Shown: piece after piece, positions 1 to 64,000 of the stretch
Numbering within the stretch: position 1 is the stretch's first letter
How the letters are laid out: every line of letters begins with the position of its first letter
Source of the DNA: Kineosporia sp. A_224
GTDB taxonomy: Bacteria > Actinomycetota > Actinomycetes > Actinomycetales > Kineosporiaceae
Length of the DNA stretch: 64,000 nt
NCBI RefSeq assembly: GCF_002198655.1
Contig: NZ_MWLN01000184.1
Location: forward strand, 1 to 64,000
Direction: 5' to 3'
Made by a program: the position numbers and the translations under genes
Notes under the pieces: model-generated
The model's database searches: none
What the model was told of the DNA's origin: nothing
What the model saw: only the letters and a program-made list of their open reading frames with translations

Positions 1-211
1 TGGGTGCGGGGGTGGCGGGTGCGGGACGTCCGGCCAGACGCTGAGACATGAGGTGCCTCCTCGGGATGCCGGGCCATGGGCTGCAGCCCGGGCGTCATCG
101 ACGGTACGCGCGCTTCTCGGCACAGAAGGGGGCCGAAAGACGCCGGTTCCCACGAGGCATCGGACGCCGTCCCGACCCCGGGAACGCCGTCCGACCAGGC
201 ATGCTGATGCC

Positions 212-796
212 ATGAGCCCCGGTGCCCACGACCCCGCTCCGTCCGCCGTCGAGCTCGTCGTGCTGCTCGACGACGACGGGCAGCCCTGCGGCACCGCCCC
301 GAAGGCCGACGTGCACACCCGGACGACGCCGCTGCACCTGGCGTTCTCCTGCTGGGTCGTCGACCGGGCCGGGCGGGTCCTCCTCACCCGCCGTGCGGAG
401 TCGAAGCGGACGTGGCCCGGGATCTGGACGAACGCCTTCTGCGGCCACCCCGGCCCGGGCGAGCCACCGGAGGCGGCCCTCGGCCGGCGGGCACGGCAGG
501 AGCTCGGGACGCAGGTCACCGGCGTCCGCGTCGTGCTGCCCGACTTCCGGTACGAGGCCACGATGGCGGACGGCACCCGGGAGAACGAGGTGTGCCCGGT
601 GTTCCTCGCCGAGCTCGCCGACGGCCGGCTCGACCCGGACCCCGACGAGGTCGCCGAGTGGCGCTGGACGAGCGTCGACGACCTCGTCGCGGACGTCGCC
701 GCCGACGGCACCTACAGCCCCTGGGCGCTGCTCCAGCTCGGGCAGCTGCTCGACGCCGGCTGCCTGGCCCGGCCCGGGAGCGGACCCGTCAGCTGA
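212..796 (+). CDS. idi: Isopentenyl-diphosphate delta-isomerase, type I
   Basis: This enzyme interconverts IPP and DMAPP, the five-carbon precursors of carotenoids, quinones and other isoprenoids. The 194-aa product is the usual length for the type I (Nudix-fold) enzyme. The motif TNAFCGHP carries the catalytic Cys, and RENEVCPVF carries the conserved Glu and metal-binding surroundings. I chose the ATG at 212 because an upstream extension to 53 would add a low-complexity Arg/Pro-rich segment absent from the family. Its 3' end overlaps the convergent oxidoreductase gene by 8 bp. No other carotenoid gene is visible, but the window begins just upstream, so a carotenoid cluster to the left is possible. 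Confidence 0.93.
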   Translation: MSPGAHDPAPSAVELVVLLDDDGQPCGTAPKADVHTRTTPLHLAFSCWVVDRAGRVLLTRRAESKRTWPGIWTNAFCGHPGPGEPPEAALGRRARQELGTQVTGVRVVLPDFRYEATMADGTRENEVCPVFLAELADGRLDPDPDEVAEWRWTSVDDLVADVAADGTYSPWALLQLGQLLDAGCLARPGSGPVS

Positions 797-3188
797 GGTG
801 GTGCGGCTGGACGCCGCTCTTGTGGTGGTCGTCCGAGCCCACCGGCCGCGGGCTCGGGCCGAAGGCGCAGGCGGCGTCGTGGTCCGGAGCCGTGGTCGGG
901 ACCAGCCGGACCACCACGGACTTCGACGTCGGGCAGTTGCTCCCGACCGCCGTGGAGTCCAGCGGGACCAGCGGGTTCACCTCGGGGTAGTAGGCGGCCA
1001 CGCACCCACGCGGGGTGTCGTAGGGCACCACCCGGAACCCGCGGACCGCGCGGACGGCGCCGTCGTCCCACGCCCCGACGAGGTCGACGAGCCCGCCCGC
1101 CTCGAGGCCGTACGCCGCGATGTCGTCGGGGTGGACCATGACGACGTCGCGGCCGCCGGAGATCCCTCGGTAGCGGTCGTCGTGCCCGTAGACGGTCGTG
1201 TTGAACTGGTCGTGGCTGCGCAGCGACTGGAGCAGCACGTAGCCGTCGGGCACCCGGAGGACGTCGAGCGGGCTGACGCTGAACTGTGCCTTGCCGTCCG
1301 GGGTCTCGAACGTCCGTGAGTCCCGCGGCGGGTGCGGCAGGACGAAACCGCCCGGCTGCTCGACCTTCTCGGGGTACGCCTCGCAGCCGGGGACGACGTG
1401 GGCGATGTGCTCACGGATGCGCCGGTAGTCGGCCCGCATCGCGGCCCAGTCGATCCGGCTGCCGGCCGGGGAGGAGCCGAGGGTGGCCTCGGCGAGGCCG
1501 GTGATGATCGCGACCTCGGAGCGCAGCAGCGGCCCCGCCGGGGCGAGCGGCCCGTGCGAGAGGTGGACGGCGGACATCGAGTCCTCGACGGAGACCGACT
1601 GCGGGCCGGACTCCTGCAGGTCGACCTCGGTCCGCCCGAGCGTGGGCAGGATGAGCGACGTCCGGCCCGCGGTGACGTGGGACCGGTTGAGCTTGGTCGA
1701 GATGTGCACGGTGAGGTCGGCCGACTCGAGCGCGGCGTACGTCACGGGCGTGTCCGGTGCCGCGGCGGCGAAGTTGCCACCGAGGGCGACGAACACCTTC
1801 GCCGCACCGTCGCGCAGGGCGCGGACGGAGTCGACGACGTCGAGGCCGCGCCGGCGCGGGGGCTCGAACCCGAACTCGTCCCGTAGCGCGTCGCCGAAGT
1901 GCGTGGGCAGCTTCTCCCAGATGCCCATCGTCCGGTCGCCCTGGACGTTCGAGTGGCCGCGCACCGGGCACAGGCCCGCCCCCGGCTTGCCGATGTTGCC
2001 CTGGGCCAGCGCGACGTTGACGATCTCCTTGATCGTCGCGACCGCGTTGCGGTGCTGGGTGATGCCCATCGCCCAGCAGACCACGGTCCGCCGGGAGCCG
2101 GCGAACATCGCCGCAGCCTGCTCGATCTGCCCGCGGTCGAGCCCCGTGGCCTCGAGGACGCGGTCCCAGTCGAGCTCGGCGAGGTGCTTGCGCCAGGCGT
2201 CGAAGCCCTCGGTGTGCCGGTCGACGAAGTCGTGGTCAAGCACCCCGCCCGCGGCGTCGGCGTCCAGCAGGAGCGCCCCCACGGCCTGGAACAGCGCGAG
2301 GTCGCCGTTGGTCCGGATCGGCAGGTGCAGGTCGGCGAGCGTCGTCCCGATGCCGCTCACGCCGCGCGCGGTCTGCGGGTTGCGGAACCCGAGCAGACCG
2401 GCCTCCGGCAACGGGTTCACCGCGAGGATCCGCGCCCCGCGCTGCTTGGCCTTCTCCAGCGCGGTGAGCATCCGCGGATGGTTCGTCCCGGGGTTCTGCC
2501 CGCAGATCACGACGAGATCGGCCTGGTGGACGTCGTCCAGCGAGACGCTGCCCTTGCCGATGCCGATCGTCTCGGCCAGTGCGACGGACGTCGACTCGTG
2601 GCACATGTTCGAGCAGTCGGGGAGGTTGTTGGTGCCGAAGGCGCGCACGAAGAGCTGGTAGACGAACGCCGCCTCGTTGGAGGCCCGGCCGCTCGTGTAG
2701 AAGATCGCCTCGTCCGGCGAGCCGAGCGCCCGCAGACGCGACGCGACGAGCGCGAAGGCCTCGTCCCAGGAGATCGGCGTGTAGTGGTCCGCCCCGTCCC
2801 GGCGGACCATCGGGTGGGTCAGCCGGCCCTGCTGCCCGAGCCAGTAGTCCGACCGGGTCGCGAGGTCCCGCAACGGGTGCGCTGCGAAGAAGTCCGGCCC
2901 GACCCGGCGGACCGTCGCCTCCTCCGCGACCGCCTTGGCCCCGTTCTCGCAGAACTCGGCCCGCGACCGGTCGCCGGGCCGCGGGTCCGGCCACGCGCAG
3001 CCCATGCAGTCGAACCCGTGCGCCTGGTTGAGCCGCGTCAGCGTGCGGGCGGTCCGCACGACCCCCATCTGCTCCCGCGACCGGTTCAGCGCCACGACCA
3101 CGGCGGGTACGCCGGCGGCGGTCGTCTTGGGCGGCCCCACCTCGACCTGGGTCGCCGGGACGTCGTCCTGCGGTGCGGGCGTGGTCAT
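789..3188 (-). CDS. FdhF/YdeP-family molybdopterin oxidoreductase
   Basis: A 799-aa molybdopterin-guanine-dinucleotide enzyme of the FdhF/YdeP type, often annotated as a formate dehydrogenase alpha-like protein; the true substrate of this subfamily is poorly known. The N-terminal motif FDCMGCAWPDP and the following FCENGAKA are family hallmarks. CSNMCHESTSVALAE, the GQNPGTNHPRM stretch and VRGHSNVQGDRTMG are typical cofactor-binding blocks. No Sec codon and no separate beta or gamma subunit gene is present, so it probably acts as a single cytoplasmic subunit. The ATG at 3188 has AGGAG five bases upstream. It lies 116 bp downstream of the heliorhodopsin gene on the same strand, so cotranscription is possible. 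Confidence 0.88.
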   Translation of the reverse strand: MTTPAPQDDVPATQVEVGPPKTTAAGVPAVVVALNRSREQMGVVRTARTLTRLNQAHGFDCMGCAWPDPRPGDRSRAEFCENGAKAVAEEATVRRVGPDFFAAHPLRDLATRSDYWLGQQGRLTHPMVRRDGADHYTPISWDEAFALVASRLRALGSPDEAIFYTSGRASNEAAFVYQLFVRAFGTNNLPDCSNMCHESTSVALAETIGIGKGSVSLDDVHQADLVVICGQNPGTNHPRMLTALEKAKQRGARILAVNPLPEAGLLGFRNPQTARGVSGIGTTLADLHLPIRTNGDLALFQAVGALLLDADAAGGVLDHDFVDRHTEGFDAWRKHLAELDWDRVLEATGLDRGQIEQAAAMFAGSRRTVVCWAMGITQHRNAVATIKEIVNVALAQGNIGKPGAGLCPVRGHSNVQGDRTMGIWEKLPTHFGDALRDEFGFEPPRRRGLDVVDSVRALRDGAAKVFVALGGNFAAAAPDTPVTYAALESADLTVHISTKLNRSHVTAGRTSLILPTLGRTEVDLQESGPQSVSVEDSMSAVHLSHGPLAPAGPLLRSEVAIITGLAEATLGSSPAGSRIDWAAMRADYRRIREHIAHVVPGCEAYPEKVEQPGGFVLPHPPRDSRTFETPDGKAQFSVSPLDVLRVPDGYVLLQSLRSHDQFNTTVYGHDDRYRGISGGRDVVMVHPDDIAAYGLEAGGLVDLVGAWDDGAVRAVRGFRVVPYDTPRGCVAAYYPEVNPLVPLDSTAVGSNCPTSKSVVVRLVPTTAPDHDAACAFGPSPRPVGSDDHHKSGVQPHHLS

Positions 3189-3304
3189 GGGTCTCCTCAC
3201 GGCAGCCGGCACGGCGCGGGCCCGTTCGGCGGCCCGCAGCCTCTGGCCCGAGGAACGTAGGCACGCGGGGCGACGTCCGCAGCCCCACCCGTCCCCGCAG
3301 TCGG

Positions 3305-4111
3305 TCAGGAACCGGCGAGCGAGCCCGCGAAGATCTGCCAGGCGAGGAGGGACTTGGCGACGAGGCTGAGGACGAGGTACGTCTTCTCGCCGTAGGCGTA
3401 GTCGCCCCAGCGGCCGACCCCGCGGTACTGCAGCCACTGGTTCAGGCCGAAGCTGAAGAACAGCACCACCTGCGTCACGACGATCCCGTAGACGAAGCCG
3501 GGGACCGTGTCGGCGGCGAGCACGTTGAAGCCGATCGCGGCCCAGGGCGCGAGGCCGACGACCGTGCCGAACCAGAAGGGCAGCATCGTCGTGACCGCCC
3601 GCCCGGGCGGGTTCATGACCTCCTGCAGCCACCCGAACCCGATCATGCCGACGTTCGCCCCGGCGACGGCGAGGACGACGTCGAGACCGGTCAGCCCCGA
3701 GTAGAAGCCGATGAGGATCACCATGAGCGTGGCGCTCACGGAGTACTCCGCCCAGCGGAACCGGTTGATCCCCCGCCGCAGGTCGCTCTCGTAGACCCGG
3801 CGGGACGACGTCGCGGTGAGCAGGTGGTCGGCGGCCGCCAGGGTGAGGAACAGCGCGACGGCCCAGGCGATCCGGACGTCGAACAGCCCCTCCGGCGCCA
3901 CTGCGGCGGAGCCGGGCGGTCCGGTGGGCACCGACGACGTCACGGTGATGGCGAAGGAGCCGCCCAGCGCGAGGACGGCGACCGCCTGCGCGAGGTGCAG
4001 CGCGGCGAGCCCGAGGTTCCACCGGTGCAGGTCCGCGAGCCGCGTCGGCGTGACCCCGGGTGCGACCTGGGACGGGCGAACGTGCTCGGACGTGGTGCCC
4101 GGGACGACCAT
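3305..4111 (-). CDS. Heliorhodopsin
   Basis: A 268-aa seven-helix membrane protein of the heliorhodopsin family, retinal proteins with inverted membrane topology relative to type 1 rhodopsins. The Schiff-base Lys is K253 in helix 7 within VAKSLLAWQ. The counterion is expected to be E122 in helix 3 within RWAEYSVSATLM, which matches the heliorhodopsin counterion motif. Helix 1 has the LHRWN block and helix 2 leads into YESDLRRGIN, both family signatures. The proton-pump DTD/DTE pattern is absent. Known members have slow photocycles and no confirmed pumping, so a sensory or enzyme-modulating role is likely. idi and an FdhF-like enzyme lie downstream. Repeats at 4141-4179 sit in its leader. Confidence 0.95.
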   Translation of the reverse strand: MVVPGTTSEHVRPSQVAPGVTPTRLADLHRWNLGLAALHLAQAVAVLALGGSFAITVTSSVPTGPPGSAAVAPEGLFDVRIAWAVALFLTLAAADHLLTATSSRRVYESDLRRGINRFRWAEYSVSATLMVILIGFYSGLTGLDVVLAVAGANVGMIGFGWLQEVMNPPGRAVTTMLPFWFGTVVGLAPWAAIGFNVLAADTVPGFVYGIVVTQVVLFFSFGLNQWLQYRGVGRWGDYAYGEKTYLVLSLVAKSLLAWQIFAGSLAGS

Positions 4112-4140
4112 GGCTGACTCCGATGCCCTCGCGCCGCGCG

Positions 4141-4179
4141 GTGTTCATGTGCGGTGTTCATGTGCGATGTTCATGTGCG
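4141..4179 (-). promoter_or_regulatory. Three 13-bp direct repeats upstream of heliorhodopsin
   Basis: Three back-to-back copies of a 13-base unit, read on the gene strand as CGCACATGAACAY, end about 30 bp before the heliorhodopsin start. A fourth, partial copy merges into TGTGCACA. TTGACC lies farther upstream on the same strand and could be a -35 element. Tandem direct repeats in a promoter are what MerR/LitR- or OmpR-type regulators often bind, but I do not recognise this motif. Strand slippage without function is an alternative. Confidence 0.55.
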
Positions 4180-4230
4180 ATGTGCACAGACCGTCGCCGG
4201 GGGCCGGGGCAACATGGTCAACGTAGCCCG

Positions 4231-5199
4231 TCACCGCCCGACGCGCTGCTCCACCGTCCGTAGCGGGTGCAGGTCGAACCACTGGTTGTTGAGCTGCTGC
4301 CGCAGCCGCCCCGCCTGGTCGGCGAAGCTGCCGGCGCGGGGCGGCAGACCGGCCGGCGGCGGGTCGTCGTCGAACAGGCCGCGGCCGACGTCCTCGGTCG
4401 CGGCCATCGCCCACAGTGCCGCGATCTCGAGCCACACCAGGCCACGGTCGCGGGCCAGGTCGAGCGCGGCCCGGGCGTCGACGGCGGCCTCGGTCGAGGT
4501 GCCCCCGGTCTCGAGGGTCAGGCGCGACCGGACGACGAGCGCGTCGCCGCGCAGCGCGAGCAGACCGTGGGTGCCGCACGCGTCGAGGACCGCCACGACC
4601 GTCTCGCCCGCCTCGTCGTGTCGACCGCGTGCCAGCAGTGCCTCGGCGCGCAGCAGCCGGGCCCGGACGGCGTCCGGCACCTGCCCCTCGGTGTCGAGCA
4701 CGGGCAGCGCCGTGTCCAGCCGCAGGAGGGTGGCACCGGCGAGCTTCTTGTCCAGCTCGAGCGCCGCGAGCTCGACGTCGGCCAGGGCGGCGGCCACCGT
4801 GTCGCCACGCTCGGTGCACCCGGCGGCGCTGCGCTCGAGGACCTCGCGGGCGTCGTCCCAGCGGTACGTCGTCCGCAGGTACCAGCCCCAGCGCGCACCA
4901 GGCCGCCCGTCCAGGTGGACGTCCGCCTCCGCGAGACCGCGCCGGCACTCCGCCGCCATGAGGTAGGCCGTCTCGGCGCGCTGGATCTCGCCGACGAGGG
5001 CGCTCGCGTGCCCGAGCAGCCCGGCCGTCTCCGCCACCCGGGGCCAGGCCTGCGCCTCGACGACGAGGGCGAGCGCCTCCTCGGCGAGGCTCCTCGCGAC
5101 GACGGCGTCCCCGACCGGCAACGCCTCCTCGGCACGGGCGACGAGGTCGTCGACCCCGTCGTCGCGCCCTTCGTCGATCCCGCTCTCCGCCCCGTTCAC
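4231..5199 (-). CDS. TPR-like hypothetical protein (second gene of pair)
   Basis: A 322-aa, Ala/Leu/Glu-rich, all-helical soluble protein with no signal peptide. Repeated segments such as RSLAEEALALVVEAQAW and ARLLRAEALLARGRHDEAGETV have the small/large residue spacing of tetratricopeptide repeats, so a protein-interaction scaffold is the best guess. The GTG start overlaps the TGA of the upstream gene (GTGA), so translation is probably coupled. No catalytic motif is visible. The C-terminus (LRQQLNNQWFDLHPLRTVEQ) is less repetitive. I know no specific function. Confidence 0.75.
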   Translation of the reverse strand: MNGAESGIDEGRDDGVDDLVARAEEALPVGDAVVARSLAEEALALVVEAQAWPRVAETAGLLGHASALVGEIQRAETAYLMAAECRRGLAEADVHLDGRPGARWGWYLRTTYRWDDAREVLERSAAGCTERGDTVAAALADVELAALELDKKLAGATLLRLDTALPVLDTEGQVPDAVRARLLRAEALLARGRHDEAGETVVAVLDACGTHGLLALRGDALVVRSRLTLETGGTSTEAAVDARAALDLARDRGLVWLEIAALWAMAATEDVGRGLFDDDPPPAGLPPRAGSFADQAGRLRQQLNNQWFDLHPLRTVEQRVGR

Positions 5200-6311
5200 G
5201 CGTAGGTCATGAGGAAGCCCAGCGGGTCCTCGGCGCGGCGGCTGTAGGCCTCGCCGACGCCCAGCTCGCGCGACGCGACCCGCAGCGTGCGCAGCCGGGT
5301 CGCCTCCGTCGGCGGCAGGTCGGCGAACGCGAACTCCACGACGTCGTCCGCCTCCGCGTCCCGCAGCTCGTCGTTGAACTCGAGCACGCTCTGCTCGCTG
5401 CCGAACGTCGGGGCGAGGGCCCACTCCCAGGTGACGACGAGCAACGGGAGCCGGCCCGCCCAGGGCTCGCCGAACCCGGCCGCGACCTGTGCGACGAACG
5501 CCTCCGCGTCGTCGTCCCGGCCCTCGTCGGAGAGCAGGTCGGCGAGCACGCTCAGCCCGCGTGCGAGGGCGTTGAGCCCGGACGGCGGAGCAGCCTGCGC
5601 GTGCAGGATCCCGACGGCCTCCCGGGCCATCCGGACGGCGACCGGCTCGTCGTCCGTCCCGCCGTCCTCGCCACCCTCGGACGGCTCGTCGGACACCGCC
5701 TTCGCGAGCAGCAGCAACGCCTCCGCGAGGTTCGTGGCGTACTGGGCCTCGGTGGGGTCGAGGTCGACGAGCCGGCGGCACGTCGCGACGAGGTCGCGTC
5801 GGGCGGCCAGCGGGGTGAGCCACGGCTCCTCGTCCGACTCGGGCTCGACCTCGGCGACCGCCTGGAGCAGCGCCGCACGCCACCCGAGGTACGTCAGCGG
5901 TGCGCCCGGCGCGAGGTCGTCGAGATGCTGGAGCGCGTAGTAGGCGCACTCGAGGGCCTCGTCGCCCTCCCCGTCGGCGGCGAGGAACCGGGCGAAGTTC
6001 ACGCCGACGAGGGTGAGGTCGACGAGCGTGCAGTCGGGGTCGTCGCCGTAGAGACTGCCGGTGAGCTCGTGGGCCCGGCGGCCGACCCGCACCGCCTCCG
6101 CCGGCTCGCCGCTCAGGCTCAGTGCCATGGCGATCCGGCCGAGCACCCGGGGCTCCGCCGAGCGGGCGACGACGGTCTCCTCGACGAGGACGCGGCAGAC
6201 CGCCAGGGCCTGCTCCAGCACGGGGACGGCACCCTCCGGGTCGCCGTCGGCGATCCGGGCGTTGCCCTCGGCGAGGAGCCGGTCGAGCTCCTCGGGGGTC
6301 GGGTCGTTCAC
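5196..6311 (-). CDS. TPR-like hypothetical protein (first gene of pair)
   Basis: A 371-aa soluble helical protein. The N-terminus has a clear TPR-like pair (LLAEGNARIADGDPEGAVPVLEQAL, then GRIAMALSLSGEPAEAVRVGRRAHEL). An acidic stretch rich in Asp and Glu follows near residues 215-225. The GTG start at 6311 has GAGGAGAG upstream. It is coupled to the next gene by a 4-bp overlap and lies 61 bp from the membrane-protein gene upstream on the same strand, so three genes may form one transcript. No enzymatic motif is seen. Function is unknown; a paired scaffold is inferred from repeat type only. Confidence 0.78.
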   Translation of the reverse strand: MNDPTPEELDRLLAEGNARIADGDPEGAVPVLEQALAVCRVLVEETVVARSAEPRVLGRIAMALSLSGEPAEAVRVGRRAHELTGSLYGDDPDCTLVDLTLVGVNFARFLAADGEGDEALECAYYALQHLDDLAPGAPLTYLGWRAALLQAVAEVEPESDEEPWLTPLAARRDLVATCRRLVDLDPTEAQYATNLAEALLLLAKAVSDEPSEGGEDGGTDDEPVAVRMAREAVGILHAQAAPPSGLNALARGLSVLADLLSDEGRDDDAEAFVAQVAAGFGEPWAGRLPLLVVTWEWALAPTFGSEQSVLEFNDELRDAEADDVVEFAFADLPPTEATRLRTLRVASRELGVGEAYSRRAEDPLGFLMTYA

Positions 6312-6372
6312 GGTCTCTCCTCGGGCGGGAACAGGTTCTCGACGGGTCGGGCGGGTCGGTCGCGTCGGTCGG

Positions 6373-6870
6373 TCAGCGGTGCTCGAACGTCACGTCGGGC
6401 CGCACGGTGCGCAGCGCCTCGAAGAAGGCCCCGAGGTCGGCGTCGGCGAAGCTCGCCCGGCCGACCTGGGCGATCTGCTCGCCCGCGCCGTCGACGAAGA
6501 CGACGACCCGGCGGCTGCTCCGCGAGCCCTGCACGGACGTCGTCACCGCCCCGGTGACGACGCGCGCGAGCCGCGCCGGCGGCATGACCACGTCGCCGCG
6601 GCGCACGTGCAGGGTCACCGTGCCGTCGTGGGCGAGGCTCAGCGTCGTCGGGTCGGCGCCCGGCCGCAGGAACCGGCGGACGACGAAGGGGACGGCGACC
6701 GCGACCGCTCCCGACGCGGCGAACCAGACCCGCTCGACCCCGTGGGCCGAGAACCCCGCCATGAGGAGCGAGAACAGCCCGAACGCCACGAACGGGGCGC
6801 CCAGGGCGAGCGGCAGGCACGCACCCGGCGAGTGCTCCACCGGCGTGGTGGCGAAGAGCGGCTCGGTCAC
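6373..6870 (-). CDS. Small membrane protein with C-terminal cytoplasmic domain
   Basis: A 165-aa protein with two hydrophobic helices (about residues 18-38 and 50-65, the latter ending in VVRRFLRPG) and a soluble beta-rich domain of about 90 residues containing TLHVRRGDVVMPPARLARVV. The layout resembles the PH-like membrane proteins common in actinobacteria, but I cannot assign a named family. GTG start with GGAGGACC upstream. It is probably first in an operon with the two TPR-like genes. Function unknown. Confidence 0.7.
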   Translation of the reverse strand: MTEPLFATTPVEHSPGACLPLALGAPFVAFGLFSLLMAGFSAHGVERVWFAASGAVAVAVPFVVRRFLRPGADPTTLSLAHDGTVTLHVRRGDVVMPPARLARVVTGAVTTSVQGSRSSRRVVVFVDGAGEQIAQVGRASFADADLGAFFEALRTVRPDVTFEHR

Positions 6871-7016
6871 GCGGTCCTCCGACGGGCGCTGCCGGTGATC
6901 GTCGACCGGGCGGGGCCAAAACTAGTGCCGGCCACGGCGTCCTGTTCGGATCATCGCCGAAGACGCACCGGTCGAAGGACCGCTGTCCTGCGCGCCCGCG
7001 CGCCGGCCGGGAGACA

Positions 7017-8018
7017 ATGGAAGCAGTGCACGCGCCAACCATGGGGGTGGTGGCCATGCGGCACGCTTCGCGTCTTCTCACCGTTCTCGCCGCGGTCGTC
7101 CTCGCGGCCGGCCAGGTCGTTCTCACGGCGGCACCCGCGGGCGCCGCCGTCCGGTCGTGCAGCACCTCGACGCCTGTCGCGCAGCGGCCGACGCTGCGGC
7201 TGCACGACTCCGGCAGCTGCGTCGTCGTCGCCCAGAAGGCGTTGGTGTCCAAGGGCTACAGCGTCGGGTCGGCCGGCGCCGACGGCGACTTCGGCAACGC
7301 CACGCTGCGCGCGGCCCGGGCGTTCCAGAAGGAGTTCGGGCTCGACGCCGACGGGGTCGTCGGCCCGCTGACGTGGGCGAAGCTCGGCACCGGTGCCGCG
7401 TACGACCGCGGCCGGGGCCCGAACGCGACGTCCCGTGTCGTCGCGACGTTCGACGACTGCCCGCCGTCGGTCGCGGCGTTCCGCGCGATGGTCGAGGCCG
7501 CCGACGCGGCCGGGGTCGGCCTCGTGCTCGCGCCGACCGGCACCTGTCTGACGAAGTACCGCAACCAGGGCGTGGACCTCGCCGCGCTGGCCCGCTCGCA
7601 CGGCCAGTACGTCATCAACCACACCGTCTCCCACCCGGACCTGACGACGATCAGCTACGCATCGGTGCTCACCCAGCTCGCGGCCCCGGGCGTCGTGACG
7701 AACGTCGGGCGGCCGCCGTACGGCGCGTCGAACTCGACCGTCGCGACGGCCTACACCGCGGCCGGCATGCGGCAGTGGACGTGGACCGTCGACACCCGGG
7801 ACTGGACGGGCAAGACGGCCGCCCAGGTCGTCACGTACGTCGTGACGAACGCCCGGGCCGGCGACACCGTGCTCATGCACATGGGCTGGAACGCCTTCAC
7901 CCCGTCGGCGCTGAGCCAGATCCGCGCCGGCCTCGAGGCCCGCGGGCTCGCCCTGTGCGCGGCGTACGACGGCACGACACCGACCAGGCTGCCGAGGTCG
8001 CTGCCCTGCACCGGGTAG
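7017..8018 (+). CDS. Secreted peptidoglycan-binding NodB-type polysaccharide deacetylase
   Basis: Predicted extracellular protein of up to 333 aa. An N-terminal signal peptide ends near AAPAGAA. A PG_binding_1 domain follows (LRLHDSGSCVVVAQKALVSKGY to FGLDADGVVGPLTW), then a NodB-type deacetylase domain with TFDDCP (catalytic Asp and metal Asp), NHTVSHPDL (metal His pair) and the RPPYGA block. The usual TFDDGP Gly is replaced by Cys. Substrate is likely peptidoglycan or another N-acetylated glycan. The start is uncertain: ATGs at 7017, 7041 and 7056 are in frame, and the last two give a more typical signal peptide. Confidence 0.87.
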   Translation: MEAVHAPTMGVVAMRHASRLLTVLAAVVLAAGQVVLTAAPAGAAVRSCSTSTPVAQRPTLRLHDSGSCVVVAQKALVSKGYSVGSAGADGDFGNATLRAARAFQKEFGLDADGVVGPLTWAKLGTGAAYDRGRGPNATSRVVATFDDCPPSVAAFRAMVEAADAAGVGLVLAPTGTCLTKYRNQGVDLAALARSHGQYVINHTVSHPDLTTISYASVLTQLAAPGVVTNVGRPPYGASNSTVATAYTAAGMRQWTWTVDTRDWTGKTAAQVVTYVVTNARAGDTVLMHMGWNAFTPSALSQIRAGLEARGLALCAAYDGTTPTRLPRSLPCTG

Positions 8019-8067
8019 GTGATGCTGGGGCGCACGCCCGCCGCCGCGCACCGGGAGGACCCACCGG

Positions 8068-8430
8068 ATGGACCGCCCGACCGCACTGCCCGACGGTGCC
8101 GAGCACGTCCGCACGACACCGGACTTCGATGCCCGCACCGTGCCGGCCGGGCTGCTGCGCGCGCACCGCGTGGCGGACGGCGTCTGGGGCCGGCTCGTCG
8201 TCCGCGCCGGCACGGTCGTGTTCCGCTTCGAGGACGAGCCGGACACCCCGGTGACCGTGACCGCCGGCGGGCACGTCGTCATCCCGCCCGGCCGGCTGCA
8301 CCACGTCGAGCCGGACGACGGGGCGGGCTTCGCCGTCGAGTTCTACCGGGTCACGGACAGGTCGACGACCCGCCCGCCGACCGGGATCGCCATCCCGACG
8401 GACCGGGGTGCCGTCGCCCGGAAGCCGTGA
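8068..8430 (+). CDS. DUF1971 (YeaR/TehB-like) small cupin-fold protein
   Basis: A 120-aa protein matching the YeaR-like DUF1971 pattern: TPDFDARTVPAGLLRAHR, VWGRLVVRAGTVVFRFE, IPPGRLHHVEP and FAVEFYR. The family has a cupin-like beta barrel and appears next to tellurite or nitrosative stress genes in other bacteria; its biochemical role is unclear. GGGAGGA lies upstream of the ATG. The last 88 bp overlap the convergent GNAT gene, which is long for convergent overlap. A shorter real C-terminus is not possible because no earlier stop exists. Confidence 0.83.
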   Translation: MDRPTALPDGAEHVRTTPDFDARTVPAGLLRAHRVADGVWGRLVVRAGTVVFRFEDEPDTPVTVTAGGHVVIPPGRLHHVEPDDGAGFAVEFYRVTDRSTTRPPTGIAIPTDRGAVARKP

Positions 8431-8795
8431 CGCTCGTAGAGCCGCCGGCCCGGCTCGTCGGCCATGAGGGACACGTAGGCACCCGGCGGTGCCAGCGCCT
8501 CGATCCGGTCGAGCAACCAGGTCAGGACGGCGTCACCGATCCCGCGGCGCTGATGCTCGGGCAGGACGGCCATGTCGACCACGTGGAAGTACCAGCCTCC
8601 GTCGCCGATGAGCCGCCCCATGCCGACCGGCCGGTCGCCCGGCCCCACCACGTGGCACGCCGCCCAGCCGCCGGCGAGCGCCGGGGCGGCCTGCTCACGG
8701 GCCCGCGGCGTGAGGCCCGACCGCTCCCGGAGCGTCAGGTAGGACTCGACGTCGGGCGGACCCTCGACGAGCCGGTAGTCCTCATGCAGGGTCAA
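8343..8795 (-). CDS. GNAT-family N-acetyltransferase
   Basis: A 150-aa GCN5-related acetyltransferase. The acetyl-CoA pyrophosphate loop is visible as VLPEHQRRGIGDAVLTWLL (R/Q-x-x-G-x-G/A pattern), followed by the C-terminal signature RLYERHGFRATAP. The acceptor substrate is unknown. The start is a TTG overlapping the stop of the upstream marR gene (TTGA), with GGGGGAG as ribosome site, so translational coupling is likely. The pair marR-GNAT is divergent from the ABC exporter, which fits a small detoxification module. Confidence 0.88.
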   Translation of the reverse strand: MTLHEDYRLVEGPPDVESYLTLRERSGLTPRAREQAAPALAGGWAACHVVGPGDRPVGMGRLIGDGGWYFHVVDMAVLPEHQRRGIGDAVLTWLLDRIEALAPPGAYVSLMADEPGRRLYERHGFRATAPRSVGMAIPVGGRVVDLSVTR

Positions 8796-9241
8796 CCCGC
8801 TCCCCCGGGCCGGCCCACCGGGTTCGCCGCGCGCAGCACCCGCAGGATGCGCGCCAGCTCCTGGCGGTCGGCGTCGCTCAGGGCCGCGAAGTAGGCGTCG
8901 CCCTCGGCCGAGCGGGCCGCCCGGACCTGTTCGGAGACGTGCTCCCCCTGCTCGGTGAGGGCGACGAGGACGGCGCGGCGGTCGTCGGGGTCGGGGCGCC
9001 GCCGGAGCAGGCCCCGGCGCTCGAGGTCGTCGGCGACCTCGGTGCCCGAGCGCGGCGCGATCCGCAGGTGCTCCGACAGCGCACTCATGCGCATCTCGCC
9101 GTGGCGGGTCAGCACACGCAGGGCGCGGGCCTGGCCCGGGGTGACGTCGAGCGGGGCGAACGCCTTGGCCGACCGGTGGTGCAGCGTCCGCGCGACGGTC
9201 GTGAACGCCTCGGGGAGCGAGAGGTCGTCGGGATCGGGCAC
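8792..9241 (-). CDS. MarR-family transcriptional regulator
   Basis: A 149-aa winged-helix repressor. DNA-binding helices span about residues 50-75 (LSEHLRIAPRSGTEVADDLERRGLLRR), followed by the wing DPDDRRAVLVALTEQG, a MarR signature. I prefer the GTG at 9241 over an in-frame TTG at 9295, because the longer version would begin inside the inverted-repeat operator. It probably represses itself, the coupled acetyltransferase and the divergent ABC exporter through the palindromes at 9274-9293. Ligand unknown. Confidence 0.9.
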   Translation of the reverse strand: MPDPDDLSLPEAFTTVARTLHHRSAKAFAPLDVTPGQARALRVLTRHGEMRMSALSEHLRIAPRSGTEVADDLERRGLLRRRPDPDDRRAVLVALTEQGEHVSEQVRAARSAEGDAYFAALSDADRQELARILRVLRAANPVGRPGGAG

Positions 9242-9273
9242 GGGGAACAGACTAGCAACACATCGCGTTACCG

Positions 9274-9293
9274 CCTCATAATGAGGTAACCTC
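9274..9293. promoter_or_regulatory. Overlapping palindromes, likely MarR operator
   Basis: Two palindromes, each with a single central base, overlap here: CCTCATAATGAGG (9274-9286) and GAGGTAACCTC (9283-9293). They sit between the divergent marR and ABC exporter genes. CATAAT within the first could be a -10 for the plus-strand gene, so a bound repressor would block the exporter promoter. The assignment to the adjacent MarR is inferred from position and symmetry. Confidence 0.75.
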
Positions 9294-9327
9294 AAGAAAT
9301 CAGGACCCGACCCCAGGAGGCACGCCC

Positions 9328-11205
9328 TTGACGGACATCACGACCAGACCCAGGACCCGCACCACCTCCCAGACGACCACCCCGACCACCACCCAGACCC
9401 CCGCTCCGGACGGCGCACGCACCGAGGCACCCGGCGGCCGCGGCTCGCGCCGCGTCACCGAGGCCGAGCGCGCCCAGGCCCGTGACGTTTCGCTGCGCCG
9501 GATCGGCGCCCTCTTCGTCCCGCACCGCCGCCCGCTGACCCTCGTCGTCGCGACGATCGTCGCGTCGTCCGTCGTGGCCATGGCCTCGCCCTTCCTCCTG
9601 CGCCACGTCATCGACGTCGCGCTCCCGCAGCAGGACGTCGCGCTCCTCGTGAAGCTCGTCGTCGCGATGGTCGCCGTCGCCGCCGCCACCTCCGTGCTCG
9701 GCGTCCTCCAGACGTGGATCAGCACCAGGGTCGGCCAGTCGGTCATGCACGACCTGCGCACGGGCGTCTTCGCGCACCTGCAGCGCCAGTCGATCGGCTT
9801 CTTCACCCGGACCCGCACGGGCGAGGTCCAGTCCCGCATCACGAACGACATCGGCGGCATGCAGGGCGTCGTGACGTCCACCGCGACGTCCATCGCCTCG
9901 AACCTCACGACGGCGATCGCCACCGCCGTCGCGATGCTCGCCCTCTCCTGGCGCCTCTCCCTCATCTCGCTCGTCGTCATGCCGCCGGCGATCGCCCTGA
10001 CCCGGCGCGTCGCGTCGATGCGCCGCGAGATCACCGCGCAGCGCCAGCGCGAGCTCGCCGACCTCAACGTCGTCATCGACGAAGGCCTGTCCATCAACGG
10101 GATCCAGCTGAGCCGAACGATGGGCGCCGGCCAGTCCCTCGTCGACCGGTTCACCGCGTCGTCCACCCGGCTCATCGACCTGGAGCTGCGCTCCGAGCTC
10201 GCCGGCCGCTGGCGGATGGCCACGATGAGCATCATCTTCGCGGCGATCCCGGCCGCGATCTACCTCGCCGCGGGCCTGCCGGCCACGCGCAGCGGGATGA
10301 CCATCGGCACCCTCGTCGCCTTCACCGCGTTGCAGGCCAACCTCTTCCGGCCGCTCATGGGGCTGCTCAACGTCGGCGTCTCCCTCGTCTCCTCGCTCGC
10401 CCTCTTCGCGCGGATCTTCGAGTACCTCGACCTGCCCGTCGACGTCGACGACCCGACCGAGCCGGTGGACGTCGACCCCGCCACGGTGCGCGGCCACGTC
10501 CGGCTCGAGGGCGTCACCTTCACCTACCCGGGCAGCGACTCGCCCGCGGTCGACGACGTCACCGTGGACGTCCCCGCGGGGACGACGCTCGCGCTCGTCG
10601 GGCCGACCGGCTCCGGCAAGAGCACCCTCGCGGCGCTCGTCGCCAGGCTCCAGGACCCGACGGCCGGCCGCATCACCATCGACGGCGTCGACCTGCGCGA
10701 CCTGCGCCTCGTCGACCTCGCGAAGGTCGTCGGCGTCGTGAGCCAGGAGACCTACCTGCTGCACACGACCGTCCGCGAGAACCTGCGCTACGCCAAGCCG
10801 GACGCCACCGACGCCGAGATCGAGGCCGCGGCCCGGGCCGCGCAGGTCCACGAGCTCATCGCGTCCCTGCCCGACGGCTACGACACGATGGTCGGCTCGC
10901 GCGGGCACCGGTTCTCCGGCGGCGAGAAGCAGCGCATCGCGATCGCCCGCACCCTGCTGCGCGACCCGAAGGTGCTCGTCCTCGACGAGGCGACGAGCGC
11001 CCTCGACACCCAGACCGAGCGCGCCGTCCAGGAGGCCTTCGACCGGCTGTCCGCGGGCCGCACGACCATCACCATCGCGCACCGGCTCTCGACCGTCCGC
11101 GACGCCGACCGGATCGTCGTCCTCGACCACGGCCGGGCTGTCGAGACCGGCACCCACGACGAGCTCGTCGCGCGCGACGGGCGGTACGCGGCGCTGGCCG
11201 CCTGA
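9328..11205 (+). CDS. ABC exporter, fused permease and ATPase
   Basis: A 625-aa half-transporter of the type IV multidrug or lipid exporter class that should work as a dimer in the membrane. After a Thr-rich N-terminal tail come six transmembrane helices (about residues 65-350). The nucleotide-binding domain has Walker A GPTGSGKST, signature FSGGEKQR, Walker B VLVLDEATSALD and the H-loop TIAHRLST. The TTG start has a perfect AGGAGG seven bases upstream. It is divergent from a MarR regulator, suggesting induction by an exported compound. The substrate cannot be told from sequence. Confidence 0.94.
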   Translation: MTDITTRPRTRTTSQTTTPTTTQTPAPDGARTEAPGGRGSRRVTEAERAQARDVSLRRIGALFVPHRRPLTLVVATIVASSVVAMASPFLLRHVIDVALPQQDVALLVKLVVAMVAVAAATSVLGVLQTWISTRVGQSVMHDLRTGVFAHLQRQSIGFFTRTRTGEVQSRITNDIGGMQGVVTSTATSIASNLTTAIATAVAMLALSWRLSLISLVVMPPAIALTRRVASMRREITAQRQRELADLNVVIDEGLSINGIQLSRTMGAGQSLVDRFTASSTRLIDLELRSELAGRWRMATMSIIFAAIPAAIYLAAGLPATRSGMTIGTLVAFTALQANLFRPLMGLLNVGVSLVSSLALFARIFEYLDLPVDVDDPTEPVDVDPATVRGHVRLEGVTFTYPGSDSPAVDDVTVDVPAGTTLALVGPTGSGKSTLAALVARLQDPTAGRITIDGVDLRDLRLVDLAKVVGVVSQETYLLHTTVRENLRYAKPDATDAEIEAAARAAQVHELIASLPDGYDTMVGSRGHRFSGGEKQRIAIARTLLRDPKVLVLDEATSALDTQTERAVQEAFDRLSAGRTTITIAHRLSTVRDADRIVVLDHGRAVETGTHDELVARDGRYAALAA

Positions 11206-11232
11206 CCGGCCCGGCGGCGGACGACGGACGGC

Positions 11233-12132
11233 TCAGTCCGGCGTGCGCGCCGGGTCCGGGGTGAGCCAGTCGAACGCGTCGCCGGTGACGTCCCGGACCG
11301 GGTTCTCCAGCACGCCCACCCCGGCCACCGACACCCGGACGACGTCCCCTGCCAGCAGCGTCCAGTCCAGCTCGGGCACGATCCCGGTCCCGGTCGAGAG
11401 CACGACCCCGGCGGGGAACCGCTGCGCCCGGAACAGGTGCTCGACGAGGTCGTCGAGGCTGCGGTGGATCGCGGCCGTCGACGTCGACCCCGACCAGACG
11501 ACCGCCCCGCCGCGCAGCACCGCGACCTCGATCGCGAGGTCGCGGACGTCGTCCACCTGCCACAGCGGGACGACGCCCGGCCCGAGGGCGCAGGCCCCGG
11601 CGTACGTCTTCGCCTGCGGCAGGTAGAGCGGGTTCTCGCCCTCGATCGTCCGCGACGAGACGTCGTCGCAGACCGTCAGCCCGACGACCTCGCCGCTCGC
11701 GCTGCAGACGAGCGCGAGCTCGGGCTCGGGGACGTCGACGCCGGAGTCGGTCCGGATGCCGATCGGCTCGCCGTGCCCCACGGTGCGCCAGGCGACCGAC
11801 TTGAGGAACAGCTCCGGACGCTGTGCCTCGTAGACCCGGGCGTAGACGTCGGCGACGGCGCTCTCCTCCTGACGGGCCTCGCTGGACCGGCGGTACGTCA
11901 CGCCGGACGCCCAGACCTCGGTGAGCCCGTCGACGGGCGGCAGCAGCCGCACCGGGCCCGCGACGGGCTCGCCGGGCGACCCGACCGCCTGCCGGAACGC
12001 GGCCGCGTCGCCGGCGAGCAGGTCGGCGACGGACGGCACGGCGAGCCGGCGGGCGGCAGCCGGGTCGCCGTCGGGGGCGAGCGCGACGACCACGCCGGAC
12101 GGCGTGGCGAGACGGACGATCTGGTCCGGCAC
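11233..12132 (-). CDS. FAH-family hydrolase, 2-keto-3-deoxy-D-arabinonate dehydratase-like
   Basis: A 299-aa fumarylacetoacetate hydrolase-superfamily enzyme. WASGVTYRRSSEAR, RPELFLKS, VPEPELALVCS and SSRTIEGENPLYLPQAKTY are the blocks seen in the sugar-acid dehydratase branch, which dehydrates 2-keto-3-deoxy sugar acids; the Glu-Glu-Asp metal site is expected within them. GTG start with GGAGGAGG upstream. It is divergent from a LacI regulator, consistent with sugar-acid catabolism, but no companion dehydrogenase or transporter lies next to it. A different beta-diketone or keto-acid substrate is possible. Confidence 0.85.
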   Translation of the reverse strand: MPDQIVRLATPSGVVVALAPDGDPAAARRLAVPSVADLLAGDAAAFRQAVGSPGEPVAGPVRLLPPVDGLTEVWASGVTYRRSSEARQEESAVADVYARVYEAQRPELFLKSVAWRTVGHGEPIGIRTDSGVDVPEPELALVCSASGEVVGLTVCDDVSSRTIEGENPLYLPQAKTYAGACALGPGVVPLWQVDDVRDLAIEVAVLRGGAVVWSGSTSTAAIHRSLDDLVEHLFRAQRFPAGVVLSTGTGIVPELDWTLLAGDVVRVSVAGVGVLENPVRDVTGDAFDWLTPDPARTPD

Positions 12133-12287
12133 GGGACCTCCTCCACGGCGGGGAGCCGGGCGGCCCGGCGTCGTTCGCGGCCCAGCCTAGGCACCCGCGC
12201 CGCCGGGCGGCAGTGCGGCGGCCCCTACGCTGAGGTGGCCGGCAGGCCCTGTCCGGACCCGCGAGCCAGGCGCGAGGAGGTGCCCCC

Positions 12288-13346
12288 GTGACGACGACCC
12301 ACCGCGCCGCGGCGCGCCCCAACCTCGAGCAGGTCGCGGCCCGCGCCGGGGTCTCGCGCGCCACCGTCTCCCGGGTCGTCAACGGCTTCGCCTCGGTCGA
12401 CCCGGCGCTGCGCGAGCGGGTCGAGCAGGCCGTCGCCGACCTCGGGTACGTGCCGAACCAGGCGGCCCGCTCGCTGGTGACCCGGCGCACCGACACGATC
12501 GCGCTCGTCGCGTCCGAGCCGGACCAGCGCGTCTTCGGCGACCCGTTCTTCGGGGACGTCGTCCGCGGCGTGAGCCAGGAGGCGATGGCGTTCGGCCTCC
12601 AGATCACGCTCCTCATGGCACAGTCCCACGGCGACCTCGACCGGATCGCCGGGTACCTCACGACCGCCCCTGTGGACGGCGTCCTCCTCGTCTCCGGGCA
12701 CGCCGGCCACGACCCGCTGCCGGCGACGATGGTGGCCGCCGGGATCCCGGTCGTCATCGGCGGCCGGCCGCTGCAGGCCGGGCTCGACGTCCCTTCGGTC
12801 GACAACGACAACGTCGGAGGCGGGGCTGCCGCCGCGCAGCACCTGGCGGGCCTGGGGCGCACCGTCGTCGGCAGCGTCGCCGGGCCGGCCGACATGGCCG
12901 CCGGCATCGACCGGCTCGCCGGCTTCCGGGCCGGGCTCGGCCGGGCCTGGCGCAGCGCGCGCGTGGAACGCGGGGACTTCACCGTGGACGGCGGGGAGGC
13001 CGCGACACAGCGGCTCCTCGAGCGCGTCCCCGACCTCGACGGCCTCTTCGCCGCCAACGACCTCATGGCGATGGGCGCGCTCAAGGCGCTGCGCCGGGCG
13101 GGGCGCCGGGTGCCGGACGACGTCGCGCTCGTCGGCTTCGACGACATCCGGATGGCGACCCTCACCGATCCGCCGCTCACGACGGTGCGGCAGCGCTCGG
13201 TGACCCAGGGCCGGGCCATGGTGCGGATGCTCCTGGCCCGGACCCGCCCCGGGCTCGTCCTGCCGGCCGACGCCGACCTGCCGGACGACAACGGCACCGA
13301 CCGCGTCGTCCTGCCGGTGACGCTCGTCGTCCGCGACTCGGCCTGA
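12288..13346 (+). CDS. LacI-family transcriptional regulator
   Basis: A 352-aa repressor. The N-terminal helix-turn-helix reads NLEQVAARAGVSRATVSRVVNG with the hinge helix near YVPNQAARSL, followed by the periplasmic-binding-protein-like sugar domain (GFDDIRMATLTDPPLTTVRQ). GTG start with GAGGAGG upstream. It lies between the divergent FAH-family gene and the downstream GH55-like gene. The LacI-type palindrome at 13454-13465 ahead of the latter makes control of a glucan-degrading enzyme plausible. Confidence 0.93.
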   Translation: MTTTHRAAARPNLEQVAARAGVSRATVSRVVNGFASVDPALRERVEQAVADLGYVPNQAARSLVTRRTDTIALVASEPDQRVFGDPFFGDVVRGVSQEAMAFGLQITLLMAQSHGDLDRIAGYLTTAPVDGVLLVSGHAGHDPLPATMVAAGIPVVIGGRPLQAGLDVPSVDNDNVGGGAAAAQHLAGLGRTVVGSVAGPADMAAGIDRLAGFRAGLGRAWRSARVERGDFTVDGGEAATQRLLERVPDLDGLFAANDLMAMGALKALRRAGRRVPDDVALVGFDDIRMATLTDPPLTTVRQRSVTQGRAMVRMLLARTRPGLVLPADADLPDDNGTDRVVLPVTLVVRDSA

Positions 13347-13453
13347 CGGACCACCCGCCGCACCCCGTCCCGGTGCCGCCCGCACGACCTGACAAACCAC
13401 TGTCCGTATCTCCCCCTTGTGCCCCCGTACGGCCCTGTGGTTGTCTCTGCCGG

Positions 13454-13465
13454 GAGAGCGCTCTC
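13454..13465. promoter_or_regulatory. LacI-type operator ahead of the GH55-like gene
   Basis: GAGAGCGCTCTC is a perfect 12-bp palindrome with the central CG characteristic of LacI/CebR-type operators in actinobacteria (compare TGGGAGCGCTCCCA). It lies about 40 bp before the start of the secreted GH55-like protein and about 110 bp after the end of the LacI gene. Confidence 0.72.
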
Positions 13466-13504
13466 TCAGCACGCAGCAGCCTCCGAGGAAGCAGGTTCGC
13501 AGCC

Positions 13505-15388
13505 ATGGGTCCCACGCGTCCGCCGTCCACCGCCCGCCCCCGCCGCACCGTCGGCGCGCTGGCCCTCGCCGCGGCCCTCGTCGTGCCGGGCGTCGCGCTC
13601 GCCACCGGCGTCGCACCGGCCTCGGCGGCCACCGGCGACCCCGACCTGGGGCCGAACGTCGCGGTCTTCGACCCGTCGATGGCCACGAGCGCCATCCAGG
13701 CGAAGATCGACGAGATCGCCGCGAAGCAGATCGACAACGAGATGGGCAGCGACCGGTACGCCCTGCTCTTCAAGCCGGGCACCTACGGCACCGCCGCGGC
13801 CCCGCTCAACGTCAAGGTCGGCTACTACACCGAGGTCGCCGGGCTCGGGCTCAACCCGACCGACGTGACGATCAACGGCCACGTCGACGTGGTCAACCGC
13901 TGCTTCCCCACCCCCACCGGCGGTCAGAGCTGCATCGCGCTGAACAACTTCTGGCGCTCGCTCTCCAACCTCACGATCGACGTCAAGGCGATCGGGCAGG
14001 ACGGCTGCCGCGACTCGGCCACGTTCTGGGCCGTCTCGCAGGCGGCACCGATGCGCCGGGTCAACGTCACGGGCGGCAACCTCTCGCTCATGGACTACTG
14101 CAGCGGCCCGTCCTTCGCGAGCGGTGGCTTCATCTCCGACTCCAAGGCGAGCTTCGTCATCAGCGGGTCCCAGCAGCAGTGGTACACCCGGGACAGCACG
14201 GTCGGCGGCTGGTCGAACGGTGTCTGGAACCAGGTCTTCTCCGGCGTGAACGGCGCGCCCGCGACGTGCTTCCCGGCCGACGCCGCGACGTGCGGGGGCC
14301 CGTACACGACGCTCGCGAAGACCCCGGTGAGCAAGGAGAAGCCATACCTCTACGTCGACGCGGCAGGCAGCTGGAACGTCTTCGTCCCGGCCGTTCGCCG
14401 CGACTCGTCGGGGACGACGTGGGAGAACGGCCCGACCCCGGGCACGTCCGTCCCGCTGTCGAGGTTCTTCGTGGCCAAGCCGTCGACGTCGGTCCGCACG
14501 ATCAACGAGCAGCTCGACCGCGGCAAGCACCTGCTGCTCACGCCGGGCGTCTACGACGTGGCCCGCACCATCGAGGTCGAGCGCGCGAACACGGTCGTCC
14601 TGGGCCTCGGTCTGCCGTCCCTGTCGGCGCAGCGCGGCGCGCTCGTGCTCGACGTCGCGGACGCCCGCGGCATCGACATCGCCGGCGTCATGGTCGACGC
14701 CGGACCGGTGAACTCCAAGCTGCTCATCCGCATCGGCTCCCGCGACGACAAGGTGCGCCGGTCGGGCACCCCGGTGGCCCTGCAGGACGTCTTCGTCCGG
14801 ATCGGCGGCCCGCAGGTCGGCAAGGCGACGGTCACCATGGAGGTCAACAGCGACGACGCCCTGCTGGACAACCTCTGGCTCTGGCGCGCCGACCACGGCA
14901 ACCCCGGCACCGTCGGCTGGACCGTCAACACCGCCGACACCGGGCTCGTCGTGAACGGCGACGACGTCACGGCGACCGGCCTGTTCGTCGAGCACTACCA
15001 GAAGACCGAGGTCATCTGGAACGGCGAGCGCGGCAACGTGGTCTTCTTCCAGAACGAGCTGCCGTACGACCCACCGAGCCAGGCGGCGTGGAGCCGTCCG
15101 GGCGGGGTCAAGGGCTACCCGGCGCTCAAGGTCTCGAACCGGGTCAAGGCCTTCACGATGACCGGCGCGGGCAGCTACAGCTTCTTCAACCAGGGTCTGG
15201 ACATTTTCGCGGACAACGCGTTCGAGGTCCCGAAGACCCTGCCGAAGGGCAGCCTGACCAACCTGCTGACGATCTTCCTCGACCCGGCCAACGGCAAGGG
15301 CGGGATCGAGAACGTCGTCAACGGCGTCGGTGGTTCGTCGACGATCGCCAACCCGGACGTCCCGGTCACGGTGGTCAGCTACCCCTGA
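13505..15388 (+). CDS. Secreted beta-helix protein, GH55-like (exo-beta-1,3-glucanase family)
   Basis: A 627-aa secreted protein with a signal peptide ending near APASAA. The mature part opens with DLGPNVAVFDPSMATSAIQ and has two pectin-lyase-like beta-helix halves, with repeats such as YALLFKPGTYG and HLLLTPGVYDVARTIEV. These blocks, NNFWRSLSNLTI and EVIWNGERGNVVFFQNE recall the Streptomyces GH55 laminarinase group, often annotated loosely as adenylyl cyclase or coagulation-factor-like. A Glu in the WNGERG segment could be the general acid, but I have not aligned it. GAGGAAG precedes the ATG. Likely function is extracellular beta-1,3-glucan degradation under the upstream LacI regulator. Confidence 0.75.
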   Translation: MGPTRPPSTARPRRTVGALALAAALVVPGVALATGVAPASAATGDPDLGPNVAVFDPSMATSAIQAKIDEIAAKQIDNEMGSDRYALLFKPGTYGTAAAPLNVKVGYYTEVAGLGLNPTDVTINGHVDVVNRCFPTPTGGQSCIALNNFWRSLSNLTIDVKAIGQDGCRDSATFWAVSQAAPMRRVNVTGGNLSLMDYCSGPSFASGGFISDSKASFVISGSQQQWYTRDSTVGGWSNGVWNQVFSGVNGAPATCFPADAATCGGPYTTLAKTPVSKEKPYLYVDAAGSWNVFVPAVRRDSSGTTWENGPTPGTSVPLSRFFVAKPSTSVRTINEQLDRGKHLLLTPGVYDVARTIEVERANTVVLGLGLPSLSAQRGALVLDVADARGIDIAGVMVDAGPVNSKLLIRIGSRDDKVRRSGTPVALQDVFVRIGGPQVGKATVTMEVNSDDALLDNLWLWRADHGNPGTVGWTVNTADTGLVVNGDDVTATGLFVEHYQKTEVIWNGERGNVVFFQNELPYDPPSQAAWSRPGGVKGYPALKVSNRVKAFTMTGAGSYSFFNQGLDIFADNAFEVPKTLPKGSLTNLLTIFLDPANGKGGIENVVNGVGGSSTIANPDVPVTVVSYP

Positions 15389-15419
15389 TCCGCAGCGCCG
15401 TCACGGCGCCCGGACGACG

Positions 15420-15454
15420 ACCGGCCCGCATCCCGCTCAGGGGTGCGGGCCGGT
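15420..15454 (+). terminator. Hairpin terminator after the GH55-like gene
   Basis: An 11-bp perfect stem (ACCGGCCCGCA pairing with TGCGGGCCGGT), extended by C/G pairs, closes a short loop 30 bp after the stop codon. No T-tract follows, as is usual in such GC-rich genomes. Confidence 0.65.
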
Positions 15455-15552
15455 GTCGTGCGGGTCACACCTGCGACCCTGTATCCCTGCGGGACCCGAC
15501 GGCGTCCATGCGCCGACCCCGCAGGGAGCGGGGCATCCACCAGGAGGTCGTC

Positions 15553-15771
15553 ATGGTCCGCAACGAGAGCACCGCAGACCGCATCATCCGCCTCGTCGTC
15601 GCGGTCGTCGCCGTCGTCGTCGCGTTCACGGTCGGCGCCGGCTCGGCGCTCGGGATCGTCCTGCTCGTCGTCGGGGCCGTCATGCTCGTCACCGCGGCGG
15701 TCGGGTTCTGCCCGCTGTACCGCGTCTTCGGCCTCAGCACGTGCCCGATGCCGAAGAGCTCGGTGCACTGA
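15553..15771 (+). CDS. DUF2892 (YgaP-type) inner membrane protein
   Basis: A 72-aa protein with two transmembrane helices and the DUF2892 ending GFCPLYRVFGLSTCPM. The same module forms the membrane anchor of the rhodanese YgaP and is often found free-standing in sulfur-transfer clusters. The conserved Cys pair in the ending could take part in sulfane-sulfur chemistry, but this is unproven. AGGAGG lies six bases before the ATG. It precedes the ECF sigma gene and lies near the persulfide locus, so it may belong to it functionally. Confidence 0.85.
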   Translation: MVRNESTADRIIRLVVAVVAVVVAFTVGAGSALGIVLLVVGAVMLVTAAVGFCPLYRVFGLSTCPMPKSSVH

Positions 15772-15794
15772 CACGAAGGACTAGCGTTGCAGCG

Positions 15795-16589
15795 ATGGAT
15801 GCCCGCGACGCACTGGGAGCCGCGCTCCCGGACGAGGTCCCGGGCCTGTACCGGTACGCGAGGACCCTGACGCGCGACCGGGAGCAGGCCGAGGACCTCG
15901 TCCAGGAGACCCTCGCGCGCGCCCTGGAGAAGGCGGACTCGTTCCGTGGCGAGTCCGCCCCCGCGACCTGGCTGCACCGCATCCTGCACAACCTCGCCGT
16001 CGACCGGGCCCGGCGCAGCCGCGAGGTGCCCGTCGACGAGGTCGCCGAGGCCGTCGAGACCCTCTGGGGCGACGACGCCTACACGGTCGACGCCGAGACC
16101 GTCGCCCTGCGGGCGCAGACCCGCGAGGACCTCGAGGACGCACTGGTCCACCTGCCCGTCGCGTACCGCTCCGCGGTGCTCCTCCACGACGTCGAGGGCC
16201 TGACCTCGCTCGAGGTCGCGACCGTCCAGTCGGTGAGCCTGCCGGCGGCGAAGCAACGGCTGCGCCGCGGCCGGATGATGCTCGTCTCTGAGCTCGCCCG
16301 CGGCCCGGAGCGCCGGGCCGCCCAGAAGGGGGTCCCGATGCGCTGCCGCGACGCCCGCGGCCAGGTGAGCGACTTCCTCGACGGCGACCTCGACGACGCG
16401 CAGGCCGCGCTCGTCGTCCGGCACCTCGAGGGCTGCCCGACCTGCCCACCGCTGTACGCCGCGCTCGTCGCGACGACCGAGGCGCTCGGCGACCGCCGCG
16501 CCCGGTCCGGCGACCGGGACCCCGACTCCGTGGTCCCGCCCGAGCTCGCGCGCCGGGTCGGGGCGCTGCTGGGCCGGACGGACGGCTGA
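15795..16589 (+). CDS. ECF sigma factor with fused C-terminal zf-HC2 (anti-sigma-like) domain
   Basis: A 264-aa protein. Residues about 15-85 form sigma region 2 (LYRYARTLTRDREQAEDLVQ, then ATWLHRILHNLAVDRAR). Residues about 110-165 form region 4 (LEDALVHLPVAYRSAVLLHD, then LPAAKQRLRRGR). From residue 182 a zinc-finger anti-sigma-like domain follows (MRCRDARGQVSDFLDGDLDD, then RHLEGCPTC with the H-x3-C-x2-C pattern). The two are normally separate genes. The ATG at 16338 could still be used as an internal start for a free zinc-finger protein, though no strong ribosome site precedes it. Its end is 2 bp from the convergent rhomboid-like gene. Confidence 0.85.
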   Translation: MDARDALGAALPDEVPGLYRYARTLTRDREQAEDLVQETLARALEKADSFRGESAPATWLHRILHNLAVDRARRSREVPVDEVAEAVETLWGDDAYTVDAETVALRAQTREDLEDALVHLPVAYRSAVLLHDVEGLTSLEVATVQSVSLPAAKQRLRRGRMMLVSELARGPERRAAQKGVPMRCRDARGQVSDFLDGDLDDAQAALVVRHLEGCPTCPPLYAALVATTEALGDRRARSGDRDPDSVVPPELARRVGALLGRTDG

Positions 16590-16591
16590 CG

Positions 16592-17224
16592 TCAGGCGGC
16601 CGGCGTCTCCCGGGCCGCGCGGGCAGCACGCCCAACGAAGGACGCGAGGGCCAGCCCGAGCAACCACGCCGCGAGGTGACCGAGGTCGGTGAACGCCCGG
16701 TCCACGGCCAGGACCGTGCCGAGGACGGCGGACCCGGCCAGGACCAGGGGGCGGCGCCGGCCCTGCGGCGCCCAGACAGTGAGCAGGCCGAGGGCGGCCA
16801 CGAGCACGTAGCTCACGCCGACGTCCGGCGCCGTGGCGACCGAGAGCGCGACCCGGCCGTGCGTGATGCCGGCGAGCAGCATCGTCGAGACGACGAGGGT
16901 GGCGCCGACGTGCCCGAGCGCAGCGGTCAGGACGACGGCCCCGCGACCCAGCCGGCGCTGCACCGCACCCAGGGCCCAGACGAGCGGGACGACGAGCAGC
17001 ACCTGGGCGGGCGTCGGCACGAGGAAGGCGCTGACGACGAGGGCGAACGGCAGGTGCTGGCGCAGGTTGACGAGGTTCGTGCTGCTGCGCAGGACGACCT
17101 CCTGCGCGACGGCGTCCGGCGCGACCTGCAGCAGCACCGCCGCCACGGCGACGACCGCACCGTAGGTGACGGCGACGTCTCGGCCGCGGACCCACCGGGC
17201 CGCGGCCGCCGCCGCGTCATGCAT
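16592..17224 (-). CDS. Rhomboid-like membrane protein
   Basis: A 210-aa polytopic protein with about six helices arranged as in rhomboids. VNLRQHLPFALVVSAFLVP, TAALGHVGATLVVSTMLLAGI and a C-terminal LGHLAAWLLGLALASF are typical of the actinobacterial Rhomboid-like group. A GVSY segment lies where active rhomboids carry GxSG, so catalytic activity is doubtful. Its ATG lies inside the end of the upstream gene (8-bp overlap), making it third in a coupled three-gene operon that starts with the Cys-rich microprotein under a CsoR/CstR-type operator. Confidence 0.78.
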   Translation of the reverse strand: MHDAAAAAARWVRGRDVAVTYGAVVAVAAVLLQVAPDAVAQEVVLRSSTNLVNLRQHLPFALVVSAFLVPTPAQVLLVVPLVWALGAVQRRLGRGAVVLTAALGHVGATLVVSTMLLAGITHGRVALSVATAPDVGVSYVLVAALGLLTVWAPQGRRRPLVLAGSAVLGTVLAVDRAFTDLGHLAAWLLGLALASFVGRAARAARETPAA

Positions 17225-17624
17225 CCGGAGGCGCGACCCTCACCGGCACCGCGCACGCCGCCGTGGCGGTACGGCGCTGCTGGAGGCCGAACACGAGCAG
17301 GACCACGGCGGTGAGCATGCCACCACCGCCGGGGGTGGTGTCGAGGAGGAGCAGCCCTCCGACGATGCTCACGGCCGGGACGACGGCGCACGGCGTGCAG
17401 CCGCGCTCGAAGAGGCGGCCCGACCCTCGCGGGGCGACGTACCCGGCCACGGCGACCGCACCGAGCACGGCGCACACGGCCGCACCGGGCCAGACCCACC
17501 AGGCCGAGGCCGGGGTGGCGGCGTCGTGGAACAGCCACGCGAGCGGGCCCGTGACCAGCACCGCCGTCGCAGCACGGCGGGGGTCACGGTCCCGGGCCGC
17601 GCGGCCGGCCGGCCGCAGGCGCAT
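17217..17624 (-). CDS. Small membrane protein of the microprotein operon
   Basis: A 135-aa protein with four predicted transmembrane segments (about residues 20-37, 42-65, 83-103 and 107-122). A Cys pair in ERGCTPCAVV lies at the edge of the third helix. I do not recognise the family. Its ATG shares one base with the stop of the Cys-rich microprotein gene (TGATG) and its end overlaps the rhomboid-like gene, so the three are surely cotranscribed. The exposed Cys pair and the operator upstream suggest a role in thiol or metal handling, by inference only. Confidence 0.75.
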   Translation of the reverse strand: MRLRPAGRAARDRDPRRAATAVLVTGPLAWLFHDAATPASAWWVWPGAAVCAVLGAVAVAGYVAPRGSGRLFERGCTPCAVVPAVSIVGGLLLLDTTPGGGGMLTAVVLLVFGLQQRRTATAACAVPVRVAPPDA

Positions 17625-17797
17625 CAGCGGCCGAAGAGCCGCGAGAGGAAGGACGGCGGCTGGGCTGCCGCCTTCATCTCCGCGGTGCAGCGGCACCGGT
17701 CGTTCTTGGGAACGCTGCGCATGACCTGGTCGACGTGCTGCCCGCACCCCTTCCAGGTGGTCTTGCTGCAGGCGGGGCAGGTGGCGGCTCGGCACAT
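17624..17797 (-). CDS. Cys-rich microprotein (57 aa), first gene of operon
   Basis: A 57-aa soluble protein with six Cys: C2, C7, C10, C18, C35 and C37, plus H21. The pattern is MC-x4-CPxC-x4-WxGCGxHVDQVMxSVP-x4-CxC. It is paralogous, without gaps over the first 38 residues, to the product of 22313-22429; all Cys and the His are conserved. A further 19 residues follow, ending FLSRLFGR. GGAAGGA precedes the ATG. A promoter (TTGAGC, 18 bp, TATAAA on the minus strand) embracing the operator at 17852-17867 drives it. The Cys spacing suggests zinc, copper or sulfane-sulfur binding. Similar short proteins seem common in actinobacteria from memory, but I know no assigned function. Confidence 0.85.
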   Translation of the reverse strand: MCRAATCPACSKTTWKGCGQHVDQVMRSVPKNDRCRCTAEMKAAAQPPSFLSRLFGR

Positions 17798-17851
17798 GAT
17801 GGTCCTTCCGTAGGTCTGACGGTGGCTTCGGCGCTCGACTGCAGCGACTTT

Positions 17852-17867
17852 ATACCCCCTGGGGTAT
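17852..17867. promoter_or_regulatory. CsoR/CstR-type operator 1
   Basis: ATACCCCCTGGGGTAT is a palindrome of the CsoR/CstR class (G/C tract flanked by TA). It lies between the -35 (TTGAGC) and -10 (TATAAA) of the minus-strand microprotein operon, so a bound repressor would block RNA polymerase. It is also upstream of the divergent rhodanese gene. Confidence 0.85.
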
Positions 17868-17897
17868 CACTTGCTCAACTTTGCCCTGTGAAGCTAT

Positions 17898-17913
17898 TGT
17901 ACGGACATCCGGA
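17898..17913. promoter_or_regulatory. TGTMCGGACA-type site at the rhodanese promoter
   Basis: TGTACGGACATCCGGA matches the site at 26860-26875 in 14 of 16 bases. It overlaps the end of a candidate -10 (TATTGT, 18 bp after TTGCTC) for the plus-strand rhodanese gene. A perfect inverted repeat ATCCGGA-AC-TCCGGAT overlaps it. The shape fits a GntR-family operator; binding by the GntR regulator encoded at 24783 is inferred. Confidence 0.55.
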
Positions 17914-17962
17914 ACTCCGGATAGACGTCAAGCACAGGTCGCCGACGACCGAGGAGAGAACA

Positions 17963-18286
17963 ATGACGACACAGCTCGAGGTCGACCTCGAGTCGTTCGC
18001 GGCAGTGCAGCCCGACGCGTTCCTCATCGACGTCCGGGAGCCCGACGAGTACGCGGGGGGCCATGTGCCGACGGCACGGCTCGTCCCGGCCGGCTCCCTC
18101 GCGGGAGCCGCCGCCGGCCTGCCCGAGGACCGGACGATCTACGTCATCTGCGCCAGCGGCAACCGCAGCCTGCGGGCGGCCGCGGCGCTCACCGCGTCGG
18201 GCCTGCGGGCCCTGTCCGTGGCCGGCGGCACCTCGGGCTGGGTCCGGTCCGGCCGCCCCGTCGTCACCGGGGCCCGCACGTCGTGA
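17963..18286 (+). CDS. Single-domain rhodanese (sulfurtransferase)
   Basis: A 107-aa cytoplasmic rhodanese that carries sulfane sulfur on an active-site Cys. FLIDVREPDEYAGGHVPTARL is the CH2A-like N-terminal block, and the active loop reads CASGNRS with Cys first and Arg last. GAGGAGAG precedes the ATG. The stop overlaps the GTG of the TauE/SafE gene (GTGA), so it is first in a sulfur operon. Likely role is moving persulfide sulfur to or from the dioxygenase encoded downstream. Confidence 0.93.
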   Translation: MTTQLEVDLESFAAVQPDAFLIDVREPDEYAGGHVPTARLVPAGSLAGAAAGLPEDRTIYVICASGNRSLRAAAALTASGLRALSVAGGTSGWVRSGRPVVTGARTS

Positions 18287-20658
18287 CCGCGACCCTGACG
18301 GTCGTCCTGGCACTCGCCGTCGGGGTGTCGCTCGGCCTGCTCGGCGGGGGCGGCTCGATCCTCGCCGTGCCCCTGCTCGTCTACGTCGGCGGTCTCGACC
18401 CGCACGAGGCGACCGCAGGGTCCCTGTTCGTCGTCGGCGTGACGAGCGGCGTGGGCCTGCTGAGCCACGCCCGGGCGGGGCGGGTGCGCTGGCGCACCGG
18501 CCTGCTCCTCGGCGCCGCCGGGATGGCCGGCGCCTACGGCGGCGGCCGGGTCTCGGCGCTCGTCCCGGGACCGGTCCTGCTCGGCGCCTTCGCCCTCATG
18601 ATGCTCGCCGCCGCCGTCGGGATGCTCCGCGGTCGGCGCGGCGGCGACACCGGCCGCGAGGAGCTGCGCGTCCCCGCCGCGATCGGCCTCGGCGCCGCCG
18701 TCGGCGTCGTCACCGGGTTCGTCGGAGCGGGCGGCGGGTTCGTCATCGTGCCCACGCTCGTCCTCGTCGCCGGGCTGCCGATGACCGCGGCCGTCGGGAC
18801 GTCCCTGCTCGTCATCACCCTCCAGTCCGCCGCCGGGCTCGCCGGCCACCTCGCCGGCACGTCACTGCCCTGGCCGCTCGTCCTGGCGGTCACGGCGTCC
18901 GCAGTGCTCGGCAGCCTCGTGGGCAGCCGGCTCGCCGGGCGGATCCCGGCCGACCGGCTCCGGCGCGCCTTCGCCGCACTGGTCCTGGCCATCGCCGCAC
19001 TCGTCCTCGTCGAGCAGGTCCCCGCGGGCGCGGCGCGCTGGACCGCCGCAGCGGTCGCAGTCTCGCTGCTGACCGTCGGGGCACTGCTCGCGACCATCCG
19101 CTCCCGGCATTGGAAATATACCCCCGGGGGTATAGAGTTGACCTCGTTGCCCGACCCGCAGGGGCCTGCGACGCCCCGCACCTCGACCCGCACCCCGAGC
19201 CGTCAGGAGACACAGATGTCCGACCCGCAGCCCGAGACCACGACCCGCCCCTCGACGATGGTGTTCACGCAGTACTACGTGGACTGCCTCTCCCAGGCCT
19301 CGTACCTCGTCGGCGACACCTCGACCGGCCAGGCCGTCGTCGTCGACCCGCGCCGCGACGTCCAGGAGTACCTCGACGACGCGGCGGCGCAGGGCCTGAC
19401 GATCGTCGGGATGGTCAACACCCACTTCCACGCCGACTTCCTCTCCGGGCACCTCGAGCTCGCGAAGGCGACCGGCGCCTGGATCGGCTACGGCCGGGTC
19501 GCGCAGGCCGAGTTCGAGACCCGCCCCCTCACGGACGGCGAGCGCATCCCGCTCGGCGACGTCACCCTGGAGATCATGGAGACCCCGGGCCACACCCCGG
19601 AGTCGATCAGCGTCCTCGTCTACGAGCACGCCGACGACGAGGTGGCCTACGGCGTCCTCACCGGCGACGCCCTCTTCATCGGCGACGTCGGCCGCCCCGA
19701 CCTGCTCGCGTCGATCGGTGTCACCGCCGACGAGCTCGGCGTCCAGCTCTACGACTCGATCCAGCGCAAGCTCATGGGCCTCGCCGACGCCGTCCGCGTC
19801 TTCCCCGCGCACGGCGCGGGTTCGGCGTGCGGCAAGAACCTCTCGACGGAGCGGCAGTCGACGATCGGCCAGCAGCGGCTGCTCAACTACGCCTGCCAGC
19901 CGATGAGCCAGGAGGACTTCGTCGCCCTCGTCACCGCCGGGCAGCCGTCGGCCCCCGAGTACTTCGTCTACGACGCGATCCTCAACCGGAAGAACCGCGA
20001 GGTGTACGACGCCGACGCGGCCGTCCCGGCGCTCGACGCCGACGCGCTCGACGCGGCGGTGGGCCGTGGCGCCACCGTCCTGGACACCCGGGACGTCACC
20101 GACTTCGCCGCCGGCCACCTGCGCGGCTCGCTCAACGTCCCCGCCGACGGCCGTTTCGCCGAGACCGCCGGGATGGTGCTCACGGCCGACCAGGAGGTCG
20201 TGGTCGTCGCTCCCGACGGCCGGGAGGCCGAGGTCGCGACCCGGCTCGCCCGGATCGGCTTCGACAAGGTCGCCGGCTACCTCGCCCGGCCCGAGGCCGT
20301 CATGCTCGACCGCCCGGGCGACGTCGAGCACGGCAGCCGGCTCACCCCGGGCCGGCTCGCCGAGCTCACCACCGGCGAGGCCGCCGACGCGGCGGACGCA
20401 CCCGTCGTCGTCGACGTGCGCAACATCGGCGAGCGCGAGGGCGGGCACATCCCCGGCTCGCTGCACATCCCGCTCGCCGAACTGCGCCGCCGGATGGACG
20501 AGATCCCGGCCGGGCGGCCCGTCGTCCTGCACTGCGCCGGCGGCTGGCGCTCCAGCGTCGCGGCGAGCCTGCTGCGCAACGCCGGCCGCAGCGACGTCTC
20601 CGACCTGGTCGGCGGGTTCGCCGCCTGGCAGGCGATGAACGAGCCGGTCAGCGCCTGA
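18283..20658 (+). CDS. TauE/SafE permease in frame with persulfide dioxygenase-rhodanese (fusion or read-through)
   Basis: The frame opens at a GTG coupled to the rhodanese stop and runs 791 codons without a stop. Residues 1 to about 275 form a complete eight-helix TauE/SafE sulfite/sulfur-anion exporter (two halves, LGLLGGGGSILAVPLLVY and GFVGAGGGFVIVPTLVL). A roughly 35-residue Pro/Thr-rich linker follows. Residues 312-791 are the MBL-rhodanese protein described separately. The expected stop after the permease is missing. The DNA encoding the linker carries a palindromic operator, a promoter and a ribosome site, so a free dioxygenase is probably also made from the ATG at 19216. A natural exporter-enzyme fusion is the literal reading. 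Confidence 0.8.
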   Translation: MTATLTVVLALAVGVSLGLLGGGGSILAVPLLVYVGGLDPHEATAGSLFVVGVTSGVGLLSHARAGRVRWRTGLLLGAAGMAGAYGGGRVSALVPGPVLLGAFALMMLAAAVGMLRGRRGGDTGREELRVPAAIGLGAAVGVVTGFVGAGGGFVIVPTLVLVAGLPMTAAVGTSLLVITLQSAAGLAGHLAGTSLPWPLVLAVTASAVLGSLVGSRLAGRIPADRLRRAFAALVLAIAALVLVEQVPAGAARWTAAAVAVSLLTVGALLATIRSRHWKYTPGGIELTSLPDPQGPATPRTSTRTPSRQETQMSDPQPETTTRPSTMVFTQYYVDCLSQASYLVGDTSTGQAVVVDPRRDVQEYLDDAAAQGLTIVGMVNTHFHADFLSGHLELAKATGAWIGYGRVAQAEFETRPLTDGERIPLGDVTLEIMETPGHTPESISVLVYEHADDEVAYGVLTGDALFIGDVGRPDLLASIGVTADELGVQLYDSIQRKLMGLADAVRVFPAHGAGSACGKNLSTERQSTIGQQRLLNYACQPMSQEDFVALVTAGQPSAPEYFVYDAILNRKNREVYDADAAVPALDADALDAAVGRGATVLDTRDVTDFAAGHLRGSLNVPADGRFAETAGMVLTADQEVVVVAPDGREAEVATRLARIGFDKVAGYLARPEAVMLDRPGDVEHGSRLTPGRLAELTTGEAADAADAPVVVDVRNIGEREGGHIPGSLHIPLAELRRRMDEIPAGRPVVLHCAGGWRSSVAASLLRNAGRSDVSDLVGGFAAWQAMNEPVSA
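19117..19134. promoter_or_regulatory. CsoR/CstR-type operator 2, inside coding sequence
   Basis: TATACCCCCGGGGGTATA is a perfect 18-bp palindrome. It is flanked by TTGGAA and TAGAGT (17-bp spacing), so it overlaps a promoter. It lies inside the open frame that joins the permease to the dioxygenase and encodes the residues YTPGGI. Confidence 0.87.
19216..20658 (+). CDS. Persulfide dioxygenase-rhodanese (CstB-like), internal start
   Basis: A 480-aa protein from ATG 19216 with AGGAGA six bases upstream. Residues about 15-250 form a metallo-beta-lactamase domain of the ETHE1/persulfide dioxygenase type (NTHFHADFLSGH, ETPGHTPES, TGDALFIGDVGRPDL, FPAHGAGSACG). Two rhodanese domains follow. The first (about 275-360) lacks the active Cys, with APDGRE at the loop. 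The second (about 375-475) has HCAGGWRSS with Cys. This is the architecture of S. aureus CstB, which oxidises persulfides to thiosulfate or sulfite. It shares its stop with the longer permease fusion. The operator at 19117-19134 lies 80 bp upstream. Confidence 0.88.
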   Translation: MSDPQPETTTRPSTMVFTQYYVDCLSQASYLVGDTSTGQAVVVDPRRDVQEYLDDAAAQGLTIVGMVNTHFHADFLSGHLELAKATGAWIGYGRVAQAEFETRPLTDGERIPLGDVTLEIMETPGHTPESISVLVYEHADDEVAYGVLTGDALFIGDVGRPDLLASIGVTADELGVQLYDSIQRKLMGLADAVRVFPAHGAGSACGKNLSTERQSTIGQQRLLNYACQPMSQEDFVALVTAGQPSAPEYFVYDAILNRKNREVYDADAAVPALDADALDAAVGRGATVLDTRDVTDFAAGHLRGSLNVPADGRFAETAGMVLTADQEVVVVAPDGREAEVATRLARIGFDKVAGYLARPEAVMLDRPGDVEHGSRLTPGRLAELTTGEAADAADAPVVVDVRNIGEREGGHIPGSLHIPLAELRRRMDEIPAGRPVVLHCAGGWRSSVAASLLRNAGRSDVSDLVGGFAAWQAMNEPVSA

Positions 20659-20700
20659 CCACCAGCCCGACCACCTCCCGCCGGACCACCGGAGCACCTC

Positions 20701-21765
20701 GTGACCGACACCGCAGCCCTGGCCCCCGCCGCACCCGCGGCGGGGGCCGCGGCCCGTCTGGAGCACCTGCCCGTCACCGTCTTCGCCATCGTCATGGGGC
20801 TGGCGGGCACGTCGCTCGCCTGGCAGCGCGCCACCCGGACCGGGCACGTCACCCCCGCCGTCGGGACCGGGCTCGCCTGGCTCGCCGCCGGCGTCCTCGC
20901 CGTCGTCGCGAGCGCCTACCTCACGAAGGTGGTGCGTCACCTGCCCGCGGTCCGGGCGGAGTGGCGGCACCCGGTGAAGCTCGCCTTCGTGCCCACGGCG
21001 ACGATCTCCCTCGTCATCCTCGCGGCGGCGTTCCTCGACACGGCCCCGACGTTCTCGGCCGTCCTGTGGTGGGTGGGGGCACCGGCGCAGCTCGTCCTCA
21101 CGCTCGACGTCCTGCGGACCTGGATCGGCGACCCCCGGTTCACACTCGACCACGTCCACCCGGCGTGGTTCATCCCCGTCGTCGGCAACCTCGTCGTGCC
21201 GCTCGCCGGGGTCGCGCACGGCCCCCGGCAGATGTCGTGGTTCTTCTTCTCCGTGGGCCTGGTCTACTGGCTGGCCCTGCTGCCGATCGTCCTGGGTCGG
21301 CTGGTCCTCGGCGGGGCGCTGCCGGGGCGGCTCTCCCCGACCCTCGCCGTCCTCGTGGCACCACCCGCGCTGGCGGCCCTGGCCTGGGTGCGCCTCGGCG
21401 GCACCTTCGGGGACGCGCCGAGCCAGATCCTGCTCGACGTCACCCTGTTCCAGCTTCTGCTGCTCGCCACCCAGGCGCCCGCGCTCGTCCGCCTGCCGTT
21501 CGCGATCTCCGGCTGGGCCTACACGTTCCCGCTCGCCGCCGCCGCGTCCGCGTTCTTCGGCGCCGGCGCGGCCGGCCTCGGCGCGGGCTTCACGTGGCTC
21601 GGCGCGACCGTCCTCGCCGTCCTGAGCCTCGTGGTGGCCGGGCTCGGCGCCCGCACGCTGCTCGCCGTCCGGCGGGGCGAGCTCTGCCTCCCGGACCCGG
21701 CACCCCCGATCCCCGTCGCCCGCACCAGCGCCGACGGCCGCACCGACACCGATCTGGAGACCTGA
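20701..21765 (+). CDS. SLAC1/TehA-family anion channel
   Basis: A 354-aa membrane protein with ten predicted helices. LPVTVFAIVMGLAGTSLAW, HPAWFIPVVGNLVVPLAG and MSWFFFSVGLVYWLALL are TehA/SLAC1 signatures. The family passes small anions or dicarboxylates and has a sulfite exporter branch in fungi (SSU1), which makes sulfite or thiosulfate efflux plausible here. The GTG start follows the dioxygenase stop by 42 bp. Its TGA shares one base with the next gene's ATG, so it is part of the sulfur operon. Confidence 0.88.
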   Translation: MTDTAALAPAAPAAGAAARLEHLPVTVFAIVMGLAGTSLAWQRATRTGHVTPAVGTGLAWLAAGVLAVVASAYLTKVVRHLPAVRAEWRHPVKLAFVPTATISLVILAAAFLDTAPTFSAVLWWVGAPAQLVLTLDVLRTWIGDPRFTLDHVHPAWFIPVVGNLVVPLAGVAHGPRQMSWFFFSVGLVYWLALLPIVLGRLVLGGALPGRLSPTLAVLVAPPALAALAWVRLGGTFGDAPSQILLDVTLFQLLLLATQAPALVRLPFAISGWAYTFPLAAAASAFFGAGAAGLGAGFTWLGATVLAVLSLVVAGLGARTLLAVRRGELCLPDPAPPIPVARTSADGRTDTDLET

Positions 21766-22205
21766 TGTCCCGCCGCACCGCCCGCGCCGTCCCGGCCGCC
21801 GCCCTGGTCCTCACCGCGACCCTCGCCCTCACCGGCTGCGGGTCGTCGTCCGGCAGCGCCGGGAGCGCCGTCACGGCCGTCGACGGCGTGAAGCACATCG
21901 GCGTCGACGCGTTCGCGTCCCTCGCCTCGACGCCGTCGGTCGTCGTCCTCGACGTCCGCACGCCTGCCGAGTTCGCGACCGGCCACCTGGCGAACGCCGT
22001 CAACGTGGACTTCAACGCCGGGGACTTCGCCGCCCAGGTGCACGCGCTCGACCACGCGAAGACCTACGCCGTGTACTGCCACAGCGGCAACCGGTCCGGC
22101 CAGGCGCTCGAGGTCATGAAGGCCGACGGGTTCGGCCACGTCGCCGACCTCGAGGGCGGGATCACCGCCTGGACCGGGGCCGGCCAGGCGGTCGTCACCT
22201 CCTAG
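21765..22205 (+). CDS. Rhodanese-domain lipoprotein
   Basis: A 146-aa exported protein. The signal peptide ends in the lipobox LALTGC, so it should be anchored to the outer face of the membrane. The remaining domain is one rhodanese unit with VVVLDVRTPAEFATGHL and active loop CHSGNRS. It is coupled to the SLAC1 gene (TGATG). An extracytoplasmic sulfurtransferase beside anion exporters suggests handling of sulfane sulfur at the cell surface. Confidence 0.92.
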   Translation: MSRRTARAVPAAALVLTATLALTGCGSSSGSAGSAVTAVDGVKHIGVDAFASLASTPSVVVLDVRTPAEFATGHLANAVNVDFNAGDFAAQVHALDHAKTYAVYCHSGNRSGQALEVMKADGFGHVADLEGGITAWTGAGQAVVTS

Positions 22206-22233
22206 GCCGGGCCAGCGGTGACGCTTGAACCAG

Positions 22234-22249
22234 ATACCCCCTGGGGTAT
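22234..22249. promoter_or_regulatory. CsoR/CstR-type operator 3
   Basis: ATACCCCCTGGGGTAT, identical to operator 1, lies between TTGAAC (22225-22230) and TATAGT (22249-22254) with 18-bp spacing. It therefore sits in the core promoter of the second sulfur operon, which starts with the 38-aa Cys-rich microprotein. Confidence 0.88.
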
Positions 22250-22312
22250 ATAGTCATATCAAGACCACAGGACAACGGCCCGCATCCGGGCCGGGAGAAG
22301 GAGACACCTCTC

Positions 22313-22429
22313 ATGTGCAGCCCCGCCGTCTGCCCCCGCTGCCGCAAGGTCACCTGGACCGGCTGCGGCATGCACGTCGACCAGGTCATGGCGAGCGTCC
22401 CGCGCGACAAGCAGTGCACCTGCCGCTGA
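22313..22429 (+). CDS. Cys-rich microprotein (38 aa)
   Basis: A 38-aa protein with C2, C7, C10, C18, C35, C37 and H21 at exactly the positions found in the 57-aa paralogue at 17624-17797; about 23 of 38 residues are identical. It ends right after the CxCR motif and so lacks the paralogue's C-terminal tail. GAAGGAG precedes the ATG. It is the first gene after operator 3, followed by the SQR-like flavoprotein. Too small for most gene callers, but the paralogy and promoter make it real. Probable thiol-metal or sulfane-sulfur binding domain; function unknown. Confidence 0.85.
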   Translation: MCSPAVCPRCRKVTWTGCGMHVDQVMASVPRDKQCTCR

Positions 22430-22545
22430 GCCGGGACCGCACCCGCACCGCCCTCTGATCCCGCAAAGGACCACCACGACGACCCGGCGTCCACCCCGGG
22501 CCGCTCCTTGAGCCACACCGGACACCCAGGCAAAGGAGCCTGAAC

Positions 22546-24006
22546 ATGGCCCGCATCGTCGTCCTCGGCGCCGGCATCTCCGGCCACACGGCGGCACTCC
22601 ACCTGCGCAGGCTCCTGCCCAAGCAGCACGAGGTCGTCGTCGTCTCACCGAACTCGAAGTGGAACTGGATCCCGTCGAACATCTGGGTCGGCGTCGGCCG
22701 GATGACGAGCGGGCAGGTGACGTTCCCCCTGGCCCCCGTCTACAAGCGCAAGGGGATCACCTACGTCCAGGCCAAGGCGGTCGCCGTCCGCCCGGAGGGG
22801 ACGGACGACGACCCGACGGGGTGTGTCGACGTCGTCCACACCTCCCCCGAGCGCTCCGGCCAGGAGGAGCAGCTCCGCTACGACTACCTCGTCAACGCCA
22901 CCGGTCCGCGGCTGAACTTCGCCGCGACGCCGGGGCTGGGCCCGGACGGCGGCAACTCCTGGTCCGTCTGCACGTCCGGCCACGCCGAGGAGGCGGCCTC
23001 CGCCCTCACCGAGGTCATCGCCAAGCTCCGCGCGGGGCACCCGCAGCGGATCGTCATCGGCATGGGCCACGGGATGTGCACGTGCGAGGGCGCCGCCTTC
23101 GAGTACACCTTCAACGTCGAGCACGAGCTGCGGACGGCGGGGGTGCGCGACCTCGCCGAGATCGTCTACCTGAGCAACGAGTACGAGCTCGGCGACTTCG
23201 GTGTCGGCGGGATGTCCTTCGCGCAGCAGGGCTTCGTCACCTCGAGCCAGACCTGGACCGAGTCGCTCTTCCGTGAGCGCGGCGTCAAGGCGATCCTGCG
23301 CGCCCACGTCGAGCGGGTCGAGCCCGGCGTCGTCCACTACGAGACGCTCGACGGCGAGCGGCACGAGCTGTCCTTCGACTTCGCGATGCTGCTCCCGCCG
23401 TTCCGGGGTGCCGACCTCACGGCCTACGACCGGGCGGGCGCGGACATCACCGAGCGGCTCTTCGCACCGAACGGCTTCACGAAGGTCGACGCGGACTACG
23501 CCGTCAAGCCGTTCGAGGAGTGGCGCGCCGAGGACTGGCCGTCCACGTACGTCACGCAGGCCTACCCGAACATCTTCGCGGTCGGCATCGCGTTCGCGCC
23601 GCCGCACGCGATCTCCCGGCCGCGCAAGAGCCCCAACGGCACGGTCATCGCCCCCGCGCCGCCGCGCACCGGGATGCCGTCCGGCGTCATGGGCCGGCAG
23701 GTCGCGCGGTCGATCGCCGACATGGTGCGCTCCGGCGCCACGGTCCCCACGCACACCGCCTCCATGGCGCACATGGGTGCCGCGTGCATCGCCTCGGCCG
23801 GCGCGGGGCTGCGGACCGGCACCGCCGCCGCGATGACGATGTACCCCGTCGTGCCCGACACCGTGAAGTACCCCGAGACCGGGCGCAGCCTCAAGGACAC
23901 GTACGGCGAGATCGGCCTCGGCGCGCACTGGATCAAGCATCTGCTGCACTTCCTGTTCATCTACAAGGCGAAGGCCCGGCCCGGCTGGGCGTTCATCCCC
24001 GAGTGA
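22546..24006 (+). CDS. SQR/FCSD-like FAD-dependent oxidoreductase
   Basis: A 486-aa flavoprotein of the sulfide:quinone oxidoreductase/flavocytochrome c family. The N-terminal FAD-binding motif is VVLGAGISGHTAALHLRR, and the second dinucleotide motif lies near IVIGMGHGMCTCEGAAFEY with two nearby Cys. NIFAVGIAF is the C-terminal FAD block. The C-terminus HWIKHLLHFLFIYKAKARPGW is an amphipathic membrane-docking helix. It differs clearly from the type II SQR at 25587, so two sulfide-oxidising flavoenzymes are encoded here. AAAGGAG precedes the ATG. It is in the operon under operator 3. Confidence 0.87.
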   Translation: MARIVVLGAGISGHTAALHLRRLLPKQHEVVVVSPNSKWNWIPSNIWVGVGRMTSGQVTFPLAPVYKRKGITYVQAKAVAVRPEGTDDDPTGCVDVVHTSPERSGQEEQLRYDYLVNATGPRLNFAATPGLGPDGGNSWSVCTSGHAEEAASALTEVIAKLRAGHPQRIVIGMGHGMCTCEGAAFEYTFNVEHELRTAGVRDLAEIVYLSNEYELGDFGVGGMSFAQQGFVTSSQTWTESLFRERGVKAILRAHVERVEPGVVHYETLDGERHELSFDFAMLLPPFRGADLTAYDRAGADITERLFAPNGFTKVDADYAVKPFEEWRAEDWPSTYVTQAYPNIFAVGIAFAPPHAISRPRKSPNGTVIAPAPPRTGMPSGVMGRQVARSIADMVRSGATVPTHTASMAHMGAACIASAGAGLRTGTAAAMTMYPVVPDTVKYPETGRSLKDTYGEIGLGAHWIKHLLHFLFIYKAKARPGWAFIPE

Positions 24007-24071
24007 GACGTCCCGAGCGAGACGTCCCGAGCGCGTCACACCCGACCGAGAGCACGGCTGAGGAGCACGTC

Positions 24072-24215
24072 ATGAGCGACGTCGACGACCGCATCGCCAC
24101 CGCGCCGATGCCCACCGCGAAGACCCTGCGCCGGCGGCACTCGCTGCCGATCCAGCTGTGGCGCTTCGCCGTGGTCAACCTGCGCATGATCCGGATGATC
24201 GGCAAGGGGCACTGA
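24072..24215 (+). CDS. Conserved-looking 47-aa protein of the SQR operon
   Basis: A 47-aa basic protein ending FAVVNLRMIRMIGKGH, with a short amphipathic helix and the N-terminal AKTLRRRHSLPIQLW. AGGAGC precedes the ATG. It lies between the SQR-like gene and the CstR-type regulator with 65-bp and 5-bp gaps. The terminal helix could dock on the membrane or on the flavoprotein. I know no named family; similar short genes near SQR come to mind but cannot be checked here. Confidence 0.72.
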   Translation: MSDVDDRIATAPMPTAKTLRRRHSLPIQLWRFAVVNLRMIRMIGKGH

Positions 24216-24220
24216 ACGCC

Positions 24221-24523
24221 ATGTCCGAGCAGCCCGAGCAGGGGGCCGGGCCGGTCCGTCGGTCCATGGACCCCGTCGCCCAGAAGGAGATCACCTCGCG
24301 CCTGCGCCGTGCCCGCGGCCAGGTCGAGGGGGTCATCGCCATGATCGAGAGCGGCCGGTCCTGCCGGGAGGTCGCGACGCAGCTCGCTGCGGCCTCCAAG
24401 GCGCTCGACCGGGCCGGCTACAAGCTCGTCGCCGCGAGCCTGGCCGAGTGCCTGCTCACCGACGAGGCGGACCGGGACATGACGCCCGAGGAGATCGAGA
24501 AGCTCTTCATCTCGCTCGCCTGA
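24221..24523 (+). CDS. CsoR/CstR-family repressor, CstR-like
   Basis: A 100-aa all-helical repressor (RLRRARGQVEGVIAMIESGRSC, then ATQLAAASKALDRAGYKLV). The two conserved Cys are C48 and C77, 29 residues apart as in CsoR. The copper-ligand His expected at position 73 is Ser. Loss of this His with both Cys kept is the mark of persulfide-sensing CstR proteins rather than copper-sensing CsoR. The family binds G/C-tract palindromes of the type found four times in the window. Last gene of the operon under operator 3, so autoregulation is expected. Confidence 0.92.
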   Translation: MSEQPEQGAGPVRRSMDPVAQKEITSRLRRARGQVEGVIAMIESGRSCREVATQLAAASKALDRAGYKLVAASLAECLLTDEADRDMTPEEIEKLFISLA

Positions 24524-24535
24524 GCCTTTCCAGAC

Positions 24536-24611
24536 CCGCTCATGCTCGCGCCGGGTACCGAGAACGCCGCTGCCGGAGCCGCTTTCCGTTACCCACCGCG
24601 AGTATGAGCGG
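24536..24611. repeat. Long inverted repeat, first of two
   Basis: The outer arms CCGCTCATGCTCGCG and CGCGAGTATGAGCGG pair over 15 bp with one mismatch across a 46-bp interior. The interior has a second stem, GGGTACCG with CGTTACCC. It begins 13 bp after the regulator's stop, so it may end the sulfur operon transcript, but the long loop is unlike a normal terminator. Confidence 0.7.
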
Positions 24612-24630
24612 CGGGGTGGACAGCGCGCGG

Positions 24631-24703
24631 CGGTCAGGCACCCGACCGGTACGTTCTGAGCCCGTCGTTCGCCGCCCGAGCGTACACACCGGGTGCCTGA
24701 CCG
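24631..24703. repeat. Long inverted repeat, second of two
   Basis: The arms CGGTCAGGCACCCG and CGGGTGCCTGACCG pair perfectly over 14 bp across a 45-bp interior, which itself contains GTACG with CGTAC. It has the same outline as the preceding element but a different sequence. It lies 33 bp before the GntR-type site. Confidence 0.7.
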
Positions 24704-24735
24704 GTCTGAGGCCGCACAGCACGCGTGAGTACGCT

Positions 24736-24745
24736 TGTCCGGACA
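24736..24745. promoter_or_regulatory. TGTCCGGACA palindrome ahead of gntR
   Basis: A perfect 10-bp palindrome 38 bp before the GTG of the GntR gene. It fits the GntR-family pattern TGT-N4-ACA and shares its core with sites at 17898 and 26859, suggesting autoregulation. Confidence 0.6.
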
Positions 24746-24782
24746 CGGCGGCGCACGGCCGCCCGGCACGGACAGGAGCACG

Positions 24783-25553
24783 GTGCCCGCGGACCCCGGC
24801 GCACGCCCGCTCGACCGGCAGGACCCGCTGCCGCTGTGGGCCCAGCTCCAGCGCGACCTGTCCCGACGCCTCACCGCGGGAGACTTCGCGACCGCGTTCC
24901 CCGGCGAGCTCGACATCGCCCGGGAGTACGACGTCTCCCGGCACACCGTCCGGGAGGCGCTACGCCGGCTGCGCGAGGCCGGGGTGCTCGACTCCGCGCG
25001 CGGCCGGCCCACCCAGGTCCGGGCCGCCATCGAGCAGCCGCTCGGCAGCCTGTACTCGCTCTTCCGCGAGGTCGAGAACCGCGGCATGACCCAGACGAGC
25101 GAGATCCTCGACCAGTCGCTGACGACGGACGCCGAGGCCGCCGCCGCTCTGGGCCTGCCGGAGCGGACCCGCCTGTTCCACCTCGAACGGGTCCGGCTGG
25201 CCGACGGCGTCCCGCTCGCGCACGACCGGGTCTGGCTGCCCGCCTCCCTCGCCGCGCCTCTGGTCAAGGCCGACTTCACCCGTGGCGCGCTCTACGACGA
25301 GCTCGCGGAGCGGTGCGGCGTCAGGGTGACCGGCGGCCGGGAGCGGATCAGCGCGACCGTGCCCGCGCCCGCCGAGCGGGCGCTGCTCGCCGTCCCTCGC
25401 GGTGTCGCCTGCCTCACCGTGGAGCGCTCGGGCTACGCGGAGGCCCGCCTCGTCGAACGGCGCGTCACCGTCGTCCGCGGCGACCGGTGGTCGGTCGTCG
25501 CGGACTGGACGGCGCGCGGCTGGTCCGTGGGTGCCGTCGCCGGGCCCGGCTGA
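24783..25553 (+). CDS. GntR-family regulator, HutC/UTRA type
   Basis: A 256-aa regulator. The winged helix-turn-helix spans about residues 15-75 (LWAQLQRDLSRRLTAGDF, then LDIAREYDVSRHTVREALRRLREAGVL). A UTRA ligand-binding domain follows (LFHLERVRLADGVPLAHDRVWLP to CLTVERSGY). GTG start with AGGAG upstream, following the palindrome at 24736. It is divergently oriented, tail to tail, with the type II SQR. The ligand is unknown; a sulfur metabolite would fit the position, although UTRA domains usually bind small organic acids or sugars. Confidence 0.92.
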   Translation: MPADPGARPLDRQDPLPLWAQLQRDLSRRLTAGDFATAFPGELDIAREYDVSRHTVREALRRLREAGVLDSARGRPTQVRAAIEQPLGSLYSLFREVENRGMTQTSEILDQSLTTDAEAAAALGLPERTRLFHLERVRLADGVPLAHDRVWLPASLAAPLVKADFTRGALYDELAERCGVRVTGGRERISATVPAPAERALLAVPRGVACLTVERSGYAEARLVERRVTVVRGDRWSVVADWTARGWSVGAVAGPG

Positions 25554-25586
25554 GCCGGACCCGCTTGGGCGCCGGGCGGCCTGCGC

Positions 25587-26786
25587 TCAGGCCAGGCCCT
25601 TGAGCATGAGATTCCAGTAGAGCGTCGGCAGCCCGTACTTCTTGAGCAGGCCGAAGTCCCGGTGCTCGTGCGTGGTGTCGAGGATCGGGATGCTCGGCGC
25701 GGGCTTGAGGCTGTAGTCGAACTCCGCGAGGAGCATCCGGTCCCGGGCGGTCGTCAGCGGGCACGAGGCGTAACCGTCGTACTCGGCGGACGGCTCCCGG
25801 CCGGACATCACCTCCTGGAGGTTCTTCACGAGCACCGGTGCCTGGTGCCGGACCGCGGCCCCGGTCTTCGAGTTCGGCGTCGAGCCCGCGTCACCGAGGC
25901 CGAAGACGTTCCCGTAGGTCACGTGGCGCAGGGTGTGCTTGTCGAGCGCGACGTAGCCGGCCGGGGTGCTCGTGTCCGCCAGCGGGCCCTGCCGGACCCA
26001 GTCCGGGGCCGACTGCGGGGGGACAGCATGGAACACCTGGTACCCCAGCCGCTCCTTCGTGTCGTTCGCGTTGTCCCTGATGATGACCTCGCGCGTGGCG
26101 CCGTCGACCTCGACGACCTCGCTGTTGAAGTGCACGGTGATGCCGTAGCGCTCGACGACCTGCTCGAGGATCCGGGCGAACTCGGGGACGCCGAACATGC
26201 CCGGCGTCGGCAGGACGAGGTGGACGTCGATGTCCTTCAGGACCCCCTGCCGCCGCCAGTAGTCCGCTGCGAGATAGGCGATCTTCTGGGGTGCTCCCGC
26301 GCACTTGATGGCCCCCGCCGGCTGGGCGAAGACGGCGGTGCCGCGGGTCGTCGCCCGGACGAAGTCCCAGGTTCGCGGGGCGAGCGCGTGGTCGTAGTTG
26401 CTCGAGACGCCGTCGCGGCCGAGTGCGTCCGGCAGGCCGGTGATGCCGCCCCAGTTGAGCTGGATGCCCGGGGCCATGACGAGGTACTCGTACCCGACCG
26501 TGCGACCGTCCTCGAGGGTGACGGTGCAGGCCTCGGGGTCCACGGCCGCGGCCCGGCCCCGGATCCACGTGACGCCCTTCGGCATGACCGACGACTGCGG
26601 CCGTCGTGAGCGGGCCACGTCGGCGAGGCCGCCGCCCACGAGGGTCCACAGCGGCTGGTACCAGTGGTCCTGCGACGGCTCGACCATCGCGACGTCGCTC
26701 ACCCCCGCGCGCCGTAGCCTGGCTGCGACGGTGACTCCCGCGGAGCCCCCTCCGATGATGACGACACGGTGGCTCGACGTGCTCAT
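25587..26786 (-). CDS. sqr: Sulfide:quinone oxidoreductase, type II
   Basis: A 399-aa membrane-associated flavoenzyme that oxidises sulfide to sulfane sulfur and reduces quinone. The N-terminal FAD motif is VVIIGGGSAGVTVAARLRR. FAQPAGAIKCAGAPQKIAYLA holds the first catalytic Cys and YASCPLTT the second, as in type II (human SQOR-like) enzymes. NVFGLGDAGSTPNSKTGAAVRHQ is the FAD C-terminal block, and KKYGLPTLYWNLMLKGLA is the membrane-docking tail. ATG start at 26786. The promoter region contains the palindrome at 26859-26870. It supplies persulfide to the dioxygenase and rhodaneses of the locus. Confidence 0.93.
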   Translation of the reverse strand: MSTSSHRVVIIGGGSAGVTVAARLRRAGVSDVAMVEPSQDHWYQPLWTLVGGGLADVARSRRPQSSVMPKGVTWIRGRAAAVDPEACTVTLEDGRTVGYEYLVMAPGIQLNWGGITGLPDALGRDGVSSNYDHALAPRTWDFVRATTRGTAVFAQPAGAIKCAGAPQKIAYLAADYWRRQGVLKDIDVHLVLPTPGMFGVPEFARILEQVVERYGITVHFNSEVVEVDGATREVIIRDNANDTKERLGYQVFHAVPPQSAPDWVRQGPLADTSTPAGYVALDKHTLRHVTYGNVFGLGDAGSTPNSKTGAAVRHQAPVLVKNLQEVMSGREPSAEYDGYASCPLTTARDRMLLAEFDYSLKPAPSIPILDTTHEHRDFGLLKKYGLPTLYWNLMLKGLA

Positions 26787-26858
26787 GGCGACTCCTTCGG
26801 CGGCGGACGTTCGAGGGCATCACGGCGTTGACGACAACTAGACCGTACGGAATACAGG

Positions 26859-26875
26859 ATGTCCGGACATTCGGA
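26859..26875. promoter_or_regulatory. ATGTCCGGACAT palindrome ahead of sqr
   Basis: A perfect 12-bp palindrome followed by TCGGA, matching the 17898-17913 site in 14 of 16 bases from TGT onward. It lies 73 bp upstream of the sqr start and about 90 bp before the divergent methyltransferase gene. Confidence 0.6.
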
Positions 26876-26963
26876 GATGTCAAGAGATGGCTGGTAGCGT
26901 GATGCCGCCGAGAGGCCGGTTCGCGTCGACCGGCGGTCGCTCCGGCCGGGACGAAGGAGCAGC

Positions 26964-27581
26964 GTGGACAGCACCGACTGGGACACCCGCTACGCGAGCA
27001 GCGAGCCCGTCTGGTCGGCGGGCCCGAACCTGTGGGTCGAGCAGGTCTGCTCCGACCTCCCGCCCGGCACGGCCGTCGACCTCGGCGCCGGCGAGGGCCG
27101 CAACGCGCTGTGGCTGGCCGCGAAGGGCTGGCGGGCGACGGCCGTCGACTTCTCCGGCGTCGCCCTCGACCGGGCCCGGCAGCTCGCCGCCGAGCGGCTC
27201 GGCGGGGACGCCGACCGGTTGACCACCGAGAGGTGCGACCTCACGACCTTCGAACCGGCGACCACCTACGACCTGGCGCTCGTCGTCTACATCCAGCTCC
27301 CGGCGCCGGCCCGGCGCGCCGCCCTCAGGGGCGCGGCCCGCTGCGTCGCCCCGGGCGGCCGGCTCGTCGTCGTCGCGCACCACAGCGACAACCTGACCGA
27401 GGGCGTCGGCGGCCCGCAGGACCCGGCGGTGCTCTACACCGAGGCGGACGTCCTCGACGACCTCGCGCAGGCCATGGCGGACGGCGCGTTCGCCGTCCAG
27501 CGGGCCGAGCGGGTGCTCCGCCCGGTCGGGGACGGCGACCGTCACGCGGTCGACGCGCTCGTCGTCCTCCGCAGGGCCTGA
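26964..27581 (+). CDS. Class I SAM-dependent methyltransferase, TehB/thiopurine-like
   Basis: A 205-aa Rossmann-fold methyltransferase. DWDTRYASSEPVWSAGPN is the family opening, motif I is AVDLGAGEGRNALWLAAKGW, and motif II follows as TAVDFSG. The GTG start has GAAGGAG upstream. This branch methylates thiols, tellurite/selenite or thiopurines. Its place next to sqr and the shared palindrome suggests methylation of sulfide or another thiol as an alternative detoxification route, but this is inference. Its last 40 bp overlap the convergent kinase gene. Confidence 0.88.
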   Translation: MDSTDWDTRYASSEPVWSAGPNLWVEQVCSDLPPGTAVDLGAGEGRNALWLAAKGWRATAVDFSGVALDRARQLAAERLGGDADRLTTERCDLTTFEPATTYDLALVVYIQLPAPARRAALRGAARCVAPGGRLVVVAHHSDNLTEGVGGPQDPAVLYTEADVLDDLAQAMADGAFAVQRAERVLRPVGDGDRHAVDALVVLRRA

Positions 27582-29011
27582 CCCGGTCGCCCGGCGTCCT
27601 GCGCGACGGCGGGCGGCATCGCGGGGAGCGTGACCGTCACCGTCGTGCCCGAGGCGCCGTCCGACGTCACGACGACGGCGCCGTCGTGCGCCTCGACGAG
27701 CCGCGCCACGACGGCGAGCCCGACCCCGGAGCCGGCCACTGCGTGCCGGTCCCGGCCCCGCCAGAACCGTTCCAGCACGTGGGGCAGCTCGTCGGGGGCG
27801 ATCCCCGGCCCGCTGTCCGCGACGACGAGCCGCGCGGTGCCGCCGTCCGCCGGCGCCACCTGGACCCGGACGATGTCCCCCGGGCGGCAGTGCCGCGCGC
27901 AGTTGTCGAGGAGGTTGCCGACGACCTGGTGCCACCGGTCGGGGTCGAGCGCCACGAGGACGCCGCCCGCGAGGTCCCGGGTCACGGCGAGACCGGCGGC
28001 CCGCAGCTGGGGCAGCCGGGCGTCGAGCGCCTCGCCGGTCACGGCACCGAGGTCGGCCGGGGCCCGGTGCAGGCCGGCCGCGGCGGCGTCCGCGGCGGAG
28101 AGCTCGGAGAGCTCGGCGACGGTGCGGGTCACCCGCAGCGCCTGGTCGTGGAGCCGGGTCAGCGTCTCGCGGTCAGGTTCCACGAGGCCGTCCCGCAGCT
28201 CCTCGAGCCCGGCTTGGAGCGCGGTGAGCGGCGTGCGCAGCTCGTGCGCGACGTCCGCGGTCATCTGCCGGCGCAGCCGCTGCTGCTCCGCCACGGCCTG
28301 CGCGGCCTGGTCGAAGGCGCCCGCGAGCTCACCGAGCTCACCGACGCCGCGCTCGGCCGGGCGGGCCGTCACGTCACCGGCACCGAAGGCCCGCGTCGCG
28401 TCGGTGAGCGCGACGAGCGGGCGGGTCAGGAGTCGGACGACGTACCAGCCGGCGGCGACCGCGACCGCGACGGCGGCGACCGCCGCGACGAGGATCCACG
28501 ACCACGCGAGACGCCGTCCGCCCGTGTCGGCCGCCGGGAACGTGAGGAGCACCGTGCCGACCCGGGTGCCGGCGACGAGGACCGGCTCGGTGACCTGCAC
28601 CCCGCCGGTCGTCGCAGTGCCCGCGCCGCCCATCCCCATCCCGGTGCCCATGCCGGACCCCATCCCCATGCCCTGGCCCCGGCCGGTCGAGGTCACGGCG
28701 CGGCCGGCGTCGTCGAGCACGGCGAGCCGGGCCCCGGCCGCGGCGGCGGTCGTCACGGCGGCGGTGAGGTCGCTGCCCGCCCACTCCCCCGTGACCGAGT
28801 ACCCGGTCGCGGCCGCGGCGGCGACCCGTTGCGCCGCGAGCGCCCGGGACTGCGCCGTCGTGCGGGAGACCCCGAGCGAGCTGCCGACGAGCCCGGCCGT
28901 GGCCACGAGGGCCACGGCCACGAGCGCGACGAGGACGAACGACGCGAGCAGCCGCCGACCGAGCGGGCCCAGGCTCGTCGCCGTCGTCGGCCCCGCTGCG
29001 GGCCCGCTCAT
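27542..29011 (-). CDS. Sensor histidine kinase with Met/Gly-rich sensor segment
   Basis: A 489-aa membrane kinase. Helix 1 is about residues 20-45 and helix 2 about 168-193, enclosing an extracellular domain. Within it residues 111-129 contain five Met alternating with Gly (M115, M117, M121, M125, M127). A HAMP domain follows (RLLTRPLVALTDATRAF), then the H-box DVAHELRTPLTAL, the N-box LLDNCARH and the G-boxes VADSGPGIAP and GVGLAVVARLV. The start overlaps the response regulator stop (ATGA). Met-rich segments often bind Cu(I) or Ag(I), so metal sensing is possible. Confidence 0.92.
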   Translation of the reverse strand: MSGPAAGPTTATSLGPLGRRLLASFVLVALVAVALVATAGLVGSSLGVSRTTAQSRALAAQRVAAAAATGYSVTGEWAGSDLTAAVTTAAAAGARLAVLDDAGRAVTSTGRGQGMGMGSGMGTGMGMGGAGTATTGGVQVTEPVLVAGTRVGTVLLTFPAADTGGRRLAWSWILVAAVAAVAVAVAAGWYVVRLLTRPLVALTDATRAFGAGDVTARPAERGVGELGELAGAFDQAAQAVAEQQRLRRQMTADVAHELRTPLTALQAGLEELRDGLVEPDRETLTRLHDQALRVTRTVAELSELSAADAAAAGLHRAPADLGAVTGEALDARLPQLRAAGLAVTRDLAGGVLVALDPDRWHQVVGNLLDNCARHCRPGDIVRVQVAPADGGTARLVVADSGPGIAPDELPHVLERFWRGRDRHAVAGSGVGLAVVARLVEAHDGAVVVTSDGASGTTVTVTLPAMPPAVAQDAGRPGQALRRTTSASTA

Positions 29012-29727
29012 CGCGGGCTCCCGGTCGTGACGTCCCGCCGCAGGGCGAGCCGGTAGCCGACGCCGACGACGGTGTCGACGACCGACGTCGGGTCCTGCCC
29101 GAGCTTGTGCCGCAGGTTCTTCACGTGCGAGTCGATGCTCCGCTCGTAGCCGGCGAACTCGTAGCCGCGGACCCGGTTGACGAGCTCGTAGCGGGAGAAC
29201 GGGCGCCCCGGCACCGAGGCGAGGGTCGCGAGGATCCCCCACTCGGTGGCCGTGAGGTCGAGCGTGCGCCCGTCGAGTGTCACCTCGTGCCGCGCCTCGT
29301 CGATCCGCAGCCGGCCCTCCCCGAAGAGCAGGGCCCCGTCGTCCCCGAACGGGCCGACGGTCCGGGCCAGGACGGCGCCGACCCGCAGGACGAGCTCGGT
29401 CGGGCTGAACGGCTTGGTCACGTAGTCGTCCGCACCGGACGACAGCCCGCGGATGCGGTCGTCGACCTCGGCCCGCGCGGTGAGAACGACGACCGGCAGC
29501 CGGCCACCGGCCCGGCGCGCCTCGCGGAGCACCTCGAAGCCGTCGAGGTCGGGCAGCCCGAGGTCGAGGACGACGAGGTCGACGGCGGCGTCGTCGAGCA
29601 GCCGCAGCGCCTCGATGCCGGACCCGGTCGACAGCACGGCGTGGCCGGCACGCTCGAGGTAGCGCCGGACGACGTCCCGGATGTCGCGGTCGTCCTCGAC
29701 GACCAGCACGGTTCCCACAGCACTCAT
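29008..29727 (-). CDS. OmpR-family response regulator
   Basis: A 239-aa two-component regulator. The receiver domain has the acidic pair VVEDD, the phosphorylation site LVVLDLGLPD, conserved Thr in VLTA and Lys in TKPFSP. The C-terminal winged helix has SRYELVNRVRGYEFAGYERSIDSHVKNLRHKLG and the VGVGYRL end. ATG at 29727. It is upstream of and coupled to its kinase. The divergent DUF2202 gene, with 11-bp-spaced repeats in between, is the likely target. Confidence 0.94.
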   Translation of the reverse strand: MSAVGTVLVVEDDRDIRDVVRRYLERAGHAVLSTGSGIEALRLLDDAAVDLVVLDLGLPDLDGFEVLREARRAGGRLPVVVLTARAEVDDRIRGLSSGADDYVTKPFSPTELVLRVGAVLARTVGPFGDDGALLFGEGRLRIDEARHEVTLDGRTLDLTATEWGILATLASVPGRPFSRYELVNRVRGYEFAGYERSIDSHVKNLRHKLGQDPTSVVDTVVGVGYRLALRRDVTTGSPR

Positions 29728-29769
29728 CCTCGGTTCCCGCGACGCCGCCCGGCCGGGACCGACGGCCGC

Positions 29770-29788
29770 TCTCCACATCGTCTCCACA
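29770..29788. promoter_or_regulatory. Direct repeats TCTCCACA, 11 bp apart
   Basis: Two identical TCTCCACA octamers start at 29770 and 29781. One-turn spacing is what OmpR-family dimers bind. They lie between the response regulator gene and the DUF2202 gene. Confidence 0.6.
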
Positions 29789-29894
29789 CCGGCTGCACGG
29801 CCGGTCCACCCCGCGGGCCGAGAGTCGTACCAAGAGCCCGGGACGGCGGACCAGCCTCCCCCGGGTTCCGGAACCTCAGACCAAGGAGCACACC

Positions 29895-30626
29895 ATGAAC
29901 AGCAGGACCACCAGGACCGCCCTCGTGACGGCCGCCGTCGCCGGCGGAGCCGGTGTGCTGCTGCTCGCGACCCCCGTCGTGGCGAACACCACCGGCTGGG
30001 GCGGCGGGCCCGGCACCCGGACCACCGCGACGAACACCGCGACGACCTGCCCGATGACGGACGACGACACAGGCACCGGCTACGGGATGGGCAACGGGAT
30101 GCGCAACGGCATGCGGGGCCGTGCCGACGGCAACGGCTACGGCATGCGCAACGGCGGCGGCATGATGGGCGACCCCGGGGCGAACCTGCCCGCGAGCGGC
30201 ACCCTGACCGACGCGCAGAAGTCCACGCTCGCCGGGATGGCCGAGGAGGAGAAGCTCGCCCACGACGTCTACGTCGTCCTCGCCGGCTCCACCGGCGACC
30301 GGCGCTTCACGATGATCGCGGCGTCCGAGGCCCGGCACCTGTCGGCCGTCCGGACGCTCCTGGACCGGTACGACGTCACCGACCCGACCGTGGGCAAGGC
30401 CGACGGCAGCTTCACGACCCCGGCTGTGCAGAGCCTCTACGACAGCCTGGTCGCCGAGGGCAAGAGCTCGCTGACCGCGGCCCTCACCGTCGGCCAGAAG
30501 ATCGAGAAGCTCGACATCGCCGACCTGGCGAAGGCCGGCGCCGATGTGAAGGCCGCCGACGTGACGACCGTCTACAGCCGCCTGTCGGCCGCGTCGCAGC
30601 ACCACCTCGCCGCCTTCGGCGGCTGA
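29895..30626 (+). CDS. Secreted Met/Gly-rich DUF2202 (ferritin-like) protein
   Basis: A 243-aa exported protein. The signal peptide ends near TPVVA. A low-complexity segment from about residue 50 to 95 is rich in Met and Gly (M54, M65, M69, M73, M84, M90, M91). The DUF2202 domain follows (GMAEEEKLAHDVYVVLA, ASEARHLSAVRTLLDRY), a ferritin-like four-helix fold with potential metal-binding Glu and His. AAGGAG precedes the ATG. The adjacent kinase has a similar Met/Gly segment outside the membrane, so the two may share a metal ligand. Confidence 0.9.
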   Translation: MNSRTTRTALVTAAVAGGAGVLLLATPVVANTTGWGGGPGTRTTATNTATTCPMTDDDTGTGYGMGNGMRNGMRGRADGNGYGMRNGGGMMGDPGANLPASGTLTDAQKSTLAGMAEEEKLAHDVYVVLAGSTGDRRFTMIAASEARHLSAVRTLLDRYDVTDPTVGKADGSFTTPAVQSLYDSLVAEGKSSLTAALTVGQKIEKLDIADLAKAGADVKAADVTTVYSRLSAASQHHLAAFGG

Positions 30627-30664
30627 GCCCCGCAGGGTCCCGCCCGGCAGGTCCCGGCGGACGC

Positions 30665-31384
30665 TCACGCGGGCCGGTGGAGCCACCGCAGGTGCTCCAC
30701 CGGCCCGAGCAGGTCCAGCCGGCGCCACAGGACGCTGCCGGGCACGGCCTGGCTCGGGTGCGCGGCGACCGCCTCGAGCTGGGCGGCCCGGTCGACGGTG
30801 AGGACGAGGTCGACCTCGGCCTTCGGCCGGCCGGCGAACGGGGCACCGAACTCGTCCCGCAGAGCCTGCGCGACGGGCTCGGGGAGCGTCCAGGCGAGCA
30901 CCGGCAGACCCGCCCCGCGGGCCGCGGTGACCGCGGCGGCCGTCGCGGCGACATGGTCGGGGTGCCCGGTGATCCCGGTGTCGTCGAAGACGACGAACCC
31001 GTCGGCGCCGTGCCGGTCGAGCGCCCGCAGCACCGCGGTGACGAGCCGCTCCGAGCCCGCGGCGCCGAGCGCGCCGTCCGGCTCGTCGAGCAGCTCCACG
31101 CCGGCGAGGCCGAGCCGGCGGGCCGCCTCGGCGAGCTCCCCGGCCCGCAGCTCGCGCAGGTCGCCCTCGACGCCGTGCAGCGTCGAGGCCTCGCCGTGCG
31201 TGAAGCACAGCACCGCCACCGACGCCCCGGCGCCGACGAACGCGGACAGCACCGCGCCGAGGCCGAACGACTCGTCGTCGGGGTGCGCGACGACGACGAG
31301 CGGACGCCGCCAACCGGGCAGGGCCGCCGTCGGCGACGGATCCGCATCGGTTGCGGCGGAACGGGTCTCGTGGGCAGCGCTCAT
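30665..31384 (-). CDS. PIG-L/LmbE-family N-acetyl-sugar deacetylase
   Basis: A 239-aa zinc hydrolase with the hallmark AHPDDESFGLG (zinc ligands His, Asp, Asp) and TGHPDHVAA. Family members deacetylate GlcNAc-type compounds, including mycothiol (MshB) and mycothiol-conjugate (Mca) substrates, so a link to low-molecular-weight thiols is possible. The ATG overlaps the aminotransferase stop (ATGA), so it is second in an operon behind CsoR/CstR-type operator 4. It is shorter than typical MshB or Mca, so it is not simply one of those. Confidence 0.88.
   Translation of the reverse strand: MSAAHETRSAATDADPSPTAALPGWRRPLVVVAHPDDESFGLGAVLSAFVGAGASVAVLCFTHGEASTLHGVEGDLRELRAGELAEAARRLGLAGVELLDEPDGALGAAGSERLVTAVLRALDRHGADGFVVFDDTGITGHPDHVAATAAAVTAARGAGLPVLAWTLPEPVAQALRDEFGAPFAGRPKAEVDLVLTVDRAAQLEAVAAHPSQAVPGSVLWRRLDLLGPVEHLRWLHRPA
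30670..30707. terminator. Hairpin between convergent DUF2202 and PIG-L genes
   Basis: The arms CGGGCCGGTGGAGC and GCTCCACCGGCCCG form a perfect 14-bp stem with a 10-base loop. It lies 44 bp after the DUF2202 stop and overlaps the last codons of the PIG-L gene on the other strand. Confidence 0.6.
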
Positions 31385-33171
31385 CGAAGGCACACCTCCG
31401 GCAGGTCGAACCAGAGCAGGTCGTGGAACTGGGGCGACGGGCAACGCGCCTCGGCGAGGTGCTCGCCGTCGGCGTCCGCCCGGGCCGGTGTCGCGAGGTC
31501 GAAGAGCTCGCGGGCCCGGGCCAGCTGGTCGGCGAGCACCGACTCCGGCACCCGGTCGTCGTGCCGCGGGTACGTCATCCGGCCCTCGTCGTCGTAGCGG
31601 ACGTCGGTGAGCCGCAGGAGCGGCTCGGCCGGCCCGTGCCGGTGCCGCCACAGCCCCGTCCGCGGGTCGAACCGGTAGTCGGGCAGGAGCTTCCAGCCGT
31701 CGCGGGCGACGAGGTCGACGGCCTCGACGACGTAGTCGGCGACGGCGTCCGTGACGAAGTAGTTGAGGCTGACCCTGGTCCAACCGGGCTTGATGCCCTC
31801 GCAGCCGCGGTGGATCTCGCGCTGGAACGCGTGCGAGCGCTCGACGTCGATGCCGAGGAGCCGGTGGCCGTACGGCCCGGCGCACGAGCAGCCGCCGCGG
31901 GCCTGGATCCCGAAGACGTCGTTGAGGATCGCCACGACCGCGTTGTGGTGGACGTAGCGGCCCGGTGTGCCGTCGGCCCGCACCCGGCGGACGACGAAGG
32001 AGACGATCGCGAGCCGCTCGGCGTCGGGGTTGCCGAGGATCTCCATGGCCGGGTTCGCCCGCCAGCGACCCAGCGCGCGGTCGAGGAGCGCCGCCTCCCG
32101 GGCCCGGATGACGGGCACCCCGACGGCCCGCTTGAGGCCGAAGACGAGGCCGGCGCGGATCGAGCCGACGATGTCGGGCGTGCCGCCCTCCTCGCGGTGC
32201 TCGACGTCGTCGACGTAGACGTGCTCGTCGGGGTTGACGTACTCGACGGTCCCGCCCCCGGGGACGACGGGGACGCTGTTGCGGACCAGGTCGCGGCGGA
32301 CGGCGAGGACGCCGGGCGTGCCGGGGCCGCCGACGAGCTTGTGCGGGCTGAGGAAGACGGCGTCCTTGTACGCCAGCGGGTCCGCCCCCGCGGCGGCGTC
32401 CGGCACCATCCGGATGTCGACGTACGGGGCGGCCGCGGCGTAGTCCCAGAAGGCGAGGGCGCCGTGCCGGTGCAGCAGCACCGAGACCGCGTCGGTGTCG
32501 GTGAGGATCCCCGTGACGTTGCTCGCCGCGGAGAACGAGCCGATGAGCAGCGGACGGTCGGCGTACCGGACGAGGGCGGCCTCGAGCGCGGCGAGGTCCA
32601 CGTGCCCGGAGGCGTCCTCGGGCACGGTGACGACCTCGGCGATGCTCTCGCGCCAGGGCAGCTCGTTGCTGTGGTGCTCGTACGGCCCGATGAGCACGAC
32701 GGGCCGCTCGTGCGCGGGGATGTGGTCGGTGAGCCCGTACTTGGCGTCGAGGTCGGCGGGCACCCGCAGGTTGAGGATGCCGACGAGCCGGTCGATCGCG
32801 GCGGTCGAGCCGGAGCCGACGAAGATCACGGCGGTGGAGGCGTCGCCGCCGACGGCGTCCCGCACCTCCCGGCGCGCGTCCTCGCGCAGCCGCGACGTCT
32901 GCAGGCCGGTGCCGCTCGCCTCGGTGTGGGTGTTCGCGTAGCGCGGGAGGACCTCGTCGCGGACGAAGTCCTCGACGAACGTCAGCGCCCGCCCGGACGC
33001 CGTCCAGTCGGCGTACGTGACCCGCCGCGGGCCGTACGGACCGGGTTGGAGCCGGTCGTCCCCGATGACGGACGCCGCGATCCGCGCCAGGAGCGCCTGC
33101 CCGGGCGGGCCCTGCCCCGGTTCGGCCGTACGCTCGGACGGCACGGGCGCCGTCGTCGGCGGGTGCGTCAT
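31381..33171 (-). CDS. Class V aminotransferase, cysteine desulfurase-like, long form
   Basis: A 596-aa PLP enzyme. The PLP Lys is in FLSPHKLVGGPGTPG. The cofactor Asp is in AFWDYAAAAPYVD, and GGCSCAGPYGHRLLG lies where SufS/Csd enzymes have their catalytic Cys loop. It is about 190 residues longer than SufS. The extra C-terminal part (from about residue 480) includes a PDYRFDPRTGLWRH segment I do not recognise. GGAGGTGG precedes the ATG and operator 4 lies 17 bp upstream. It may release or use sulfane sulfur from Cys or a modified substrate. Confidence 0.88.
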   Translation of the reverse strand: MTHPPTTAPVPSERTAEPGQGPPGQALLARIAASVIGDDRLQPGPYGPRRVTYADWTASGRALTFVEDFVRDEVLPRYANTHTEASGTGLQTSRLREDARREVRDAVGGDASTAVIFVGSGSTAAIDRLVGILNLRVPADLDAKYGLTDHIPAHERPVVLIGPYEHHSNELPWRESIAEVVTVPEDASGHVDLAALEAALVRYADRPLLIGSFSAASNVTGILTDTDAVSVLLHRHGALAFWDYAAAAPYVDIRMVPDAAAGADPLAYKDAVFLSPHKLVGGPGTPGVLAVRRDLVRNSVPVVPGGGTVEYVNPDEHVYVDDVEHREEGGTPDIVGSIRAGLVFGLKRAVGVPVIRAREAALLDRALGRWRANPAMEILGNPDAERLAIVSFVVRRVRADGTPGRYVHHNAVVAILNDVFGIQARGGCSCAGPYGHRLLGIDVERSHAFQREIHRGCEGIKPGWTRVSLNYFVTDAVADYVVEAVDLVARDGWKLLPDYRFDPRTGLWRHRHGPAEPLLRLTDVRYDDEGRMTYPRHDDRVPESVLADQLARARELFDLATPARADADGEHLAEARCPSPQFHDLLWFDLPEVCLR

Positions 33172-33187
33172 CGAACACCACCTCCAG

Positions 33188-33203
33188 ATACCCCTGGGGG
33201 TAC
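33188..33203. promoter_or_regulatory. CsoR/CstR-type operator 4
   Basis: ATACCCCTGGGGGTAC differs from the other operators only in the central bases and the last base. It lies between the divergent cysteine desulfurase-like gene (17 bp away) and the NmrA-like gene (83 bp away). It probably ties these genes to the regulator encoded 9 kb to the left. Confidence 0.82.
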
Positions 33204-33285
33204 GCTACGCGACGCGGCGCGAGCCCGTCGCAGGACCTTCGACCGTTGCCGGCCTCGTCGGCACGCTCCCCCCGGAGGACACACC

Positions 33286-34149
33286 ATGGCAGCACCGCAG
33301 GGCACGATCGCCGTCACGGGCTCGACGGGCCGGCTCGGCGGGCGCGTCGCCCGCCGGCTCGCCGCGGCCGGGGCCGCGCAGACCCTCGTCGTCCGCGACC
33401 CGTCGCGGGCCCCCGCTCTGCCCGGCACCCGGGTCGCGACCGCCACGTACGGCGACGGCGAGGCCGTCCGGGCCGCCCTGGCCGGGCACCGGGTCGTGCT
33501 GTTCGTCTCGGCGTCCGAGGACCCGGACCGGGTCGGCGAGCACCGCACCTTCGTCGATGCTGCGGTCGCCGCCGGGGTCGAGCACCTCGTCTACGTCTCG
33601 TTCTTCGGCGCCGCACCGGACGCGACGTTCACCCACGCCCGCGACCACTGGCACACCGAGGAGCACGTCCGCGGCAGGGGGCTCGGCTTCACGTTCCTGC
33701 GGGACAACCTCTACCTCGACTTCCTCCCGCTGCTTGCGGGCGAGGACGGCGTGATCCGGGGCCCTGCGGGCGACGGCAGGTTCGCCCCGGTCGCGCTCGA
33801 CGACATCGCGGACGTCGCGGCCTCCGTCCTGCTCGACCCGGCGGCGCACGCGGGACGGACCTACGACCTCACCGGCCCGCAGGCCCTGACGCTCACGGAG
33901 GCCGCGACGCGGCTCACCGCGGCGACCGGCAGGGCGGTGACCTTCCACGACGAGACGGTCGAGGAGGCGTTCGCCTCCCGAGCGCCGTACGCGGCCCCCG
34001 AGTGGCTCGTCGAGGCCTGGGTGTCGACGTACACCGCGATCGCGGCCGGCGAGCTGGACGGCGTGACCGACGACGTCGAACGGCTCACCGGGCACCCGGC
34101 CACGGGGCTCGAGGAGGTGCTCAGCCGGGCGGAGCAGCCGGCTCCGTGA
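33286..34149 (+). CDS. NmrA-like NAD(P)-binding protein (atypical SDR)
   Basis: A 287-aa Rossmann-fold protein. The nucleotide-binding motif is IAVTGSTGRLGGRVARRLAAAG, and VSFFGAAPDATFTHARDHWHTEE and FTFLRDNLYLDFLPLL match the NmrA/quinone oxidoreductase (QOR2, azoreductase-like) group. It lacks the classical SDR Tyr-x3-Lys. Probable role is NAD(P)H-linked redox sensing or quinone reduction. GGAGG precedes the ATG. Operator 4 lies upstream, divergent to the cysteine desulfurase-like gene. It overlaps the convergent tetR by 29 bp. Confidence 0.88.
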   Translation: MAAPQGTIAVTGSTGRLGGRVARRLAAAGAAQTLVVRDPSRAPALPGTRVATATYGDGEAVRAALAGHRVVLFVSASEDPDRVGEHRTFVDAAVAAGVEHLVYVSFFGAAPDATFTHARDHWHTEEHVRGRGLGFTFLRDNLYLDFLPLLAGEDGVIRGPAGDGRFAPVALDDIADVAASVLLDPAAHAGRTYDLTGPQALTLTEAATRLTAATGRAVTFHDETVEEAFASRAPYAAPEWLVEAWVSTYTAIAAGELDGVTDDVERLTGHPATGLEEVLSRAEQPAP

Positions 34150-34909
34150 GCCCCGTGACGACGAGCGCCGCGGCCCGCGAGGCGAGGCTGCGGCCGCCGT
34201 CGAACGGGTCGGCGAGCACCTCCTGGTCGGCCCACCACAGGACGACGGAGCCGACGACCTGGGCCGCGACCGCCGTCGTGAGGTCGCGCAGCCGGTACGG
34301 CGGCCGCATCCGCAGGCCGTAGGCCTCGAGCAGCCCCTGCCACACGTCGTCCGCGGTGGCGGCGAACCGCTCCCGGCGGTGCGCGAGCGCCGCCCGCACC
34401 CGCGGGTCCACGGCCGCGACGAGGAAGCTCAGCTCGACCCGGAAGATCGGGTCGTCCCGGTAGGCCCGCCAGATCTCCTCGACCGCACCGACGACGACGT
34501 CCTCCAGCGCCGCGCCGGCGTCCGCCGCCGCGCGGAAGCTCGCCACGACCTCGGCGGCCCCCGGGCCGAGCACCGCCTGCAGCTCCGCGATGTGGAAGAG
34601 CAGGTCGGCCTGCAGGTCCGCCTGGCGCGGCCAGACCTGGTACGCCGCACCGGTCGTGATCGCCGCGGCCTCCGGCCGGCCGTCGCCCGCCGTCCCGAGG
34701 TCGGCCCGGACCAGCTCCGTGGCACGGCGGGCGATGTCGGTCACCCGGACGTGCGCGAGGGCAGCCGAGACGACGTCGTCCCCCTGCGACAGTGCGCGTT
34801 CGCGGAGCAGGTCGACAGCGGCCCGCAGCATGAGCGCGCGGGTCTGCTCCTTGGTGCGCTTGGGCATCCGGCGACGGACCGGCACCGGGCGGGACGACGA
34901 CCCGTCCAT
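34121..34909 (-). CDS. TetR-family transcriptional regulator
   Basis: A 262-aa repressor. The N-terminal DNA-binding part begins KRTKEQTRALMLRAAVDLLRERAL, with an unusually long and diverged helix-turn-helix region up to GAAYQVWPRQADLQADLLFHIAEL, and a helical ligand domain follows. The start at 34909 or an ATG 14 codons later (MPKRTKEQ) are both possible. It is divergent from the esterase gene, and a 47-bp palindrome in the shared promoter is its probable operator. Confidence 0.85.
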   Translation of the reverse strand: MDGSSSRPVPVRRRMPKRTKEQTRALMLRAAVDLLRERALSQGDDVVSAALAHVRVTDIARRATELVRADLGTAGDGRPEAAAITTGAAYQVWPRQADLQADLLFHIAELQAVLGPGAAEVVASFRAAADAGAALEDVVVGAVEEIWRAYRDDPIFRVELSFLVAAVDPRVRAALAHRRERFAATADDVWQGLLEAYGLRMRPPYRLRDLTTAVAAQVVGSVVLWWADQEVLADPFDGGRSLASRAAALVVTGLTEPAAPPG

Positions 34910-34963
34910 CCGGCGACCCCTCCAGAGCTGTCGACGAGACCCGTTGACCCAGGGTCGGGGTCA

Positions 34964-35010
34964 CCCTACTGTTCTGACTCGTAGAAATTCTACGAGTCAG
35001 GACAGTAGGG
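34964..35010. promoter_or_regulatory. 47-bp near-perfect palindrome between tetR and esterase
   Basis: Two 23-bp arms with one central base and a single mismatch; the core is ACTCGTAGAAATTCTACGAGT. It overlaps the -10 (TACTGT) of a plus-strand promoter whose -35 is TTGACC at 34944, and ends 9 bp before the esterase start. It is unusually AT-rich for this genome. Its length could hold two TetR dimers. Confidence 0.85.
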
Positions 35011-35019
35011 CAGGCCGTC

Positions 35020-35967
35020 ATGCCGCTGCACCACCGGCTCCTCGCCAAGGGGTTCCAGGTCCTCGCGGGCCGGGTCACCCGACCACCGGCGGCCTACGAC
35101 GCCTTCGCCGCGCACGTCGCGGCGCCGGCCCGGGTCGTCGTCCCGACGGACACGGGCCCGGTGACGGTCCACGTCTACCGTCCGCCGGCCGACGCCCCGG
35201 GCACGGACGCGGGCACGGACGCGGGCACGGACGGCGCTCCCCCGGTCTACGTGAACCTCCACGGCGGCGGGTTCGTCGCCCGGCACCCGGAGTTCGACGC
35301 GCACATCTGCCGGGTGCTCGCCGCCGAGACCGGTTGCGTCGTGGTGAACGTCGACTACGACGTGGCCCCGCAGCGGCCCTTCCCGGTCGCGGCGCAGCAG
35401 GCGTACGCGGTGGCCGCCTGGGCGGCGACGACCGGCGCCCGGGAGCACGGCTGGGACGGCGGCCGGCTCGCGGTCGGCGGCCAGAGCGCCGGCGGCAACC
35501 TGGCGGCCTCGGCCTGCCTGCGGGCGCGCGACGAGGGCGGCTTCGAGGCGGCGCTGCAGGTGCTCGTCTACCCGCCGCTCGACCTCGTGCAGGACCCCGG
35601 CGACAAGCACGCCCGGACGGCGAAGCCGCTCATCTCCCCCGGCCTGGCCCGGGTCTTCAACCACAGCTACGTCCCCGACCCCGCGCGGCTCGCGGACCCG
35701 CTGGTCTCGCCGCTGCACGCAGGCGACCTCGCCGGCCTGCCGCCGGCGCTCGTCGTCACCGCCGACCACGACCTGCTGCGCGACGAGGGCGACCGGTACG
35801 CCGAGCGGCTCGCGGCCGCCGGCGTCCCGGTGCGGCACCACGTCGCCCCCGGCGTCGACCACGCGTTCACCCACGTCGAGCCGACCGGCCCGACCCGGGA
35901 CTTCCTCGACGTCGTCGTGGCCGAGGTGGGCGCGGCCTGGGCCCGCACCGCCCGGCCCACCGCCTGA
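35020..35967 (+). CDS. Alpha/beta hydrolase, HSL-type esterase
   Basis: A 315-aa esterase/lipase of the hormone-sensitive lipase family. The oxyanion-hole motif is VNLHGGGF, the nucleophile elbow is GGQSAGGNLA, and the catalytic acid and His are expected in TADHDLLRDEGD and GVDHAFTHVEP. There is no signal peptide, so it is intracellular. A Gly-Thr-Asp-Ala tetrapeptide is repeated near residue 65 owing to a 12-bp tandem repeat. It is under the TetR palindrome. Substrate unknown; a xenobiotic or short-chain ester is likely. Confidence 0.92.
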   Translation: MPLHHRLLAKGFQVLAGRVTRPPAAYDAFAAHVAAPARVVVPTDTGPVTVHVYRPPADAPGTDAGTDAGTDGAPPVYVNLHGGGFVARHPEFDAHICRVLAAETGCVVVNVDYDVAPQRPFPVAAQQAYAVAAWAATTGAREHGWDGGRLAVGGQSAGGNLAASACLRARDEGGFEAALQVLVYPPLDLVQDPGDKHARTAKPLISPGLARVFNHSYVPDPARLADPLVSPLHAGDLAGLPPALVVTADHDLLRDEGDRYAERLAAAGVPVRHHVAPGVDHAFTHVEPTGPTRDFLDVVVAEVGAAWARTARPTA

Positions 35968-35998
35968 GGCACCTCCGGACGAGCCGGTCGCGACCAGC

Positions 35999-36046
35999 CC
36001 TCTGAGGTAGATCGCCGTCCATACGCACGGCGATCTACCTCAGAGG
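35999..36046. terminator. Bidirectional hairpin between convergent operons
   Basis: The arms of 20 bp (CCTCTGAGGTAGATCGCCGT with its exact complement) enclose an 8-base loop. The right arm contains the last codons and stop of the minus-strand ligase gene. It should end transcripts from both sides. Confidence 0.75.
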
Positions 36047-37624
36047 CGGCGGAAGGCCGGTTGCGGCCGCCTCGCGCAGCCGGACCCGCAGGATCTTCCC
36101 GGTGGCGTTGCGGGGCAACGACTCCACGAAGGTGACGTACTTCGGCACCTTGTACCGGGCCAGGTTCGCGAGCAGGTGCGCCCGGAACCGGTCCTCGTCG
36201 AGGTCCGCACCCGGACGCAGCTCGACGTAGGCGTGCCCGACCTCGCCCCAGCGTTCGTCCGGGGTGGCGACGACGGCCGCCGCGGCCACCTCGTCGAGCT
36301 GCACCGCGACCGCCTCCACCTCGGCCGGGTAGATGTTCTCCCCGCCCGAGATGATCATGTCCTTGGCCCGGTCGACGGCGTAGAACCAGCCGTCGCCGTC
36401 CCGCCGGACGATGTCGCCCGTGCGGAACCAGCCCGGTTCCGGGAACGCCTCGGCCGTCTCCTCGGCGCGGCCGAGGTAGCCCGCGAACACGTTGGGACCA
36501 CGGACGAGGAGCTCGGCCGGCGCGTCCCCGAGGTCCGCCGGCCGGCCGGCCGCGTGGCCGGCGACGTCGACGAAGAAGTGCGGCGGGCCGATCGACACGG
36601 GCTTGTCGCCGGCCCCGTCGCGGATCTGCATGCAGACCCCCGGCGCGGCCTCGGTCATCCCGAAGCCCTGGACCACCTGCACACCGCGCCGGTGCCACGC
36701 CACGGCGACCCGCTCCTGGACCGGCGACCCGCCGTAGATCACCGTGCGCAGCGTCGACAGGTCGCTGCCGTCCCAGGCCGGGTGCTCGCACATCATCTGG
36801 AGCATCGTGGGCACGCACGCGAAGCTCGTGATCCCGCGCTCGCTGACGGCCGACAGCACGACCTCCGGGTCGAACCTCGCCAGCACCTCGACGCTGCCGC
36901 CCTTGAAGAGCGTCGGCAGCGTCACCTGCCCCAGCCCGACGACGTGGAAGAGCGGCGCGATGCACAGCGCCCGCTCGGTGCTCAGGACGTCGACGTGCGC
37001 GAGCTGGTTCACGGTGTTCCAGGTGAGGTTGCCGTGGGTGAGCACGGCCCCCTTGGGGCGACCCGTGGTGCCCGAGGTGTAGAGGACGAGGCACGGGTCG
37101 TCCAGCCCGACCGCCGGTACCTCGTCGAGCGGCTCCACGGCGCCCAGGGCCGCCTCGAACGGCACCGCCTCCCACGCCGCACCGGCGGTGTGCTCGGCGT
37201 CCTCGCCGCCTCCGAGGTCCACGACGACGAGGACGCGCCGCACCGAGGCTGGCAGCACCGCCGGCACGAGGTGCCCGAGCGACGCGGCGTGGACGAGCAC
37301 CGTCGGCGCGCAGTCGTCGAGCATGTAGGCGATCTCGGCCGCCGACAACCGGGTGTTCAGCGCGACGTGGACGGCGCCGAGCAGACCGGCCCCGAAGAAC
37401 GTCTCGAACGTCGAGATGTCGTTCGGGCCGAGGTAGGCCACCCGGTCGCCGTGCCGGACGCCGCCCTGGGCGAGCGCGGCCGCGACCCGGCGGACCCGCT
37501 CGTCGAGACCGGCGTAGGTGAGCGACCGGTCGCCCTGGACGAGCGCGACGGCGTCGGGCGTGATCCGGGCCCGGCGGTGCGGCCACGTGCCGAGCCCGAG
37601 GTTCTGCGGTGGCAGCGCGGTCAC
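36035..37624 (-). CDS. Acyl-CoA synthetase (AMP-forming)
   Basis: A 529-aa ANL-superfamily ligase that activates a carboxylic acid to its CoA thioester. The P-loop-like motif is LYTSGTTGRPKGAVLTHGN. GYLGRAEETAEAF, WFRTGDIVRRDGDGWFYAVDR and the A10 Lys motif LPRNATGKILR complete the set. The GTG start overlaps the permease stop (GTGA). Last gene of the catabolic operon. Together with the alcohol and aldehyde dehydrogenases it suggests oxidation of an imported alcohol to an acid and then to acyl-CoA. An aromatic or branched acid is likely. Confidence 0.92.
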   Translation of the reverse strand: MTALPPQNLGLGTWPHRRARITPDAVALVQGDRSLTYAGLDERVRRVAAALAQGGVRHGDRVAYLGPNDISTFETFFGAGLLGAVHVALNTRLSAAEIAYMLDDCAPTVLVHAASLGHLVPAVLPASVRRVLVVVDLGGGEDAEHTAGAAWEAVPFEAALGAVEPLDEVPAVGLDDPCLVLYTSGTTGRPKGAVLTHGNLTWNTVNQLAHVDVLSTERALCIAPLFHVVGLGQVTLPTLFKGGSVEVLARFDPEVVLSAVSERGITSFACVPTMLQMMCEHPAWDGSDLSTLRTVIYGGSPVQERVAVAWHRRGVQVVQGFGMTEAAPGVCMQIRDGAGDKPVSIGPPHFFVDVAGHAAGRPADLGDAPAELLVRGPNVFAGYLGRAEETAEAFPEPGWFRTGDIVRRDGDGWFYAVDRAKDMIISGGENIYPAEVEAVAVQLDEVAAAAVVATPDERWGEVGHAYVELRPGADLDEDRFRAHLLANLARYKVPKYVTFVESLPRNATGKILRVRLREAAATGLPPPLR

Positions 37625-38709
37625 CGGCGTCCTTCCTCCCGAACGGTCGTGTCCGCGGCATCGTGCCGTGCGGCGGCGCCCGGCGCCAGCGGCAGGGCCG
37701 GCCAGCGGACGTCGTGGAACAGCGGTGCCGCCGTCCACCCCCGGCGGTGGGCGAGCTCGCCCCACACCCCGCGCGGGGCGGCCAGGGTCGCGACGACGGC
37801 CAGCACCCCGAGCCCGACGAGGTACCAGTTGCCGAAGCCGTCGAACAGCTGCTGGACGGCGAACAGCAGCACCGCGCCGATGATCGGGCCCTCGAACGTC
37901 CCGATCCCGCCGATGACCACCATGAAGATCATCAGTGCCGCCCACTGGACACCGAACATGTTGTCCGGCTGGGCGGTGAGGGAGTTCGTCAGGGTGATCG
38001 CCCCCGCGACCCCGGCCCCGCCGCTGCCGAGCACGAAGACGAGCCGCTTCTCCCCGGTCACCCCGACCCCGAGCGAGCGCGCGGCGTTCTCGTCGTCCCG
38101 GACCGCCTGCAGCCGGATTCCGACCCGGGACCGGAGCAGCAGGAAGGCCCCGACGAGGACGAGCACGGTCATCGCCAGCGCCGTCCAGTAGGTGAACGCC
38201 TGACGCAGCGCCGGGTCGACGTCCGTCGTCGAGGTGAGCGACCGGCCGGTCCCGGCGCCGAGCTGCGGGACCCTGCTGACGAGCAGCCGGAAGACCTCCG
38301 CGAGGACCCAGGTGCCGATCGCGAACTGCCCCGCCCGGAGCCGGAAGAGCAGCAGCGACGACGGCAGCGCGGCGAGCGCGCAGACCACCCCGGCGAGCGG
38401 GACCGAGAGGTAGGCGTTCAGCCCGAGGTCGCTGAGCGCGAGGACGGCGTACGCCCCGAGCCCGAAGAAGCCCTGCTGCCCCACCGACACCAGGCCGGCG
38501 TAGCCGGCGAGCGCGTTCCACGTCACCGCGAGGACGACGAGCGCGAGCAGCGCCGTGAGCCGGTTGCCGACGAGCGGCACGAAGAGCATCGGCACCGCCG
38601 CCGCGACCGCGACGAGGACGACGAACCCGGCGACCGTCGCAGAGGCGGCCCGGGACCAGCGGACCACCTGCACCGTCGGTGCCGGCCCCACCTCCAGGAC
38701 GGCGGTCAT
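37621..38709 (-). CDS. livM: Branched-chain amino acid-type ABC permease
   Basis: A 362-aa LivM-type integral membrane subunit with about nine helices. GYAGLVSVGQQGFFGLGAY is the LivM signature and VIGGIGTFEGPIIGA the cytoplasmic coupling region. A C-terminal tail of about 45 residues (VRWPALPLAPGAAARHD) is longer than usual. The ATG overlaps the stop of livH (ATGA). Symbols follow family homology; the substrate here is probably not an amino acid, given the catabolic genes around it. Confidence 0.92.
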   Translation of the reverse strand: MTAVLEVGPAPTVQVVRWSRAASATVAGFVVLVAVAAAVPMLFVPLVGNRLTALLALVVLAVTWNALAGYAGLVSVGQQGFFGLGAYAVLALSDLGLNAYLSVPLAGVVCALAALPSSLLLFRLRAGQFAIGTWVLAEVFRLLVSRVPQLGAGTGRSLTSTTDVDPALRQAFTYWTALAMTVLVLVGAFLLLRSRVGIRLQAVRDDENAARSLGVGVTGEKRLVFVLGSGGAGVAGAITLTNSLTAQPDNMFGVQWAALMIFMVVIGGIGTFEGPIIGAVLLFAVQQLFDGFGNWYLVGLGVLAVVATLAAPRGVWGELAHRRGWTAAPLFHDVRWPALPLAPGAAARHDAADTTVREEGRR

Positions 38710-39575
38710 GCCCGCACCCGCGTCCTGGCGAGCAGGCCGGCCGGCCGGGTCGCGAGCACCGCGAGGAAGACGAGGTGACCGGCGAGGACACCCGACGAGG
38801 GGTCGACGACGGACCCGACGGACTGCGCCACCCCGAGCACCACGGCTCCGACGAGGGTCCCCCAGAGCGACCCGAGACCGCCGATGACGACGGCCTCGAA
38901 GGCGAAGATGAGCCGGCTCGGACCGGCCAGCGGGGTGACGAGCGACGAGGCCGCGTAGGCGATCCCCGCCAGGCCGGCGAGGCCGACCGCGAGCGCCGTG
39001 ACGACCAGGTAGGTCCGCCGGGCGTCGACCCCGACCAGGGCGGCGGTCGCCGGGTCGTCGGCGGTGGCCCGGACCCGGCGGCCGAACGCCGTCCGGGTCA
39101 GCACCAGGTGGAGGCCGGTGAGCGCGGCCACCGCGACCGCGAGGACCGCTGCCGGGAGCAGCCCGACGGAGATGCCGCCCACCGTCACCCCGGCCGTGCC
39201 GAACGACCCGAGGTCGAGCGCCCGCGGGTCGGCCGAGAACACCTCCTGCAGGGTGTTCCCGATGACGACGCTCAGCCCGAAGGTCGCGATCATCGAGATC
39301 TGCGGCAGCGCACCCGTCGTCCGGGCGAGCAGGCCCGCGTGCAGCGCGGCCCCGACCGCGAGCATCCCGACGAGCACGACGCCGACCGCGAGCGCGAGCG
39401 GCAGCCCGGCCCCGGCGGCGAGACCGATCGCGGCGAAGGCGGCGAGGATGCCGAGGTCGCCGTGCGCGAGGTTGACCACCTTGAGCACGCCGAAAACGAG
39501 CGAGAGCCCGGCCGCGAACAAGGCGTACTGACCGCCGAGCAGGCAGCCCTGGACGACCGCGTCGAGCAGCCTCAT
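38706..39575 (-). CDS. livH: Branched-chain amino acid-type ABC permease
   Basis: A 289-aa LivH-type membrane subunit with eight helices. LLGGQYALFAAGLSLVFGVLKVVNLAHGD is the family opening, seen in its usual place at the N-terminus, and FEAVVIGGLGSLWGTLVGA is the coupling loop. Start overlaps the livF stop. It pairs with the LivM-type subunit to form the channel of the importer. Confidence 0.93.
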   Translation of the reverse strand: MRLLDAVVQGCLLGGQYALFAAGLSLVFGVLKVVNLAHGDLGILAAFAAIGLAAGAGLPLALAVGVVLVGMLAVGAALHAGLLARTTGALPQISMIATFGLSVVIGNTLQEVFSADPRALDLGSFGTAGVTVGGISVGLLPAAVLAVAVAALTGLHLVLTRTAFGRRVRATADDPATAALVGVDARRTYLVVTALAVGLAGLAGIAYAASSLVTPLAGPSRLIFAFEAVVIGGLGSLWGTLVGAVVLGVAQSVGSVVDPSSGVLAGHLVFLAVLATRPAGLLARTRVRA

Positions 39576-40321
39576 GACGCCACCTCCGTTCCTGTCCCGA
39601 AGTAGGCCCGGGTGATCTCCTCCCGGTCCGCGTGCTCGCGGGCGACGTCCCGGGTGACCCTGCCCTCGAGCAGGCAGACCACCCGGGTCGCCGTCCGCAG
39701 CGCCCGCTCGATGTCCTGCTCGACGAGGACGACCCCGACCCCGCCGGCCAGCACCGCCTCCAGCGAGGCGTAGACGACGTCGACCGCGGCGGGCGACAGC
39801 CCGAGCGAGACCTCGTCGAGGAGCAGCAGGGCGGGGTCGGCGACGAGGGCCCGCCCGATCGCGGTGGCCTGCTGCTCACCGCCGCTGAGCAGGCCCGCCG
39901 GGCGGTCCCTGAGCCGGGCCAGCAGCGGGAAGGCGTCGAGCACCCGCTCGACGTCCCAGCCGCCGCGCGGCAGCGCGGACGCCTCGTCGGCACCGCGACG
40001 CGACCGGGCGGGGACCCCGACGAGCAGGTTCTCCAGCACCGACAGGCCGGGGAACAGCAGGCGCCCCTCGGGCACGAGGCTGATCCCGGCCCGCACCCGC
40101 TGGTGCGCCGGCACCGCGGTGACGTCGGTGCCGCCGAGCAGGACCCGGCCCCGGGCGACCGGCAGGCTGCCGGCCACCGCGTGCAGCAGTGTCGACTTGC
40201 CGGCCCCGTTGGCGCCGACGAGCGCGACCACCTCCCCGGAGGCGACCGTGAGGTCGACCTCGCGGACGGCGGTGAGCAGCCCGTGCCGGACGACGAGACC
40301 CTCGATGCGCAGCAGCGTCAC
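39572..40321 (-). CDS. livF: LivF-type ABC transporter ATPase
   Basis: A 249-aa ATP-binding subunit with Walker A GANGAGKST, signature LLSGGEQQA, Walker B LLLLDEVSLGLSP and H-loop. ISLVPEGRLLFPGLSVLENL is the LivF-specific block. The GTG start overlaps the livG stop (GTGA). It powers import together with the LivG-type ATPase. Confidence 0.94.
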   Translation of the reverse strand: MTLLRIEGLVVRHGLLTAVREVDLTVASGEVVALVGANGAGKSTLLHAVAGSLPVARGRVLLGGTDVTAVPAHQRVRAGISLVPEGRLLFPGLSVLENLLVGVPARSRRGADEASALPRGGWDVERVLDAFPLLARLRDRPAGLLSGGEQQATAIGRALVADPALLLLDEVSLGLSPAAVDVVYASLEAVLAGGVGVVLVEQDIERALRTATRVVCLLEGRVTRDVAREHADREEITRAYFGTGTEVAS

Positions 40322-41067
40322 GATCCCGGCCCTCCGTAGTACGCCTGCTGCACCCGCGGCGAGGCGATCACCTCGTCCGGCGGCCCGTCGGCGATGACGG
40401 TGCCCTCGGCGAGGCAGACCAGCCGGGTCGCGGCCCGGACCAGGACGTGCACGAGGTGCTCGATCCAGACCACGGCCAGCCCCTGGCCGCTCAGCGTCCC
40501 GACGAGGTCGACGAGGTCGTCGGTCTCGGCGTCCGTCAGCCCGCCGGCGACCTCGTCGAGCAGCAGCACCCGGGGCTGCAGGGCGAGCGCCCTGGCCAGT
40601 TCGAGCCGCTTGCGGTCGAGCAGGCCGAGGGCGCCCGCGGGGCGGTTCGCCAGGGCCGTCATCCGGGTCGCGACGAGGGCGCGGGCGGCCCGGTCGTACC
40701 CGGTCGCCCGGTCGACGCCGCCCGCGGTCGCCCCGACGAGGACGTTCTCGAACACGGTCATGCCGGTGAACGGTCGGGGCACCTGGTGCGTGCGGGCCAG
40801 GCCGTGCCGGGTCCGCACCGCGCCGCGGACCCGGGAGACGTCGTCCCCGCCGAGGACGACGCGCCCCTCCTGCAGGGTGACCGCCCCGGTGAGGACGTCC
40901 ACCAGGGTCGTCTTTCCGGCCCCGTTGGGGCCGACGACGCCGACCACCTCACCGGACCGGACGTCGAGGTCGACCCCCTGGAGCACCGGGACGGCGCCGT
41001 AGGCGTGCCGGACGCCGCGCACCGAGAGGGCGGGCGCGACGTCCGGTCCGGCGAGGCTCGCGGTCAC
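40318..41067 (-). CDS. livG: LivG-type ABC transporter ATPase
   Basis: A 249-aa ATP-binding subunit with Walker A GPNGAGKTT, RTHQVPRPFTGMTVFENVLVG (LivG block), Walker B VLLLDEVAGGLTD and the terminal VQQAYYGG. The usual signature LSGG reads LGLLDRKRLELARAL, the LivG variant. The GTG start overlaps the stop of the binding-protein gene. Confidence 0.93.
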   Translation of the reverse strand: MTASLAGPDVAPALSVRGVRHAYGAVPVLQGVDLDVRSGEVVGVVGPNGAGKTTLVDVLTGAVTLQEGRVVLGGDDVSRVRGAVRTRHGLARTHQVPRPFTGMTVFENVLVGATAGGVDRATGYDRAARALVATRMTALANRPAGALGLLDRKRLELARALALQPRVLLLDEVAGGLTDAETDDLVDLVGTLSGQGLAVVWIEHLVHVLVRAATRLVCLAEGTVIADGPPDEVIASPRVQQAYYGGPGS

Positions 41068-42380
41068 GACAGCGCCGTGTCCGCGGCGGCGACCGGGGCC
41101 GACGGGTAGCCGGAGTTCTCGACGATCCGGATGTCCAGCGGGAACGGCCCGTCCTCGGCCTTGACCCACTTGCCGTCGACGAGCGGCTCGGCGACGACGT
41201 TCTTCACCGGGCCGGAGGTCCAGTCGAGCCTGCCGACGACGGTGTCGATCGACGTCTTCCCGAGCGCGTTCGCGACCGCCGTGCGGTCCTTCGGGCTGCC
41301 CGACGACACCAGGGCGCTGATCGCGGTCTCGAGCAGCGCGGTCGTCGTGCCGAGGTTCTGCGTCCACTGGTTCCCCGAGGACTTCTCGTACGCGGCGGCG
41401 AGGTCCGCGCTCGACAGCCCGAGCAGCGCCGACCTCGTCGGCCACGACGGGTGCCAGTAGACCCCGGCGGTGAGGCCGGGCCCGATGTCGCCGAGCGCCT
41501 CGACCTGCTCGGGGAGCAGGCCGGTCTTCGCGATCGTCGCGATCTTCGGCCGGAACCCCTGCTGGGCGGCCTGCTTCCAGAACGTCGCGAAGTCCGGCGG
41601 GATGGCGAAGCTGTTGACCACCTCGACGTCGGACTTCTTGAACGTCGAGATGATCGACGTGAAGTCCTGGGTCCCGGTCGGGAACGCGCCCGGGTCGACG
41701 ACGGTCAGCCCGGCCTTGGTGAGGATCGGGCCCAGGCCCGCCCGGATCGCGTTGCCGTCCGCGTCGTTCGGCCAGAGCACGCCGACCTTCTTGTTGTTCG
41801 GCACGCCGTTCAGCCACAGGGACTTGTAGACGACGGCGAGGTCGTCGACGCCGATGAAGAAGTGGTACGTGTACGTGAACGGCTTGTCGGGGGTGGCACC
41901 GCGGCCGAAGTAGAACGCCTCCCAGGGGCACACCGTCGACAGGCAGGGCACCCGGGCGGCCTCGGCCGCGTCCGCGACCGGGTTGACCGTCTCCGGCGTC
42001 GAGCTCGTGACGAGCATGTCGACGCCGGAGGCGATGAGCTCGTTGGCGACCTTCGCCGCCTGCTGCGGGTCGGACTGGCTGTCCTTGACCTCGATCCGGA
42101 CCTGGTAGATCGTGCCGCCGATCGTCAGGCCCTTCGAGACGGCCTTCGTGACCTGCTCGACGACGAACGGGTCCACCTCGCCGAAGCCGGCGGCGAAACC
42201 GGTCGACGGCGTGACGTAGCCGATCCGCAGGGTCTGGGTGCCGCCCGCGGAGGCGGCGGAGGTGCTGCCGCCGGCGGACTTCACCCCGCCGCAGGCGGCG
42301 AGCAGGCCGGCACCGCCGGCGGCCGCGCCGAGGGCTGCGGCCCCCCGGAGCAGTCCGCGACGGCTGACGTCGTTCGACAC
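41064..42380 (-). CDS. Liv-type solute-binding lipoprotein, Tat-exported
   Basis: A 438-aa extracytoplasmic binding protein. The N-terminus has the twin-arginine SRRGLLRG and lipobox LLAAC, so it should be folded before export and lipid-anchored. The mature part is a Peripla_BP_6 domain (LRIGYVTPSTGFAAGFGE, VDMLVTSSTPETVNPVADAAEAARVPCLS). GTG start. It sets the substrate of the importer, but specificity cannot be read from sequence. Related proteins in similar operons bind aromatic acids or other small organics. Confidence 0.9.
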   Translation of the reverse strand: MSNDVSRRGLLRGAAALGAAAGGAGLLAACGGVKSAGGSTSAASAGGTQTLRIGYVTPSTGFAAGFGEVDPFVVEQVTKAVSKGLTIGGTIYQVRIEVKDSQSDPQQAAKVANELIASGVDMLVTSSTPETVNPVADAAEAARVPCLSTVCPWEAFYFGRGATPDKPFTYTYHFFIGVDDLAVVYKSLWLNGVPNNKKVGVLWPNDADGNAIRAGLGPILTKAGLTVVDPGAFPTGTQDFTSIISTFKKSDVEVVNSFAIPPDFATFWKQAAQQGFRPKIATIAKTGLLPEQVEALGDIGPGLTAGVYWHPSWPTRSALLGLSSADLAAAYEKSSGNQWTQNLGTTTALLETAISALVSSGSPKDRTAVANALGKTSIDTVVGRLDWTSGPVKNVVAEPLVDGKWVKAEDGPFPLDIRIVENSGYPSAPVAAADTALS

Positions 42381-42423
42381 GGGTTCGGGTGGCGGTGAAG
42401 GGTGGTGGTGCCGGGGGCGACCG

Positions 42424-43530
42424 TCAGAAGCGGACGACGGGCTTGACGGTGCGCCCGTGGTGCATGTCGCCGGCGGCCTCGTCGAGCTGGTCGAGCGTGT
42501 AGTGCCGGACGAGCTTCTCCAGCGGCAGCAACCCCTTGCCGTGCAGCGCGACGAGCTGCGGCAGCAGGGTCTCCGGCTCGCCGTCGCCGAGGGTCACGCC
42601 GACGACCTTCTTGCCGGGCAGGATGCCCTGGACGTCGAAGGACGCCTCGGTGCCGGCCGGCGGCGCCCCGACGACGGCGCAGGTGCCGCGGGCGGCGAGG
42701 ACGTCGATCGCGGTCCGGACGACGGCCGGCACCGCGGTGGTGTCGATCGTCGCGTCGACGCCACGACCGCCGGTCACCTCCAGGACCGCCTTCGTGACGT
42801 CCTCGTTGTCGGCGTCCACGGTGTGGGTGGCGCCGAGGTCGGCCGCGAGCGCGAGCCGCTCCGGCACCCGGTCGACCGCGACCACCGCGGCCAGCGGCAG
42901 CAGGTTCGCGGCCATCACGGCGGCGAGGCCGACGGCGCCCACCCCGAAGACGGCGATCGTGCTGCCGGGTGCCGGGTCGAGGATGTTCCACACCGTGCCG
43001 AAGCCGGTCTGGACGCCGCAGCCGAGCGGCGCGAGCACCTCGAGGTCGGCGTCCTGGGGGACCTTGACGACGCTGCGCTCGTCGGCGATCGCGTGCGCCG
43101 CGAACGACGACTGGCCGAAGAAGTGGCCGCCGATCGGGGTGCCGGCCCGGCTCACCGTCGGGGTGCCGTCGCGGCGGACCCCGGTGATGAGGTTGTCCGG
43201 CACCCAGGTCGCGCAGTACGCCGGGTGGCCGCCGCGGCAGTTCTCGCACCGGCCGCAGGACGTGTAGCTGAGGAGCACCTTGTCGCCCGGGGCGACCCGG
43301 GTCACCCCGGGGCCGACCTCGCGGACGATGCCGGCGCCCTCGTGGCCGAGGATGCCGGGCAGGGCGAACGGGATGCCCCCGACCTGGACGCCCAGGTCGG
43401 TGTGGCACAGGCCCGCCGCGACGATCTCGACGAGCACCTCGCCGGCCCGGACGTCGTCGAGGACGACGTCGGTGACGACGAACGGGGAACCGGGCGCCTC
43501 GACGACGGCGGCGCGGGTGGGCGTGGGCAT
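42424..43530 (-). CDS. Zinc alcohol dehydrogenase, aryl-alcohol type
   Basis: A 368-aa medium-chain dehydrogenase. Catalytic zinc ligands are in AGLCHTDLG and GILGHEGAGIV, with the third Cys in PLGCGVQTGFG. The structural zinc loop is CGRCENCRGGHPAYC. The NAD-binding motif is VFGVGAVGLAAV. The pattern matches the class III/benzyl alcohol dehydrogenase (XylB-like) group. It sits between the aldehyde dehydrogenase and the importer genes, so it likely oxidises the imported alcohol to the aldehyde. Confidence 0.92.
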   Translation of the reverse strand: MPTPTRAAVVEAPGSPFVVTDVVLDDVRAGEVLVEIVAAGLCHTDLGVQVGGIPFALPGILGHEGAGIVREVGPGVTRVAPGDKVLLSYTSCGRCENCRGGHPAYCATWVPDNLITGVRRDGTPTVSRAGTPIGGHFFGQSSFAAHAIADERSVVKVPQDADLEVLAPLGCGVQTGFGTVWNILDPAPGSTIAVFGVGAVGLAAVMAANLLPLAAVVAVDRVPERLALAADLGATHTVDADNEDVTKAVLEVTGGRGVDATIDTTAVPAVVRTAIDVLAARGTCAVVGAPPAGTEASFDVQGILPGKKVVGVTLGDGEPETLLPQLVALHGKGLLPLEKLVRHYTLDQLDEAAGDMHHGRTVKPVVRF

Positions 43531-43584
43531 GGTGGACTTCCTCTCGATCGAGTCTGACCGGAACGGGTTGTCGCAGAAGGGGTG

Positions 43585-45057
43585 TCAGCCGAGGTTGACG
43601 ACGACGGACTTGGTCCGCAGATACTCGGCGAGCGCCTCGGGGCCGTTCTCCCGGCCGTGGCCGGAGGCCCCGGTGCCGCCGAACGGCATCGCGACGTCGA
43701 GCAGCGACCAGCCGTTGACCCAGACGATCCCGGCGCGCAGCGCCGCGGCGACCCGGTGCACCCGGGCGACGTCCCTCGACTGCAGGCCGGCGGCCAGGCC
43801 GTAGGCGGTGCCGTTCGCGAGCGCGACGGCCTCCTCCTCGGTGTCGAACGGCTGCACCGTGACGACCGGGCCGAAGATCTCCTCCTGGACGAGCCGGGAG
43901 TCCTGCTGCACCCCGGTGACGACCGTCGGGGGCACGAAGAAGCCGCTCCCGGTCCGCTCCGGGCCGGAGACGACCTCGTAGCCCCGGCCGCGGCCGTGGT
44001 CGAGGAACTCCCGGACCTTCGCCGCGTGCCGGGCGCCGGCCATCGGGCCGATCACGGTGCCGTCGGCGAACGGGTCGCCGACCGGGACGCCCTGGACGGC
44101 GCCGCGCAGCGCACCGACGACGACGTCGTAGACTGGGCGCTCGACGAGCAGCCGGGTGCCGGCCATGCAGAACTGCCCGGTGTTGAAGACGAACGCGGCG
44201 ACGGCGGAGCCGATCGCGGCGTCGAGGTCGGCGTCGGCGAAGATGATGTTCGCGCCCTTGCCGCCGAGCTCGACGGTGACGTGCTTGAGGCCGGCCCCGG
44301 CGTCCTGCGCGACCTGCCGGCCGACGGCGCTGGAGCCGGTGAACGCGACCTTGTCGACCCCGTCGGCACCGACCAGTGCGCGCCCCGCGTCGGCGCCGCC
44401 GGTGACGACGTTGAGCACACCGTCCGGCAGCCCCGCCTCGTGGAACAGCTCGGCCATCCGCAAGGCCGACAGCGGCGTCTCCTCGGCCGGCTTGTGCACG
44501 ACCGTGTTGCCGCTGACCAGGGCCGCCGCGAGCTTCGTCGTCGACAGGATGAGCGGGAAGTTGAAGGGGGTCACCGCGGCGACGACGCCGTGCGGCTCCT
44601 TGCGGGTGTACGCGAACGCCGGGATCGACGTCGACCGGGCCGCGCCCTCGATCGTCGCGGCGAGCTGCGCGTAGTACTCGTAGGTGTCGGCCACGGTCGG
44701 GACGTCGACCGCCCGGGTGAACTGGAGCGGCTTGCCGACGTCGAGCGACTCCAGCCGCGCGAGCTCCTCGGCGTGCTCCCGGACCAGGCCCGCGACCCGG
44801 ACCAGCACCTCGGCCCGCCGCCGCGGCGGCAGCCCGGACCACACCCCGGAGTCGGCGGCCGAACGCGCCGCCCGGACCGCCCGTCCGACGTCCTCGGCAC
44901 CGGCCTCGGGGACCGTCGTGACGACGTCCCCGGTCGACGGGTCGAGGATCTCGCGGGTCCGTCCGTCGGCGGCCCCCGCCCGCTGCCCGCCGATCCAGAG
45001 CACCCCGGGTGCGGGCTCCGGACGTGCCACCGTCTGCTCGTCGGCCACCGCCGTCAT
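43585..45057 (-). CDS. NAD(P)-dependent aldehyde dehydrogenase
   Basis: A 490-aa aldehyde dehydrogenase with catalytic Cys in FVFNTGQFCMAGTR, general base Glu in VTVELGGKGANII, and cofactor residues in TPFNFPLILSTTKLA and FTGSSAVGRQV. I chose the ATG at 45057 because GAGGAGG lies just upstream; a longer reading from 45099 has no such site. It is probably the first gene of the minus-strand catabolic operon and oxidises the aldehyde from the adjacent alcohol dehydrogenase to the acid used by the ligase. Confidence 0.93.
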   Translation of the reverse strand: MTAVADEQTVARPEPAPGVLWIGGQRAGAADGRTREILDPSTGDVVTTVPEAGAEDVGRAVRAARSAADSGVWSGLPPRRRAEVLVRVAGLVREHAEELARLESLDVGKPLQFTRAVDVPTVADTYEYYAQLAATIEGAARSTSIPAFAYTRKEPHGVVAAVTPFNFPLILSTTKLAAALVSGNTVVHKPAEETPLSALRMAELFHEAGLPDGVLNVVTGGADAGRALVGADGVDKVAFTGSSAVGRQVAQDAGAGLKHVTVELGGKGANIIFADADLDAAIGSAVAAFVFNTGQFCMAGTRLLVERPVYDVVVGALRGAVQGVPVGDPFADGTVIGPMAGARHAAKVREFLDHGRGRGYEVVSGPERTGSGFFVPPTVVTGVQQDSRLVQEEIFGPVVTVQPFDTEEEAVALANGTAYGLAAGLQSRDVARVHRVAAALRAGIVWVNGWSLLDVAMPFGGTGASGHGRENGPEALAEYLRTKSVVVNLG

Positions 45058-45201
45058 CGTCGACCTCCTCGTCACGACTGCTGGAGCGACGAGAGTCACC
45101 GGCGCGGGGTGTCACCCGGGAGGGTGGAACCACCCCATCCACCACCCGTTCCGGTCCACCCGGGTACCCGTGGCCCCCGGCACCGGTCGCGCGCGGGCCG
45201 G

Positions 45202-47553
45202 CTACCGGGCCGCCGCGCGGCGCGCCGCCACCCAGCCGGCGACCTGGGTCCGGGAGGAGAACCCGAGCTTGGCGAGGATCCGCTCCAGGTGGCCGTCCAC
45301 GGTCCGCGGCGAGATGACCAGCGCGGCGGCGATCGCCTTGTTGCTCAGGCCCTCGGCGACGAGCTCGGCGACCGCGAGCTCCCGGGAGGTCAGCTCGCCC
45401 GGCCCCGGCGTGCCCGGTCCGGCAGTGCCCGGTCCGGCAGCCCCCGGACGCGCCGGCCGCGCGCGGCCCCCGTCGAGGACGGCCTCGACGACCTGGGCCA
45501 GCGCGGCGCCGGCGGGGATCCCGCCCGGGCGGCGGCCGCCGTCCTGCATCCGCTGCAGGCAGGCCGCCTGGTGACCGGCGAGCGGCGGGCCGAAGGCGGC
45601 GATCGTCGTCCCCGCGGTCCGCCAGGCGACGTCCGCCCCCGCGAGCCGGACGGCAGCCAGGTCCAGGTCGCCGGTCGACGCCGCGACCCAGGCCAGGGTC
45701 GAGATCATGAGCGCCACCCCGACCGAGTCGTTGAACCGGCGCTGGGTGGCCAGGCCCTCGGCGACCCGGGCCTCGGCCTGCGCCGCGTCGCCCCGCCGCC
45801 ACGCCTCGAAACCGAGCACCCAGAGCGTGTAGGAGCGGCACAGCTGCTCGCCGTGCTGCTCGCACAGGGCCAGCGCGCCCTGGCAGATCGCCACCGCGTC
45901 GCGGCCGCGGCCGCGGTGCACCTGGGTGATCGCGAGCTGGAAGTGGCTCCAGAGCAGGCCCTCGGTGTCGCCGTCGGCGGCCATCGTGGCGATCGCGCCC
46001 TCGAAGTGCGCCGCGGCGTCGTCGAGCGCGCCGGCGAACAGCGCCGCCGTCCCGCGCAGGCTCCGGGCGTGCGCGACCGAGGCGCCGTCGCCGACCCGGC
46101 CGCCGAGGGCCTCGCAGCCGTCGAGGCGGGCCGAGGCGGCCGGCTCGTCGCCCTGGAGCAGGCAGACCCAGGCGGCGACCCACAGCGCCCGGGCCCGCAG
46201 CGCGTCGTCCGGGGCCGGCAGCGCCAGGGCGGCGTCCAGCCACTGCCGGCCCTCGGCGAGGAAGTCGTCGGCGTACCAGTGGTTGCGCAGCCCGGCCACG
46301 AGCCGCAGCGCGGGCATCGGGTCGCCGTCCCCGGTGCGGACGGACGTCTCGAGCGCCGCCCGCAGGTTGCCGTGGTCGGCCCGCAGCCGCGCCAGGTCGC
46401 CCTCCTGCCGCGGCCCGCACCAGCGGGCGGCCGTCTCCTCGACGACGGCGAGGTAGTGGTCGCGGTGCCGCCGCGTGAGGTCCTCGACCTCGCCCAGCTC
46501 CTCGAGGCGCTCGCGGCCGTACTGGCGGATCGTCTCGAGCAGCCGGAACCGGACAGCAGGACCGTCGTGCTCACCCACGACGATCGACTGCGCGACGAGG
46601 TGGTCGAGGACGTCGAGCACCCCGGCCGCGGTGAGCGCACCGTCGTCCGAGCAGACCCCCTCGGCGGCGGCGAGGTCGAAGGAGCCGCTGAACACCGACA
46701 GCCGCGCCCAGAGCAGCCGCTGGGCCGGGGAGCACAGCGAGTGGCTCCAGTCGACGAGCGCGCGCAGGGTCTGCTGCCGGGGCTGCGCGGCGCTGCTGCC
46801 CGAGGTGAGCAGGGCGAAGCGGCTCTCGAGGCGCTCGACGACCTGCTCGACCGACAGCGAGCGCAGCCGGGTGGCGGCCAGCTCGATCGCCAGCGGGATC
46901 CCGTCGAGGCGGATGCAGAGCCGGGCCACCGCCTCGGCGTTCGCGTCCGTGACCGCGAACCCGGGCCGGATCGCGACGACCCGGTCGGTGAGCAGCCGGA
47001 CGGCGTCGAACTGGCTCGTCACCGCCGCGTGCTGCGGCAGCCGCAGGTCGGGGACGGCGAGCGGGGGGACGGCGAAGAGGTGCTCGCCGTCGACGCCGGT
47101 GGTGTGCCGGCTGGTGGCGAGCACGCGGACGTCCGTCGTCTGCCGCAGCATCCGGTCGACGAACCGGGCGCAGTCGGCGACGACGTGCTCGCAGTTGTCC
47201 AGGACGAGCAGGGCGTTGCGGTCCCGCAGGTGCTCGATGACCTTGTCGACGGCGGGCCGCGGCGAACGCTCGGCGACCCCGAGCGTGTTCGCGACGACCT
47301 CGGCGATCCGGCCGCCGTCCGTGATGACGGCGAGGTCCACGAACCACACGCCGGCGGTGAACGCGCGCCGGACGTCGGCCGCCATCGCCAGGGCCAGCCG
47401 GGTCTTGCCGACCCCGCCGGGCCCGGTGAGGGTGACCAGCCGGGACTCCCCCAGCAGCCGGCGGACGTCACCGAGCTCCCGCCGGCGGCCCACGAACCGG
47501 GTCACCGTCGCGGGCAACGTCCCTGGTGCCGCGGCCGACTGGTCGTCGTTCAT
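45202..47553 (-). CDS. LuxR-family regulator with AfsR/NB-ARC-like ATPase
   Basis: A 783-aa regulator. The N-terminal ATPase has P-loop TGPGGVGKTRLALAMA (about residues 43-58), LLVLDNCEHV (Walker B) and LCIRLDGIPLAIELAATRL (the GLPLA-like motif). A TPR-like helical region occupies about residues 350-680. The C-terminal LuxR helix-turn-helix reads LTSRELAVAELVAEGLSNKAIA, then SPRTVDGHLERILAKL. Such proteins sense an inducer and activate nearby operons. It lies between the two halves of the catabolic island, so it is a likely activator of one or both. Confidence 0.92.
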   Translation of the reverse strand: MNDDQSAAAPGTLPATVTRFVGRRRELGDVRRLLGESRLVTLTGPGGVGKTRLALAMAADVRRAFTAGVWFVDLAVITDGGRIAEVVANTLGVAERSPRPAVDKVIEHLRDRNALLVLDNCEHVVADCARFVDRMLRQTTDVRVLATSRHTTGVDGEHLFAVPPLAVPDLRLPQHAAVTSQFDAVRLLTDRVVAIRPGFAVTDANAEAVARLCIRLDGIPLAIELAATRLRSLSVEQVVERLESRFALLTSGSSAAQPRQQTLRALVDWSHSLCSPAQRLLWARLSVFSGSFDLAAAEGVCSDDGALTAAGVLDVLDHLVAQSIVVGEHDGPAVRFRLLETIRQYGRERLEELGEVEDLTRRHRDHYLAVVEETAARWCGPRQEGDLARLRADHGNLRAALETSVRTGDGDPMPALRLVAGLRNHWYADDFLAEGRQWLDAALALPAPDDALRARALWVAAWVCLLQGDEPAASARLDGCEALGGRVGDGASVAHARSLRGTAALFAGALDDAAAHFEGAIATMAADGDTEGLLWSHFQLAITQVHRGRGRDAVAICQGALALCEQHGEQLCRSYTLWVLGFEAWRRGDAAQAEARVAEGLATQRRFNDSVGVALMISTLAWVAASTGDLDLAAVRLAGADVAWRTAGTTIAAFGPPLAGHQAACLQRMQDGGRRPGGIPAGAALAQVVEAVLDGGRARPARPGAAGPGTAGPGTPGPGELTSRELAVAELVAEGLSNKAIAAALVISPRTVDGHLERILAKLGFSSRTQVAGWVAARRAAAR

Positions 47554-47598
47554 CGGGAGCGATCGTAGGTGCCCGCCCCCGGCCGGGCAGGAGCGGAC

Positions 47599-47615
47599 TT
47601 TCCGTCAGGCGGAAA
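47599..47615. promoter_or_regulatory. TTTCCG-N5-CGGAAA inverted repeat
   Basis: A 6-bp perfect inverted repeat with a 5-base spacer lies in the intergenic region between the LuxR-type gene and the VanA-type operon, 124 bp before the oxygenase start. It could be the operator of the nearby IclR or LuxR regulator. Confidence 0.5.
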
Positions 47616-47738
47616 CCCTGGTTCCCCGCGAGGTGGCCCGCACCACACCCTCGGCATGTCGCCGGCGACGGCGACGCCCCGACCGTCGGCCGGCAGCCCC
47701 CTCCCCGGGGACGCCGGCACCCACCCGCGGAGGTCCCG

Positions 47739-48845
47739 TTGAGCAGCCCCGTCACGTTCGTGCGCAACCAGTGGTACGTCGCGGCCTACGGCCGGGAGGT
47801 CACCTCCGAGGTCCTCGGCCGGACCGTCTGCGGCGAGGCGATCGCCCTGTTCCGCACCGGGTCCGGCACCGTCGCCGCCCTCGCCGACCGCTGCGTGCAC
47901 CGCCGGTTCCCGCTCTCCGCCGCGCCGAGCCAGGTCGTCGGCGACACCGTCGTCTGCGGGTACCACGGGTTCACCTACGACGGCACCGGCACGTGCGTCG
48001 CCGTTCCCGGGCAGAGCCGGGTGCCGCGGACGGCCCGGGTGACCGCGTACCCGGTCGTCGAGCAGGACTCGTTCGTCTGGGTGTTCATCGGCGACCCCGC
48101 GCTCGCCGACGCGACCCGGATCCCGCGGGCGCCCTGGCTCGCCGACGAGGCCTGGACGACGGTCAGCGGCATGGAGCCGCTCGCGGCACGCTGGGGCCTG
48201 CTCGTCGACAACCTGCTCGACCTGTCCCACGAGACGTACCTGCACGGCGGGTACATCGGCACCCCCGAGGTCGCCGAGACGCCGATCACCACCGAGGTCG
48301 ACGAGGAGGCCCGGATCGTCCGGGTCAGCCGGCACATGGCGGACGCCGCGTGCCCGCCGTTCTATGCGAACTCGACCGGGATCACCGGCCGGATCACCCG
48401 CTGGCAGGACATCGAGTACTTCCCGCCGTGCCTGTACACGCTGCACAGCCGGGTCGCCCCGGTCGGCGTCCTGCCGCCCGCCGAAGGCCCGGACGACGGG
48501 GCCTTCCACGTCGAGGTGGTCTACGCGATCACCCCCTCGACCGCGACGTCGACGTACGACTTCTGGGCCGTCGCGCGCGACTTCGCCCGGGACGACGAGG
48601 AGGTGAGCCGGTTCCTGCACGACAGCAACCGGACCGTCGTCCTCCAGGACGTCACCGCGCTGGACCTGCTCGAGACGGTCGTCGCCGCGGAGCCGGCCGG
48701 CACCCAGGAGCTGAGCATCAACATCGACACCGGTGCGCTCGCCGCCCGGCGGATGATCGCCGCGATGACCGCCGGGATGACCGCCGCGACCGACGCAGCG
48801 GTCGACGCAACGGCCGGGGCCGCCGCCGGCGCCGCGGTGCGATGA
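47739..48845 (+). CDS. Rieske aromatic oxygenase, VanA (vanillate demethylase)-type
   Basis: A 368-aa terminal oxygenase subunit. The Rieske cluster ligands are in CVHRRFPLS and CGYHGFTYDG. The mononuclear iron site is in DNLLDLSHETYLHGG. VRNQWYVAAYGREV is the VanA-type opening. Such enzymes demethylate methoxy-aromatic acids or hydroxylate similar rings with electrons from a VanB-type reductase. The TTG start has GGAGG five bases upstream. The Ala/Thr-rich C-terminal 30 residues are atypical. The 65-aa gene follows with a 4-bp overlap. Confidence 0.92.
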   Translation: MSSPVTFVRNQWYVAAYGREVTSEVLGRTVCGEAIALFRTGSGTVAALADRCVHRRFPLSAAPSQVVGDTVVCGYHGFTYDGTGTCVAVPGQSRVPRTARVTAYPVVEQDSFVWVFIGDPALADATRIPRAPWLADEAWTTVSGMEPLAARWGLLVDNLLDLSHETYLHGGYIGTPEVAETPITTEVDEEARIVRVSRHMADAACPPFYANSTGITGRITRWQDIEYFPPCLYTLHSRVAPVGVLPPAEGPDDGAFHVEVVYAITPSTATSTYDFWAVARDFARDDEEVSRFLHDSNRTVVLQDVTALDLLETVVAAEPAGTQELSINIDTGALAARRMIAAMTAGMTAATDAAVDATAGAAAGAAVR

Positions 48846-49039
48846 GCACGACCTTCACGGTCGACTGGCTGCCGGGCTCGGACGTCCTGCGCGGGCGCTG
48901 CCACTGCGGCGCGACGTCGTCCGCGCAGGACCCGGCGACCCTGCTCGACTGGCTCGGCGCGCACCCGGACGGGCACGACACGAGCGGCCCCGAGGCGCTC
49001 CTCGCGCCGCTGCCGGCGGGGGTGGCGGGCGATGCCTGA
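48842..49039 (+). CDS. Small CHC-motif protein between oxygenase and reductase
   Basis: A 65-aa protein with RGRCHCGATSSAQDPATLLDWL and a C-terminal Gly/Ala tail. It is coupled at both ends, by a 4-bp overlap with the oxygenase and an 8-bp overlap with the reductase, so it is made in step with them. The CxCG pair and a downstream His-rich segment (HPDGHD) could bind iron or zinc. I do not recognise the family; a cluster-assembly or subunit-adapter role is a guess. Confidence 0.72.
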   Translation: MSTTFTVDWLPGSDVLRGRCHCGATSSAQDPATLLDWLGAHPDGHDTSGPEALLAPLPAGVAGDA

Positions 49040-50072
49040 CCGGGACCAGCACCACGACCAGCACCACGACCAGCACCACGGCCAGGACCACGGCCAGGAC
49101 CACGACCTGCGTCTGGTCGTCGCCGACCGCTCCCGCGTCGCGGACGACGTCGTCGCGCTCGTCCTGCGGGCACCGGACGGCGGCCCGCTGCCGCCCTGGA
49201 CGCCGGGGGCGCACGTCGACCTCGTCGTCCCGGGCCCGGACGGGCCGCTGGTGCGGCAGTACTCGCTCTGCGGCGACCCGGACGACGCGACGTCCTACCG
49301 GGTCGCGGTGCTCCGGGAGCCGGCCGGCCGCGGCGGCTCGGCGGCCGTGCACGCGGCCCTGCTCCCCGGCACCGCGGTCGCGGTCCGTGGGCCGCGCAAC
49401 CGGTTCGTGCTCGACCCGGCGCCGGAGTACGTCTTCGTCGCGGGCGGGATCGGGATCACCCCGGTGCTCGCGATGGTCCGGGCGGCGGTGCTGGCCGGCG
49501 CCCGCTGGCACCTCGCGTACGGCGGCCGGACGGCGTCCTCGATGGCCTTCGTCGACGAGGTGACCGCGCTCGCCGCGGCCTCGGCGGGGGCCGGCGAGGT
49601 GGTGCTGCACCCGCTCGACGCCGGCGGCCCGCTGCCGGTGGCCGCGCTCGTCGAGCGCGCCGCGGCGTCCGGTGCGGGGATCTGGTGCTGCGGGCCGGAG
49701 GGGCTCATCGAGGCGGTCGAGAAGGAGGGCGACGCGCTCGGGCCGGGCCGGGTGCACGTCGAACGGTTCCGGGCCGCCACCGACCCGGCGCCCCAGGCCG
49801 GCGACGTCCCGTTCGAGGTCGAGGTCGCCTCCCACGGCGTCACGGTGACGGTCCCCGCCGGCCGGACGGCGCTCGAGGTGCTCGAGGAGGCCGGGGTCCC
49901 GGTGCTCTCGTCGTGCCGCGAGGGGACCTGCGGGACGTGCGAGGTGTCGGTGCTCGCGGGGACGGTCGACCACCGGGACGCGCTGCTCACCCCCGCCGAG
50001 CGGGACGCCCACGACACGATGTTCGTCTGCGTGTCCCGGTCCGCGGGCGGGCGGCTCGTCGTCGAGGTCTGA
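49032..50072 (+). CDS. VanB-type ferredoxin-NAD(P)H reductase
   Basis: A 346-aa reductase of the phthalate dioxygenase reductase class. The FMN-binding part has RQYSLCGDPDD. The NAD part has FVAGGIGITPVLAM and CCGPEGLIEAVE. The C-terminal plant-type [2Fe-2S] ferredoxin has SSCREGTCGTCE. The N-terminus is odd: about 20 residues of His, Gln and Asp repeats (DQHHDQHHDQHH and GQDHGQDHD) encoded by tandem 12-bp units. It transfers electrons from NAD(P)H to the VanA-type oxygenase. Confidence 0.93.
   Translation: MPDRDQHHDQHHDQHHGQDHGQDHDLRLVVADRSRVADDVVALVLRAPDGGPLPPWTPGAHVDLVVPGPDGPLVRQYSLCGDPDDATSYRVAVLREPAGRGGSAAVHAALLPGTAVAVRGPRNRFVLDPAPEYVFVAGGIGITPVLAMVRAAVLAGARWHLAYGGRTASSMAFVDEVTALAAASAGAGEVVLHPLDAGGPLPVAALVERAAASGAGIWCCGPEGLIEAVEKEGDALGPGRVHVERFRAATDPAPQAGDVPFEVEVASHGVTVTVPAGRTALEVLEEAGVPVLSSCREGTCGTCEVSVLAGTVDHRDALLTPAERDAHDTMFVCVSRSAGGRLVVEV
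49044..49103 (+). repeat. Five 12-bp tandem units in the VanB-type gene
   Basis: Three copies of GACCAGCACCAC are followed by two of GGCCAGGACCAC, encoding a His/Asp-rich N-terminal tail absent from typical reductases. Copy number may vary between strains. Confidence 0.9.
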
Positions 50073-50084
50073 CACCCTCACCGC

Positions 50085-50846
50085 GTGGGCGAGGGCAGCG
50101 CCGCCGCGCGCGGCTCGAGGACGGCGAGCGCACGGCTGCTCGCCGTCCTCGACGCGTTCGACGCCGAGCACCGGGCCCTGACCCTGTCCGCGCTCGCCCG
50201 GCGGGCCGGCCTGCCGGTGAGCACCGCCCACCGGCTCGTCGGCGACCTGCTCGCCTGGGGCGGGCTCGAGCGCGGCGACGACGGGCTGCTCCGGGTCGGG
50301 CTGCACCTGTGGGAGGTGGCGGCACTCGCGCCCCGCACGATCGGGCTGCGGGAGGCGGCCGCGCCGTCGATGGGCGACCTCTACGAGGCGACCCACGAGA
50401 ACGTCCAGCTCGCCGTCCGGGACGGCCTCGAGGTCGTCTTCGTCGAGCGGATCGCCGGGCGGCACGCGGTCCCGGTGCTCACCCGGGTCGGGCTGCGCTT
50501 CCCGATGTCCGCCACCGGCGTCGGCCTGGTGCTCCTCGCGTTCGCGCCGCGGGAGGTCCAGGAGGAGGCCCTGTCGTCCCCGCTCGAGCGCTTCACGGAG
50601 CGGACCGTCGTCGACCCGCGGCGGCTGCGGAGCATGCTCGCCGACGTCCGGCGACGCGGCATCGCGGTGAGCGACCGGCAGGTGACGATGGACGCCCTGT
50701 CCGTCGCCGCGCCCGTGCGCGGGCCGGACGGCGACGTCGTCGCCGCGCTGTCGGTCGTCGTCCAGGCGGACGGCGCCGGGCCGAGGACGCTCGCACCCGC
50801 CGTCCGGACCGCGGCGGCCGCGATCAGCCGGGCGCTGGCGCGCTGA
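50085..50846 (+). CDS. IclR-family transcriptional regulator
   Basis: A 253-aa regulator. The N-terminal winged helix reads LLAVLDAFDAEHRALTLSAL, then ARRAGLPVSTAHRLVGDLLAWGGLERG, and the effector domain has ERIAGRHAVPVLTRVG and RRRGIAVSDRQVTMDALSVAAPV. GTG start 12 bp after the reductase stop, so it is probably cotranscribed. IclR proteins commonly control aromatic-acid catabolism. Its 3' end overlaps the convergent kinase gene by 23 bp. Confidence 0.92.
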   Translation: MGEGSAAARGSRTASARLLAVLDAFDAEHRALTLSALARRAGLPVSTAHRLVGDLLAWGGLERGDDGLLRVGLHLWEVAALAPRTIGLREAAAPSMGDLYEATHENVQLAVRDGLEVVFVERIAGRHAVPVLTRVGLRFPMSATGVGLVLLAFAPREVQEEALSSPLERFTERTVVDPRRLRSMLADVRRRGIAVSDRQVTMDALSVAAPVRGPDGDVVAALSVVVQADGAGPRTLAPAVRTAAAAISRALAR

Positions 50847-51933
50847 CCTCCGGCCGCGGCGCCACCGCGGGACGGTGCCGGGCGACCCGCAGCGTGACGA
50901 CCGACCCGCCGCCGACCCGGTCGCGCAGCTCGGTGCCGCCGCCGTGGGTCTCGGCGATGGCCTTGACGATCGCCAGCCCGAGGCCGGTCCCGGGCCGGCC
51001 CGACGCCCGGGTCCCGCCGCTGCGCGAGGCCGCGAACCCCACCCCGGAGTCCTCGACGACGAGGTCGGCACCGTCGGCCGTCGGGACGCAGCGCACGAGG
51101 ATCGTGTCGCCGTCCGAGGTGAACTTGAGTGCGTTCTCCACGAGCGAGTCCAGCGCCGTCTCCAGCCGGGACTCGTCGCCCTCGACGACGACGGGGGCGC
51201 TCTCGACCCGCCAGTCCCGGTCCGCGGCGGGGCGCCAGCGCTGGACGGTGCGGCGGACGAGGCCGTCGAGGTCGACGTCGCCCCAGTCGAAGTGCGTCGC
51301 CTCGTAGGCGTCGGCGAGCTGCAGGAGCCGGTTGGCGAGCCCGCCCAGCTTGTCGAGCTCGTCCACGACGACGTCGACGTCCTCCCGGGCACCGTCGGTC
51401 TGGACCTGGCTGCGGACCAGCTCCGCGTACCCGCGGGCGACCGTGATGGGGGTGCGCATCTCGTGGGAGCAGTTGCGCACGAAGAGCTCCTTGAGCTCGT
51501 GCGCCCGCCGCTCGCGCTCCGAGGCCGCGAGGCTCTCCGCGAGCGCGGCGGCCCGCCGCCGGACGTGCCAGACCATGGCGAGGAAGACCCCGGCCATCAG
51601 GGGGACCTCGGTGAGCTCCATCCAGTCGGCGCCCTCGACGCGGATGAAGGCGGTCATCGCGAACGTCGTCGCGACGACGACGACGGCCAGGACGACGGAC
51701 GTCCGTCGGGCCGACCAGCCCTGGACGCCGTAGACGACCGACATCGACACCCAGATGACGTGGAACGCGATGACGCCGGCCGCCGCGAAGGCGACCATGA
51801 CGACCATGTTCGCCGCGGCGAAGAGCACCCAGGCGGCGAAGACGAGCTCGTCGCGGGAGAACCGGCCCGTGGCGGGCCCGGCGGCGGGCCCGGCCGCGGC
51901 ACGGGTCAGGTCGGTGGTCGCGGTGCCCGGCAT
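50824..51933 (-). CDS. Membrane sensor histidine kinase
   Basis: A 369-aa kinase with four N-terminal transmembrane helices (about residues 30-125) and almost no extracellular domain, so it may sense within the membrane. The H-box is RNCSHEMRTPITVARGY, the N-box SLVENALKFT and the G-boxes VEDSGVGFA and GTGLGLAIVKAIA. Its ATG shares one base with the response regulator stop (TGATG). Partner of the regulator encoded upstream and a likely controller of the multicopper oxidase. Confidence 0.92.
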   Translation of the reverse strand: MPGTATTDLTRAAAGPAAGPATGRFSRDELVFAAWVLFAAANMVVMVAFAAAGVIAFHVIWVSMSVVYGVQGWSARRTSVVLAVVVVATTFAMTAFIRVEGADWMELTEVPLMAGVFLAMVWHVRRRAAALAESLAASERERRAHELKELFVRNCSHEMRTPITVARGYAELVRSQVQTDGAREDVDVVVDELDKLGGLANRLLQLADAYEATHFDWGDVDLDGLVRRTVQRWRPAADRDWRVESAPVVVEGDESRLETALDSLVENALKFTSDGDTILVRCVPTADGADLVVEDSGVGFAASRSGGTRASGRPGTGLGLAIVKAIAETHGGGTELRDRVGGGSVVTLRVARHRPAVAPRPEVSAPAPG

Positions 51934-52595
51934 CAGGAGGCCGTGAAGAGGTAGCCGACGTTGCGGACGGTCTCGATCATCGGCAGCGGCATCTTGCCGC
52001 GGACCCTGCGGACCGTGACGTCGACGACGTTGCTGCTCGGGTCGTCGTAGCCCCAGACGCTGGAGAGCAGCTCGTCGCGGCTGCACACCTCGCCCGCGCG
52101 CCGCATGAGGTAGCCGACGAGGAGGAGCTCGCGGTGGGTCAGGGCGACGACCTTCCCGGAGACCTCGAGCACCTGCCGCTCGAGGTCGAGCGTCGCGGGC
52201 CCGACCCGCAGCCAGCGCTGCAGGCCCGTCGACTTCGGGGCGCGCAGCCGGGCCTGGACCCGGGCGACGAGCTCGGCCGCGGCGAACGGCTTGGTGAGGT
52301 AGTCGGTCGCCCCCATCCGCAGGCACTGGACGCGCGAGGCGACGTCGGCGACCGCGGACAGGATGAGGACGCGCTGCTCGGGGTCGTGGTTGAGGATCCG
52401 GCGCAGGGCCTCGAGCCCGTCGAAGCCGGGGATCATGAGGTCGAGGACGACGAGGTCGTAGACCTCCTCGTAGGTGCGCCGGACGCCGTCCGGGCCCGTC
52501 CCCGCGACGGCCACGAAGTGCCCGTCCGACTCGAGGGTGCGGACGATGAACGACCGCAGCCGTTCCTCGTCCTCGACCACCAGCAGGCGCGCCAT
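51933..52595 (-). CDS. OmpR-family response regulator
   Basis: A 220-aa regulator with receiver domain (VVEDEERLR, LVVLDLMIPGFD, LILSA, TKPFAAAEL) and winged helix (LTHRELLLVGYLMRRAGEVCSR, VDVTVRRVRGKM). I prefer the ATG at 52595, where VVEDE falls at the usual distance; an in-frame GTG at 52640 would add 15 basic residues. It is divergent from the multicopper oxidase gene. The tandem boxes at 52841-52868 are its probable binding sites. Confidence 0.92.
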   Translation of the reverse strand: MARLLVVEDEERLRSFIVRTLESDGHFVAVAGTGPDGVRRTYEEVYDLVVLDLMIPGFDGLEALRRILNHDPEQRVLILSAVADVASRVQCLRMGATDYLTKPFAAAELVARVQARLRAPKSTGLQRWLRVGPATLDLERQVLEVSGKVVALTHRELLLVGYLMRRAGEVCSRDELLSSVWGYDDPSSNVVDVTVRRVRGKMPLPMIETVRNVGYLFTAS

Positions 52596-53010
52596 CGCGC
52601 GTCCACCACCCTTCCTCCGAGCCGTTCGCCGGTCGCTCACCGGCCCTTGGGGACATCATCGGCGCTGTCATCGCGCGGCGTGAGTTTTCGCCCTCACCGC
52701 GGCGGCCCCGGATGACATGTGTCCCGTGACAGCAATCGCCCGAACGACGGACTGCGCCACGCCGACGGACCCTGCTAGCGACCCAGCGTGCCAGTTCCGT
52801 CACAGTCCGTCGACGGCTCATTCGGCCCCGCATGAAGCCCCGTCATGGGGCTGTCATCGACCTGTCATGCCGCCCCGATGACCCGGTTCTGACAGCCGCG
52901 TCATGAATGCAGACAGTTGCCGACCTGGGGCGCACGGTGTGCTCAGGGCACGTGCGTGAGCCGCGCTCTCCGTCACCGAATGGGGGTGACGGTCAGGGAG
53001 AAGGGGCGCA
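52596..53010. other. Regulatory intergenic region between the two-component system and the multicopper oxidase
   Basis: About 415 bp without a gene. Besides the three 11-bp-spaced boxes it has several other GTCAT/ATGAC words, such as CTGTCAT near 52664-52670 and ATGACATGTG near 52713, plus a small hairpin GTGAG/CTCAC near 52680-52698. GGGAGAAGGGG precedes the oxidase ATG. No small coding frame with a ribosome site was seen. Confidence 0.7.
52841..52868. promoter_or_regulatory. Three direct YGTCAT boxes at 11-bp spacing
   Basis: CGTCAT, TGTCAT and TGTCAT start at 52841, 52852 and 52863, exactly one helical turn apart. This is the arrangement bound by PhoB/OmpR-type regulators. They lie about 145 bp before the multicopper oxidase start. 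Confidence 0.75.
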
Positions 53011-56000
53011 ATGACACACACAGTGATGCGACACGTGCGAGGACGCCGTGCCGGCCGGGCCGTCGGACGGCGGCCGCTGACAGCGACGATCGCCGCGGCG
53101 GCGCTCGTCGGGGCTCTGACCGTCGCGCTGCCGGGGCTGGTGGGTGGCGCGGCCGAGGCCGCGACCCCCACGGGGCCGACCGACGCGTCGAAGGTCCCCC
53201 ACTACTTCGGCCCGTGGCCCAACTGGGCCCTGAGCCAGCTCACGACGCCCAAGGCGACCGTGGAGATCACCGGCAGCGGCACCGGCGCGACCGCCAGCGC
53301 GAACGTCGACCCGCTGACCGGCGGCATCGCGACGATCGACGTGACGAACGCCGGCAGCGGCTACACCGGCAGCGCGACCGTGACGATCGGCGGCGGCGAC
53401 CCCGGCAACGCGGCGACGGCGACCGCGACGGTGACGACGTCCGGCAGCGTCACCGGGTACACGGTCGGTGCGGCCGGTTCCGGCTACCGGTTCTTCGACG
53501 TCACCCTCACCGGCGGCGGCGGCACCGCCGCGACCGGGCAGGGCTCCGGCGGCGTCGACCCGACCATCACCATCACCGACGGCGGCGCGAACTACGTCAT
53601 GCCCACCGTCGAGTTCGACATGCCGGACCTCGCGAACGGCGTTCAGGCCAAGGGCCACGTCCCGATGGTCGCCAACGGCGACCCGGTCGACGGCATGGAC
53701 GCGAACGGCACGATCACCCAGGTCGTCGTCGACGAGCCGGGCTCGGGCTACCTCGCGGCCCCCGGGATCGCGGTGCACAACGGCACCCTCGCCGACCCGC
53801 TCGCCGGCGCCACGCTCGCGACGGCCACGACGACCCTGCACCTGACCGCGATCGACCCGGTCGACTTCGGCAGCGGCTACACCTCCGCGCCGGACGTCGC
53901 GGTGGCGGACGGCGACCAGACCGGGACCCCCGGCTCCGGCGCGACGGCGACGAGCGCGACGGACATCGGTGCCGTCACCGCGATCACCGTCGACACCCCG
54001 GGCGCCGGGTACCTCGCCGTCGGCATCCGCAAGTTCCAGGACGCGCTGCCGGTCACCTGCAGCCCGGCGGCGCCGGGCGGCTGCCCGACGGGCGCGACCG
54101 ACAAGTTCATCCCGCTCGGCGTCCCCGCGGCCAAGACGTACAGCGGCGAGGAGGCCGACGAGTACGTCATCGGCCTCGTCCAGTACCGGACGAAGTTCCA
54201 CACCGACATCGACCCGACGCTCGTGCGCGGCTACGTGCAGATCGAGACGCCGGACAACGCGGCCGTCAGCCAGCACGTCGCGCTGACGAACGAGCTGCTC
54301 GACGGCACGAAGGTGCCTGTCCTCGACACGTCCGGGCAGCAGGTCTTCGGCGTCACCGCGCCGCAGTGGCTCGGCCCGTTCATCGGTGCGACGAAGAACC
54401 GGCCGACCCGGATCGTCTTCCACAACTACCTGCCGACCGGCGCCAAGGGTGACCTGTTCCTGCCCGTCGACTCCACGATGATGGGTTCGGGCATGGGCCC
54501 GATGGACATGGGCACGCCGTTGGTCGACGACGGCACCGTCATGGACGGCGTCCGCAACCCGGACTGCACCCAGGAGCCCAAGGACGTCGCGCACTGCTTC
54601 ACGGACAACCGCGCCGAGCTGCACCTGCACGGCGGCACGACCCCGTGGATCAGCGACGGCACGCCGCACCAGTGGGTCACCCCGGCCGGCGAGAACGCCG
54701 CGTGGCCGCAGGGCGTCGCGGTGAGCAACGTGCCCGACATGGTCGACCCGGCCGACAACTCGGTGGTCTGCGACAAGACCGACGACGGCTGCCAGACCTT
54801 CTACTACACCAACCAGCAGAGCGCGCGGCTGATGTTCTACCACGACCACTCGTGGGGCATCACCCGGCTCAACGTGTACGCCGGCGAGGCCGCCGGGTAC
54901 GTCATCACCGACGAGACCGAGCAGGCGCTCGTGAGCTCCGGGACCATCCCCGGCGCGAACGACACCCTGCCGCTCGTCGTCCAGGACCGCACCTTCACCC
55001 CGGACGCCGCCCAGATGGCGCTCCAGGACCCGACGTGGGACGAGACCCGCTGGGGCACCAAGGGTTCGTTCTGGTACCACCACGTCTACATGCCGGCGCA
55101 GAACCCCGGTGACCCCTCCGGCATGAGCGCCTACGGCCGCTGGATGTACGGCCCGTGGTTCTGGCCGCCGGCGACCGGGACCCAGTACGGCCCGATCAAG
55201 AACCCGTACTACACGGCCGCCTGCAAGCTCGACGACCCGGCGACCTGGACCTACCAGACCGACCCGTTCTGCGAGCCGGAGCTCATCCCCGGCACGCCGA
55301 ACGTCTCCGCGGGCATGGAGCAGTTCAACGACACCCCGATCGTCAACGGTGTCGCCTACCCGACGGTGACGCTGCAGCCGAAGTCGTACCGGATGCGGCT
55401 CCTCAACGCCGCCAACGACCGCTTCTTCAACCTGCAGTGGTACACGGCCGACCCGACCCAGGGTGACGGCACGACCGAGGTCAAGCTCAACGCGGCCGAG
55501 CTGGCCGCCGCGCAGACCGACCCGAACGTCTCGCCGACGCCGGCCGACGCGAACAACAACGCGGCCGGTCCGGACTGGGTGCAGATCGGCAGCGAGGGCG
55601 GCTTCCTGCCCAAGCCGGCGGTCATCGACGGCCAGCAGCCGACGACCTGGATCACCGACCCGACGCGCTTCGACGTCGGCAACGTGGACCTGCACTCGAT
55701 GCTGCTCGCCCCGGCGGAGCGGTCCGACGCGATCGTCGACTTCTCGAAGTTCGCCGGCAAGACGCTCATCCTCTACAACGACGCTCCTGCGGCCTTCCCG
55801 GCGCGTGTCGCGTCGTACGACTACTACACCGGCGCCCCGGACATGAGCCCGAACGGCGCCCCGAAGATCCTGCCCGGCTACGGCCCGAACACCCGGACCG
55901 TCATGCAGGTCAAGATCGCCGCGGCGACGCCGGCACCGGCGTTCAACCTCACGAAGCTCACGTCCGCCTTCAAGCACAAGGCGAACGGCAGCGGCGTGTT

Positions 56001-58884
56001 CGAGTCCGGCCAGCACCCCGTGATCGTCGGCCAGGCGGCGTACAACACCGCCTACGGCACGTCGTTCGCGGCCGGCAGCAACTGCAACGGCGCGAGCACG
56101 ACGTCGACCTGCGACGGGCTCGTCCGGGTCAACGACACCGGGTCGTTCTCCTTCAACACGCTCAAGGCCCCGACGTCGAAGATGACGATCGGCCTGGAGC
56201 CGAAGGCGATCCACGACGAGATGAACTCCTCGACGTTCGACCCGTTCGGCCGGATGCAGGCCAACCTCGGCATCGAGGCGCAGCCGCCGACCCCGGGTGC
56301 GCAGAACGTCACGCTGTACCCGTTCACGAACCCGACGACGGAGATCATCGACGGCACGAACCTGGAGTCGGCGGGGGCCAAGGCCACCCCGATCTCCAGC
56401 GCCGCCGACGGGACGCAGATCTGGCGCATCACGCACAACGGCGTGGACACGCACCCGATCCACTTCCACCTGTTCGACGTCCAGGTGCTCAACCGCGTCA
56501 CGTGGGACAACATCGTCATCCCGCCGGACGACAACGAGCTCGGGTGGAAGGACACCGTGCGGATGTCACCGCTCGAGGACACCATCGTCGCGCTGCGGCC
56601 GCTCGTGCCGAAGACGCCGTTCGAGGTGCCGAACTCGGTGCGCCCGCTCGACCCGATGATGCCGCTCGGCAGCACCGCCGGCTTCAACAACATGGACGTC
56701 AACGGGAACCCGACGGCGGCCGTGACCAACGCGCTCGTCAACTTCGGCTGGGAGTACGTCTTCCACTGCCACATCCTGAGCCACGAAGAGATGGACATGA
56801 TGCGGCCGGTCGACCTGGCGCTGCCGCCGGCCAAGGCGGGCACCCTGTGGACCGAGAAGGTGGCCGACGGCGGGACGAACCGGTGGACCGTCCACTGGGA
56901 CGACAACTCGATCACCGAGACGGCGTTCACCGTCGAGCGGAGCACGGACGACGGGGCGACCTGGTCGGCCGTCGACACCGTGACCTCGCCGCTCGACGCG
57001 GCGAACATCCACCAGACGCGGTCGATGCCGGACCCGGCCTCCACCGCTGACGTCGGGACGACGCAGTACCGGGTCGTCGCCAAGAACACCGTCGGCTACG
57101 GCAACGGCTTCCCGACGAAGACCGTCCAGAGCGTCTCCGCGGCGTACACGGCGGTCGACACCCCGGCCCCGGCCGCGGCCACCGGTCTCACCGGCACGAT
57201 CGCCGCCGGTCCGGCCGTGGACCTCGCCTGGACCGACGGCGACCCCGGCGTCACGACCGCCTTCCAGGTGCAGCGCACGCTCACCGGGTCGGCGGCGTGG
57301 ACGACGATCGGGACGACCCCGGCCGCCACGACGACCTTCACGGACTCGGCCGTGTCCCAGGGCTCGTCGTACGACTACCGGGTCGTCGCGCTGAACGGCG
57401 GGCGCGCAGGCGCACCGTCGAACGTCGTGACCGTGGCGCTCGTCGCCCCGACCGCTCCGAGCACGCTCTCCGCGACGCTCGTGGCCGGCCCGGGTGCGGC
57501 GCTCACGTGGACCAACACGGCGACGAACGCCACCGGCGTCGTCGTCCAGCGGTCCACGAACGGCGGCGGGACCTGGTCGACGCTGGCGACCCTGGCGGCG
57601 ACCGACCAGGCGTACACCGACGCCGGACCGCTCGCGGTCGACTCGACGAACCTCTACCGCGTCTACGCGGAGAACCTCGTCGGGCCGAGCCCGGTCTCCA
57701 ACACCGCGTCCGTCGCGGCGGCCGCCCCGGCCGCACCGACGAACCTGGCGGCGAAGGCCCAGGCCGGCGGCGCGGGTCCCGAGGTCAAGGTGACCTGGAC
57801 CGACAACGCGACCGACGAGACCGGCTACACGGTCCAGCGGTCGACGGACGGCGGGACGAGCTGGACGACGCTCGCGAGCCTCGCGGCGGACGCCGTCCAG
57901 GCGATCGACCCGGGCCCGGTCGTGGCCGGAACGACGTACACGTACCGGGTCGGCGTGACGAACCTCGTCACGACGGTGTGGTCGGCGAACGTGTCGGTGA
58001 CCCCGGCGCTGGCGGCGGCCCCGAGCGGCCTGGCCGCGACGCTCGTCGCGGCGACGGCGACCCAGGACGCGAGCGTGAACCTCGTCTGGACGGACAACGC
58101 CACGGACGAGGACAGCACGGTCGTGCAGCGCACCACGGACGGCGGCGCGTCGTGGACGACGCTCACCACGTTCGCCGGCACCACCGGCACGGGTGCGCAG
58201 GCCACGATCGACCTGGCCCCGCTGCCGGGGGCGACGAACACCTACCGGGTCGGTGCGGTGAGCTTCCTCGGCACCAGCCTCTCCGGGACGGCGTCCGTCA
58301 CCCTGGTGGCACTGCCGGCGACGCCGTCCGGGTTCAGCACGCAGCTCCGGACGGGTCCGCTCTCGGTGCGGTCGTTCTGGACGGACGCCTCGACGAACGA
58401 GTCGGGCTTCTCGCTCCAGCGGTCCACCGACGGCGGCGCCACGTGGACGCAGGTCGCCACCCGTCCCGCCACGGCGGGCACGGGGACCGCGCTCAACCGG
58501 ACGGACACTGCGGTGACCCTCGGGTCGACGTACTCCTACCGGGTCGTCGCCTGGAACGCCGCCGGCCGGGCCCCCACGGGGACCCTGACGGTGACCGTCG
58601 CCGCCCCCGCGGCGCCGACCGTGACCACGCCGGCACAGGCGACGGCCACGTCGGCGACGAGGGAGTCCATCCCGCTCTCCTGGACCGCGGTCCCGGGAGC
58701 GGTGGACTACCGGATGCAGCGGTCCACCAGTGCGGCCGGGACGAACCCGACGACGGTCACCGTGACCGGGACGTCCGGGACGTTCACCAACCTCACCAAG
58801 CGGGTCTACTACGTCCGGGTCGGCGCCCGTAACGCGCTCGGCACGACGTACTCCCCGTGGGTGGCGGTCGCCGCGGCCCCCTGA
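53011..58884 (+). CDS. Giant secreted multicopper oxidase with FN3 repeats
   Basis: A 1957-aa secreted protein. The signal peptide ends near GAAEAA. Residues about 75-345 hold six repeats with a GSGY-like core. Four copper motifs follow: H538-L-H540 (LHLHGG), H611-D-H613 (YHDHSWG), H1148PIHFH1153 and HCHILSHEEMDM with C1253, H1258 and M1263. All trinuclear and type 1 ligands are present. About six FN3 domains fill residues 1290-1957. The THPIHFHLFDVQ block and the size recall manganese-oxidising MofA-like enzymes, so metal oxidation at the cell surface is plausible. Phenol or lignin-related substrates are an alternative. Confidence 0.92.
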   Translation: MTHTVMRHVRGRRAGRAVGRRPLTATIAAAALVGALTVALPGLVGGAAEAATPTGPTDASKVPHYFGPWPNWALSQLTTPKATVEITGSGTGATASANVDPLTGGIATIDVTNAGSGYTGSATVTIGGGDPGNAATATATVTTSGSVTGYTVGAAGSGYRFFDVTLTGGGGTAATGQGSGGVDPTITITDGGANYVMPTVEFDMPDLANGVQAKGHVPMVANGDPVDGMDANGTITQVVVDEPGSGYLAAPGIAVHNGTLADPLAGATLATATTTLHLTAIDPVDFGSGYTSAPDVAVADGDQTGTPGSGATATSATDIGAVTAITVDTPGAGYLAVGIRKFQDALPVTCSPAAPGGCPTGATDKFIPLGVPAAKTYSGEEADEYVIGLVQYRTKFHTDIDPTLVRGYVQIETPDNAAVSQHVALTNELLDGTKVPVLDTSGQQVFGVTAPQWLGPFIGATKNRPTRIVFHNYLPTGAKGDLFLPVDSTMMGSGMGPMDMGTPLVDDGTVMDGVRNPDCTQEPKDVAHCFTDNRAELHLHGGTTPWISDGTPHQWVTPAGENAAWPQGVAVSNVPDMVDPADNSVVCDKTDDGCQTFYYTNQQSARLMFYHDHSWGITRLNVYAGEAAGYVITDETEQALVSSGTIPGANDTLPLVVQDRTFTPDAAQMALQDPTWDETRWGTKGSFWYHHVYMPAQNPGDPSGMSAYGRWMYGPWFWPPATGTQYGPIKNPYYTAACKLDDPATWTYQTDPFCEPELIPGTPNVSAGMEQFNDTPIVNGVAYPTVTLQPKSYRMRLLNAANDRFFNLQWYTADPTQGDGTTEVKLNAAELAAAQTDPNVSPTPADANNNAAGPDWVQIGSEGGFLPKPAVIDGQQPTTWITDPTRFDVGNVDLHSMLLAPAERSDAIVDFSKFAGKTLILYNDAPAAFPARVASYDYYTGAPDMSPNGAPKILPGYGPNTRTVMQVKIAAATPAPAFNLTKLTSAFKHKANGSGVFESGQHPVIVGQAAYNTAYGTSFAAGSNCNGASTTSTCDGLVRVNDTGSFSFNTLKAPTSKMTIGLEPKAIHDEMNSSTFDPFGRMQANLGIEAQPPTPGAQNVTLYPFTNPTTEIIDGTNLESAGAKATPISSAADGTQIWRITHNGVDTHPIHFHLFDVQVLNRVTWDNIVIPPDDNELGWKDTVRMSPLEDTIVALRPLVPKTPFEVPNSVRPLDPMMPLGSTAGFNNMDVNGNPTAAVTNALVNFGWEYVFHCHILSHEEMDMMRPVDLALPPAKAGTLWTEKVADGGTNRWTVHWDDNSITETAFTVERSTDDGATWSAVDTVTSPLDAANIHQTRSMPDPASTADVGTTQYRVVAKNTVGYGNGFPTKTVQSVSAAYTAVDTPAPAAATGLTGTIAAGPAVDLAWTDGDPGVTTAFQVQRTLTGSAAWTTIGTTPAATTTFTDSAVSQGSSYDYRVVALNGGRAGAPSNVVTVALVAPTAPSTLSATLVAGPGAALTWTNTATNATGVVVQRSTNGGGTWSTLATLAATDQAYTDAGPLAVDSTNLYRVYAENLVGPSPVSNTASVAAAAPAAPTNLAAKAQAGGAGPEVKVTWTDNATDETGYTVQRSTDGGTSWTTLASLAADAVQAIDPGPVVAGTTYTYRVGVTNLVTTVWSANVSVTPALAAAPSGLAATLVAATATQDASVNLVWTDNATDEDSTVVQRTTDGGASWTTLTTFAGTTGTGAQATIDLAPLPGATNTYRVGAVSFLGTSLSGTASVTLVALPATPSGFSTQLRTGPLSVRSFWTDASTNESGFSLQRSTDGGATWTQVATRPATAGTGTALNRTDTAVTLGSTYSYRVVAWNAAGRAPTGTLTVTVAAPAAPTVTTPAQATATSATRESIPLSWTAVPGAVDYRMQRSTSAAGTNPTTVTVTGTSGTFTNLTKRVYYVRVGARNALGTTYSPWVAVAAAP

Positions 58885-58930
58885 CGCGGCGAGGCGAACG
58901 GGACCCGGTAGCCCCCTCCGGGTCCCACGG

Positions 58931-58963
58931 AAGGGCGGTCCCCCGAAAGGGGGGCCGCCCTTT
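58931..58963 (+). terminator. Strong terminator after the multicopper oxidase
   Basis: A 14-bp stem (AAGGGCGGTCCCCC with its complement, one G-T pair), a GAAA tetraloop and a following TTT form a standard intrinsic terminator 46 bp after the stop. Confidence 0.9.
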
Positions 58964-58975
58964 CCCGTACCCGTC

Positions 58976-59206
58976 TCAGGGCGTCAGGGCGTGCGCCGGA
59001 CCCCGCGCGGCGCGCGCCGACGAGCGCGAGCACGGCCAGACGCTGCCGCAGACGATGCAGAAGCCGCCCTCGGCCTCGTGGGCGAACCGCGGCGCGGGAG
59101 CCCCGGCCTGCCGCTCCCCCTCGCCACCGGGACGGTCCGGGGCGCGGTGCCTGCCGCGGGGGCGGCGCTCCGCCGCGACGTCACGAGCCTGCTCGACCTC
59201 TGTCAT
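58976..59206 (-). CDS. Small protein with C-terminal CxxC motif
   Basis: A 76-aa hydrophilic, Arg-rich protein. Near its C-terminus it has GFCIVCGSVWPC, a C-x2-C-x5-C pattern suggesting a zinc knuckle. ATG at 59206; an upstream extension is possible. It is monocistronic, ending 13 bp from the terminator of the convergent oxidase gene. Short actinobacterial proteins with a similar CxxCGxxWPC ending come to mind, but no function is known. Confidence 0.62.
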   Translation of the reverse strand: MTEVEQARDVAAERRPRGRHRAPDRPGGEGERQAGAPAPRFAHEAEGGFCIVCGSVWPCSRSSARAARGPAHALTP

Positions 59207-59365
59207 GGGCGCATGATCGCCCGACGACGGACCGGTGTACCTCACCTGTGCGTCAACCCCGGGTCAAGCCTGCACCCGCCGGCTGAGCCACCGGGTGCAC
59301 CCGTGATGACGTGTGCGTCACGGGGATTCGGCTCCGGCGCCGCATCGGCGCTACGGTCCGGACCC

Positions 59366-60892
59366 ATGGCCGCAGGACCGCTCGTCGAGCACCGCGCGCC
59401 GCCCGCCGGGCCGGACCCCGGTGGACCGTTCGGCCGGCGGGGCCGGGCCGCGGCGATCGCGGTCATGATGCTCGTCGCGACGGTGCTGCGGCTCGCCGGT
59501 CTCGGCCGCGAGAGCCTCTGGGTGGACGAGGGCTACACCGCCTACCTCGCGCGGCTCACGCCGCTGGGCTACGTCGACGACGTCCGGCACACGGTCCGCA
59601 ACATCCTGCCGCCGCTGTACTTCGCCCTCATGCACTACTGGACGGCGGTCGCCGGCAGCTCCGAGGTGATGCTGCGCCTGCCGTCCGTCGTGGCCGGCGT
59701 GCTCGTCGTCCCGCTCGTGCACGCCCTCATGACGCGGCTGTTCGACCCGGTCACCGGGCTGCTGGGTGCCGGTGCGACGACGGTGTCGCTGTTCCAGCTG
59801 CAGTACTCGCAGGAAGCCCGGATGTACGAGCTCCTCGCGCTGCTGTCCGTCGCGTCGCTCTACCTGCTCGTCCGCCTGCTCGACGAAGGGCGCACGTGGC
59901 AGGTCACCGCCCTGGCGGTCACCGACGCCCTCGTCGTCTGGACGCACCACTACGGGGCCCTCCTGCTCGTCGCCGAGGCCGGGTTCGTCGTCGTGCTGGC
60001 CCTGGCCCGGGACGTCGACGGACGGACGCTGCGGCGGTGGCTGGCGTCCAGGCTGGTGCTCGGCGTGCTCGTCCTCCCCTGGGCCCTGTTCTTCGTGGAC
60101 CAGCTGGACAAGGTCGGGGCGTACCCCTGGCTGCCGCCGGTCACGGTCGGCTCGGTCCGTGGCGTGCTCGAGCACTTCGCCGGCTCGCCAGGGGCGCTCG
60201 GGGTCTGCGCCGCGCTGACGCTCGTGGGGCTGGTCGCGCACCGCGGGCTGCCGCGCCGGCTGCTCGCCCGGCGCAGGCTGACGCCCGCGGACCGGGGCTA
60301 CCTGCTCCTGTGGACGGCGTTCGCGGTCCCGGTCCTGCTCGCGGTCGGGTACTCCGTCGTCGCGTCGCCGGTCTTCGGGCGCAAGTACCTCATCGCGTCG
60401 TCCGTGGCGTTCCTCATGCTCGCCGTGGTCGGTGCCCGGGCGCTCCCGGGCCGGCTCCTGCCCGTCGCGGCGCTCGTCCTGGTCGTCGCGGTGTCCGGCC
60501 CGCAGTACGTGCACTTCTACCGGGACGTGAACAAGGACCAGTGGCGGGAGAGCACCGCCTACCTCGAGGCGAACGCGGCGCCCGGGGACCTCGTGCTCTT
60601 CAACGCCGGGTACACGCTGCAGAACGGGTACGGGGCCTACGCGCGGCGCACCGACCTGGAGACCCGGCCCTTCCCCGCAGGGAGCGAGGAGTTCTCGCTG
60701 CAACCGACCCGCGCCGACCTCGACACCCTGGCCGGCCTCGTCGCCGGGCGACGGCACGCGTGGGTCGTCTACTCCCAGAGCCACGACGAGGGGTTCACGA
60801 TCGCCGAGGAGCTCGGAGCGCTGTCCACCGGCGGTGAGTGCACCGAGTTCGTGGCGATCTCGGTGTGCCGCTACGACCTGCCGGCCGGCTGA
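59366..60892 (+). CDS. GT39/PMT-like membrane glycosyltransferase
   Basis: A 508-aa integral membrane protein with about 11 helices. The first extracytoplasmic loop has ESLWVDEGYTAY, whose Asp-Glu pair is the catalytic/metal motif of GT-C mannosyltransferases, and LQYSQEARMYELLAL is a second family block. A soluble C-terminal domain follows. It probably moves a sugar from a polyprenyl-phosphate donor to a surface glycan or protein. ATG at 59366 chosen to place the first helix 30 residues in. It overlaps the convergent GT2 gene by 22 bp, which may make the lipid-linked donor. Confidence 0.88.
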   Translation: MAAGPLVEHRAPPAGPDPGGPFGRRGRAAAIAVMMLVATVLRLAGLGRESLWVDEGYTAYLARLTPLGYVDDVRHTVRNILPPLYFALMHYWTAVAGSSEVMLRLPSVVAGVLVVPLVHALMTRLFDPVTGLLGAGATTVSLFQLQYSQEARMYELLALLSVASLYLLVRLLDEGRTWQVTALAVTDALVVWTHHYGALLLVAEAGFVVVLALARDVDGRTLRRWLASRLVLGVLVLPWALFFVDQLDKVGAYPWLPPVTVGSVRGVLEHFAGSPGALGVCAALTLVGLVAHRGLPRRLLARRRLTPADRGYLLLWTAFAVPVLLAVGYSVVASPVFGRKYLIASSVAFLMLAVVGARALPGRLLPVAALVLVVAVSGPQYVHFYRDVNKDQWRESTAYLEANAAPGDLVLFNAGYTLQNGYGAYARRTDLETRPFPAGSEEFSLQPTRADLDTLAGLVAGRRHAWVVYSQSHDEGFTIAEELGALSTGGECTEFVAISVCRYDLPAG

Positions 60893-61683
60893 ACCCGGCT
60901 GTCGCGGCCGGCGTCCGCCGCGGGCCCGGGGTCGCGCGCCGGGACCGGCTCGAACATCTCGAAGGCCGCCAGCCTGCTGCGCTGGAGCAGGTACTTGCCG
61001 ACCGTCAGCACGGTGCGCGCCGCGTAGACGGTGCTCGCCGCCGTCCCGATCTGCGAGCAGTCGTCCGTGTAGACCGTGGGCACCGGCACGTCACCGATGC
61101 GCATCCGGAAGTACGCGGCCGCGACGAGCAGCTCGGAGTCGAAGGCGAAGCCGTCCGAGAACCTCTCGTACGGCAGGGACCGCAACGCCTGCGCGGAGTA
61201 GGCGCGCATCCCGGTGTGGAACTCGCCGAGGTTCTGCCCGAGGAGCACGTTCTCCATCCCGGTGAGGAGCCGGTTCGCCAGGTACTTGCGCCGTGGCATC
61301 CCCCCGGCGAGCGTCTCGCGGCGCGAGCGGATCCGGTTGCCGAGCACGATGTCGCAGATGCCCAGGCGGATCGGCAGGGTGAGCGCGTCGATCATCCGCG
61401 CGTCGTACTGGCCGTCGGGGTGGAGCATGACGACGATGTCGGCGTCGTCGGCGAGGGCCGCGGTGTAGCACGTCTTCTGGTTGGCGCCGTAGCCGCGGTT
61501 CTGCTCGTGCCGGATGGACGTGAGCCCCAGGTCGACGCTGCGCCGGTAGGTCTCGTCGGAGCTGGCGTCGTCGACGAGGATCATCCGGTTGCGGTACTGG
61601 ACCGGCACGGCCGCCACGGCCCGCGCGAGCGTCCGCTCGGCGTTGTAGGCGGGCAGGACGACGACGACGTCGCTGCGCTGCAC
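60871..61683 (-). CDS. GT2 family glycosyltransferase, polyprenyl-phosphate sugar synthase-like
   Basis: A 270-aa GT-A enzyme without membrane helices. VVVVLPAYNAERTLARAV is the opening, VDDASSDET the nucleotide-sugar site and MLHPDGQYDARMI the DxD-like region. It resembles dolichol-phosphate mannose synthase. It is arranged tail to tail with the GT39-like gene, and the two may act in one pathway. ATG at 61683 follows GAGGTCC. Confidence 0.9.
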   Translation of the reverse strand: MQRSDVVVVLPAYNAERTLARAVAAVPVQYRNRMILVDDASSDETYRRSVDLGLTSIRHEQNRGYGANQKTCYTAALADDADIVVMLHPDGQYDARMIDALTLPIRLGICDIVLGNRIRSRRETLAGGMPRRKYLANRLLTGMENVLLGQNLGEFHTGMRAYSAQALRSLPYERFSDGFAFDSELLVAAAYFRMRIGDVPVPTVYTDDCSQIGTAASTVYAARTVLTVGKYLLQRSRLAAFEMFEPVPARDPGPAADAGRDSRVQPAGRS

Positions 61684-61782
61684 CGGGGACCTCCTCGACC
61701 GACCTCTGACGAACCTCCGCCCCGACGAGCCGGGCGCTGCCCAGCGTGACGGGAGGCGTGCGACCGCGAGGTCAAGCCTTGG

Positions 61783-62757
61783 TCAAGGTTCGGTGCGCAC
61801 CACGGTGGGCCGCGCGGTGACCAGGTACGCCCCGACGAGCACGACCGCCCCGCCGGCGACGACCGGCCAGGCGGGCCGCTCCCCGAGGACCAGCCAGGCG
61901 ACGACGACCCCGAGCGGCGTGACGAGGGTGCTCACGCTCGCCGTGGTCGTCGCGTGCAGGTGCTGCATCGCCCGGGCCAGTGCCGCGTAGAGGAACGCCG
62001 ACCCGACGGCGCCGAGCCAGGCCACCTGCACCCAGCCGGACGCCGACAGGTCGCCGTACTCCGGCCAGCGGTGCGTGCCCAGGACGAGGAGCCCCATGAC
62101 GAGCGCGCCGACGAGGGTCCCCGGGGTGTTGAGCCACCACTGGTCGTACCGGTCGGCCAGCGACCGGGTCGTCACCGAGACCGCCGACCAGACGACCGTG
62201 GCCCCGGCCACGGCGGCGAACCCGGCGAACCACGCCGCGTCCCGGACGAGCGGCCCGCCGTCGCCGGCCCCGCCCGACCCGTCGAGCGACATGAGCGTCA
62301 CCCCGAGGACGGACAGGACGAGCCCGCCGACCTGGACCGCGGTGAGCCGGTGCCGCAGGAACACGACCTCGAGCCCGCCGACGACGACCGGCATGCAGCC
62401 CAGGACGATGGCGCCGACGGCGACGGAGACCCGCTGCTGGCCCCAGGTGTAGAGCAGGTGGAACCCGGCGGAGCCGCCGAGCCCGCACGCGAGGACGGCG
62501 AGCCGGTCCTGCCGGGCGACGGGGGTGCGCCGCCACGGCTGGAGGGTCACGACGAGGGCGAACGCGAGGGCCGAGAAGCCGACCCGGCCGGCGGCGAGCG
62601 CGAGCGGCGAGACCTGCTCGAGGACGAGCTTGATCTGGGTGAACGCGACCGAGCCCACGGCGATGGCGCCGCCGAGCGCGAGCCACGCCCCGCGCCGTCC
62701 GGAGGTCAGGCGCCGTCCGGCGGTCGGGCGCCGTCCGGACGTGAGGGGAGCGGTCAC
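61783..62757 (-). CDS. EamA/DMT-family transporter
   Basis: A 324-aa membrane protein with ten helices in two EamA halves (GGAIAVGSVAFTQIKLVLEQ and GAVGSAFLYAALARAMQHLHATTTAS). It likely exports a metabolite. The N-terminal 22 residues (SGRRPTAGRRLTSGRR) are an Arg-rich repeat from an imperfect tandem DNA repeat, and a later start is possible. It follows the lactonase gene by 23 bp on the same strand and may be cotranscribed. Confidence 0.87.
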   Translation of the reverse strand: MTAPLTSGRRPTAGRRLTSGRRGAWLALGGAIAVGSVAFTQIKLVLEQVSPLALAAGRVGFSALAFALVVTLQPWRRTPVARQDRLAVLACGLGGSAGFHLLYTWGQQRVSVAVGAIVLGCMPVVVGGLEVVFLRHRLTAVQVGGLVLSVLGVTLMSLDGSGGAGDGGPLVRDAAWFAGFAAVAGATVVWSAVSVTTRSLADRYDQWWLNTPGTLVGALVMGLLVLGTHRWPEYGDLSASGWVQVAWLGAVGSAFLYAALARAMQHLHATTTASVSTLVTPLGVVVAWLVLGERPAWPVVAGGAVVLVGAYLVTARPTVVRTEP

Positions 62758-62780
62758 GGCGCACGGTACCGCGCCGCGCC

Positions 62781-63647
62781 TCAGGCAGCCCCGAGGCCGT
62801 AGACCCGGGTCGCGGTCGCGCGCAGCACGGCGTCCCGTTCGGACGGCGAGCAGCCGGCGAGCAGGTCCCGGGCGAGGTCCCAGACGCCCCCGTACGTCGT
62901 GGCGAGCAGGCACACCGGCCAGTCCGAGCCGGCCATGACCCGGTCCGCACCGAAGGCGTCGAGGACGACGTCCGCGAACGGCGCGACCTCCGCCGGCGTC
63001 CACGTGGCCCAGGCCGCCTCGGTGACCAGGCCCGAGAGCTTGCACGTCACGGCGGGCTCGGCGGCGAGGGTCCGCAGGTCGCGGGACCACGGCTCGAGCG
63101 TGCCGGCCGCGACCGGTGGCTTGGCGCAGTGGTCGAGGACGAACCGGCCGTCGGGGACGGCCCGGACCGCCTCGACCGCCGCCGGGAGCTGGTGCGGCAG
63201 GACGAGCAGCTCGTACGCGAGACCCGCCGCGGCCACGGTGGCCAGCCCGCGGACGACGTCCGGTCGGGCGAGCCAGCGCGGGTCCGGCTCGTGCTGCACC
63301 TGGTGCCGGACGGCGCGCAGCCACCGGCCGCCCGGCCCCTCCTGCAGCGCCGCGAGGTCGTCGGCGAGCGCGGGAGAGGTGAGGTCCGCCCACCCGGTGA
63401 CCGCACCGACGAGCGGGTCGCCGTCCGCCAGCGCGAGCAGGTCGGGGGTCTCGTCGGGGCCGACGACCGTCTGGACGAGGACGGTCGTGACGACGCCGCG
63501 GGCGGCCGCCTCCGGGCGCAGGTCGTCGAGGCCGAAGGAGCGCGCGATCGGGGCCATCGCGTCGCCGCGGATCCAGTCCTGGTCGCGGACGGCGAGGTCC
63601 CAGACGTGGTGGTGGGCGTCGACGACCCCGACCGGTCGGGTGGTCAC
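62781..63647 (-). CDS. Amidohydrolase 2 family, L-fuconolactonase-like
   Basis: A 288-aa TIM-barrel hydrolase. VVDAHHHVWDL is the N-terminal metal motif, VLDHCAKPP the central one, and AGSDWPVC carries the catalytic Asp. This branch holds sugar lactonases such as L-fuconolactonase and L-rhamnonolactonase. It overlaps the stop of the upstream aldo-keto reductase, which in fucose pathways makes the lactone, so the pair fits oxidative L-fucose (or L-galactose) breakdown. Confidence 0.9.
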   Translation of the reverse strand: MTTRPVGVVDAHHHVWDLAVRDQDWIRGDAMAPIARSFGLDDLRPEAAARGVVTTVLVQTVVGPDETPDLLALADGDPLVGAVTGWADLTSPALADDLAALQEGPGGRWLRAVRHQVQHEPDPRWLARPDVVRGLATVAAAGLAYELLVLPHQLPAAVEAVRAVPDGRFVLDHCAKPPVAAGTLEPWSRDLRTLAAEPAVTCKLSGLVTEAAWATWTPAEVAPFADVVLDAFGADRVMAGSDWPVCLLATTYGGVWDLARDLLAGCSPSERDAVLRATATRVYGLGAA

Positions 63648-64000
63648 GGCGCCGTCGCGATCGCGTCGAGCTCGGCCCAGAGCGCTTCGGGGACCTCGAC
63701 GTCGAGCAGGGCCAGGTTCTCCTCGAGCTCGGCGCGGCTGCGCGCCCCGGTGAGCACCGACGCGACGGCCGGGTGCCGGAACGGGAACTGCAGGGCCGCG
63801 GCCTTGAGCGGGACGGCGTACCGGGCGCAGGCCGCACCGAGGGCCTGCGCGCGGGCGACGAGGTGGTCGGGCGCGATGCCGTAGTCGAACCGGGCACCGG
63901 GCCGGGGGTCGGCGAGCAGGCCGGAGTTGAAGACCCCGCCGACGACGACGGAGACCCCGCGCTCCAGGGCCAGCGGCATGAGGTCGGCGCCGCCGGAGCG
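63644..64000 (-). CDS. Aldo-keto reductase, L-fucose/D-threo-aldose dehydrogenase-like (5' end beyond the window)
   Basis: The last 118 residues of an aldo-keto reductase; the N-terminal part lies beyond the window edge. ALERGVSVVVGGVFNSGLLADPR and YAVPLKAAALQFPFRHPAVASVLTGARS match the D-threo-aldose 1-dehydrogenase group, which oxidises L-fucose to its lactone with NAD(P). The catalytic Tyr, Lys and Asp would be in the missing part. The stop overlaps the lactonase start (ATGA). Confidence 0.88.
   Translation of the reverse strand, partial: RSGGADLMPLALERGVSVVVGGVFNSGLLADPRPGARFDYGIAPDHLVARAQALGAACARYAVPLKAAALQFPFRHPAVASVLTGARSRAELEENLALLDVEVPEALWAELDAIATAP

Follow-up and report, generated by a model that had tools for sequence, protein, structure and literature searches.

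A putative operator inside a 47-bp promoter palindrome of Kineosporia whose long arms are probably a lineage-specific addition

TetR operators are described as 15-bp palindromes (PMC3511530; PMC4482099). We asked what a palindrome of 47 bp might be doing in the 110-bp gap between an esterase gene and a divergent gene for a TetR-like regulator in Kineosporia sp. A_224, within a window (the whole stretch of DNA analysed) of 64,000 nucleotides. An inverted-repeat scan of the window placed the palindrome at 34964-35010, with 23-nt arms that are 96% complementary and lie 1 nt apart; 22 of the 23 arm positions are complementary, the single mismatch being T34973/G35001. Arms of 23 bases with one mismatch had been described in a first-pass annotation of this DNA, and the scan bears this out, as the sequence does its claim that the palindrome ends just ahead of the esterase gene: the last position, 35010, lies 9 nt upstream of the esterase ATG at 35020. 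Five first-order Markov copies of the window, 64 kb each, contained no palindrome scoring above 14, compared with 19 here, confirming that the palindrome is real and beyond chance. The features discussed below are collected in Table 1.

Table 1. Features of the regulator-esterase gap and the genes on either side of it (positions in the window)
Feature	Position	Strand	Basis or comparison
TetR-like regulator (candidate), divergent, 262 aa	34121-34909	-	ORF; alignment with relatives
-35 TTGACC of the predicted esterase promoter	34944-34949	+	Motif search; identical in sister
Left arm	34964-34986	+	Present in sister minus one T
-10 TACTGT of the predicted esterase promoter, inside left arm	34967-34972	+	Motif search; identical in sister
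Core dyad TCGTAGAAATTCTACGA, 17 bp	34979-34995		Sister form TCGTAGAAATTCTATGA; putative operator overlapping the start site
Right arm	34988-35010	+	Versus sister (BLASTN alignment): five substitutions and a 3-nt indel
Esterase, alpha/beta-hydrolase of the hormone-sensitive-lipase type, 315 aa, putative target gene	35020-35967	+	Abhydrolase_3, 1.3e-63

We scanned 693 kb of the same genome for palindromes with loops of up to 15 nt, this being the window plus 629,396 bp of extra stretches that form a non-random sample, some contigs having been chosen because earlier searches had named them. Eight palindromes reached a score of at least 19; a loop of 3 nt or less occurred solely in the one at 34964-35010, the other seven having loops of 4-8 nt. 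A 69-nt query covering the palindrome matched itself alone on both strands of its own genome (G000), and patterns of the core, allowed up to three mismatches, found no second site there, as expected of a local site. These results bear on the idea of a mobile or dispersed hairpin element, of the sort present at 35999-36046. The genome does hold two dispersed hairpin families, one of them with a copy 1 kb away, but neither family is single-copy as the palindrome under study is, and half of this palindrome stands at the same place in a sister genome. We rejected this explanation on copy number and give it almost no credence.

The two families are recorded here in their own right. The hairpin at 35999-36046, behind the esterase gene, consists of a perfect 20-nt inverted repeat around an 8-nt loop. 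It belongs to a family for which a search at E up to 1, with hits on both strands included, gave 46 matches in G000, 25 in G002 and 6 in G001, a few being weak. The sister lacks this hairpin at the corresponding position; another copy of the family, L039:11374-11421, does have a counterpart at its own position in the sister, with a changed stem. A literature search on Kineosporia and 'repetitive extragenic palindromic' found no paper. The second family has the form GAGTTACTAGCGCGTATGACCC-N7-reverse complement and is seen at L062:13185-13235, and also at L041:7071, L055:1 and L069:4004; a search at E up to 0.001, again with hits on both strands included, gave 73 matches in G000, 8 in G001 and 12 in G002, several of them at contig ends.

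The divergent gene had been labelled tetR, a label that proved weaker than claimed. The regulator had no match in NCBIfam and none in Pfam, TetR_N (PF00440) included, even at E 10; removal of a 19-residue insertion still gave no Pfam match at E 1, nor did the sister's regulator at that threshold. Two relatives from other genomes, L049 and L050, match no TetR model. On the other side, a protein of the same genome (L006) shows 27% identity to the regulator over residues 82-232 (E 1.2e-5) and passes the TetR_N and TetR_C_6 cut-offs, and a profile of six relatives, L006 and L007 among them, matches TetR-family PDB chains, the best being NalD at 1.7e-8. An AlphaFold2 model built from two sequences was mostly helical and, with a mean pLDDT of 44.8, not usable. 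Given the missing Pfam match, the lack of a TetR model for L049 and L050 and the profile's matches to TetR structures, we call the regulator a TetR-like helix-turn-helix (HTH) protein, a candidate rather than a proven family member. It is 19 residues longer than four aligned relatives between the putative helices 2 and 3 of its HTH; the helix assignment and the recognition helix, ITTGAAYQVWPRQ, are our reading of the alignment. Read from the sequence, an SD-like GGAGGGG precedes its ATG.

The esterase also matches the LipP1 model (9.4e-68), yet falls under that model's curated cut-off. Inside its gene, 35198-35233 consists of three perfect 12-nt tandem repeats of CGGGCACGGACG, where the sister is shorter by 24 nt (8 residues). 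Among the surrounding genes, the neighbour from 33304 has NAD_binding_10 and NmrA matches; the ORF from 36034 had no match in the same domain search, and PADLOC returned no match.

Searching both strands of the window for TTGACN-N16-18-TANNNT gave a single match in all (expected, 0.17 per strand), and it lies here, with a 17-bp spacer. This predicted esterase promoter has 8 of the 12 sigma-70 consensus bases; the promoter tool requires 9 and listed no site here. For a promoter of the regulator, the right arm offers TACTGT on the minus strand, with a -35 position beyond the gap that was scanned; the two further TANNNT candidates on that strand have no TTGAC-like hexamer. From the match we infer an esterase start near 34977-34983. 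Because the -10 element lies within the left arm, the transcript expected from this start would contain the inner stem alone and not a 23-bp hairpin: leaders folded from starts at 34978, 34979 and 34980 form 8, 7 and 6 inner-stem pairs, respectively. The full hairpin requires a start further upstream, where the motif search offers no candidate.

These predictions matter for a second explanation, that the palindrome acts mainly as RNA, with a hairpin in the esterase leader stabilizing the mRNA or hiding its ribosome-binding site. The folding energy of the 34950-35050 RNA is -57.8 kcal/mol (z -7.94), the right arm terminates in an SD-like AGGG, and EilR-regulated promoters are described in which a start-site operator may stabilize the mRNA through a 5' stem-loop (PMC6127294). 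We nevertheless consider a mainly RNA role improbable, as starts at 34978-34980 would transcribe just the few inner pairs given above, the left-end CCCT, the would-be pairing partner of the SD, falls outside the expected transcript, the plus strand of the window has no second promoter-like match of the same kind, and the sister lacks the long stem. The strong leader hairpin proposed in the first-pass annotation is thus reduced to its inner stem, the full 23-bp stem not being expected with the predicted -10 inside the left arm, and RNA-level control, if the predicted start is right, would be limited to that inner stem.

The long arms can be compared with a single sister sequence, contig NZ_MWLL01000087.1 of Kineosporia sp. 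R_H_3, to which G001 is identical here. Identity is 93% over 3,486 columns; the regulators are 94% identical, and ITTGAAYQVWPRQ is unchanged. The sister retains the promoter, the left arm and the centre of the palindrome, and the right arm is not kept. In the BLASTN alignment, 34930-34992 shows no substitutions and one missing T, and 35007 to the ATG shows no differences. Between 34930 and the ATG every substitution belongs to the right arm, and 6 of the 7 events lie within 23 of 90 bp (P ~0.0015 for this one alignment, assuming independent events); the placement of the right-arm gaps differs between MAFFT and BLASTN. Conservation on the left side says little by itself, because eight other substitution-free runs in the alignment equal or surpass the 62 columns of the one that begins at 34930. 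What remains of the palindrome in the sister is the 17-bp core TCGTAGAAATTCTAyGA, in which, as TCGTAGAAATTCTATGA, 7 of the 8 pairs are Watson-Crick and the eighth is G-T. The sister has five exact inner pairs (eight positions including the G-T) and, by reading, CCCT/AGGG at the outer ends. As the right arm differs from that of the sister, the long palindrome is lineage-specific.

The searches for an outgroup to polarize the two states were as follows. Strong matches to the regulator occurred in 2 of 13 family genomes, its own genome counted. Across 396 genomes of the order, with up to six candidates scored per genome, there were at least three further matches, at 30-38% identity. A scan of the genome collection with the regulator, of a kind that finds close relatives alone, gave no usable outgroup, and neither did the esterase among the 13 family genomes, where the match in the third genome of the genus was just 50% identical.

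Other palindromes of the same genome served as controls. In the stretches scanned, 44 scored at least 14; 21 of these could be aligned to the sister, and 23 had no sister alignment. Fifteen of the 21 hold a score of at least 11 in the sister, and the palindrome at 34964-35010 drops from 19 to 5. Also not kept are the hairpin at 35999 (20 to 0) and L040:17130 (17 to 7). L059:3953 scored 6 in the sister, though 13 of its outer pairs are kept by eye; L063:6662 fell below 11 where the sister sequence contains N; and L070:5786 did so in a 68.7% alignment that is probably to a different place. Comparable palindromes are thus mostly kept, and the one studied here is among the few that are not. The single-copy palindrome L074:18561 has surroundings without a match in G001 or G002.

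One control speaks to a third explanation, in which all 47 bp function as a long operator for a pair of dimers or a larger oligomer, in the manner of QacR, and the sister no longer has it. The same genome contains a 53-bp palindrome, L063:5268-5320, which lies at the 5' end of an ORF that is clearly TetR (TetR_N, 1.4e-14) and is kept in the sister. Each of its arms has a 15-bp dyad, ACGNAACNGTTNCGT, a value that 136 of 5000 shuffles reach, so L063:5268-5320 looks like two inverted operators. (The ORF as listed starts at a TTG just before the palindrome, and the real start may lie after it; beyond this ORF is one that we read as MFS-like.) A long operator at the esterase promoter would also fit its 23-bp arms, near-perfect and 1 nt apart, in the sole palindrome of such strength with a loop of 3 nt or less in the 693 kb, and the QacR tetramer on its 28-bp palindrome (PMC4482099), and no outgroup polarizes the ancestral state. 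However, the sister has a 94% identical regulator and no outer arms, so that the long dyad has not been kept along with the regulator, and the arms here, unlike those of L063, have no internal dyad above chance (2372 of 5000 left-arm shuffles reach the best value of the left arm). For that reason the site looks like one operator to which arms were added, and two full operators in inverted orientation are not supported. We regard a long operator as unlikely, and the double-dimer binding suggested in the first-pass annotation finds no support in either the sister or the arms.

We lean towards a reading in which the core is the operator of the divergent TetR-like regulator and the long arms are a lineage-specific product of template switching. 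That a regulator-binding site lies in this divergent promoter is the best reading and a likely one, the site being putative: the gap is short and divergent, and the core fits an operator, a dyad in the range of ~15-28 bp that stands in the gap beside the predicted -10 and overlaps promoter elements. To this extent the proposal of a regulator site in the tetR-esterase promoter stands, without its double-dimer part. In streptomycetes, all five of the tested TetR-family regulators with a gap of <200 bp are described as repressing the divergent gene (PMC3511530). A regulator dimer at 34979-34995 would cover the region just downstream of the -10 as well as the esterase start site, and would block the esterase promoter by TetR-type repression, possibly together with the promoter of the regulator's own gene; release would come from a ligand, which may be an ester or the product of one. 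Repression would not depend on the outer arms, and the mRNA would begin with the inner stem-loop, which may stabilize it.

Among known systems, this arrangement resembles TetR/tetO-type divergent operators in having a divergent regulator and target, a short gap and a short dyad over promoter elements. It differs in that outer arms stretch the dyad to 47 bp, the regulator is too divergent for Pfam TetR_N, and the site is predicted. As with the operator of QacR, described as 28 bp and bound by a tetramer (PMC4482099), a dyad longer than 15 bp stands at a repressor-controlled promoter, but the dyad here is longer still, and a sister whose regulator is almost identical has not kept the outer part of it. 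With EilR the shared feature is a palindrome at the start site, serving as operator and able to give the mRNA a 5' stem-loop (PMC6127294), whereas the EilR consensus operator is given there as 24 bp and the start-site placement belongs to engineered promoters.

The long arms themselves most simply, and probably, arose as a reverse-complement copy of the arm that carries the -10, through quasipalindrome template switching. In Escherichia coli, template switches are described as turning quasipalindromes into more perfect inverted repeats (PMC7202029), and template switching at quasipalindromes has been proposed to create RNA hairpins (PMC8794818). The differences cluster as one reverse-complement copy predicts, with six right-arm events in the BLASTN alignment plus one point change for the mismatch, and, read pair by pair, each right-arm substitution raises the complementarity of the window's arm to the left arm. 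Replication would have switched template at a short quasipalindrome and overwritten the right flank with the reverse complement of the left arm. Against this reading, the sister's outer right flank matches the complement of the left arm at chance level (1030 of 10000 shuffles and 276 of 10629 other 15-mers reach it), so the starting quasipalindrome would have been short. Copying from left to right is suggested by the -10 in the left arm and by the better SD, GGAGGG, that we read in the sister's right flank compared with GTAGGG in the window; loss of the right arm in the sister is the alternative. The likeness to the E. coli mutations lies in a cluster of changes by which one arm becomes the reverse complement of its partner (PMC7202029); the case here differs in being a difference between two species, its direction not polarized by an outgroup. 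A bolder version, which we put forward tentatively as a possibility, is that template switching in one lineage reshaped a promoter-operator that was in use. In a single event, copying the -10 arm across the operator would have turned a 17-bp dyad into the 47-bp palindrome, weakened the ribosome-binding site and added a 5' mRNA stem, with a joint change in repression and expression level as the outcome.

We therefore see at this locus what is probably an ordinary regulatory site with an instructive origin. If so, an over-long, near-perfect promoter palindrome need not imply an unusual binding mode, and comparison with one relative tells a conventional operator core apart from arms that mutation produced. 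The two Kineosporia promoters, one with and one without the long arms, would form a natural pair for testing the effects of perfect arms on repression and on the mRNA.

Follow-up and report, generated by a model that had tools for sequence, protein, structure and literature searches.

The giant multicopper oxidase described here is encoded by Kineosporia sp. A_224, a soil actinobacterium with a 7.2-Mb genome. The stretch of DNA analyzed, referred to as the window, comprises 64,000 nucleotides (assembly GCF_002198655.1, contig NZ_MWLN01000184.1, positions 1-64,000, forward strand). On the upstream side of the oxidase gene, and divergent from it, lie the genes of a two-component system (TCS):

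50824-51933, minus strand: sensor histidine kinase, 369 aa, overlapping the stop codon of the regulator gene
51933-52595, minus strand: OmpR-family response regulator, 220 aa counted from ATG
53011-58884, plus strand: giant multicopper oxidase gene, 1957 aa, based on the open reading frame and its translation

The oxidase reading frame is single and intact, and its GC3 value of 0.97 indicates a strong coding codon bias. Over its full length the protein shares 92% identity with the oxidase of Kineosporia sp. R_H_3, and in a third Kineosporia genome the gene is broken off by the contig end. The 1957-aa multicopper oxidase of the initial annotation is thereby established, and its estimated size of three to four times a normal laccase agrees with the 3.8-fold length relative to CotA (513 aa). 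The divergent regulator genes reported there were found as well: the regulator matches Pfam Response_reg and Trans_reg_C, the kinase HisKA and HATPase_c. An alternative upstream GTG start of the regulator gene is possible at position 52640.

The oxidase is composed of the following parts, all encoded on the plus strand:

53011-53160: predicted N-terminal signal peptide RRPLTATIAAAALVGALTVALPGLVGGAAEA, read off the sequence, with an inferred cleavage site
53242-54021: GSGY-repeat all-beta module, inserted between PHYFGPWPNWA and GIRKF
54022-56835: CotA-like three-domain multicopper oxidase core, aa 338-1275 (about 940 aa)
54622-54636: copper motif HLHGG (H538, H540)
54838-54873: copper motif YHDHSWGITRLN (H611, H613)
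56449-56475: copper motif THPIHFHLF (H1148, H1151, H1153)
56764-56802: copper motif HCHILSHEEMDMM (H1252, C1253, H1254, H1258, axial M1263)
56842-58881: seven tandem FN3-like repeats

The four motifs follow the order of the CotA-like three-domain type (HxH, HxH, HxxHxH, HCHxxxH...M). All twelve copper ligands, noted before as complete, are present and were invariant in alignments of 10 and 26 sequences of divergent relatives. A profile search of the PDB with the core retrieved CotA (E 4.5e-51), which was also the best Foldseek match of the core model at 18% identity, and both matches span the whole core. The AlphaFold2 model of the full core is of modest quality (pLDDT only 56.8), too modest to place a substrate site. 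Although the window oxidase shares the three-domain copper core and all ligands with the CotA laccase of Bacillus, its overall identity to CotA is low, its core is almost twice as long through insertions, and it carries extra modules. Furthermore, it is predicted to be secreted, whereas CotA belongs to the spore coat. The N-terminus is a Sec-like signal peptide, and no obvious cell-wall anchor was seen in the oxidase reading frame.

The initial annotation had placed GSGY-type repeats before the core. The motifs are indeed present (five GSGY/GAGY and one GANY, aa 115-334), but the module they form is an insertion, flanked by the conserved motif PHYFGPxPNWA and by GIRKF, with which the core starts. 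In a Geomonas relative without the module these two motifs are separated by about 30 residues. Other actinobacteria carry the module, and the relatives from Streptomyces and Chloroflexi have longer insertions at its position. The AlphaFold2 model of the module is all-beta and of high confidence (pLDDT 88.5), and no match was found among solved structures in the PDB, neither by sequence nor by fold. Foldseek returned weak matches to GSGY-repeat virion proteins of cyanophages with probabilities of up to 1.00, covering short stretches at about 20-24% identity and with low TM-scores. In the window the module belongs to an oxidase and not to a virion, yet the predicted resemblance to these repeats suggests that it has a binding role. 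The FN3 domains proposed to follow the core are there as seven FN3-like repeats (about aa 1278-1957, repeat motifs at aa 1309-1903). This region scores below the Pfam cut-off for fn3 and above that for Reelin_subrepeat-B, and its PDB matches are titin and FN3con.

Relatives of the oxidase were collected in one pattern scan of GTDB genomes, in which the best 80 of 452 were kept. Among these 80 are sequences from Cellulomonas, Terrabacter, Knoellia, Streptomyces, Kitasatospora, Geobacteraceae, Desulfo-lineages, Chloroflexota and archaea, and those outside the Kineosporiaceae reach up to 70-74% identity over the core. Among the sampled Kineosporiaceae, the oxidase was found only in the genus Kineosporia, the other genera giving short and weak multicopper oxidase matches. 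This distribution, together with the high identity in other families, suggests that the gene may have spread horizontally.

Large MofA/OmpB-like oxidases are suspected drivers of extracellular manganese and iron redox chemistry. Like MofA of Leptothrix discophora and OmpB of Geobacter sulfurreducens, the window oxidase is a large, apparently secreted multicopper oxidase with FN3 domains. The published mofA/ompB clusters (mofABC/ompB) have SCO1, cytochrome c and FKBP-type neighbours, and the functions of MofA and OmpB were described as still to be verified (PMC5566968). Similar neighbourhoods were found around three relatives. One of them (L148, 45% identical over the core) adjoins SCO1/SenC and a gene for a cytochrome-c/Peripla_BP_6 protein, a setting like that of the published mof/omp clusters (PMC5566968). 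A second (L183) adjoins an FKBP isomerase gene, and a third (L097) genes for a CCP_MauG (diheme) cytochrome, a second multicopper oxidase and FKBP. The mof-like neighbours of these relatives, compared with the published description, support a MofA/OmpB-like oxidase family by analogy and do not prove it. In contrast to MofA and OmpB, the Kineosporia enzyme carries a GSGY insertion and seven FN3 repeats and is accompanied by a TCS; mofB (FKBP), mofC (cytochrome c) and SCO1 are absent beside the oxidase in the Kineosporia and Streptomycetaceae loci. Only one EXXE motif, which in OmpB is Fe(III)-binding, occurs in the window oxidase (E381-E384). The multicopper oxidase domains of 780-aa proteins from Geomonas and Citrifermentans, considered as OmpB candidates, were confirmed, and no SCO1 or cytochrome neighbour was seen beside them. 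The metal-oxidase features claimed initially thus stand only at the level of the family, through the neighbourhoods of the relatives; an Mn(II)-specific sign was not found in the sequence.

The region between the regulator and the oxidase gene contains two elements built from the same half-site:

52841-52868, plus strand: three direct YGTCAT boxes, exact, with 11-bp spacing
52889-52904, plus strand: inverted repeat CTGACA-N4-CGTCAT (CTGACAGCCGCGTCAT), the window copy of the predicted operator ATGACA-N4-TGTCAT

The three boxes are exact, as first reported, and rare: even when 2 mismatches are allowed, 0.01 occurrences of the triple pattern are expected in the 64-kb window, and the whole 7.2-Mb genome has the double pattern at no more than three places. 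The direct repeats are nevertheless ruled out as the conserved operator, since they are restricted to Kineosporia and absent from the other TCS-linked loci; the site shared between genera is the inverted repeat at 52889-52904. Perhaps the additional direct repeats reinforce this site. ATGACA-N4-TGTCAT or a close variant lies upstream of every TCS-linked oxidase and is absent at the TCS-less loci examined, with 0-2 mismatches at linked and 3 or more at unlinked loci, the consensus having been derived from the same loci on which it was tested. The exact sequence is unique in 6 of the 8 TCS-linked genomes, and a reversed-pattern control gave zero hits. The window copy has two mismatches to the consensus, equalled by 2 of 200 shuffles. 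A scan of the oxidase promoter for sigma-70 elements and terminators found nothing.

A linked TCS accompanies the oxidase in five genera. In Kineosporia, Streptomyces and Kitasatospora the regulator-kinase pair is divergent from the oxidase gene, and in Arthrobacter and Cryobacterium it is linked in a different arrangement. Identity to the window regulator is 63-67% in Streptomyces and Kitasatospora and 43-46% in Arthrobacter and Cryobacterium, and the recognition helix (S/T)NVVDVxVRRxR is kept among the oxidase-linked regulators. In the oxidase tree the linked loci fall into two separate clades, for which three changes are needed. No comparable full-length kinase homologue was found in the Cellulomonas, Tessaracoccus and Knoellia genomes lacking the box. 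The five-genus linkage and the conserved operator that accompanies it give good support to the dedicated TCS and tight control postulated earlier. We regard this predicted operator and the repeated linkage of a TCS to the oxidases, both derived from sequence comparison, as the main and provisionally new addition of this work.

The occurrence of the linked TCS in two separate clades of the oxidase tree suggests a signal that depends on the enzyme as such, copper supply being the simplest candidate. The N-terminal domain of the kinase is hydrophobic and lacks a sizeable extracellular sensing region; sensing appears to occur in this membrane part, in which FH.(V/I)W, E..E..LM and H, with His and Glu residues, are conserved. 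In Arthrobacter the oxidase and the TCS flank a CopC-CopD fusion gene, an arrangement that makes a copper-related signal likely and copper the first guess. In Cryobacterium luteum two further CueO-type multicopper oxidases adjoin the TCS. The best-scoring NCBIfam model of the regulator is that of CopR/CusR (TIGR01387; 164.9 bits against a cut-off of 279.2), and neither the kinase nor the regulator reached the cut-offs of the copper subfamilies. Beside the window's own locus no copper gene was found, and in the Streptomycetaceae loci the neighbours of the oxidase are not conserved. A comparable actinobacterial OmpR-type system with repeat sites is CopSR of Corynebacterium glutamicum, which senses copper stress and whose kinase is listed with two transmembrane segments; its regulator binds 9-bp tandem repeats at a copper-induced region (PMC3353115), whereas the window has an inverted repeat with N4 and 11-bp direct repeats.

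We consider it probable that the locus encodes a secreted, O2-reducing MofA/OmpB-like multicopper oxidase with accessory modules, which is switched by its own TCS at TGTCAT half-sites. Multicopper oxidases pass electrons from their substrate via the type-1 copper to O2, and with the copper ligands found, the same path can be expected here. The CotA-like core would take electrons from an extracellular substrate at the type-1 copper (C1253, H1148, H1258, M1263) and hand them to O2 at the trinuclear cluster. Attachment to a surface, mineral or polymer is the probable role of the accessory domains, the GSGY module and the FN3 repeats. The membrane-embedded kinase most likely reads copper or a copper-linked redox state and would phosphorylate the OmpR-type regulator. 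We infer that the regulator, once phosphorylated, binds the half-sites at 52841-52904 and activates transcription of the oxidase gene in the presence of the metal or substrate. Possible substrates are Mn(II), Fe(II), Cu(I) and phenols.

A laccase-like oxidase of phenols or lignin fragments, serving adjacent aromatic-catabolism genes, is conceivable, if on the whole rather unlikely. The CotA/PhsA-like core does score against the o-aminophenol oxidase PhsA, and the genes at 43585-50846 look aromatic-catabolic (Rieske oxygenase and reductase, PcaR-type IclR regulator, aldehyde dehydrogenase). However, the score of 120 bits is far under the PhsA cut-off of 950, and these neighbours form another transcription unit beyond the TCS. 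The reading of these genes as functional partners was set aside, as clustering recovered no such genes beside the oxidases of relatives.

We judge an Mn(II) oxidase depositing manganese oxides outside the cell to be unlikely. By analogy it would correspond to MnxG/McoA of Pseudomonas putida GB-1, large multicopper oxidases under the MnxS1/S2-MnxR TCS (PMC8218464, PMC11930936), a likeness drawn from published descriptions. The window differs in having a single kinase, adjacent and divergent, with a regulator of the OmpR type. The neighbourhood likeness to mofA clusters (PMC5566968) and the reported Mn(II) oxidation by CotA of Bacillus pumilus (PMC3618234) point in the same direction. On the other hand, the function of MofA itself is unverified (PMC5566968) and the window showed no residue or gene specific for Mn. 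Moreover, the best 80 of 452 relatives include many anaerobe lineages and archaea, so that O2-based Mn(II) oxidation is unlikely as their common role. Defence against copper stress, with oxidation of Cu(I) under a CopRS-like copper sensor, is doubtful as well: the copper genes in Arthrobacter and Cryobacterium luteum and the precedent of CopSR (PMC3353115) speak for it, but an enzyme of 1957 aa that carries adhesion-like modules would be unusual for this task, the loci of Kineosporia and the Streptomycetaceae showed no linked copper exporter or chaperone, and copper sensing may equally serve only to load the enzyme.

The observation made in the initial annotation is confirmed as a whole, and its interpretation is partly supported. 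Going beyond the MofA/OmpB-like reading favoured here, one might speculate that two clades of giant MofA-like oxidases each acquired, independently, an actinobacterial TCS unit acting through ATGACA-N4-TGTCAT, for copper- or redox-triggered extracellular oxidation of manganese or iron by soil actinobacteria, a scenario that we hold to be quite improbable in its entirety. The conserved TCS and its defined operator in the tractable Streptomyces and Arthrobacter offer a handle on the natural role of these oxidases.

Sites resembling the operator also occur apart from oxidase genes. Terrabacter has four exact sites, none of them at its oxidase, and one diverged copy of the kinase, unlinked to the oxidase. 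In the Kineosporia genome the degenerate inverted-repeat motif has three copies, of which one lies at the oxidase promoter, the second upstream of a paralogous regulator-kinase pair (regulator 48% identical), and the third upstream of a gene for a secreted beta-propeller-like protein.

Elsewhere in the Kineosporia genome, the operator motif recurs as ATGACACTGACGTCAT at 4207-4222 of L200 (contig C173). This second copy is located immediately upstream of a regulator-kinase pair paralogous to that of the giant oxidase (48 and 36% identity for regulator and kinase, respectively), and no oxidase was found in the vicinity of this pair. A third copy, at 1105-1120 of L199 (contig C148), lies ∼50 bases upstream of the gene for an 824-aa secreted protein with weak beta-propeller-like and weak fn3-like matches. 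This gene is possibly co-regulated. In the Terrabacter genome, exact ATGACA-N4-TGTCAT sites were identified on contigs C1, C8, and C13 (n = 4). None of the four is located at the giant oxidase of this genome, so in Terrabacter the motif may be used by a different regulator.

The Kineosporia genome also contains, at 7151-7601 of L201 (contig C39), a rearranged remnant in which a fragment of the oxidase FN3 region (95.5% DNA identity to window 56861-57061) directly abuts a segment encoding the C-terminal end of the regulator (89.3% identity to window 52182-51930). This arrangement suggests either a second copy of the locus, decayed or scrambled, or an assembly join.

Among the oxidase relatives, a 1243-aa protein (L071, 6964-10692) retains the FN3 domains and the general sequence pattern. 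Copper ligands appear to be gone, with HPVRFDGCD and CLQDNTVG found where HPIHFHLFD and YHDHSWG, respectively, are expected, and the protein is possibly a non-catalytic descendant.

Several genomes from Chloroflexota and Desulfo-lineages carry a CCP_MauG di-haem cytochrome gene 3' of the giant oxidase:

L115, 11615-13045, CCP_MauG cytochrome gene
L088, 6089-7426, CCP_MauG cytochrome gene
L097, 12013-13431, CCP_MauG cytochrome gene

This cytochrome could be an electron partner of the oxidase. In the window, 43585-50846 carries a gene set resembling aromatic catabolism, comprising an aldehyde dehydrogenase, a LuxR/AfsR-like regulator, a Rieske oxygenase, a reductase, and a PcaR-type IclR regulator.
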